Positions 1-32,541 of a stretch of 32,541 bases of DNA are shown in pieces. The translations under genes and the position numbers were made by a program. The notes beneath the pieces are model-generated. The model made no database searches, was not told the DNA's origin, and worked only from the letters and a program-made list of their open reading frames with translations. Source of the DNA: Sulfolobales archaeon (GTDB lineage: Archaea; Thermoproteota; Thermoprotei_A; Sulfolobales; AG1); the NCBI GenBank assembly GCA_038881635.1, contig JAVZPJ010000008.1, positions 1-32,541 of the forward strand, given 5' to 3'. Each line of letters begins with the position of its first letter. Position 1 is the first letter of the stretch.

Positions 1-122
1 GAGATTCTATCTAGAGATCTAGAAATCCTATGCCCGAAGTCTGGCATGAGCAGCCTTAGAAGGCTGAAGACTTTAGAAATAATCTCTCCGCCCGTGTAAG
101 GTATTAAGATATTTAAGTTCAT
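1..122 (-). CDS. Partial hypothetical protein (N terminus only)
   Basis: A 40-codon open frame starts at ATG 122 and runs off the left edge; it begins MNLNILIPYTGGEIISKVFS. An AT-rich TATA-like element at about 144-151 lies about 26 nt before the ATG, which fits a leaderless transcript diverging from leuS. I do not recognise the family. The opposite strand is also open as a possible gene tail (1-99, ending TAA). The minus-strand reading is preferred because it has an ATG, a promoter-like element and a plausible hydrophobic start. Confidence is low because so little is visible. Confidence 0.35.
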   Translation of the reverse strand, partial: MNLNILIPYTGGEIISKVFSLLRLLMPDFGHRISRSLDRI

Positions 123-182
123 TATATCTACTTTATCTGGTGGGTTTAATTCTCTGCTCAGGAGAAGATTTTAGAAGATATA

Positions 183-3098
183 GTGAGATGGCTTAATAAC
201 ATAGCTTTTAAATGGCAGAGAGAATGGGATGCTAATAAGATCTATGAAGAGGATCCGAGGGCTGACATGCCTAAGTTCTTTATAACTGCTGCATTCCCAT
301 ATCCTAATTCTCCTACTCATATTGGTAATGCCAGATCCTTTCTCCTAGCTGATGTGATTGCTAGGTATATGAGAGCTAGAGGTTATAACTCTCTCTATCC
401 CATGGGTTTTCACTACACGGGTACTCCTATACTCACCATGGCTGAATCTATTGCTAAAAACGATTCGGAGCTTATAGAGCTTTTCAGAGAATTCTATGAA
501 GTTCCTGAGAATGAGATCAGTAGAATGAAGGATCCTCTCGAGCTAGCAAGATACTTCCATAGAGTATCTAGAGAGAGTATGAGAATGCTCGGACTTGGAA
601 TCGATTGGAGAAGAGAGTTCACAACAGTAGACCCCGAGTTTCAGAGCTTCATAAGATGGCAGTTCAGAAGATTATATGAGAAGAACTATGTATCTAGAGG
701 AACATACCCTGTAGGCTGGTGTCCTCTCCATCAAATGCCTGTAGGAGGTCATGACACTAAAGATGATAAGGATCCTGAGATCGAAGAATTCACACTAGTA
801 TTCTTCAGAGATTCTAGAGGTAGAATACTTCCCACAGCAACACTAAGACCTGAGACAGTCTTCGCAGTAACAAACCTCTGGGTTAATCCTGATACGGAGT
901 ATGCAGAAGTACTTGTAGAAGGAGCTCTATGGATTATCTCGAGAAAAGCTTATGAGAAACTTATATATCAAAAAGATTCTATAGAGATCCTGAGAAGCTT
1001 CAAAGGATCAGAACTCGAAGGTTTAGAGGTTATCAATCCAGTCACAGGAGAACATGTGTACGTGATACCAGCGTCATTCGTGGATCCAGGCTTTGGAACA
1101 GGAGTTGTAATGAGCGTTCCATCTCACTCGCCTGATGATTATATCGCTTACATGGAGAGTATGAGAATTGAGAGATATAGAGAGTATCTAGAGAGATCTC
1201 CCAAGCCTAGGAAGATAATAGATCTGCCAGGAGTAAGAGATCTCCCCGCTAAATGGATTGTTGAGAGACTAGGTATAAGAAGTAGCAGAGAGAGGGAAGC
1301 TCTAGAGAAAGCTACCAGAGAACTTTACAATCTCGAATTCACCTCAGGAGTTATGCACATGGATCTCGATAGATACATATTATCAGGGGAAGAAGATCTG
1401 ATTAGATCTGTGAAGAACTTGATTGTGGGAAGAAAAGTTTCAGAAGCTAGAGAAAATATATCAAAGATTCTTAGAGAAAGAGGTAGAGGAGATATAATAT
1501 ATGAATTGATCAATGCACCGGTATACTGTAGATGTGGTACTGAAATAGTTGTTAAAGTTTTAAAAGATCAGTGGTTTATAAGATATTCAGATCCTGCCTG
1601 GAAGAGAGATGGTTTGAAAGCTCTAGATAGAATGGAGATTATCCCAGAAGAGATGAAGAACCACATGAGAGAACTTATAGAAGGTCTCAGAGAAAAGCCT
1701 TGCGCCAGAACAAGAGGTCTGGGAACACCTCTTCCATGGGATCCCTCGTGGATTATAGAGAGTTTAAGCGATTCAACTATATATATGGCGTTCTACACCG
1801 TGATCCATAGAATCAGAAGTCTTAAGATAGATCCAGGATCTCTTGATGACGAGTTCTGGTCCTATATAATGCTGGGAGAAGGAGATCCTAGTAGGATTGC
1901 GTCTAGAATTAGAGTAGGGTTAGAAGATCTAGAGAGTTTAAGAAGAGAATTTCTATACTGGTATCCTCTTGATGTGAGAGTTGCTGGAAGAGATCTAGCT
2001 AATAATCATCTACTCTTCTTCATAATGAATCACACAGCTATATTCCCAGAAGATCTATGGCCTAAGAAGATACTAGTCCATGGATGGGTTTTGAGAGAAG
2101 GAGAGAAGATGAGTAAGAGTAGGAGGAATATAACTCCTCTCTTCAAAGCCATCAGGGATAAGAGTTCAGATGTTGTTAGACTTACTCTCGCAATATCTTC
2201 AGAGGTTGATCAGGATCTAGATTTCAGAGATTCCACCGCAGACTCCATAGCTTTCCACCTGAAGAAGCTCTATGACATGATATATGCTGTGAGAAGTAAG
2301 AGGTTTAAAGATGAACCTGATGAGAGAGAGCTTTTCATAGCTGCTAGAATTGCTAGAAGAATTTTAAAAGCTGATGAGGCTCTGAGAAGATTTAGAATTA
2401 GAGAAGCTGGTAATATCCTCTTCTTTGAGATATTCAACGACTTCTCAGAGATTCTCTCGAGAGAAAGTATTTGGAGAGGTTTTAAAGATATTATTAGAGA
2501 GTGGATTAAACTTCTCTCAGTATACACACCACACCTAGCTGAGGAGATATGGAGGAATGTACTTGGCGAGAGTAGTTTTGTTGTTAGAGAGATCGTAGAT
2601 CTCGAGAAGATTAAAGGTTTTACAGATGTTGTTAGAGAACTTGAAGAGGAGTATCTAAAAAGTGTTATAGAAGATCTGAGAGAGATAATCTCTTTAACAG
2701 GTATCAAGCCTTCTAGAATAATCCTCTACACTAGCGGAGGAGAGGATTATCAGCTTCTGAGAGAAGCTCTTGAATCTTCTATGAGAAGAGAGGGGTTGAG
2801 AGAGTTCATAGGAAGAAATATCATGAGAGTTGATGAGAGTAGTAGAAGAACTTATGCTGAGAAGCTTAGAAAAATATTCGAGCAGGCTACTAAGATCTCT
2901 GCAGAGTTTAGAGAGCTAGTAGCTCTAGTAGATTCATTCGATGAAAGAACTCTAGCCAGCAGACTTAGTTCTAGAATTAAAGAGCTCTATCCAGATGCTG
3001 ATGTTAAGATATACTACTATAGAGATCCCGAGGCTCCGGATCCAGGAGGTAAAAAGAATCAAGCACTTCCTCTGAAACCTTCTATATACATCCAGTAG
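183..3098 (+). CDS. leuS: Leucyl-tRNA synthetase, archaeal type
   Basis: This cytoplasmic class I aminoacyl-tRNA synthetase attaches leucine to tRNA-Leu. The Rossmann-fold HIGH motif appears as HIGN at residues 46-49, and KMSKS is at residues 642-646 in GEKMSKSRRN. Between them lie the CP1 editing region and the catalytic-core stretch WPKKILVHGWVL, and the C-terminal half is the tRNA-binding helical domain. The 971-residue length fits archaeal LeuRS. GTG 183 is the first usual start in frame, but the frame stays open back to codon 150 (TTC), just after a TAA stop. A GGTG ribosome-binding site at 139-142 sits 7 nt before that codon, so the true N terminus may be 11 residues longer. TATA-like sequence lies near 110-117. 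The gene is probably transcribed alone or with the downstream aminotransferase, 42 nt away. Confidence 0.97.
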   Translation: MRWLNNIAFKWQREWDANKIYEEDPRADMPKFFITAAFPYPNSPTHIGNARSFLLADVIARYMRARGYNSLYPMGFHYTGTPILTMAESIAKNDSELIELFREFYEVPENEISRMKDPLELARYFHRVSRESMRMLGLGIDWRREFTTVDPEFQSFIRWQFRRLYEKNYVSRGTYPVGWCPLHQMPVGGHDTKDDKDPEIEEFTLVFFRDSRGRILPTATLRPETVFAVTNLWVNPDTEYAEVLVEGALWIISRKAYEKLIYQKDSIEILRSFKGSELEGLEVINPVTGEHVYVIPASFVDPGFGTGVVMSVPSHSPDDYIAYMESMRIERYREYLERSPKPRKIIDLPGVRDLPAKWIVERLGIRSSREREALEKATRELYNLEFTSGVMHMDLDRYILSGEEDLIRSVKNLIVGRKVSEARENISKILRERGRGDIIYELINAPVYCRCGTEIVVKVLKDQWFIRYSDPAWKRDGLKALDRMEIIPEEMKNHMRELIEGLREKPCARTRGLGTPLPWDPSWIIESLSDSTIYMAFYTVIHRIRSLKIDPGSLDDEFWSYIMLGEGDPSRIASRIRVGLEDLESLRREFLYWYPLDVRVAGRDLANNHLLFFIMNHTAIFPEDLWPKKILVHGWVLREGEKMSKSRRNITPLFKAIRDKSSDVVRLTLAISSEVDQDLDFRDSTADSIAFHLKKLYDMIYAVRSKRFKDEPDERELFIAARIARRILKADEALRRFRIREAGNILFFEIFNDFSEILSRESIWRGFKDIIREWIKLLSVYTPHLAEEIWRNVLGESSFVVREIVDLEKIKGFTDVVRELEEEYLKSVIEDLREIISLTGIKPSRIILYTSGGEDYQLLREALESSMRREGLREFIGRNIMRVDESSRRTYAEKLRKIFEQATKISAEFRELVALVDSFDERTLASRLSSRIKELYPDADVKIYYYRDPEAPDPGGKKNQALPLKPSIYIQ

Positions 3099-3140
3099 AA
3101 CTTTTTAATACCTCCTAGCCGAAGTTTATCTGGTGCTATC

Positions 3141-4325
3141 TTGAGTTCTAATGCTAGATCTAGGATAGGAATCGTTTTAGAAGGCTATGTATACCTAGAC
3201 AACGCAGGAGCAGGTCCTCTACCTCTAGATACTCTCCAGAGAATCAAAGAATTCGCGGAGAAATGGTTTAGATCTGGAGAACCTTGGGTTGAAGGTCTTG
3301 AATCTATTGAGAGATCTAAGAGACTCTTCGCAGAACTTATAAAAGCATCTCCCGAGGAGATAGCAGCTGTGCCAGGTCTTACATACGGTCTGAATTCTGT
3401 TCTCTCATCTCTTAGAATCAACAGATCTAAAGATATCGTTGTCGCCGATGGAAACTTCCCTACATCAGTCTACACAGCTCATGCCATGAGAAGAGCTGGT
3501 CTTGTTAGAAATGTTATTATCGCGAGAGTCTTGGGAAGCAGAGATGTGGAGGAGAAGATCGAGAAGCTTATAAATGATGATGTTGGGCTGGTTCTAATAG
3601 ATCATGTTTCATGGATAAATGGCTATAGACTTGATCTTAGGAGGATTGCTGAGAAAGCACATTATCATGGAGCTTTGGTGATTGTAGACGGCTTCCACTC
3701 GGCAGGGATCATACCTGTTGATGTGAGGAGATATGATGTAGACTTCTACCTGACAGGATCCTATAAATGGCTTATGAGTATTCATGGAGCAGGTTTTGTG
3801 TATGCTAGGAGAGATGTTATAGAGGATCTTAATCCAGGTTTTTCAGGATGGTTCGGAGTTGAGGATTCTCCAATAGCCAGACTTAAGATCTATGGTGAGA
3901 AAATGTTTGAAAAACCATATGATATAGAGGATCTAAGACCTGCTAGAGATGCGTCTAAGCTTGAATGGGGCACGGGATCTCTCATATCTTTTGCAGCGTT
4001 AGAGGCTTCTCTAAGATTTCTACTAGAGTATAAAGCTCCTGAGTATTTTGAAAGTCATGTGAGAAAGATTCTTAGAAGACTTTATGATGAGCTTAACGAG
4101 ATCAATTGCGATATCGTGACCTCTGATGAAATACCCTCAGGAATTCTAGTATTCAGATCAAGAGATCCTTATGATATCGCTGATAAGCTTTCTAAGAACA
4201 GGATAATAGTTTCTGCAAGACCTGGTATTATAAGAGTTTCAGCACACTTCTATAATACTAGAGAAGAGATAGAGCTACTGGCTGACAGGATCAAGACGTT
4301 GAAAGCTTGTGAAAAACCTGGTTAG
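3141..4325 (+). CDS. Class V aminotransferase-fold PLP enzyme
   Basis: This is a PLP-dependent enzyme of the NifS/CsdB/isopenicillin-epimerase-like class V family. The PLP lysine is K209 in the motif TGSYKW, preceded by the aspartate-histidine segment VDGFHSAG that contacts the cofactor. The N terminus, YLDNAGAGPLP, is the usual opening of the fold. The C-terminal loop reads RPGIIRVSAHFYNT with no cysteine where desulfurases carry the catalytic Cys, so a true cysteine desulfurase is unlikely; a lyase, epimerase or aminotransferase fits better. The TTG start is set by GGTG at 3132-3135, 5 nt upstream, with a TATA-like element near 3103-3110. It ends 19 nt before thiL and is probably cotranscribed with it. 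The substrate is unknown. Confidence 0.85.
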   Translation: MSSNARSRIGIVLEGYVYLDNAGAGPLPLDTLQRIKEFAEKWFRSGEPWVEGLESIERSKRLFAELIKASPEEIAAVPGLTYGLNSVLSSLRINRSKDIVVADGNFPTSVYTAHAMRRAGLVRNVIIARVLGSRDVEEKIEKLINDDVGLVLIDHVSWINGYRLDLRRIAEKAHYHGALVIVDGFHSAGIIPVDVRRYDVDFYLTGSYKWLMSIHGAGFVYARRDVIEDLNPGFSGWFGVEDSPIARLKIYGEKMFEKPYDIEDLRPARDASKLEWGTGSLISFAALEASLRFLLEYKAPEYFESHVRKILRRLYDELNEINCDIVTSDEIPSGILVFRSRDPYDIADKLSKNRIIVSARPGIIRVSAHFYNTREEIELLADRIKTLKACEKPG

Positions 4326-4344
4326 AGATATAAGGTGTTTTTCA

Positions 4345-5328
4345 ATGAGACTCGGTGATATTGGTGAGAAAGGTTTTATTAAAAATATTATCGAGAGTTT
4401 TAAAAAGATCTGGGTTTGGGGTCCTCTAGAACCCGGTGATGATGCTGTTGCAATACCATATGTCGGAGGATATCTTATACTTAAGATAGATGGTTTTTCA
4501 GCGTATAACTCCAAGTATCCTTGGAATACATGGAGAGACTTCGGGTGGAAGGCTGCTACAGCTTGTGTTAGTGATATCGTATCTAAGGGTGGGAGACCTT
4601 CAGCTTATATGGTTTCTCTAGGTCTCAAACCTGATATGAGTATTGATGAAGGACTTGATATAATGAGAGGTGTTGCCGAGGCTGTGGAAGTCTATGGAGG
4701 TTATCTGGCGGGAGGTGATACGAATTCTGCTGAGAAGGATATCTGGATCGATGTAGCATGCATAGGATTCACACCTGTTGATCCTGTGAGAAGAGGTGGG
4801 ATGCCAGGTGATCATATAGTGATCACAGGAGGCTACGGGTTGCAAGCTCTCGCATACAGATATTATCTTAAGTATCTTAGAAACGAGGTAGAGCTAAGAG
4901 ATATTCCCGAGAGCATTATAAGAGCTACATCAAGACCTAGAGCTAGAATTGAAGCTCATGAGATTATTATCAGATTTAGAGATTGTATTAGAGGCTGTGT
5001 AGATGTTTCAGACTCGCTAGCTGAATCTCTCTATCTAATGTCTGAAGCTTCAGGTCATGTTATAGAGCTCTCTGAGATACCCGTAGATCCTGAGGCTCTC
5101 GAGATCTCGAGAAGACTAGGATTAGACCCTATCGAGCAAGCTCTATACGGTGGCGAGGAGTTTGAACTAGTAATCTCCGCAGATCCATCGTGTTCTTCAG
5201 ATCTTGTAAAAGAATTGAGAAGATCTGGAGTTTCTGCAGAGATCTATGGGATCGTATCTGAGAAGAGAGGTTTAGAAGTTTATCATAAGAAGAAGATTAT
5301 TGAGAGGAGAGGGTTCCAGCATTTCTAG
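4345..5328 (+). CDS. thiL: Thiamine-monophosphate kinase
   Basis: ThiL uses ATP to phosphorylate thiamine monophosphate to thiamine pyrophosphate, the last step of cofactor synthesis. The AIR-synthase-like fold is visible: GDDAVAI near the N terminus (Mg-ATP site), a conserved DIVSKGG motif, LAGGDTN, and the C-terminal DVSDSLAESL and YGGEEFELV motifs. An in-frame GTG at 4309 lies upstream, but ATG 4345 is preferred. It has GGTG at 4334-4337, 7 nt before it, and the protein then begins MRLGDIGEKGFI, as the family usually does (327 residues). It follows the class V PLP enzyme by 19 nt and probably shares its transcript. Confidence 0.93.
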   Translation: MRLGDIGEKGFIKNIIESFKKIWVWGPLEPGDDAVAIPYVGGYLILKIDGFSAYNSKYPWNTWRDFGWKAATACVSDIVSKGGRPSAYMVSLGLKPDMSIDEGLDIMRGVAEAVEVYGGYLAGGDTNSAEKDIWIDVACIGFTPVDPVRRGGMPGDHIVITGGYGLQALAYRYYLKYLRNEVELRDIPESIIRATSRPRARIEAHEIIIRFRDCIRGCVDVSDSLAESLYLMSEASGHVIELSEIPVDPEALEISRRLGLDPIEQALYGGEEFELVISADPSCSSDLVKELRRSGVSAEIYGIVSEKRGLEVYHKKKIIERRGFQHF

Positions 5329-5388
5329 CATTGATTCCTAAGATCTCTTAAAAAGATCCATGATATCATTAGAAGAAGTCTTAATACA

Positions 5389-5415
5389 TATAAAAACCTC
5401 TACACATTATATATA
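5389..5415 (+). promoter_or_regulatory. TATA elements upstream of the Tes-type gene
   Basis: Two TATA-box-like stretches, TATAAAAA at 5389-5396 and TATATATA at 5408-5415, lie 40-66 nt before the ATG at 5455. The second would place transcription start near 5438-5440 with a short leader. This is inferred from archaeal TATA spacing only. Confidence 0.4.
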
Positions 5416-5454
5416 GGAGATACTTATAAGACTTTCAGAATAACATTTTCTCCG

Positions 5455-7290
5455 ATGGGTGTTGAAAGAATGCTTAAATCACCTGAGCTGGAAGACAGCT
5501 CAAGAAGCCCGGGCATTCCCGCAACAAGAATCCTTCCAGCGCCAGGGTCTTATGATGAGGCTACGAAGACTGTTAAAATTGCCGGGAGAAGTATAAGAGT
5601 TGGAGGTCCTCTTCCTAGAATAGATCCTGAGAATGAGAAGATAGTGAGAGTCACCCAAAGCATATGCCCGTACTGTCAGAGACTTCTACCCGCCATCATC
5701 TATGAGAAAGGTGAGAAGATATATATCAGAAAAACATGTCCAGAACATGGAACCATAGACGAGCTCTACTTCGGAGATTCAAAGCTTTACTATAGATTCC
5801 TCTCCATGGCTCGAGAAGGGAGAGGATCTAGATACGCTTATGTAGAGCTCTCAGCACCGTGCCCCTATAATTGTGGTCTATGCCCTATGCATAAGAGTCA
5901 CTCGGCGCTTACTAATCTTGTTGTCACTAACAGATGTGATCTAGATTGCTGGTACTGCTTCTTCTTTGCTGAGAGAAGTGGTTTCGTGTACGAGCCTACA
6001 CTAGATCAGATAAAATACATGGTTTCACAGCTTATGAAGCAGGGTGTGCCTATTGTGATCCAGATTACCGGTGGAGAACCTACTCTCAGAGAAGATCTTC
6101 CGGAGATAATAAAGCTTCTCAGAGAAATGGGTATAACACATCTCCAGCTTAATACTCACGGGATTAAATTCGCAAGATTATACTGGGAGGATCCTGAGAA
6201 AGCTGTGGCTTATGCTAAGACTCTTAGAGAGAACGGTGTTAACACCATATATATGAGCTTCGACGGTGTCACTCCAAATACTAATCCTAAGAACCACTTT
6301 GAAGTTCCATTCACTTTCGAGGTATTCAGAAAAGCTGGGATGACTAGCGTAGTGCTGGTGCCAGTTCTAATAAGAACTGTTAACGATCATGAGGTTGGAG
6401 ATATAATAAGATTCGCTGCAATGAACATGGATATCGTGAGATCTGTGAACTTCCAGCCTGTAAGTCTTACAGGTATGATGAAGAGATTTGAAAGAGAGAA
6501 GTATAGAATTACAATAGCCGATGCTATAATGAGAATAGAAGAGCAGACTGATGGAGAGATCGATAGAAATCAATGGTATCCAATACCAGCATGCATACCT
6601 ATATCAGAATTCATAGAAGCATTATCTAAATCATTTAAGTTCGAGCTTACAACACATCCACACTGTGGTGCCGGCACCTACGTTTATGTTGATAGAAGAG
6701 GTAGTTCTAATCCTTATGACTTCAGATTCATACCTCTGGGTAAGATGGTTGATATAGAAGGATTCCTAGAATATCTAAGAGATAAGAGTGAGGATCTGAA
6801 GAGCGGAGGTAGTAGAGCTGTTGTAGGAGCTAAGATACTTCTCAGCATGATAACAAGATATATTGAGTGGAAACATGTGCCTGGAGATCTTAAGAAGCTG
6901 CTTCCAAAACTTCTGCTAGATATATTCACGAAGCAGAGTTATGAAGCTTTAGGAGAGTTCCACTATAAATTCCTCTTCCTGGGAATGATGCACTTCATGG
7001 ATCAGTATAATTATGATGTTCAGAGAGTTATGAGATGTGATATACACTATACATCACCTGATGGAAGGATTATACCATTCTGCGCGTTCAATGTACTCCC
7101 AGATCTCTACAGAGATCATGTTATGAAGAAGTATTCAATGAGCTTCGAGGAATATGAGAAGCTCTACGGTCCTGGAAGAGTTGGTGAGAAGGTTAAGTAT
7201 AGAAGAAGTAGAGAGTTGATTGAGAAGATTAGAAATAGCGAGATATATAGGAAGCATTACGAATACTTCCTCAAGAAACACAGAGTCTAA
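5455..7290 (+). CDS. tes: Radical SAM protein, tetraether lipid synthase (Tes) type
   Basis: A large radical SAM enzyme (611 residues) of the MJ0619/Tes group (COG1964), which joins the tails of archaeal diether lipids into membrane-spanning tetraethers. The radical SAM cluster motif is CDLDCWYC (C161, C165, C168), followed by the GGEPT motif at 206-210. Extra cysteines typical of Tes flank it: C71 and C74 (CPYC), C95, and C136, C140 and C143 just before the core. Further cysteines occur late, in HPHCGAG and near IIPFCAF, consistent with several auxiliary metal clusters. Older databases call this family a pterin methyltransferase-like protein. Starts are ATG 5455 or ATG 5470. It converges on the minus-strand gene at 7287 with a 4-nt overlap. 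Paralogues exist in crenarchaea, so exact substrate use is inferred. Confidence 0.85.
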   Translation: MGVERMLKSPELEDSSRSPGIPATRILPAPGSYDEATKTVKIAGRSIRVGGPLPRIDPENEKIVRVTQSICPYCQRLLPAIIYEKGEKIYIRKTCPEHGTIDELYFGDSKLYYRFLSMAREGRGSRYAYVELSAPCPYNCGLCPMHKSHSALTNLVVTNRCDLDCWYCFFFAERSGFVYEPTLDQIKYMVSQLMKQGVPIVIQITGGEPTLREDLPEIIKLLREMGITHLQLNTHGIKFARLYWEDPEKAVAYAKTLRENGVNTIYMSFDGVTPNTNPKNHFEVPFTFEVFRKAGMTSVVLVPVLIRTVNDHEVGDIIRFAAMNMDIVRSVNFQPVSLTGMMKRFEREKYRITIADAIMRIEEQTDGEIDRNQWYPIPACIPISEFIEALSKSFKFELTTHPHCGAGTYVYVDRRGSSNPYDFRFIPLGKMVDIEGFLEYLRDKSEDLKSGGSRAVVGAKILLSMITRYIEWKHVPGDLKKLLPKLLLDIFTKQSYEALGEFHYKFLFLGMMHFMDQYNYDVQRVMRCDIHYTSPDGRIIPFCAFNVLPDLYRDHVMKKYSMSFEEYEKLYGPGRVGEKVKYRRSRELIEKIRNSEIYRKHYEYFLKKHRV

Positions 7291-7640
7291 GTCTTAGATC
7301 CAGCTTCAGCGCTCTGCAACTCGCTTCTCAGTTTTTTCTCTTCTCTCCGCTCTCTATCCTCGGGATATACTGCGTAGATTCCTTTCACATACATGGGAGA
7401 ACCACATTTAGGACATTTCCTCTCTTCAAAGATTCTTCCCACATAATCTCCTGGCACGAATTCTCTTGTCTCACTATAATCTTCTTTCACGCATGAGAGC
7501 TCTGTGTATACCTTTGGTTTTGATGTTTTCTTCTCTTCACCAGATCTCAGCAGGTTTGGTAGTATCATTGCTATCAGCATTATAATTATAAGAATCATCA
7601 GTATAGTTCCTGTATCGATTTGCAATAATACCAGATTCAT
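7287..7640 (-). CDS. Small membrane-anchored zinc-ribbon-like protein
   Basis: This 117-residue protein has one N-terminal membrane segment (residues about 12-31, rich in Ile, Leu and Met) and a cytoplasmic tail. The tail contains a cysteine near SCVKED and the knuckle CPKCGSP, resembling half of a zinc ribbon. The C-terminal end is highly charged. Its ATG directly abuts the TGA stop of the DUF1512 gene (no gap), so translation is almost certainly coupled. Its last 4 nt overlap the end of the Tes-type gene on the other strand. I do not recognise a named family, and no function is assigned. Confidence 0.75.
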   Translation of the reverse strand: MNLVLLQIDTGTILMILIIIMLIAMILPNLLRSGEEKKTSKPKVYTELSCVKEDYSETREFVPGDYVGRIFEERKCPKCGSPMYVKGIYAVYPEDRERREEKKLRSELQSAEAGSKT

Positions 7641-8771
7641 TCATACCACACCCACGGTATTCCCAACACCTACTACTATCACCACGCCACCTGGAGGAAC
7701 CTTTGTTCTTATGATCTCTTTAACTCTCTCAGCAGCTTTCTTAACACCTTCATATATTTCCTTACTCATCTCCGTGATAGCCTCTCTAGAGCTCATCTTA
7801 ATGATAACAGCATCAAGAGGAATATTATATTTTGCAGTAACTCTCTCCATAGAGATCTTCTCAGGACCTGGATCTCCTATAGCAGCACCAACTCCTTCTG
7901 CAACTTCTCCTGATTCTTCGCCTTCAAACTTCAGAGCTGCATCAACTGTGATCACTCTTGAAATCTTACCCTCAAGTCTTTCTATTAATATTCTCAGAGC
8001 TTCTCCAGGTCTTCCCACAGTTCCTCCAGGTCCCTCAGCTTTTATCAGGTATAGCTTTCTATTCTCAAAATCTACCTCGCTATAGACTGTCTCCTCCTCG
8101 ATGGGTTTTCTCTCAGCATGTGGTGCTAGCATTGACACCACCATAGGGCCTGCGGAATCTCCTACGGGTATTCCTTTTGAGAAAGGTTCTACAGCGTTTT
8201 TGAAAGCTTCTAACTCTTTCAATATTACTGGCAGAACCATTGCTAGCTGCATTAGAAGTATCCAGTTGTTGTGTTTTCTGCTGAAGAGATATAGATGTCT
8301 TATATATCTGTAGTAGAGGTCTAAAACCCAGTTTATCTCTAGAAGTACTGCGAGGTTCATCTTCTTAGCTCTATCTACATTATCCGGAAGCACCTGATCA
8401 ACATAGCTTCTGATCTTGTTATCTCTAACTCTTATGAGATGAGAAAGTCTTTTTATAATATCAGTAGGCTCTATAGAGACGGGTTCTATTAGGAAGAAGT
8501 TTCCTATGAAGTTATCAACTATCTTTCTAGGCTCTCGAACTCCTAGGTTTGAGAGATACTTCTCAGAAGCACTTCTAGCTTCTTGAGCCATTTTACTTAG
8601 TGTTGCAAGTTTGATTCTAATGAATCTATCATATCTCATAATTCTCGATCTATCAAGTAGGTCTGTGAATAGAAGAAGAATCCAGAACAATGTTACAATA
8701 ATCCACGCTATAGTAGTCCAATCAGAAGATCCTGTAGGACTTCCAGGGATCTGGAGTATCTTTAGGCTCAT
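7641..8771 (-). CDS. DUF1512 archaeal membrane protein
   Basis: A 376-residue protein matching the archaea-specific DUF1512 family of unknown function. It has one strong N-terminal membrane helix at about residues 18-39, then a long charged alpha-helical stretch. Its C-terminal alpha/beta domain (from about residue 215) is glycine-rich with repeated GPGG, GVGAAIGDPGPE and VVIVVGVGN motifs, and looks nucleotide- or metal-binding, though this is only an impression. A TATA-like element at about 8804-8812 gives a near-leaderless transcript for ATG 8771. It heads a two-gene unit with the small membrane zinc protein. Confidence 0.8.
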   Translation of the reverse strand: MSLKILQIPGSPTGSSDWTTIAWIIVTLFWILLLFTDLLDRSRIMRYDRFIRIKLATLSKMAQEARSASEKYLSNLGVREPRKIVDNFIGNFFLIEPVSIEPTDIIKRLSHLIRVRDNKIRSYVDQVLPDNVDRAKKMNLAVLLEINWVLDLYYRYIRHLYLFSRKHNNWILLMQLAMVLPVILKELEAFKNAVEPFSKGIPVGDSAGPMVVSMLAPHAERKPIEEETVYSEVDFENRKLYLIKAEGPGGTVGRPGEALRILIERLEGKISRVITVDAALKFEGEESGEVAEGVGAAIGDPGPEKISMERVTAKYNIPLDAVIIKMSSREAITEMSKEIYEGVKKAAERVKEIIRTKVPPGGVVIVVGVGNTVGVV

Positions 8772-8841
8772 CCTCTGAAACCATATAAATAACTACTAGA
8801 AGCTATTTATAAAGAATTGCCTTTAGAACCTGCGAAACAAG

Positions 8842-9705
8842 TCACATAGTTCTAAAACTAGAACCCTCTCTCGTAGTCACTATAACCTGACCCTCGAATA
8901 TAACTATAGTATCCTCAGCCTGAGCAACCTGAGATCCTGGGATGTCTAGCAGTACCGGGTATCCGTGGAGGATTCTTCTACTGTAGAGCTCTCTCAGAAT
9001 ACCATCGGGATCCGGGTGAACATCTTTAATCCATCTTCCGCAGAATGGGAGTTTCGAGAATCTTCTCTCTACAATGCTTAGAATCTCTCTACTTCTCTCA
9101 TCAAGAGATCCTTTCAAGCTTCTGAGGCTGTATATGGTTACCACTTTCCTATCCTCGGAAACCATTCCAGAACCTGTTGTGAGAAAGGGTTCTATAGCGT
9201 ATGCACTTCCATTGGTAAACTTCCAGAAGACGAGAGGATCTGAGAAGTTGGGAACGTTATAACCTGCATGAAGATTATATCTCTCCATCTTATGTCCACT
9301 GAGATTCTTCACAACTTTAAATCCATGGCTTCTGGCTGTTGCTTCTATTATTCTTCCCACCTCTCTCGCAGGTACTCCTACTGATATTCTCTCTATAGCT
9401 CTTTCTAGAGTGTCTTCAACTGCTCTGACAAGTCTCTCGAATCTTCCATCTAGATCCACGCTTCTAGCCATGTCAGCTATGTAGCCGTCTACGTGAACTC
9501 CTAGATCTATTTTTACAACACCTGATTCAGGTATCTTCTTAGGATCTCTGATAACTGGTGTGTAGTGAGCTGCTTCATTAGCTATAGATATGTTGACGGG
9601 AAATGCTGGTCTTCCTCCAAGCTCTGTTATTCTGCTCTCGATCTTCTCAGCTATCTCATAGATCAATTTTCCCGGTCTTATCATTGAGATAGCTTCTCTC
9701 ATCAC
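8842..9705 (-). CDS. map: Methionine aminopeptidase, type II
   Basis: This enzyme removes initiator methionine from nascent proteins using two metal ions. Metal ligands are recognisable: IDLGVHVDGYIADMA (two Asp), the histidine in GHKMERYNLHAG, the glutamate in AIEPFLTTG, and the final glutamate in QAEDTIVI. The insertion between them marks type II. The usual start assigned here (GTG 9705) cuts off the conserved first helix. The frame continues upstream as EEEVKKYLKAGSIASSV, matching the normal Map N terminus, up to about 9759. No ATG, GTG or TTG exists there. A GGTG site at 9767-9770 lies 7 nt before codon TCG (9757-9759), exactly where a TTG start would be expected. It is divergent from the dipeptidase gene. 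Confidence 0.95.
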   Translation of the reverse strand: MMREAISMIRPGKLIYEIAEKIESRITELGGRPAFPVNISIANEAAHYTPVIRDPKKIPESGVVKIDLGVHVDGYIADMARSVDLDGRFERLVRAVEDTLERAIERISVGVPAREVGRIIEATARSHGFKVVKNLSGHKMERYNLHAGYNVPNFSDPLVFWKFTNGSAYAIEPFLTTGSGMVSEDRKVVTIYSLRSLKGSLDERSREILSIVERRFSKLPFCGRWIKDVHPDPDGILRELYSRRILHGYPVLLDIPGSQVAQAEDTIVIFEGQVIVTTREGSSFRTM

Positions 9706-9766
9706 ACTACTCGCTATGCTACCAGCTTTAAGGTATTTCTTAACCTCTTCCTCGCTCGAGTTAGAA

Positions 9767-9783
9767 CACCTTATACATATAAA
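9767..9783. promoter_or_regulatory. Divergent map/dipeptidase promoter and map ribosome-binding site
   Basis: The plus strand reads CATATAAAGG near 9776-9785, a TATA box about 50 nt before the dipeptidase TTG. The minus strand carries TTATATG over nearly the same bases, followed by the GGTG ribosome-binding site of map at 9767-9770. The two genes therefore share one AT-rich promoter core. The assignment rests on spacing. Confidence 0.4.
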
Positions 9784-9832
9784 GGAATAGAAGGATAAAT
9801 GCTTCTAAAAGAGAATCTATCTAGGGTCTTGA

Positions 9833-10885
9833 TTGAGAGATCCCGGGTATCCGATAGCAGATCTTCATGAAGACATAGCATATTTTCTTCAGAGAGGAGA
9901 TAGAGATCTCGTGAGAGATTTTGATAGAGACATACCTGGGAGGCATGGTGATATCCCAAAATACATGAGAGGTGGTGTGAAACTGATCTTCTCAGCCTTA
10001 TTTCCAGCTCTTGAAACATGGGATCCCAGGCTTGGAGAGATCTCTGGAAAACTCTATGGGGAGAGAGCTTCTCCCAGGTCTAATATTTTCACAGGATTAG
10101 ATAATCTGTTTGAACAGCTGAAGATATACTACAGGCTTTCGGAGGAGTATAGAAGATATATTGAGATAGTGTATGAGGGTAGAGATCTAGAGTTCTTTGA
10201 TAGGGATGATAAGATCAGATTTCTAATATCTCTCGAGGGAGCAGATCCTCTGGCAAATCCGGATGATCTAGAGATAGTATTCAGATTAGGAGTGAGAGCT
10301 CTCGGGATCACATGGAACTACGATAACAAGTATGGAGCATCATGCACTTCTAATAAGGATTACGGACTTACAGAAGCTGGAGAAAGACTTGTCTCTCTAG
10401 CGAACAAGCTCGGAGTTGTCATAGATGTATCTCATTCGAGTAGGAGAACAGCTTTAGATGTTCTGAGCATATCTAAGCAGCCTGTGATAGCTTCTCACTC
10501 TAATTATCATGGGCGGAAGCCTCATAGAAGGAATATAGATGATGAGATTATAGAGGGTATTAAGAGAAGTGGTGGTGTAATAGGTTTCACACTGATAAGA
10601 TCTACTATTGGTGGTAGTGAGAGTATAGATGATCTGATTCTCCATATTTTAGATGTGTGGCAGAGATTCGGTTCAGATGTTATAGCTATAGGATCAGATC
10701 TCTTCGGTATAGAAACAACCCCTGAAGGTATTAGAGATGCGGGAGATCTAAGAGTTATAATAGATAAGCTTGCCGAGAAAGGTTTTGGTGATAATGATCT
10801 TAGGAAGATCTCGCATGAGAATGTTCTAAGAATCCTCAGAAGCGTATCAAGCAGATGGAGTATGAAGAGCTCAGCTTCAACCTAG
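9833..10885 (+). CDS. Membrane dipeptidase-like metallopeptidase (M19)
   Basis: An amidohydrolase-fold dipeptidase of the renal dipeptidase family M19 (350 residues), which hydrolyses dipeptides using two zinc ions. The metal ligands are all present: H12 and D14 in DLHED, E135 in SLEG, H201 in DVSHSS, H222 in ASHSN and D289 in GSDLFG. The start is TTG 9833 with a weak AGGGT element upstream. There is no signal peptide, so it probably acts in the cytosol. It is monocistronic as far as can be seen and divergent from map. A role in peptide turnover is inferred from family and neighbour. Confidence 0.92.
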   Translation: MRDPGYPIADLHEDIAYFLQRGDRDLVRDFDRDIPGRHGDIPKYMRGGVKLIFSALFPALETWDPRLGEISGKLYGERASPRSNIFTGLDNLFEQLKIYYRLSEEYRRYIEIVYEGRDLEFFDRDDKIRFLISLEGADPLANPDDLEIVFRLGVRALGITWNYDNKYGASCTSNKDYGLTEAGERLVSLANKLGVVIDVSHSSRRTALDVLSISKQPVIASHSNYHGRKPHRRNIDDEIIEGIKRSGGVIGFTLIRSTIGGSESIDDLILHILDVWQRFGSDVIAIGSDLFGIETTPEGIRDAGDLRVIIDKLAEKGFGDNDLRKISHENVLRILRSVSSRWSMKSSAST

Positions 10886-11133
10886 ATCTATAGGTTAGCT
10901 TCCCCGGTTAATCATATATCATAGCTTTCAGGATCGCTTGCTCTAGAGAGTAATGTGAAGAATTATAAGATCCTGTAAAGAGATGAGGCATTTCTTAGAT
11001 GGTTAAAACATTATGAAGAACAGGAGCACCAATGCCAGCAAGTTTTTGCTCTCATGATCTCTCTTTTCGTATAATAGGTTGTCCATAGTATTAGTAGTGG
11101 GATGGTATTAGAGATAGAGATCTGGTGTTTTAA

Positions 11134-12081
11134 TTGCGTGAGGTTGGTTATGAAGAGTATCTAGGGTACATCTCTAAGCATAGCTCTGTGGTTGTAGATG
11201 ATCAGGAGATTATGCTAAGACCTATCACTGTTAAGAGGTTTAAGCCTTCTGAGAAGGAGCTTACAGATATTTCTACAACTGTGTGGAGCTTTCCCTCTAG
11301 AGGTTCTTGGGCTACTCATAGAGGTGATTATAGGGGTAACTGGGCTCCTCAAATACCTAGAGCTCTTATAGAGATGTATACAAGACCTGGAGAAATTGTT
11401 TTAGATCCTATGATAGGTTCCGGAACCACATGTGTTGAAGCTAGGATTCTCGGGAGGAATTGTATTGGGGTGGATATAAGCTATGATGCTGTGATCCTGT
11501 CACTTCACAGACTCTACTGGTTGGAGGAGAGTGCTAGGAGGTGGGAGGGTTCGGAAGAACCTGAGGAGGTGGAGAATATTAAGAAGACTTGGTCCAGGAT
11601 CTATCATGGTGATGCTAGAAACCTTTCTCTTCTAGAAGATGATTCAATAGACCTGATATTAATGCATCCTCCATACTGGAATATTATTAGGTATACTTCT
11701 AAAAACGAGGTTGAAGGAGATCTATCGAGATCTAGATCTTTAGAAAACTATCTAGAACTTATGAGTGAGATCGCTAGAGAACTCTATAGAAGATTGAAGA
11801 GAGGAGGCTATCTAGGAGTTCTCATAGGAGATACAAGGATTCGAGAGCACTATGTACCTGTATCTCACTATGTGCTTCAAGTATTTCTAAGAGCAGGATT
11901 CCTGCTGAAGGAGGAGGTGATAAAGATACAGCATAAGATGAAAACAACGAGAGAGGTGTGGAGTAGATTGAAAGATAGAAGATTTCTTCTCATATATCAT
12001 GAGAAACTCTTTATACTCAGAAAACCGCTTGAAGAAGAGGATGTTAAAAGACATAGGTATAGTGGAAGGATCTCATTCTAG
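11134..12081 (+). CDS. DNA methyltransferase (N4/N6 amino-type), orphan
   Basis: A 315-residue SAM-dependent DNA amino-methylase. The SAM-binding motif I is DPMIGSGTT at about residue 89, followed by GRNCIGVDIS. The catalytic motif IV appears later as HPPYWN near residue 184, with His in place of the usual Asp, Asn or Ser. Motif I before motif IV is the reverse of the common beta-class order, while the sequence around motif I resembles the C-terminal half of beta enzymes. No restriction endonuclease, specificity subunit or Vsr gene lies nearby, so it is an orphan or housekeeping methylase. The TTG start is fixed by GGTG at 11124-11127, 6 nt upstream. RNA methylation cannot be excluded, but no THUMP domain is present. 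Confidence 0.8.
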   Translation: MREVGYEEYLGYISKHSSVVVDDQEIMLRPITVKRFKPSEKELTDISTTVWSFPSRGSWATHRGDYRGNWAPQIPRALIEMYTRPGEIVLDPMIGSGTTCVEARILGRNCIGVDISYDAVILSLHRLYWLEESARRWEGSEEPEEVENIKKTWSRIYHGDARNLSLLEDDSIDLILMHPPYWNIIRYTSKNEVEGDLSRSRSLENYLELMSEIARELYRRLKRGGYLGVLIGDTRIREHYVPVSHYVLQVFLRAGFLLKEEVIKIQHKMKTTREVWSRLKDRRFLLIYHEKLFILRKPLEEEDVKRHRYSGRISF

Positions 12082-12197
12082 GATTATCATTACTCATAGA
12101 GATCTCATTATTTTGCCAGCGATGAAAACCAGTCTAGGATCTTATGTGAGTTGATTTGTTTTTCTAAAACAAGGATATATATGGGAGTGTTCCGGGT

Positions 12198-13040
12198 TTG
12201 AAAGCCGGTATATATTTTAAGAAGGGTGTTGGTGTTGCCAGGGATCTAAGTATTAAAATTGCTGAGATGATCTCTTCGAGAGGTTGGGATGTATTCTTTG
12301 ATAGCGAGTTTGCTGGTGAGATTGACATGAGCAGGTTCAAGATCTCTGATCTGAGGGATTTAGATCTGGATTTCATCGTTGTCGTCGGAGGTGATGGAAC
12401 TCTTATAAAGCTTCTCCACAAGCTTGGAGAGAGATCTATACCTATAATGACTGTTAGAATGGGGAGGAGAGGAGTTTTACTCGATGTATCTCCTATAGAG
12501 GTCGAGTCCAGACTAGAGGATCTTTTTAACGGGAGGTATGTTATAAGAAGTTATGAGAGGATCTATGCTGAGATCGAGGATAGAAGTATAAGAACACCAC
12601 CTGCTATAAATGAGATTCTAGTCACACCATCTGTAGAATACATAAGATCCAGAGTTTTAAGATGCACCGTTTATAAGGATGATGCTCTCATATACTCTCT
12701 CGAGGGAGATGGTGTCATAGTTTCAACATCTATAGGATCTACAGCATATTCTCTAGCAGCCGGAGGTCCTCTAGTAGATCACTCACTACCTGTTATGGTG
12801 ATCACACCTCTGCTACCTATAAATCTATGGGTTAGACCTGTTGTTCTACCTATAGATAGTATTGTTAGAATCATGGTTAGAAAGGATTCTATTCCCGCCG
12901 AGATCGTTATAGATGGTAGTGTGAAGATCCCTATTGCTCCGGGAGAGTCTGTGAAGATATCCAAATATCCTCATCCTGTGAGGATTATAAGATTTCACAG
13001 AGATGAGAGTATATATGAGAAGATTTTTGAGAGGAGATAG
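12198..13040 (+). CDS. nadK: NAD kinase
   Basis: This enzyme phosphorylates NAD to NADP. The diagnostic GGDGT is at residues 64-68, and the substrate-binding run EGDGVIVSTSIGSTAYSLAA lies near residues 170-189, followed by the usual ITPLLP segment. The 280-residue length is typical. The start is TTG 12198, with CGGGT just upstream and a TATA-like ATATATAT near 12174-12181. It ends 2 nt before the Nob1 gene, so the two form an operon. A second, distantly related NAD-kinase-like gene (COG3199) lies 1.3 kb away on the other strand. Confidence 0.95.
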   Translation: MKAGIYFKKGVGVARDLSIKIAEMISSRGWDVFFDSEFAGEIDMSRFKISDLRDLDLDFIVVVGGDGTLIKLLHKLGERSIPIMTVRMGRRGVLLDVSPIEVESRLEDLFNGRYVIRSYERIYAEIEDRSIRTPPAINEILVTPSVEYIRSRVLRCTVYKDDALIYSLEGDGVIVSTSIGSTAYSLAAGGPLVDHSLPVMVITPLLPINLWVRPVVLPIDSIVRIMVRKDSIPAEIVIDGSVKIPIAPGESVKISKYPHPVRIIRFHRDESIYEKIFERR

Positions 13041-13042
13041 AA

Positions 13043-13534
13043 GTGAAGAAAGCTATCGTTCTCGACACCGCAGGATTATTCATAGCTCAGGCTCTGAGCT
13101 CTTACGGCGAGCTATGGACTGTTCCAGAAGCTGTTGAAGAGGTTTTAGATGAGGATTCGAGGAGAGGTCTTGAAAACATGATTGAGGCTGGGAGGATCAG
13201 GATAGATTCTCCTCCGAGAAGCTCTATTGAGGAGGTTAGGAGGATTGCTGCGGAGAAGGATTTTGAGGAAGCTCTATCAGATGTAGATCTAAAGATTGTT
13301 GCTCTAGCATACGAGCTTAGAAGAAGCGGTTTCAAGCCTATAATATATTCTGATGATTCTTTTGTTCATAGACTTGCAAGAGCTATTGGTATAGAGTGCG
13401 TGAGTATTAAGAGAGTTGTTAGAGGAGGTGGGAGGATTAAGATCTATGTATGCGATGTATGCGGTTTTAAAACTTATAAGTACTCGGATAGATGTCCTGT
13501 GTGCGGATCTAGACTTAGGATCTCGTATAAGTAG
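13043..13534 (+). CDS. nob1: Nob1-like PIN endonuclease with zinc ribbon
   Basis: A ribosome-maturation nuclease that cuts the 3' end of 16S rRNA. Its PIN domain begins LDTAGLF (D8), with acidic residues in the VEEV helix, D80/D82 in SDVDLKIVALA and D104/D105 in YSDDS. A C-terminal zinc ribbon follows, with C137, C140, C151 and C154. The 163-residue domain order matches archaeal Nob1. The GTG start is preceded by GAGGAG, and the gene begins 2 nt after nadK. Its end converges on xpf with a 13-nt gap. Confidence 0.92.
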   Translation: MKKAIVLDTAGLFIAQALSSYGELWTVPEAVEEVLDEDSRRGLENMIEAGRIRIDSPPRSSIEEVRRIAAEKDFEEALSDVDLKIVALAYELRRSGFKPIIYSDDSFVHRLARAIGIECVSIKRVVRGGGRIKIYVCDVCGFKTYKYSDRCPVCGSRLRISYK

Positions 13535-13547
13535 GAGTTGCTCAGAG

Positions 13548-14222
13548 CTAGAACTCGCTCAAGAGATCTCTTCCAAGACTCTTCTTAGGATCGTAGAGAC
13601 TTCTTATAATCCATACAATCTCCTGAGCTTTTTCTTCTGAAAGACCTTCAACCCTGCTGAGCTCTGAAGCTGATGCGTTGAATATTCTCTGAACACTTCC
13701 AAATGTTGAGAGTAGCTTTACCGCTGTCTTAGGTCCTACATGGGGTAGGCATTGAACTATGTACTCCTGCCATTCTCTCAGCTCTAGATCCTCTGGTTTC
13801 CTACTCTTTCTAGGAATCATGCTCTTAAGTCTTCTACCTCTCATACTGGCTAGAGAGTAGATCATGTACGCAGTCTCCTCGGGATTGGAGGTGTATACAA
13901 CAGATATGTTCCCCTGCTGAAGAACTAGAGCTAGAGCTCCATACACAGCTTTCCATCTATCCGTGGTTTTTCTAATTCTCTCGGGAGAGCCTTCTACTAC
14001 GAGATATATCTTCTCGAATTCCTCAGCTCTTTTCATCTGATCGAATAGTCTTTTATCGAAAACACTTCTAACAAGATCCTCTACCTTCTTCCTCTCAACA
14101 GCACCTCCTTCGAATATGTAGTCTGCTGTCTCAAGCATTCTATACTCTATATAAGCTCCTAATCTAGCCAGGTTCTCAGGAACGCCAGAGCCTTTCTCTC
14201 TTTCATCAACTATGATTCTCAC
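13548..14222 (-). CDS. xpf: XPF/ERCC4-type structure-specific nuclease, crenarchaeal short form
   Basis: This nuclease cuts branched DNA such as flaps and forks during repair. The ERCC4 active site is present: D6 in VDERE, D34 in TADY, then VERKKVEDL with E43, R44, K45 and D49. Two helix-hairpin-helix units follow at about residues 159-201 (LPHVGPKTA and VEGLSEEKA). The 224-residue length without a helicase domain is the crenarchaeal form, which works with PCNA; I see no clear PIP box at the end. The start is GTG 14222. It lies 76 nt after the COG3199 gene on the same strand. Confidence 0.93.
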   Translation of the reverse strand: MRIIVDEREKGSGVPENLARLGAYIEYRMLETADYIFEGGAVERKKVEDLVRSVFDKRLFDQMKRAEEFEKIYLVVEGSPERIRKTTDRWKAVYGALALVLQQGNISVVYTSNPEETAYMIYSLASMRGRRLKSMIPRKSRKPEDLELREWQEYIVQCLPHVGPKTAVKLLSTFGSVQRIFNASASELSRVEGLSEEKAQEIVWIIRSLYDPKKSLGRDLLSEF

Positions 14223-14298
14223 TATAGAGCTTCTACCCCGCTCAGAAATGTGTTAGGGTTCTGAGGGATATATGCAATAGCTAGGTTAATCGCTGGTA

Positions 14299-15462
14299 TC
14301 ATGCTACATATCTTGCGGGGATCAGTCTTATGAGAAGTTCTTCTCTGTATCCTGTTAAAGCTCTTACATAGCCTGAGAGCATTCTATCAACTTCTTCATC
14401 TCCTGAGTCTATGTAGAGAACATTAGATCCTCCTAGCTTGCTCATGCTTACCACTGGTATAAGTCCTTCTCTTCCGCTTCTTCTAAAGATCTCTGATGAT
14501 ATCTGTTGATTCCCTCTTCCAATGAGAAATCTGGTTCCGGGAATTGGTGTGAGTATCACACGTATCCTATTATACTCTAGTGCGATTCTCTCTATATCTC
14601 TCCTCGAGAGATCTCTACCCACGATCTTCTTCCTATATATAGCGTCAACACCATAGGCTGTCTTATCTATTGAAAGATACTCGAATATCCTCTTAAGAGA
14701 TCCTCCTGGACCTACTATGTATAGAGATCCTGGATCGCTTTCAAATATCTCGTCCAGATATCTTGCAACACCTTCATAATCAAGATCCCAGTAGTATGAT
14801 ATGGGAGATTTTGAATCCTGTACAAGCTCTAGAGAGTAGGGAGTCATCATAAAACCCCAGTTCTTAAGCTCTATAAATCCTCTCCTAAGAGAATTCTCGT
14901 CAGCATCTACAACAGGTCTTCTGGAGAGAGGGATAGAACCCTCTATATATAGTGAGAGAACTCGAGCCGCTGTCTCGGGACTTCTAGCGAAAACACCGCT
15001 GTAGACCTTGACGCCTGCTGGAATTCCTAGAACAGGTTTCTCGAGATCTCCGGCTTCTCTCAGGGCTTGTAGAATATCTCTAGCTGTTCCATCTCCTCCT
15101 ACGAATAATATGAGGTCGCAATCTCTCGAGTGGTTTCTCACAAATTCTATGGTGTGATCTCTCGTGCTTAATCCATTTACATATCTGCTGTATAGTTTTA
15201 CGCATTCTATCTCTCTGAATAGATCCTTGTACTCGCGAACAATACTACAACCCATAGGATCTTCAGGTATTAAAATCCTGAGATCCTGGATCCTCTCTCT
15301 AGAGAGAGCTTCTAGAAATCTTCTCGCTCTATCGTAAGAACTCATCTTATATCCCTCGGATAGTATCTTGAGAACATCTATCTCATCACTACCTTTAAGA
15401 CCTGGTTCTCCGCCTAGACCTGCTATGGGATTTATTAGAAGACAGATCTTCTTAATGCTCAG
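14299..15462 (-). CDS. NAD-kinase-like protein (COG3199), probable CTG start
   Basis: A kinase-like protein of the diacylglycerol/NAD kinase superfamily, COG3199 branch. GGDGT lies in LILFVGGDGTARD, and GIPAGVKVYS follows. The first ATG (15345) would remove the conserved opening of the family. In frame upstream the sequence reads KKICLLINPIAGLGG, the expected glycine-rich NPIAG motif. That segment is preceded only by CTG (15460-15462) or ATT (15454-15456), with GGAGG about 10 nt before the CTG. The CTG begins 1 nt after the TAA of the PhoH-like gene, so translation is probably coupled. The substrate may be NAD, but COG3199 members are poorly characterised. Confidence 0.85.
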   Translation of the reverse strand: MSIKKICLLINPIAGLGGEPGLKGSDEIDVLKILSEGYKMSSYDRARRFLEALSRERIQDLRILIPEDPMGCSIVREYKDLFREIECVKLYSRYVNGLSTRDHTIEFVRNHSRDCDLILFVGGDGTARDILQALREAGDLEKPVLGIPAGVKVYSGVFARSPETAARVLSLYIEGSIPLSRRPVVDADENSLRRGFIELKNWGFMMTPYSLELVQDSKSPISYYWDLDYEGVARYLDEIFESDPGSLYIVGPGGSLKRIFEYLSIDKTAYGVDAIYRKKIVGRDLSRRDIERIALEYNRIRVILTPIPGTRFLIGRGNQQISSEIFRRSGREGLIPVVSMSKLGGSNVLYIDSGDEEVDRMLSGYVRALTGYREELLIRLIPARYVA

Positions 15463-15463
15463 G

Positions 15464-16609
15464 TTATTTCTTCCTCCTCTTCTCCTTCTCTTCTTTTCTC
15501 TCGATCTGTTCTACCACAACGCTTACTCCGAGAAGAGATTTGAAAAGACTGTCTATGTATCTTATATGAGATCCTTTCTGACCTATGAGAGCTCCTGCAG
15601 CATCTTTATCTACTGAGATCCTTAGATTAGGTCCTGCGAAATCTACTTCTTCAATATGCTTATAAACCCATGATACTGGGTGGAGAGCTCTAACCCATTC
15701 TTTGAAGTCTAGAGATAGTTCAAGTCCTCTCACGCGACCTCCAAGCTCCTTCTCTATAGCTTGGATCCTCTCTCCTCCTCTTCCTATGAGTCTTCCAGGT
15801 GTCTTGGTTATTATTAGGAAGTCTGGTACTGAATCTTTTGGTATTCCATGTTGATCTCTTAGACCTGCTAATTCTACTACCGTCACTATATCAGCATCCG
15901 GAGCATGTATTTTTATCAGGTCTAGCACTTTAAGCTCTGAATCTATCATTTTCCTGCTTCTGAGGTTTAGTTCTATTAATAATTTGAGACCTTTTCTAGC
16001 TCCTTGTCTCACAACATCTTTAATACCTAGATCTACTACTCTAGCTTTCTCTTCGCTCATGAGGATCTCTCTTACAATAGCTGATGAATCTTTCTCAACA
16101 CCTCTAAGCTTTTGAAACACAGGATCTCCTGCTATCACTAGCTTGCTGTTACTCCCAACTCTGATGAGAGTTTCTATAACACTCTCAGCGGGCATGTTCT
16201 GAACATCGTCTATGAATATGAGAGATCTATCGAAGGATCTGCCTTTCAAGTAGTGGAGGTCTATAAATACTATCTTCTCTCTCTCAATGAGATCTCTTAC
16301 GACATCTCTAGGAACATATTGACTAACAAGATCTATGAGATATTGTGATGCTATCTCTCTGAAAACTCCTCCTCCAATCTCACTGCTAAGACTACTTCCG
16401 CTGAGAATATTAATCAGAGGTCTTACTATGAGAAACTTATCGTAAGAGTTTGAAGAGATCTGATCTATTCCATAGAGTAGAGTTATAAGACTCTTACCAC
16501 TCCCAGTAGGTCCGAAAACTCCTACAACCTCTGCACTCGCATCTTTCAAAGCTTCTATAAGTCTACTCTGCCCATCGCTTAATGGTTTGATCTTCTCTAG
16601 ATAGCTCAT
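15464..16609 (-). CDS. PhoH-like ATPase with KH RNA-binding domains
   Basis: A 381-residue ATPase: Walker A is GPTGSGKS, Walker B is LIFIDDVQNMP, and a GDPVFQ sensor-like motif follows, all as in PhoH (COG1702). The C-terminal part holds two KH-type GxxG loops, IGRGGERI and IGQKGSHI, so it likely binds RNA. The tail is very basic and acidic (EKEKRRKK). The open frame reaches GTG 16663, but ATG 16609 is chosen. A TATA box (GCTATAAAGG, 16641-16650) lies 36 nt upstream, and GGAGTGGTG immediately precedes this ATG. It heads a unit with the COG3199 gene and possibly xpf. An RNA-processing role is inferred. Confidence 0.88.
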   Translation of the reverse strand: MSYLEKIKPLSDGQSRLIEALKDASAEVVGVFGPTGSGKSLITLLYGIDQISSNSYDKFLIVRPLINILSGSSLSSEIGGGVFREIASQYLIDLVSQYVPRDVVRDLIEREKIVFIDLHYLKGRSFDRSLIFIDDVQNMPAESVIETLIRVGSNSKLVIAGDPVFQKLRGVEKDSSAIVREILMSEEKARVVDLGIKDVVRQGARKGLKLLIELNLRSRKMIDSELKVLDLIKIHAPDADIVTVVELAGLRDQHGIPKDSVPDFLIITKTPGRLIGRGGERIQAIEKELGGRVRGLELSLDFKEWVRALHPVSWVYKHIEEVDFAGPNLRISVDKDAAGALIGQKGSHIRYIDSLFKSLLGVSVVVEQIERKEEKEKRRKK

Positions 16610-16838
16610 TACACCACTCCAAAATCTAATTGTATGAAAACCTTTATAGCTTCCGCCAGTCACTCTATCACTATTCTATCGATAAAACTTGAGAATTACC
16701 GTATCTTCAGAATAGCATGAGCTGAGGATCTTATTCAGAAACCTTTTGTATCGGATGAGCTATGAGGAATTACTGCTGGTATTGAAGGAGGGTAGAAAGA
16801 GGTGGACTGCCTCTAGAACTTCTAGAAGCATGGATCAG

Positions 16839-17507
16839 CTATGGGCATGAGCCACCTGTCAGCTCCTTGACACGTATTCTCAGTTCTAGCCTCTTAAGAA
16901 TTGTTAGATGCCTAGTTGATTTCGGTGGAAAAGGTTTCCTGCTTAGACCGGCTTTCACCACATCTTCCTTACCCAGAGGAGGGAGGATTAACGCTATCGC
17001 TGGAGTTCTGCTGAGCTCTAGATGGTTAATTCTTGAACGATATATAACTCGATCCACTTTGTACATGAAAGCTGGGTTTTTCTCTAGAAAAGCTATCTCT
17101 CTATAGATCTTCTGAGGATCTCCTGTATTGATAGAGATGATTAGAGTCCTACCTACTCTACTCATATTCATGTCATCTCCGCTTACCCCAGCTAATAGAT
17201 CTGATATGTTATGGCTATCCGCATCTAGACTCTTTTTTAATATATACACTCTAACCCAGCTGGCGATCCTCACCTCGTCTTCAGATAGATAGTCAACACC
17301 CACTACCGGTATTCTACAAGCGCCAATCCTCTTCAGAGCCTCATATCTATGAGTTCCATCGATTATAACTCCCGTCTTCTCATCAACTATTAGAGGTCTT
17401 CTTAAAACCCCTGTCCTGACGAGTGAGAGTCTTACCTGCTGGATCCTCTCGTATATGCTCTCTTCATGAGGCTTCAGATCCTCTGGATCTGCGTAGAAGA
17501 TCTTCAG
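16839..17507 (-). CDS. serK: ParB/sulfiredoxin-fold protein, probable free L-serine kinase (SerK)
   Basis: From usual starts only the last 154 residues would be called (GTG 17303), but the frame continues upstream into the catalytic ParB core. The upstream part reads LKIFYADPEDLKPHEES, then RRPLIVDEKTGVIIDGTHRY, then RIPVVGVDYLS. The motifs KPHE, IIDGTHRY (IVDGHHRW in Thermococcus SerK) and the late FPPKSTRHL (YSPKTTRHV there) follow the SerK pattern. SerK phosphorylates free L-serine to O-phosphoserine. One histidine of the HHR motif is Thr here. The candidate start is CTG 17505-17507, with AGTGGGA 6 nt before it; no ATG, GTG or TTG is in frame. About 222 residues results, near the size of SerK. 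It begins 17 nt after trpB2, implying a shared transcript. Confidence 0.75.
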   Translation of the reverse strand: MKIFYADPEDLKPHEESIYERIQQVRLSLVRTGVLRRPLIVDEKTGVIIDGTHRYEALKRIGACRIPVVGVDYLSEDEVRIASWVRVYILKKSLDADSHNISDLLAGVSGDDMNMSRVGRTLIISINTGDPQKIYREIAFLEKNPAFMYKVDRVIYRSRINHLELSRTPAIALILPPLGKEDVVKAGLSRKPFPPKSTRHLTILKRLELRIRVKELTGGSCP

Positions 17508-17524
17508 ACTAATCCCACTTTGAG

Positions 17525-18892
17525 TTATTCGCTGAGTTTTGGCAGGTATGATAGGTCTATCACCTCCGGTTCATAATTCTGCATACTTCCTTCTAGATAT
17601 TCCTTGTAGCCTTGGAGATCTAGAAGTCCGTGTCCACTCAGGTTGAAGAGGATTACAATCTTCTCATTCTTCCTCTTAGCCTCAAGAGCTATATCTATTA
17701 CAGCCTTCACAGCATGCGCGCTTTCAGGTGCTGGCACCACGCCCTCGCTCATAGCGAAGATCCTGCCAGCTTCGAAGACTTCTGTCTGGTGATATGCTAC
17801 GGCATCTATGATTTTCTCATTAACAAGGAGGCAGAGGGATGGAGCGTCACCATGATATCTTAGACCGCCTGCGTGAATAGGTGGAACTCTATACCTATGT
17901 CCAACAGTATACATCTTAAGCATCGGTGTTAATCCTGCTGTATCACCATAATCATATGTGTATACACCTCTAGTGAGAGAAGGACATGCTTTCGGCTCAA
18001 CAGCTATGAATTTCGTCTTCGATCTGCTCTTCAGCTTGTCGTGGATAAATGGGTAGGATAGTCCAGCGAAGTTAGAGCCTCCTCCCACACTACCAACTAC
18101 GTAGTCGGGTTCTTCTTCTCCTATCTCTTCTAGCTGTTTCCTAGCTTCTAAGCCTATGATCGTTTGATGAAGAAGCACATGATTGAGAACACTCCCAAGA
18201 CTATATCTAGCCTTCTCATTCGAGAGAACATCTTCAATGGCTTCCGATATGGCTATACCGAGACTTCCAGGACTGTCGGGATCTTTTTCAAGAACGGCTT
18301 TCCCAAATCTTGTCAGAGTAGAGGGGCTTGGGATCACCTCGGCACCGTAGAGCTCCATGAGAACTCTTCTATAAGGCTTCTGATTATAGCTGGATCTAAC
18401 CATGAAAACCCTGACCTTAACGCCGAAGAGAGCTCCTGCGAGAGCTAATGCAGACCCCCACTGTCCAGCGCCTGTTTCTGTGGAGACTCTCTCTATACCC
18501 TCAATCTTGTTATAGTAGATCTGGGCTACCGCCGTATTGATCTTATGACTACCGGTTGGAAGAGCACCCTCATACTTATAATAAATCCTGGCCGGTGTTC
18601 CGAGAAATCTCTCTAGCCCGACAGCTCTTATCAGTGGTGTCGGTCTTCCAAGTCTTATCAGGGTTTCTCTAACTTCGTAGGGGATCTTGATATATCTCTC
18701 AGAACTCATCTCCTGATCAACAAGTGCTTTGGGAAACAGTCTCTCAAACATAGATCTCGGCGGTATCGAGCCGTCGGGCAGACGGGGTGGTGGCAGTGGT
18801 TTTGGAAGGTCTGGGAGTATATTATACCAATATTCAGGTACGAGATCCTCTCTTTGTGAGGCCCTTATAGAGGGCCTTATCCTTAGATCCAT
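17525..18892 (-). CDS. trpB2: Tryptophan synthase beta chain, TrpB2 type
   Basis: A PLP enzyme that makes tryptophan from indole. It belongs to the long, stand-alone TrpB2 group rather than TrpB1. The PLP lysine is in the motif [10 protein letters not shown], the catalytic glutamate is in TETGAGQWG, and the phosphate-binding loop is [11 protein letters not shown]. The TrpB2-type segments [12 protein letters not shown] and [10 protein letters not shown] are present. No trpA or other trp gene is seen. The open frame reaches 18958, but ATG 18892 is chosen (455 residues), because a TATA box at about 18933-18941 puts transcription start near 18911 and a GAGGTG site follows. TrpB2 enzymes are known to prefer O-phosphoserine, which fits the downstream SerK-like gene. 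Confidence 0.95.
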
Positions 18893-18932
18893 TGGTGCAT
18901 AGAAGCACCTCACAGAGTATTTTATTAAAATG

Positions 18933-18941
18933 CTTATAAAT
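18933..18941 (-). promoter_or_regulatory. TATA box of trpB2
   Basis: On the minus strand the sequence reads TTTATAAGC about 45 nt before ATG 18892. Transcription would begin near 18911, just ahead of the GAGGTG ribosome-binding site at about 18905-18910. This supports the shorter trpB2 start. Confidence 0.5.
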
Positions 18942-19050
18942 CTTCTTTTGTGCATCAAGATAAAACAATTCAGAGGATTATTGAAAAGAGCTTATAAATG
19001 TCTTTTGATACTTGCATAGTATTTTGAAGGTATCCGCGTGAAGCAAGTAT

Positions 19051-19389
19051 TCATAGATTATCTGCGGAGCTTATCTTTATAAGTTTCGTTCTTTTCTTGT
19101 ATATATCAAGCATATCTGATGTTATCACGTGGATCTCGAAGAGGTCTTTTATCTCTTCTCTCCAAAGTCTTGCAAGAACTTCTCCTGGGCTGATCCTGGT
19201 TGCTACTAGAACATCTATATCGCTTGAAAGCAGATGCTTATTCTCCGCAACGCTACCGAATAGATAGACCTCTGCATCAGGATCTAGACTTGCGACTATC
19301 TCAGCAATCTTTCTCAGATATTTGTCCAGGTTACTGAATATCTCAGCTCTACGTTTAGCTTCTCTTATCAAGAATTCCTCTAATGACAT
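19051..19389 (-). CDS. mntA: MNT-type minimal nucleotidyltransferase (antitoxin)
   Basis: A 112-residue minimal nucleotidyltransferase. The signature is FGSVAENKHLLSSDIDVLV, with G45 and S46 plus metal-binding D57 and D59, and a third acidic residue is likely in LFEIHVI. In HEPN/MNT modules this protein neutralises the HEPN RNase, in studied cases by AMPylating it. Its ATG lies inside the 3' end of the HEPN gene (35-nt overlap), so the two are translationally coupled. A stand-alone nucleotidyltransferase role is less likely given the partner. Confidence 0.9.
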   Translation of the reverse strand: MSLEEFLIREAKRRAEIFSNLDKYLRKIAEIVASLDPDAEVYLFGSVAENKHLLSSDIDVLVATRISPGEVLARLWREEIKDLFEIHVITSDMLDIYKKRTKLIKISSADNL

Positions 19390-19757
19390 TCATGATCTCC
19401 TCTACAGTTTCTTTCAATCTTTCAATTTCTTCACGAGAATAATCTCTACCAGTATACCTAGATGTGATATAAGCATCTTCTAACGAGCCTATCTCCACAG
19501 CGTATCTTAGCAAAAGCTCTTTAACCTCCTCCCGTCCAGAGAGATTGCCTATCAGCTCTAGAAGCTTCCTCACACTATGCGTCCTCTGATAATCAACTCC
19601 TAGTCTGAGGAGATATGCTTCTAGATATAGCTGGATAGACTGTTCAAGACTGAAAGCTGCAAGATCATAGAATCCTCGATCAATCTGAATAATAGCGGTT
19701 TCGAAAAAACTTTCTAGACCGCTCAAGCAGATACTCTGCCTCCTCCCGCCTAGTCAA
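19355..19757 (-). CDS. hepT: HEPN-domain toxin, frame broken at a T6 run
   Basis: This HEPN protein is the toxin partner of the MNT gene. The long frame reads SFFETAIIQIDRGFYDLAAFS, then a helical bundle with YQRTHSVRKLL. Opened at TTG 19726, it lacks the usual first helix. That helix is encoded in another frame: TTG 19755-19757 gives TRREEAEYLLERSRKFF, with GAGGAG 7 nt upstream. The frames join only if one T is removed from the TTTTTT run at 19704-19709 (minus strand). The restored protein has 133 residues. The break may be real decay, slippage control or a homopolymer sequencing error. A short product from TTG 19726 is also possible. The promoter palindrome lies 39 nt upstream. Confidence 0.85.
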
Positions 19758-19795
19758 AATACTACTCCTCAACTCCCTAGGTAGATTATTACAAA

Positions 19796-19817
19796 ATCCC
19801 ACATTTAAATGTGGGAT
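19796..19817. promoter_or_regulatory. 22-bp perfect palindrome covering the HEPN/MNT promoter
   Basis: The sequence is ATCCCACATTT followed by its exact reverse complement. The centre TTTAAA is TATA-like and lies about 50 nt before the HEPN TTG start at 19757. It implies transcription start near 19780 and a 22-nt leader holding GAGGAG. A symmetric site over the TATA box is a good operator for autorepression. Its symmetry would also allow transcription to the right. Confidence 0.6.
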
Positions 19818-20603
19818 AAAGTTGTTAGAATCTGAGTAGCTTGGTATCTATGTCTCTCGATCGATCTCCTAGCATTCTAATGAATCTCCGCGATCTCGGA
19901 TACATCTCTTGTATTCTTCTACTTCAGATTCTACATCTTCACAGGAAAGATCTTAATGCTGATCATAGCAGAAGAGTTATACGTATTAGGGCTGTGAAGA
20001 TCTATTGTTCTTAGGAGATCTATTTTGCTTAACTTGAATCTCTAAAAGCTCTTTTAATATGATGCTAAGTGTTTTACCAGCTCTCAGCTGCTATGGATTC
20101 TTGATTCTATATCTTCTCCTAGGTTCTGCTTGTGGTGATATCTATTTTTCCGTGTCTGCTCTCTCTCGATCTCTTCAACGGATTCTGAGAGCTTGCTTCA
20201 GATAGTGAGGATTCGAGTATTGGGAGAGAATTATATTTCTTTCTATATACCCCTCCTCCATGCTAGATAGAGTTTCTTCATAACTCTGGTTAGATATCTA
20301 CTCACATTATGTTTACATACCAATATTTTCTTAAGAAATCTCTGAAGACATAACAAGTATGGCATTAGATCTCTATCTTTATTTAAGATTCTATCCAGTG
20401 ATCATGATATGCCTTATCTAAGGCTTAGCCTGTCTCGATAATATTCAGGTTCTAGTGTTGTACTGCTTGAGGCTGGTTTTTCAGTAGCTACTAGATCGAT
20501 CTTTTATTATGGGTTTGAGGATATGTTGAGAGAGTTTTAAAAGGTTATATGTAGAGAAGCATGAGTTTTTATCTATCCTGGTATCTATCTTTTGGTATCT
20601 TAA
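19818..20603. other. 786-bp region without a supported gene
   Basis: The region is AT-rich with many stops on both strands. It holds a 54-codon open frame at 19850-20014 (see findings), a 40-51-codon minus-strand frame around 20220-20390, and a 16-codon frame (20561-20611) overlapping the next gene's start. None has a clear ribosome-binding site or a recognised family. TATA-like stretches occur at about 20534-20551, upstream of the radical SAM gene. Confidence 0.4.
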
Positions 20604-21749
20604 ATGTTTAGAAGAGCTGGGTTTGAGGAGAAGCCCTTGATCGTTTTCTGGGAGGTTACAAGAGCATGTCCTCTGGCATGTCTTCATTGTAGGGCTGAAG
20701 CTATACTTAAGCCTCTTCCAGGGGAGTTGAGCACCGATGAAGGGCTTAGACTTATTGAGGATATAGCTGGGTTTGGGAAGCCTTATCCCCTGCTTGTATT
20801 CACCGGAGGAGATCCTCTGGTTAGAGGCGATCTGCTGGTTCTTGCTGAGAGAGCTAGGGATCTTGGGATCCCCTTCGCTCTGGCTCCAGCCGTGTCTCCG
20901 AATCTGTGGAATGGTGTTCTTGAGAAGCTGGTTGATATGGGTTTGAAGGCTGTTTCGATAAGTATTGATAGTGGTTATGGGGATGTTCATGATTCTATAC
21001 GAGGTGTTAGAGGTGTTTTTGATGAGAGTTGGAAAGCTGTTAAATATATAATGAGTCTGGGGGTCAGGGTTCAGGTTAATACTGTTGTTATGAGGAGCAA
21101 TGTTCTCTCAATGCCAAGACTTGTCGGGCTTCTCCACAGGCATGGAGTACCTGTGTGGGAGGTGTTCTTTCTAGTAATAGTTGGTAGAGCTAGAACCTCG
21201 ATGCTTGAGGAGTTATCGCCACAGGAGGCTGAGGATTTCCTCCACTTCCTCTACGATGTCTCGAGAACAGGAATTCGAGTGAGGACTGTGGAGGCTCCCT
21301 TCTTCAGGAGGGTGGCTATAATTAGGAGGGTTGTTGAGAGAGGTTTAGAACCGCCGGATCACTTTCCAAAGCCTGGGGATCTCTATAGAAAGCTTCTAGC
21401 AGATCTTATGGAGATCCTTGGCGAGAATGCTTTCGGCAAACCAGCTCTCGAGATAACTCCCACGAGAGATGGGAGTGGTGTGATCTTTATAAGCTATTCA
21501 GGCGAGGTCTATCCAAGTGGTTTCACACCTTATCCGATTGGTAGTGTGAGGAGGGAAAGTATTGTGGAGATCTATAGGAAAAACCCTGTGCTTAAAACGA
21601 TCAAGAGTGCTGGGTTTAGAGGTAGGTGTGGTGTTTGCGAGTTTAGATATATATGTGGTGGAAGTAGAGCTAGAGCTTATGCTTCTACAGGAGATCCTCT
21701 GGAATCAGATCCTCTATGCCCATACATACCAAGAGGGTACAGATCTTGA
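20604..21749 (+). CDS. Radical SAM/SPASM protein (TIGR04053-like)
   Basis: A 381-residue radical SAM enzyme. The cluster motif is CPLACLHC (C22, C26, C29), followed by FTGGDPLVRGDL in place of GGEP. The C-terminal SPASM region has the motif RCGVCEFRYICGGSRARAYA followed by DPLCPY, binding an auxiliary iron-sulfur cluster. Opening VFWEVTRACPLACLHCRAEA and PSGFTPYPIGSVR match TIGR04053 and resemble AhbD and NirJ of alternative heme synthesis. The start is ATG 20604. Its stop overlaps the next gene's TTG start (TTGA), so the two are coupled. Substrate unknown: tetrapyrrole side chains or a peptide are the main options. Confidence 0.85.
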   Translation: MFRRAGFEEKPLIVFWEVTRACPLACLHCRAEAILKPLPGELSTDEGLRLIEDIAGFGKPYPLLVFTGGDPLVRGDLLVLAERARDLGIPFALAPAVSPNLWNGVLEKLVDMGLKAVSISIDSGYGDVHDSIRGVRGVFDESWKAVKYIMSLGVRVQVNTVVMRSNVLSMPRLVGLLHRHGVPVWEVFFLVIVGRARTSMLEELSPQEAEDFLHFLYDVSRTGIRVRTVEAPFFRRVAIIRRVVERGLEPPDHFPKPGDLYRKLLADLMEILGENAFGKPALEITPTRDGSGVIFISYSGEVYPSGFTPYPIGSVRRESIVEIYRKNPVLKTIKSAGFRGRCGVCEFRYICGGSRARAYASTGDPLESDPLCPYIPRGYRS

Positions 21750-22903
21750 TCCCTGTCTCCGTCCTTGTATCGGGTAGGGGTACGGTTTCATTCAAGATCA
21801 AGGGTGCTCATGATGTTGACACCCCACCAAACTTTAGCAGCGAGTTAAGACCGATCATAGCTTGGAATATAACGAGAGCTTGTAATCTCAAATGTCTCCA
21901 CTGCTACATAGATGCTGGAGCACCCTCGCCATATGAGCTGAGTACTGAGGAGGCTTTAAATGTTGTGGATCAGATTAGGGATATCGGTTCACCGCTGATA
22001 ATATTCAGCGGGGGAGAACCCCTGCTCAGAAGAGACCTCTTTACACTGGCATCGAGAGCAGCCGGTTACGGGATCAAGCTTGTCCTTAGCACTAACGGTG
22101 TTTTAATAGATAAGATGATGGCTAGAAAGATCCTTGACACGGGATTTCAGTATGTTGGTGTTTCGATAGATAGTTATAATCCTGAGTGGCATGATAGCTT
22201 CAGAGGTGTTAGAGGATCTTTTAAAGCCGCTGTTGAGGGGATTAGAAACCTGGTTGATCTCGGTGTAAGTGTAGGGATTAGATATACTATAACAAGGTAT
22301 AATATCTCAGAAGCACCTGGAGTAATAGAGTTTGCAGCATCGATAGGAGCTAGGAGGGTTACATTCTATCATTTATCTTATGTAGGCAGGGCTCTCAAGC
22401 TTCCTAGAGACTGGATACCACTTCCAGAGCAGTACAAGATCTTTATGGATAAGGTGATAGAACTTGCTGAGAAATACTCCGGGGTAATAGAGATCGAGAC
22501 AACGCTAGGCCCCTTCGACGGGGTCTATATAGCTATAAAGAAGGCTAGAGACAGCGTGGAGATGAAGAGATTACTAGAGTTTGTTAAAAGATCAGGGGGT
22601 TGTGGGAGAAAAATAATATCGATCTTCCCTGACGGAAGTGTAAAGCCATGTCAGTTCGTAGACTTCATAGACCTTGGGAATGTTAGGAAGGAGCATCTAA
22701 GCAGTATAATAAGAAATCTCGAGAAAGAACCCTACAGAGTATTCATAGAGCCTTGGAAGTATGTGAGAAGAGGTAAGTGCGCTCAATGCCAATTTCTACA
22801 ATACTGTGGCGGAGGAGATAGAGTTCGAGCATACCATCTAGAAGGATCGCTGGATGCCAGCGATCCATACTGTCCAATACCAGCTTTCACAAGCCGTATA
22901 TAG
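21746..22903 (+). CDS. Radical SAM/SPASM protein (NirJ/AhbC-like)
   Basis: A second radical SAM enzyme, with CNLKCLHC in RACNLKCLHCYIDAG and FSGGEPLLRRDL after it. SPASM cysteines are in GGCGRKI, KPCQFVDF and the late KCAQCQFLQYCGGGDRVRAY. Similarity is closest to NirJ/AhbC-type proteins of heme d1 and alternative heme synthesis, but no other tetrapyrrole gene is present here. The frame opens at ATG 21716, but TTG 21746 is chosen. GAGGGT at 21733-21738 lies 7 nt before it, and it overlaps the preceding TGA. Together with its neighbour it looks like a two-enzyme system. Confidence 0.82.
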   Translation: MIPVSVLVSGRGTVSFKIKGAHDVDTPPNFSSELRPIIAWNITRACNLKCLHCYIDAGAPSPYELSTEEALNVVDQIRDIGSPLIIFSGGEPLLRRDLFTLASRAAGYGIKLVLSTNGVLIDKMMARKILDTGFQYVGVSIDSYNPEWHDSFRGVRGSFKAAVEGIRNLVDLGVSVGIRYTITRYNISEAPGVIEFAASIGARRVTFYHLSYVGRALKLPRDWIPLPEQYKIFMDKVIELAEKYSGVIEIETTLGPFDGVYIAIKKARDSVEMKRLLEFVKRSGGCGRKIISIFPDGSVKPCQFVDFIDLGNVRKEHLSSIIRNLEKEPYRVFIEPWKYVRRGKCAQCQFLQYCGGGDRVRAYHLEGSLDASDPYCPIPAFTSRI

Positions 22904-23346
22904 ATCGCGGAAATATCTACACCAGCATCTACTTCAAGATCTCTTCAATCCAGTCTCTCTTATCAGGATGAGCTGGAGATTTACAATCTGAAGATCTCGC
23001 TTTTCAAGGCATGTAATGGGGCTGTAGTAAAAAGTATGAAAAACTGAAGTAAGATGAAAAGGAATCATATGAGTATGAGAGGAATTCCTATCTCACCAGA
23101 CCTTGCCGGTGTCGCAATAGTTAGTCTAGGTATATAGACTGTATTCATCTGCGTTCATCTTCGCGATTGATTCTTGCTAAAATTTTATAATTTTATAATG
23201 ATAAAACTCTGTAGCTAGGCTGGTGATTAGGTATTGTTAAGAATATCTTTAAGAATATATGATGTTGAGAATGCTGCTAAGGATATAGATGTGTTTAAAA
23301 ATATAAACAAGCTAAGAAATATAAAGTATTCGGGGGGTGTACTCCC
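22904..23346. other. 443-bp intergenic region
   Basis: No supported gene is present. A 27-codon plus-strand frame occurs at 23054-23137 (see findings). Near 23183-23202 the octamer ATTTTATA is repeated in tandem, giving AT-rich sequence that may serve as a promoter for transcripts reaching the acyl-CoA synthetase. The ribosome-binding site of that gene, GGGGGGTG, ends at 23339. Confidence 0.4.
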
Positions 23347-25149
23347 TTGGATCAAGATTTTTCTGCTTCGGAAAGATCCTATAGCGATCTCGGTCTTGCA
23401 AAGATCTATAGAGAGTTCATGTCTCTAGTTCAGCTACCTGATGATGATAGGAAAGCGAGAGCGATGGAAGAATTCTTCAAGAGATTGAACAGTATAGAGC
23501 TACCGGATCGCTTTAACTGGGCGGAGGAGGTTGTTGAGAATATACATGTTAGGGAGAGAGGTGATCAGCATGCTCTGCTCTGGGTTAATCTCGATACGGG
23601 GGAGGAGAGAAGATACACTTATTCAGAGTTCGCTGGTGAGGGTAACAAGCTTGTGAATGCTCTTCGCGGCGCCGGTCTGAAGAAGGGAGAGAGCTTCTAT
23701 ATAATGCTCCCACTCCTTCCAGAGGTATGGTTCGCTAATTATGCTACTGTGAAAGGAGGCTTCGTTGGTGTTCCAACAGCTACTCTGATGACGGTGAGGG
23801 ATCTTGAGTATAGATTCAAAACATACCCGCCTGATGCAGTGATAGCGGATGAGAATTCAGCTGAGAAGATAGATCAGGCTTTGAATAGTGTAGGGGTCAA
23901 GCCTAAAATAAAGATCGTGGTTGGTAGCAAGAGTGGATGGACAAGCTATGATGATATCAGAAGAGAGAGCACTCATGCTGAAGCCGGGGAAACAAGTCCG
24001 AGAGACCCTATATTCAACTTCTTCACATCTGGAACCACAGGACCTCCTAAAATGGTTATCCATACAGCAGTAAGCTATCCTCTGGGGCATCTAATCACGG
24101 CATCGATAATAAATGTTCAGCCAGGTGATATTCATAATAATCTGAGTGCTCCCGGATGGGCTAAGTTCGCCTGGAGTAGTTTCTTCTCGCCACTCTCGGT
24201 GGGAGCAACAACAACAGGCTTCTACTACACAGGCAGGCTCAGCCCGGAGCAGTATCTTCAGGCTGTTCAAGATTATAAGGTTAAGACATTCTGCGCGCCT
24301 CCGACAGCGTGGAGAATGTTTATGATATCTAAGATCCCTATCTCTAGCTTCGACTTCAAGTTGAGAGATGTGGTGAGTGCGGGAGAACCGTTGAACCCGG
24401 AGATCTATAAGAGATGGTTGGAGGAGACTGATACAGAGATACGTGATTTCTATGGTCAGACAGAGACTACAGCCATGATAGGAAACCCTCCATGGTATAA
24501 GGGAGGAAGGATTGTTCCAGGATCTTTTGGGAGGCCGACGTTCATGTATGACATAACTCTTGTAGATGATGAGGGGAGGGAGATTACAAGACCATACGAG
24601 ATCGGGCATATAGTTGTGAGATTGGATAGATGGAGGCCTATAGGCTTGTTCAAGGAGTACGCGAGAGATCCGAGGAGAAATCAGGAAGTATTTGTAGGTA
24701 GATACTATTACACAGGAGATAAAGCCTACTTCGACGAGAAAGGATACTGGTTCTTCGTAAGCAGAGCAGATGATGTGATAAAAACCTCGGACTACAGGGT
24801 AGGACCTTTCGAGGTGGAGAGTGCATTACTCGAGCACCCGGCAGTAGCTGAAGTAGCCGTGGTGGGAAGTCCTGACCCGATAAGATATCAGATTGTTAAA
24901 GCATTTATAGTGTTGAAACCAGGATATGAACCTTCGAGAGAACTAGCTCTAGAGATCTTTAACCATGCTAGAAATATTCTTGCAAGATACAAGATACCGA
25001 GGATAATAGAGTTCGTGCCAGAACTTCCTAAAACAATAAGTGGCAAGATCAGGAGAGCCGAGCTCAGAGCAATTGAAGCAGAGAAGAGAAGAACAGGTGT
25101 TAAAAGCGAGCATGAGTATTTCTACAGCGATCTGCTAGAGAAGATTTGA
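23347..25149 (+). CDS. Acyl-CoA synthetase (AMP-forming)
   Basis: An ANL-superfamily enzyme (600 residues) that activates a carboxylic acid with ATP and transfers it to CoA. The ATP loop is SGTTGPPK at 228-235, YGQTET begins at residue 369, YTGDKAYFDEKGY is the hinge region, and the C-terminal lysine is in LPKTISGKIRR. The sequence resembles medium-chain acyl-CoA synthetases more than acetyl-CoA synthetase. The TTG start is set by GGTG at 23336-23339, 7 nt upstream. It lies 443 nt after the radical SAM pair. No CoA-linked pathway genes are adjacent, so the acid substrate is not known. Confidence 0.92.
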   Translation: MDQDFSASERSYSDLGLAKIYREFMSLVQLPDDDRKARAMEEFFKRLNSIELPDRFNWAEEVVENIHVRERGDQHALLWVNLDTGEERRYTYSEFAGEGNKLVNALRGAGLKKGESFYIMLPLLPEVWFANYATVKGGFVGVPTATLMTVRDLEYRFKTYPPDAVIADENSAEKIDQALNSVGVKPKIKIVVGSKSGWTSYDDIRRESTHAEAGETSPRDPIFNFFTSGTTGPPKMVIHTAVSYPLGHLITASIINVQPGDIHNNLSAPGWAKFAWSSFFSPLSVGATTTGFYYTGRLSPEQYLQAVQDYKVKTFCAPPTAWRMFMISKIPISSFDFKLRDVVSAGEPLNPEIYKRWLEETDTEIRDFYGQTETTAMIGNPPWYKGGRIVPGSFGRPTFMYDITLVDDEGREITRPYEIGHIVVRLDRWRPIGLFKEYARDPRRNQEVFVGRYYYTGDKAYFDEKGYWFFVSRADDVIKTSDYRVGPFEVESALLEHPAVAEVAVVGSPDPIRYQIVKAFIVLKPGYEPSRELALEIFNHARNILARYKIPRIIEFVPELPKTISGKIRRAELRAIEAEKRRTGVKSEHEYFYSDLLEKI

Positions 25150-25244
25150 AAGGTTGAGAGAGAAGTAGTGAGTGGCGAGGAAATCTTCGAATGTTTGTAA
25201 ATAGATAGCGATAAAACTTCTGATATCATCCTTCTCTAGCTTCT

Positions 25245-26033
25245 CTAATCTATCACGCTCCCATATATGGTATCGATCCCGAGTTCTCTAGCTCTCTCAA
25301 GAGCTTCTCTATCTATATTTATAGCTATGATTACTATCCTCCTCACATTGCCGATAAGCTGTCTCGTTCTCTCAACCTTGTCATATAGCCAGTCTATATC
25401 TTCTCTCTCAGCTCTTGATTTAACCTCTATCACTGTCACACCTCCGTCTTCTATGATCACGTCGAACTCGTATCTAGCTCCTCTAATACCTAGTCTTCCT
25501 TCAAGATCTGTATATATGAATCTTCTAGCTTTCTCAGGATCTATACCCAGCCTAGCTAGATTATCCTTATAAAGAGATAAGATTGTCTTCTCAAGATCTC
25601 TTCCAACACGCTTCCCAAGACTTCCGATAGCGATTCTGAGTTCTATCAGTGTTCTACCATGTTCTTCTAGCATCTTACTATGTTCTTCTAATATTCTACT
25701 GTGCTTCTCCAATATCTTCGTATGCCCCTCTAATATTCTACTATGTTCTTTCAGTATCTTGCTATGTTCTTCTAATATTCTGGTGTGTTCTTCTAATACC
25801 CTACTATGTTCTTCTAGTATCTTACTGTGTTCTTTCAGTATTTTGCTGTGCTCTTCTAATATTTCTCTGTTCTTCCTCAGTTCTTCTAAAATGCTTTTCA
25901 GAACCTCAGAGATCTTCTCTAAAGCTGTTCCAAGCTTTATTATATCCTCTCTCTTACTCTCCTCAATAGCCTCCTTCACAATCCTCTTAATCTCGCCTAG
26001 GATCTTCTCAGCATTCTCAGCACTACTACTCAA
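25245..26033 (-). CDS. Coiled-coil protein with PD-(D/E)XK nuclease-like domain
   Basis: A 262-residue protein in two parts. Residues 57-126 are ten consecutive heptads close to KILEEHS, forming a regular coiled coil with conserved His and Ser. Residues from about 150 form a PD-(D/E)XK-like domain: E189 and D191 in YEFDV, and E203 and K205 in VIEVKS. This resembles the archaeal COG5493/DUF3782-type proteins of unknown role. The TTG start is preceded by a TATA-like GTATTTAATAG at about 26063-26073, implying a near-leaderless transcript. It is alone on its transcript. Nuclease activity is inferred from the motif only. Confidence 0.82.
   Translation of the reverse strand: MSSSAENAEKILGEIKRIVKEAIEESKREDIIKLGTALEKISEVLKSILEELRKNREILEEHSKILKEHSKILEEHSRVLEEHTRILEEHSKILKEHSRILEGHTKILEKHSRILEEHSKMLEEHGRTLIELRIAIGSLGKRVGRDLEKTILSLYKDNLARLGIDPEKARRFIYTDLEGRLGIRGARYEFDVIIEDGGVTVIEVKSRAEREDIDWLYDKVERTRQLIGNVRRIVIIAINIDREALERARELGIDTIYGSVID
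25656..25865 (-). repeat. Ten tandem 21-bp repeats encoding coiled-coil heptads
   Basis: This is a coding minisatellite inside the preceding gene. Each unit encodes one heptad of type KILEEHS. Units differ mainly at third positions and at a few codons (Lys/Arg, Glu/Lys, Ser/Thr). The 21-bp period keeps the frame, so unit loss or gain would only change coil length. Confidence 0.9.
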
Positions 26034-26238
26034 ACAAGTCCCGATAGAAGTTATACCTCGCCTCTATTAAATACAATATGAGCACATCGACTCATATGTT
26101 CACAGGCTACACTCACATTTCTTCCTCGGATATTTTGGTTTGATATTTAGCTTGAGAGCGTCTGCGATTGGGATTACAGGCCTTATGAGGAGCTCTTTGA
26201 TTAAGAGAAGATAATAGAAGTGTTGCTCCAAGCCGTTC

Positions 26239-26274
26239 AGGACTAAAAACCAGGTGAAAACCCTGTGCTGTCCT
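26239..26274 (+). other. Nested hairpin with GAAA tetraloop
   Basis: Outer arms AGGAC (26239-26243) and GTCCT (26270-26274) enclose an inner stem CAGGT-GAAA-ACC(C)TG (26251-26265) with one bulged C and a GNRA-type loop. It lies in the 259-bp gap downstream of rnhB (which is on the minus strand). It may be a small structured RNA or a 3'-end structure; support is only the fold. Confidence 0.3.
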
Positions 26275-26292
26275 AGGAGAACTTACAGAGAT

Positions 26293-27024
26293 CTAGGACG
26301 GGAGATGGTTTTTAGGAGTTCTGTCTTCTGGTTGAGTGTTTTCTTCTTTGTTTTTATTGTTTTTTATCTTTTCATGTAGCATGTACTTGTCTAGAGTAGG
26401 TGTTATCTCCTGGATCTGCTTTTTATATGTGCTCCACTTCCTTCTTATGAGATATCCTCCGAGTTCTCTTGCTAGTTCTTTGTTTTCCTCCAGCCATTTT
26501 AGTGTTCTTATATCTGATGGATAGCCGGATCCTATGTCTCCAAGAGTTCTTCTAATGCTATCTAGGTGCCAGTCTCTTAGAACCTTAGCTATTATACTTG
26601 CTGCTGCTACTATCAGATGCTTCTCCTCTGCTTCGGCTTCTACATGAACTTCTTTAACTCCTCTGATTCTCTTTAGAATTTCTTCGGTTTTCTTCTCTGG
26701 TTCTACAGCATCGGTGTAGATCTTGTGAGGACATTCTCCTAGACTTATGCAGGCTGTCTCTATGATATTTCTGAAGGTTTCGATCTCTAGTTTATTTAGA
26801 TTAGATCTGTCGATCTCGTAGGGTGATACTACTCTTACTATAACAAGTCTTGCTATAGAGAGCAGTTCTTGGAAGATCCTCTCTCTCTTAGACCTCGAAA
26901 GCTTCTTACTATCTCTCACACCTATCTCAATAAGCTTCTGCATATCGCATTCTCTGATAACGACTCCCGCGATAACCATAGAACCTATGAGAGAACCTCT
27001 ACCAGCTTCATCTAAGCCCATCAC
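26293..27024 (-). CDS. rnhB: Ribonuclease HII
   Basis: This enzyme cuts the RNA strand of RNA-DNA hybrids and removes ribonucleotides from DNA. The active site begins at D5 and E6 in GLDEAGRG, with further acidic residues in IYTDAVE and VLRDWHLD. SKKLSRSKRE and AASIIAKVLRD are family motifs. The 243 residues end in a lysine- and asparagine-rich tail beyond the usual archaeal end. The start is GTG 27024 or the adjacent ATG 27021. Confidence 0.95.
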   Translation of the reverse strand: MMGLDEAGRGSLIGSMVIAGVVIRECDMQKLIEIGVRDSKKLSRSKRERIFQELLSIARLVIVRVVSPYEIDRSNLNKLEIETFRNIIETACISLGECPHKIYTDAVEPEKKTEEILKRIRGVKEVHVEAEAEEKHLIVAAASIIAKVLRDWHLDSIRRTLGDIGSGYPSDIRTLKWLEENKELARELGGYLIRRKWSTYKKQIQEITPTLDKYMLHEKIKNNKNKEENTQPEDRTPKNHLPS

Positions 27025-27593
27025 ATGGTTATCGCAAGCTATATCTCATAACCTGAGTAAGTATAATAACCCTTCGGAATAATAACTTTAATGAGATGAT
27101 GAGTGACTCCAATAATGATAGGATGATTAGTGGACGACGGCTCTGAAGTTAGAGTATGAGGTTTTAATACATAAACATGTTTTAAAGTATTTCAACAAAC
27201 ACTCTTAGTATGCCATGAAAGATCACTAATAGTAGGATGAGTAATAGATCACTAGGATTAGGAGGAGGTTAGAAGCAGGATGTAGAATACAATCATATCT
27301 AGGATATCTACTGGTTAGAAATTCTCCTAGGTTCTGCAGAGTGTGTTCATAGTAATGCTAATAAGAATTATTGAATTGAGATAAACACTAGATTCGTGAG
27401 TTCTCTCTCTAGAGTGTTCCGGCTAGATATAGATTCCAGCCGGTTTTCCAAGAGATTTTAATCTTGAGAATGAAGGGTTATTCTCGGGTTTTATCATTAT
27501 TATCATTATTATCCTACTCCTCTGGGCATCTTATATTTTTGATAGATCCTTGTGTAGAAGAAGAGTTGAGAGTCTTATACAGTGTTCTGGGTG
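27025..27593. other. 569-bp intergenic region with an sRNA candidate
   Basis: No protein gene is supported. The region holds the C/D box candidate at 27096-27146, a partial direct repeat (AGATCACTA near 27221 and 27247) and a CCGGCT/AGCCGG hairpin followed by TTTT at 27419-27447. A TATTATCAT-type repeat occurs near 27494-27512. Confidence 0.4.
27096..27146 (+). ncRNA. Candidate C/D box sRNA
   Basis: The archaeal C/D box layout is complete. C box ATGATGA is at 27096-27102, guide 1 of 12 nt at 27103-27114, and D' as ATGA at 27115-27118. A 4-nt spacer follows, then C' as ATGATTA at 27123-27129, guide 2 of 13 nt at 27130-27142 and D box CTGA at 27143-27146. C and D are perfect, while D' and C' have one mismatch each. 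A TATA-like GTATAATA at 27061-27068 gives a start near 27090. Guide 2 contains GACGACGGC, complementary to GCCGUCGUC of the conserved 16S rRNA helix 34 region. The D+5 rule would place 2'-O-methylation on the G of GCCG, about E. coli G1061. Guide 1 target unknown. Confidence 0.6.
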
Positions 27594-28940
27594 TTATTTT
27601 TTCACAGGTTTTGAGACTAGTTTTTCTAGAGGTATTCTAGCTGATTCTACTCCTCTTATCATCCATAGTAGTGATGCTATGAATCCTATCATCCATAGTA
27701 GTGTTGCGATGTAGAGGAATTGAAGTGCTGTTATGCTTGCCTCAGCTAGTACTACTATAGTGTTTGCAAGCCATGCTATTCCTGTGTTGAGACCTACTAC
27801 CGAGGCTCTGACACCTGTTGGGAATAACTCGCTTTCGAGAGCGCTTAGAGATGCCCAAGCCCATTCTGCGAATATCATGTTTATGAGTAGTGCTGCTAGG
27901 TATATGCCTAGTTCTTTTTCTAGCATGTATAAGATTGTTAGTGCTAGTGCTGTTGCTAAGCCTCCTAGATATGAGTAGAGTGTTGCATGTCTTCTGCTTC
28001 TGTCTATGAGTGGTATTAGTATGAATGCTCCTACTGATGCTCCTAGATTTGATATGAGTATTATCATTGGAGTGCTTTCAATGCCGTATCTGAAGTCTTG
28101 TGCGTATGGTGCGTAGTATGCTATCATGTTGTATGTGAGAATTTGTGTGAATGTTAGTATGATCAGGATCGCGAGTCTGAATAGGTATTCTCCTGATCTG
28201 GTTATATCTCTCAAACCTATCTCTCTAGATCCTCTCTCTATTGAAGTATTTGATGCCTGCTGAGATGGTTTTAAACCTGTTAGTCTGTGTATTATTTCAA
28301 AAGCTTTCTCACTTCTTCCTCTCTCGATAAGCCATCTAGGAGATTCCGGTATGTGGATTCTTGCTAGAGCTACTAGTGATATTAGTACTAGAGCTGAGAG
28401 TGCTAGAGATCTTATCTGGGTTTCCACGTCTTGGTAGAGTCCTGTGTATATCAGGGCTAGACCTGCTATTATGAAGGCTCCTATATTCCAGAAGTTTGCT
28501 GAGAGCATTATAGCTTTGCCTCTATCTCTCGCCGGGATCATCTCGGCTAGAGCTGAGTATGCAGCTCCTACCTCTCCACCTACTCCTAGGTTTATTAGTG
28601 ATGTTGATATTATGAGTGCTTCATATATTCTGTGTAGTAGGAGGAATAATACTGTTCCTATGAAGTATATTGCTAGAGATGTTATGAGGAGAATTCTTCT
28701 GCCGAAGAGATCTGCTAGCCTGCCCAGAGCTATGGCACCTATCATGAATGCTAGAGAGTTTATAGCTAGAACATATATGGCGATGTCGGGTGCTATGAGG
28801 TATAGAGATGCGGGAACTATAGAGAATAGAACTCCATCTAGAAAGAATGTTGCTGATATGATTATGAAAAGCTTCCAATGACCAGATCTCCAGGAGGATC
28901 TATCAAGCATCTCTTGAGCCATGTTCAGTATATCGCTCAA
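27594..28940 (-). CDS. MFS transporter, sugar/metabolite porter type
   Basis: A 448-residue major facilitator with about 12 membrane helices. The loop 2-3 motif is GRLADLFGRR, and PESPRWLIERGR at the centre is typical of the sugar-porter branch, which also includes organic-acid and aromatic-acid carriers. A second GxxxDRxRR-like motif occurs as IPLIDRSRRH. The TTG start follows GGTGATT, a full match to the anti-Shine-Dalgarno region, 5 nt after GGTG. It follows the membrane protein gene by 236 nt on the same strand. The substrate cannot be told from sequence. Confidence 0.9.
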   Translation of the reverse strand: MSDILNMAQEMLDRSSWRSGHWKLFIIISATFFLDGVLFSIVPASLYLIAPDIAIYVLAINSLAFMIGAIALGRLADLFGRRILLITSLAIYFIGTVLFLLLHRIYEALIISTSLINLGVGGEVGAAYSALAEMIPARDRGKAIMLSANFWNIGAFIIAGLALIYTGLYQDVETQIRSLALSALVLISLVALARIHIPESPRWLIERGRSEKAFEIIHRLTGLKPSQQASNTSIERGSREIGLRDITRSGEYLFRLAILIILTFTQILTYNMIAYYAPYAQDFRYGIESTPMIILISNLGASVGAFILIPLIDRSRRHATLYSYLGGLATALALTILYMLEKELGIYLAALLINMIFAEWAWASLSALESELFPTGVRASVVGLNTGIAWLANTIVVLAEASITALQFLYIATLLWMIGFIASLLWMIRGVESARIPLEKLVSKPVKK

Positions 28941-29176
28941 GGAATCACCGTTATCAGGTGTGGTAAGTCTGCTTATAAGATTTCTATAGGTGGCATATAG
29001 ATGAATTGGGATATCACTCGATCTCTCAAGATCTCGTCAGAGCTTATAGTCTGAGTGTTCTTCTCTAGAGTAGTGTTTTGAGGGTAGAGCTTATCTTATA
29101 TAGATGTAGGTTCATACTTTTAATAGAGATCTCTGTAGAGTTTTAGAAGAATATCTGGGTTTACTTATTCTAGGTT

Positions 29177-29701
29177 TTAAGAGATTCTTTTGAGCAGCTC
29201 TGTCAAGCTTATGATCTTTATCGTGTTTCCTGCGAGACTGAGGTAGAGAGCTGTAGTGGTGTAGTTAAGTAGAGCTAGGCTTATGGTGAAGATTAGGATT
29301 CCTGAGAAAAAGATCCATGAGGCTTGTTTAGAGTAGTAGCCGTAGTCGATTCTCAGAAACCATCCTACGAAGAGTTCGAATAGATATGCTGTGAATAGTA
29401 GTTTGAAAACATAAGCTATAGGATTAGAGGATCCTATGATCAGGAGTAGAGCTGAAACACCTATAGCTATGCCCAGAGGAGCTATGTAAGTCATAGCTCT
29501 TCTAGAGTGCTCAACTCCATTAATATAATAGTAGTATGCGATAAATGCTAGTACTAGGAGTAGGATGCCTCCAGAGATCCCTGTTAATGTGAAGATCGCG
29601 TTTAAGCCGTGGAGTAGAGCTAGTACTATGAAAACCTCTATTATTAGAGATGCTATAATGCTTATGATAGTAGCTTTCTTAAAATAACTTGATCTAGCCA
29701 T
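29177..29701 (-). CDS. Hypothetical integral membrane protein
   Basis: A 174-residue protein with five or six hydrophobic helices: about residues 10-32, 42-60, 70-90, 94-116, 127-147 and 150-166. No catalytic motif or named family is recognised. The ATG start has AGGTG 6 nt upstream. It lies between the S66 peptidase (202 nt upstream) and the MFS transporter on the same strand, so a transport-related role is possible but unproven. Confidence 0.8.
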   Translation of the reverse strand: MARSSYFKKATIISIIASLIIEVFIVLALLHGLNAIFTLTGISGGILLLVLAFIAYYYYINGVEHSRRAMTYIAPLGIAIGVSALLLIIGSSNPIAYVFKLLFTAYLFELFVGWFLRIDYGYYSKQASWIFFSGILIFTISLALLNYTTTALYLSLAGNTIKIISLTELLKRIS

Positions 29702-29903
29702 TTAACACACCTGTAGGACACGCCCGTGATATAAGTTGCTACTAATATTATATGCATCTGATTCTTCTCCGGCTTTCTAGGATGAGGTTCTCGGTTTGGG
29801 TATTAAGAGTTAAGTAGGAAACCTATGATCTGTAGCTTCTCTGATGAGTGATTCTAGTGAGGATCTTATGTGATCTGTGGATCTCTCTGCTTGAGAGGGT
29901 TTT

Positions 29904-30893
29904 CTATTCGACAGCTGGTTCTTCCATGTATACTACTCCTTCATCTGCGTCCATGGTTATTCTAGAACCTATTGCGAGTGGGTATACATAGTGTCCGTGT
30001 TCATCTCCTCCGTGGCAGCATGGGAAGTTTAGGAATGATGGTGTTTTTATATATCTTCTAGCTCTATCTATTATGACTTCTTCGATGCTTGGAGCGGGTG
30101 TTTTTGCTTCGGGTTCTGGGAATTCTCCGAAGATTACTCCTGAGGCTTTCTGTAGGTGTTCTCCTAGGGCTAGTGTTGTGAGGTAGTTATCTATTCTCCA
30201 GGCGTCTTCTCTGATGTCTTCTAGGAATACTATTTTATTCTCTGTATTCACTCTATAAGGTGTGCCTTGGATTAGTGTGAATAGTATTAGATTGCCTCCT
30301 ACAATTTCTCCAGAGGTTTTTCCAGGGTTTATTGTTTTTGGGAAGGCTCCGTCTTCTGGATGTCTTAGCTCTAGTGTTTCTCCTTGTAGGATCTTTATAA
30401 CCATCTCTAGATTTCTCTTAAATCTTTCTAGACCGATCTCGTCGCCGAGCTTGGGAGTTGTAGCGATCATCTCACCATGTATGCTTATAAGTCCTGTTCT
30501 AGAGTAGAGAGCATTCTGAAGAGCTGTTATATCGCTGAAGCCTATCAAAGGTTTTGGATTTCTAGCGATCAGATCATAATCTATGTAGTCTAGAAGTCTC
30601 AAACCTCCAGCACCTCCTCTAACACACCATATCACATCTATATCTTCTCTTCTGAAACCTTCGATAAGATCTCTTACTCTCACCTCCTCCGGTGCTGAGA
30701 GATACCATTTTCTCAGAGCATATCTAACACTGTCTCCGAAGACTATGTTAAACCCGTATTTTCTCAAGATCTCTACTCCCATGCTAAGGTTCATCTCAGG
30801 ATACACAGGATAACTTGAAGGAGCTATGAGAAGAACTCTCGCTCCAGACCTGATCTTAGGAGGTTTAATTCTTGTTCTCAGAATGATCACCAT
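29904..30893 (-). CDS. S66 family serine peptidase (LD-carboxypeptidase/MccF-like)
   Basis: A 329-residue protein of the S66 family. The nucleophile is S120 in GFSDITAL, the glutamate is probably in FLEDIRED, and the histidine is in the late GHYVYPLAIGS segment. The N terminus VLLIAPSS and RGGAGGLRLLDYID are family motifs. S66 enzymes cleave murein tetrapeptides or peptide-nucleotide antibiotics; archaea have no murein, so recycling or detoxifying of peptides is more likely. ATG 30893 is used, but GGTG directly after it lies 6 nt before an in-frame CTG (residue 5), an alternative start. It precedes the membrane protein and MFS genes on the same strand. Confidence 0.9.
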   Translation of the reverse strand: MVIILRTRIKPPKIRSGARVLLIAPSSYPVYPEMNLSMGVEILRKYGFNIVFGDSVRYALRKWYLSAPEEVRVRDLIEGFRREDIDVIWCVRGGAGGLRLLDYIDYDLIARNPKPLIGFSDITALQNALYSRTGLISIHGEMIATTPKLGDEIGLERFKRNLEMVIKILQGETLELRHPEDGAFPKTINPGKTSGEIVGGNLILFTLIQGTPYRVNTENKIVFLEDIREDAWRIDNYLTTLALGEHLQKASGVIFGEFPEPEAKTPAPSIEEVIIDRARRYIKTPSFLNFPCCHGGDEHGHYVYPLAIGSRITMDADEGVVYMEEPAVE

Positions 30894-31241
30894 ATAACGA
30901 GTTAGAACATAAAGATTAAAAATAACGATCGCTTCTAGAGATCTCCTAAACCACTCCCATGATAATTAAAGATGCAGTGAGAAGAACTCTTCTCCACCAC
31001 TCATTATTTAGAAACCTCTCAGAATCAGACTTGATATACTCGTGTTTTAGAGATTTCAGAGGAAATACAAGTCAGAGAAGGTTTAGATAGCGATGTGTTT
31101 TATCTAAGAAATAAAAAGTGTGGTGCGGAGCTAGGTATCTGCTTAAGCATATTAAAAGCTGTGTATCTAGTGTTATTCTGCCGGTAAAGATCTTGATCAT
31201 ACGGTTATACCTACATGCTCTATGGCTTTAGTAAAAACGTT
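30894..31241. other. 348-bp region without a supported gene
   Basis: AT-rich sequence with stops in all frames and no family recognised. Just before 31242 a short frame around 31172-31245 reads YSAGKDLDHTVIPTCSMALV. It may be a frameshifted part of the pseudogene that follows. Confidence 0.35.
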
Positions 31242-31544
31242 ATGGTGATTCCGCTTGTCAGTAGAAGAAGGATCTGAGATTCTGATCATGCTCTCATCTT
31301 CTCCTCTTCTCTTAGCATTATTGGCTTGAATATAGGTTATCCCATTGTACTAAGACCACCATACTATGGTTAGCTAGAGTATCTCTCATATCAAACCATA
31401 TCCTATGATGGTATTGTAGAGGTACTACTATGAGGAGGAATTGTAGGTTATAATGTGAGGTGGGTTATATTAGATAGCCTAAGAGCAAAAGATCTTTTAA
31501 AGATCTATAGGGTTTTTGAGAAGCTATATATAGCTAGTTTTTAA
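31242..31544 (+). pseudogene. Decayed gene with three in-frame stops
   Basis: One frame is protein-like for 100 codons but is broken by TGA (31275), TAG (31371) and TGA (31431), ending at TAA 31542-31544. Its pieces read MVIPLVSRRRI, DSDHALIFSSSLSIIGLNIG, YPIVLRPPYYG, LEYLSYQTISYDGIVEVLL and then GGIVGYNVRWVILDSLRAKD. Each stop is one base from a plausible sense codon, as expected for decay. I do not recognise the family. Confidence 0.5.
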
Positions 31545-31547
31545 GAT

Positions 31548-31982
31548 CTAATACTCTCTGAGAAGTCTACCATAGGGTATTCTATCTTTAACACCTATAC
31601 TTCTTAAGGCCAGCCACATGCTAGCAGTATTACTACTTATAACAGGTATTCCTAGTCTACTCTCTAGAGCTTCTATGATCTCTATAGTTCTAAAATTAGT
31701 ACAGCTTATAAATAGAGCGTCTGCTCTTAGATCTCTTATTGCTTCTAGTGCTAGCCTGTATGCAGTCCATGGAGGTAGCCTGCCTATCTCGGTATTCTTA
31801 CGAATTCCTAAGCCTTTAATCCTTAGAACTCTAAAACCTTGATCTTCTAGAAATCTTCTCTCCCTCTCATTAATCTCTTCGATATAAGGTGTTGCCACAA
31901 CGATCTCTCTAGCTCCTAGAGTTTTAAGAGCTTCAATGACAGCTTGAGCTGTAGTAATACTTATGATACCGCTAACCCGGAC
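31548..31982 (-). pseudogene. Asp/Glu racemase/maleate isomerase-like fragment (C-terminal half)
   Basis: The frame encodes about the last 144 residues of an Asp/Glu racemase-superfamily protein that is normally about 240. Family motifs are ALKTLGAREIVVATPYIEEIN, then ADALFISCTNFRTIEIIE, where the second catalytic cysteine lies in SCTNF, and GIPVISSNTASMW. The N-terminal half, with the first catalytic cysteine, is missing. The frame reaches only to about 31982, where a TAA interrupts it and the sequence becomes a plus-strand LivF gene. A usual start would be GTG 31898. The product is unlikely to be active. Confidence 0.8.
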
Positions 31983-32521
31983 TTATACTATTCGAAGGAT
32001 TAGATATAACAAGATTAGAAGCTCATGAGATTGTTGAGAGAGGTATTATACATGTTCCAGAAGGTAGAAGATTATTTCCTCTCATGACTGTCTACGAGAA
32101 TCTAATGCTTGGAGCATTTAATAGAAGAGCTAGGAGGAATTTTAAAGATAATCTTGAGAAAGTTCTCAATATATTTCCTATACTAAGAGAGAGACTTACA
32201 CAGAAGGCAGGCACGTTAAGTGGTGGGGAGCAGCAGATGCTTGCTATAGCTAGAGGATTAATTGCTGAGCCAAGACTTCTGATACTTGATGAGCCAAGTC
32301 TAGGTCTAAGTCCTAGGGTGATCGAGCAGATCTTTCAGAAAATTAAAGAGCTTAGAGAGAAAGAAGATATAACTATAATGCTTATCGAGCAGAATGTTGT
32401 AAAAGCTTTAGAGATATCAGATTACGCATATATCATAGAGATGGGAAGCGTAGTAAGAGAGGGAGATCCTGAGAAGCTACTAAGAGATCCCGAGATTAGA
32501 AAAGTGTATCTAGGAGTATAA
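31976..32521 (+). pseudogene. livF: LivF-like ABC transporter ATPase, N-terminally truncated
   Basis: This matches LivF, an ATPase of branched-chain amino acid ABC importers. Present are HVPEGRRLFP, the signature LSGGEQQMLAIARGL, Walker B LLILDEPSLGLSP, and MLIEQNV in the switch region. The frame starts abruptly at GLILFEGLDITRLEAHEIV (31979), so about 50-60 residues including Walker A are missing. The first ATG is 32084. Without the P-loop it cannot hydrolyse ATP. The break coincides with the break of the racemase fragment on the other strand. No permease or LivG gene is in the window. Confidence 0.85.
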
Positions 32522-32541
32522 TTTATCATCTAGAAATCTCA

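Follow-up and report, generated by a model that had tools for sequence, protein, structure and literature searches.

Background

The question raised by this locus is whether a short array of box motifs in an intergenic gap of a Sulfolobales archaeon is a C/D box sRNA gene and, if so, which rRNA nucleotides its two guides would direct to methylation. The gap, 569 bases long, separates rnhB from a sugar/MFS transporter gene in the window (the whole stretch of DNA analysed, 32,541 nucleotides), which comes from an archaeal genome of 1.4 Mb that is 97% complete. A first-pass annotation had proposed a C/D box sRNA at 27096-27146 with helix 34 of the 16S rRNA as the target of its second guide. Spectinomycin binding is tied to this helix; the present analysis has no bearing on drug response.

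The C/D box sRNA class is well known; the combination of guides is unusual. We propose that the RNA probably directs methylation of two nucleotides in the head of the small subunit, 16S G921 through guide 1 and 16S G1013 through guide 2, in a fibrillarin/Nop5-dependent manner. This prediction is derived from sequence comparison, and the two guides contribute to it unequally.

Results

The locus and its boxes

The scan pattern combined a C box (RTGATGA), a D' box (NTGA), a C' box with at most two mismatches and a D box (CTGA), with guides of set length between them. Applied to both strands of the whole window, it returned a single match, at 27096-27146 (Table 1). Dinucleotide-shuffled windows are expected to yield 0.025 such matches each by chance, a value that serves as a guide and not as a strict probability, since the scan criteria were chosen with the match already known. 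The order C (RUGAUGA), D', C' and D at set spacing that characterizes archaeal C/D box sRNAs is present, with one mismatch in C'. The textbook spacing reported earlier is therefore correct for all four boxes, which are unique in the window, but C' is non-canonical, having T instead of G at its sixth base. A k-turn requires a pair between base six of the C box and base one of the D box (PMC7994747). We extended this rule from C/D to C'/D'; considering that D' starts with A, the required Watson-Crick pair is preserved as U-A despite the T in C'.

Table 1. Coordinates of the candidate sRNA, its parts and the neighbouring genes (positions of the window)
Feature	Position	Strand	Basis or remark
rnhB (RNase HII), divergent neighbour	26293..27024	(-)	Pfam PF01351, E 1.9e-43
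TATA-like element TATAATAA	27062..27069	(+)	sequence; partly kept in the same-genus copy
C box ATGATGA	27096..27102	(+)	four-box scan; retained in relatives
Guide 1 (D' guide) GTGACTCCAATA	27103..27114	(+)	predicted target 16S helix 31, N+5 = own G921
D' box ATGA	27115..27118	(+)	four-box scan
C' box ATGATTA	27123..27129	(+)	four-box scan; U-A pair possible between its sixth base and the first of D'
Guide 2 (D guide) GTGGACGACGGCT	27130..27142	(+)	most likely target 16S helix 34, N+5 = own G1013
D box CTGA	27143..27146	(+)	four-box scan
Sugar/MFS transporter gene	27594-28940	(-)	other border of the gap

The TATA-like element, noted earlier about 28-35 nt upstream, is present 27-34 nt 5' of the C box, and its position suits a start near 27092. 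The predicted self-fold of the sRNA is not unusual (z -0.44). Downstream of the sRNA, the gap contains a GC-rich inverted repeat (CCGGCT...AGCCGG, within 27419-27488) and a terminator-like hairpin with a T tail (27463-27488, plus strand). Elsewhere in the window, two different NAD kinase-domain ORFs lie close together (12198-13040, plus strand, and 14299-15345, minus strand), and 5455-7290 (plus strand) encodes a radical SAM protein with an HMPTM N-terminal zinc ribbon.

A copy of the sRNA was found in the one other member of the genus that was examined (G001), with 81% identity across query bases 13-89. The C, D' and D boxes are retained in the alignment, as are guide 1 and C' for the most part and the final seven bases of guide 2; the flanks decay, and the TATA-like element is only partly preserved. 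As in the window, the copy is divergent from an RNase HII-like ORF, which was identified by reading its start, MSLSDKKLVMGIDEAGRGP. The proposed sRNA is thus upheld by its architecture, by conservation in a relative and by synteny.

The covariance search recommended in the first-pass annotation gave no such support: an Rfam search of the window returned nothing at the gathering threshold and sub-threshold matches only. The score for sR46 (RF01130), 22.9 bits, falls short of the gathering score (50 bits) and does not establish membership; this family aligns with the C box and the D' guide (GAUGAuGAaUGAaUCCAAU), but the D guide is not common to both.

Guide 1 and helix 31

Guide 1, which ends at D', forms 10 contiguous Watson-Crick pairs with ATTGGAGTCA of the genome's own 16S rRNA (numbering of positions starts at base 1501 of L001); a set of 150 shuffled guides contained no equally good match to the 16S rRNA. 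The base opposite the fifth guide position from D' is G921, in a Watson-Crick pair. Together with its C and D' boxes, guide 1 occurs in many families of the order: a sequence model matched 131 of 247 relatives at E<=0.1, a count that includes weak and partial matches. It is also present in other Thermoproteota, e.g., in Vulcanisaeta and Geothermarchaeota records. The sRNAs with a helix 31 guide across the order share with the window sRNA the C box, the D' guide (TGACTCCAAT) and the overall size; their D guides differ in most relatives. One such D guide, GAGCTCCAACCCTTA, was judged by eye to complement 16S AAGGGGTGGAGC, which lies a short way upstream of the guide 1 site.

Helix 31, through guide 1, is accordingly the best-supported of the predicted targets. 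It was missing from the first-pass annotation, which assigned a target through guide 2 only. In S. solfataricus the tip of this helix carries m1acp3-pseudouridine (PMC11698992), and sequence comparison suggests that the hypermodified residue equals U925 of the present 16S rRNA. If so, guide 1 covers it, and the sRNA would need to act ahead of this modification.

A possible second target of guide 1 lies in the 23S rRNA, where CTGGAGTCAC near position 864 offers 9-10 bp of complementarity. We do not prefer this site, as the three guide bases beside D' would stay unpaired and the pairing relies on a base that is not constant among relatives.

Guide 2 and helix 34

The assignment of guide 2 had been based on nine bases complementary to GCCGUCGUC. 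This sequence is absent from the genome's own 16S rRNA, which reads GGCCGUCGCCAGC at the proposed site; within GCCGUCGCC, only the G-U pair and GCCGUCG are unbroken. Without gaps, guide 2 forms a U-G pair and seven Watson-Crick pairs followed by a mismatch, a score that is unremarkable against shuffled guides across the whole 16S rRNA (fraction 0.49). The guide pairs with helix 34 when one A is bulged (UGG-A-CGACGGCU): 11 pairs then form, namely G-U and 7 bp, the bulge and 3 bp. At -19.1 kcal/mol this duplex is the best in the genome's own 16S and 23S rRNA, the next best having -18.8. Shuffled guides equal it in 3.4% of cases at distances of up to 100 nt from the guide 1 site and in 43% over all rRNA, so that the match taken alone is weak evidence.

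The argument for helix 34 comes from relatives. The order-wide pattern GATGNNNGGNGACGGCYNTGA, with at most one mismatch, was found 100 times among the matches listed; the reversed control yielded 17. Of 214 genomes of the order, 82 contain the guide TGGTGACGGCT flanked by C-like and D boxes; they represent 10 of 11 families, and the guide takes either position. The core in these 82 genomes is TGG[TCA]GA[CT]GG, and the variable place is T in 72 of them. Judging from sRNA sequences common to named loci and other order members, the order includes Ignisphaera, Metallosphaera and other Sulfolobaceae, which suggests Sulfolobales in the GTDB sense. Complete C/D box sRNAs carry the helix 34 guide beside D' at five loci (L009, L111, L122, L126, L179) and beside D at two (L112, L118). 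The order-wide form GTGGTGACGGCT makes 11 contiguous pairs with helix 34 of the present 16S rRNA (-21.0 kcal/mol), and guide 2 departs from it by a change of T to AC. In the same genus, the guide of G001, UGGAGACGGCU, has its second-best 16S match at the same nucleotide as guide 2 and its best 16S duplex at the guide 2 site, one 23S site being marginally stronger. Because the guide family is conserved across the order, helix 34 with G1013 is the best reading of guide 2, and we consider it the most likely target. The earlier choice of helix was probably right, albeit not for the reason given.

Two further candidates were set aside. Pairing of guide 2 with the 23S rRNA (8 bp at position 99, and others) did not rise above shuffles, and a BLAST match resembling guide 2 in another genome (G013, L005) was discarded as it lacked a clear C box.

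One may suppose that the sRNA is real and that guide 1 is its sole working guide, guide 2 being an orphan helix 34 guide or one in decay. The extra A of this species would then break the duplex; the departure from the order-wide form and the unremarkable ungapped match fit this view, and orphan guides are common (PMC7994747). We regard it as unlikely, since no duplex in the genome's own rRNA is better than the bulged one and the seven guide 2 bases beside D are preserved in both members of the genus. It is nevertheless a stronger rival than a switch of guide 2 to tRNA-Val (nucleotides 5-14, N+5 = G7) with guide 1 still on 16S. Owing to the AC change, guide 2 can form 10 contiguous pairs, 9 of them Watson-Crick and one G-U, with each of the three tRNA-Val isoacceptors; however, 12% of shuffled guides do equally well against tRNAs, a mismatch falls at guide position 2 and the guide of G001 lacks this match, so we hold the switch to be quite improbable. 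As to a chance arrangement of boxes with no gene behind it, relaxed C/D searches do give false positives (PMC7994747), but the low expectation per window, the syntenic conserved copy and the membership of both guides in order-wide families make it hardly credible.

Several observations concern the helix 34 guide and its site in relatives. At two loci of one Sulfolobaceae genus (g29; L179 and L180), the sRNA with this guide seems to overlap the 3' end of the upstream coding sequence. Many archaeal C/D box sRNA genes overlap the 3' ends of coding sequences likewise. The 16S gene of G001 (L037) is about 3.0 kb long, and eight blocks of it align to the 16S rRNA of the window's genome with insertions between them. 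One insertion, of about 709 bases, lies exactly at the start of the guide 2 target (GTGCAT / GGCCGTCG) and holds an ORF of 215 aa, perhaps a homing endonuclease. The 16S gene of a genome of the same family (G004, L036) is about 2.35 kb long and diverges shortly past helix 34; it probably contains insertions too.

A possible composite of two guides

Among the order members examined, the helix 31 and helix 34 guides occur in one sRNA only in this genus. In a genome of the same family (G003) they reside in separate sRNAs (L078 and L113). The order-wide sRNAs with a helix 34 guide (e.g., L111, L122 and L179) also carry TGGTGACGGCT framed by C-like and D boxes; in those examined it is mostly the D' guide and no helix 31 guide accompanies it, whereas in the window sRNA it is the D guide and has the extra A. 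The window's genome showed no second carrier of either guide: a search for another copy of its own helix 34 guide gave 12 matches with at most three mismatches versus 10 for the control, and the locus inspected (L176) had no clear boxes.

Discussion

The gap very probably contains an archaeal C/D box sRNA gene, whose RNA would measure about 55 nt. At its C/D and C'/D' k-turns, this RNA would recruit L7Ae, Nop5 and fibrillarin; the genome contains adjacent fibrillarin and Nop5 genes. Guide 1, on helix 31, would direct 2'-O-methylation of G921, beside the hypermodified uridine at the helix tip, and guide 2, on helix 34, may direct methylation of G1013. We take these nucleotides to correspond approximately to E. 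coli positions 962 and 1061, respectively.

The RNA shares box order, spacing, two guides and genomic machinery with the known archaeal dual-guide C/D box sRNAs (L7Ae/Nop5/fibrillarin RNP) and, like them, has its predicted N+5 targets less than 100 nt apart in the 16S rRNA (PMC4644070). It differs in combining a helix 31 with a helix 34 guide, an arrangement seen in no other member examined. Dual guides mostly target sites within 100 nt of each other (PMC7994747), and the 92 nt between G921 and G1013 agree with this rule. Considering that both targets lie in the head domain, the RNA may bridge the two segments in folding, i.e., it could also act as a chaperone that holds helices 31 and 34 together.

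It is tempting to propose that the window sRNA is a genus-specific composite in which the two guides were joined by module exchange, that it is the sole carrier of either guide found in this genome and that it possibly bridges helices 31 and 34 during folding. Exchange of guide modules has been described for other archaea (PMC4644070). We offer this proposal tentatively, at somewhat less than even confidence.

Archaeal C/D box sRNAs are under-annotated. The present case would provide a testable example of guide-module exchange, in which a helix 34 guide that serves as D' or D guide of different sRNAs in 10 families is here joined to a helix 31 guide; and 16S G962 and G1061 (E. coli numbering) become candidates for conserved methylation sites in Sulfolobales.
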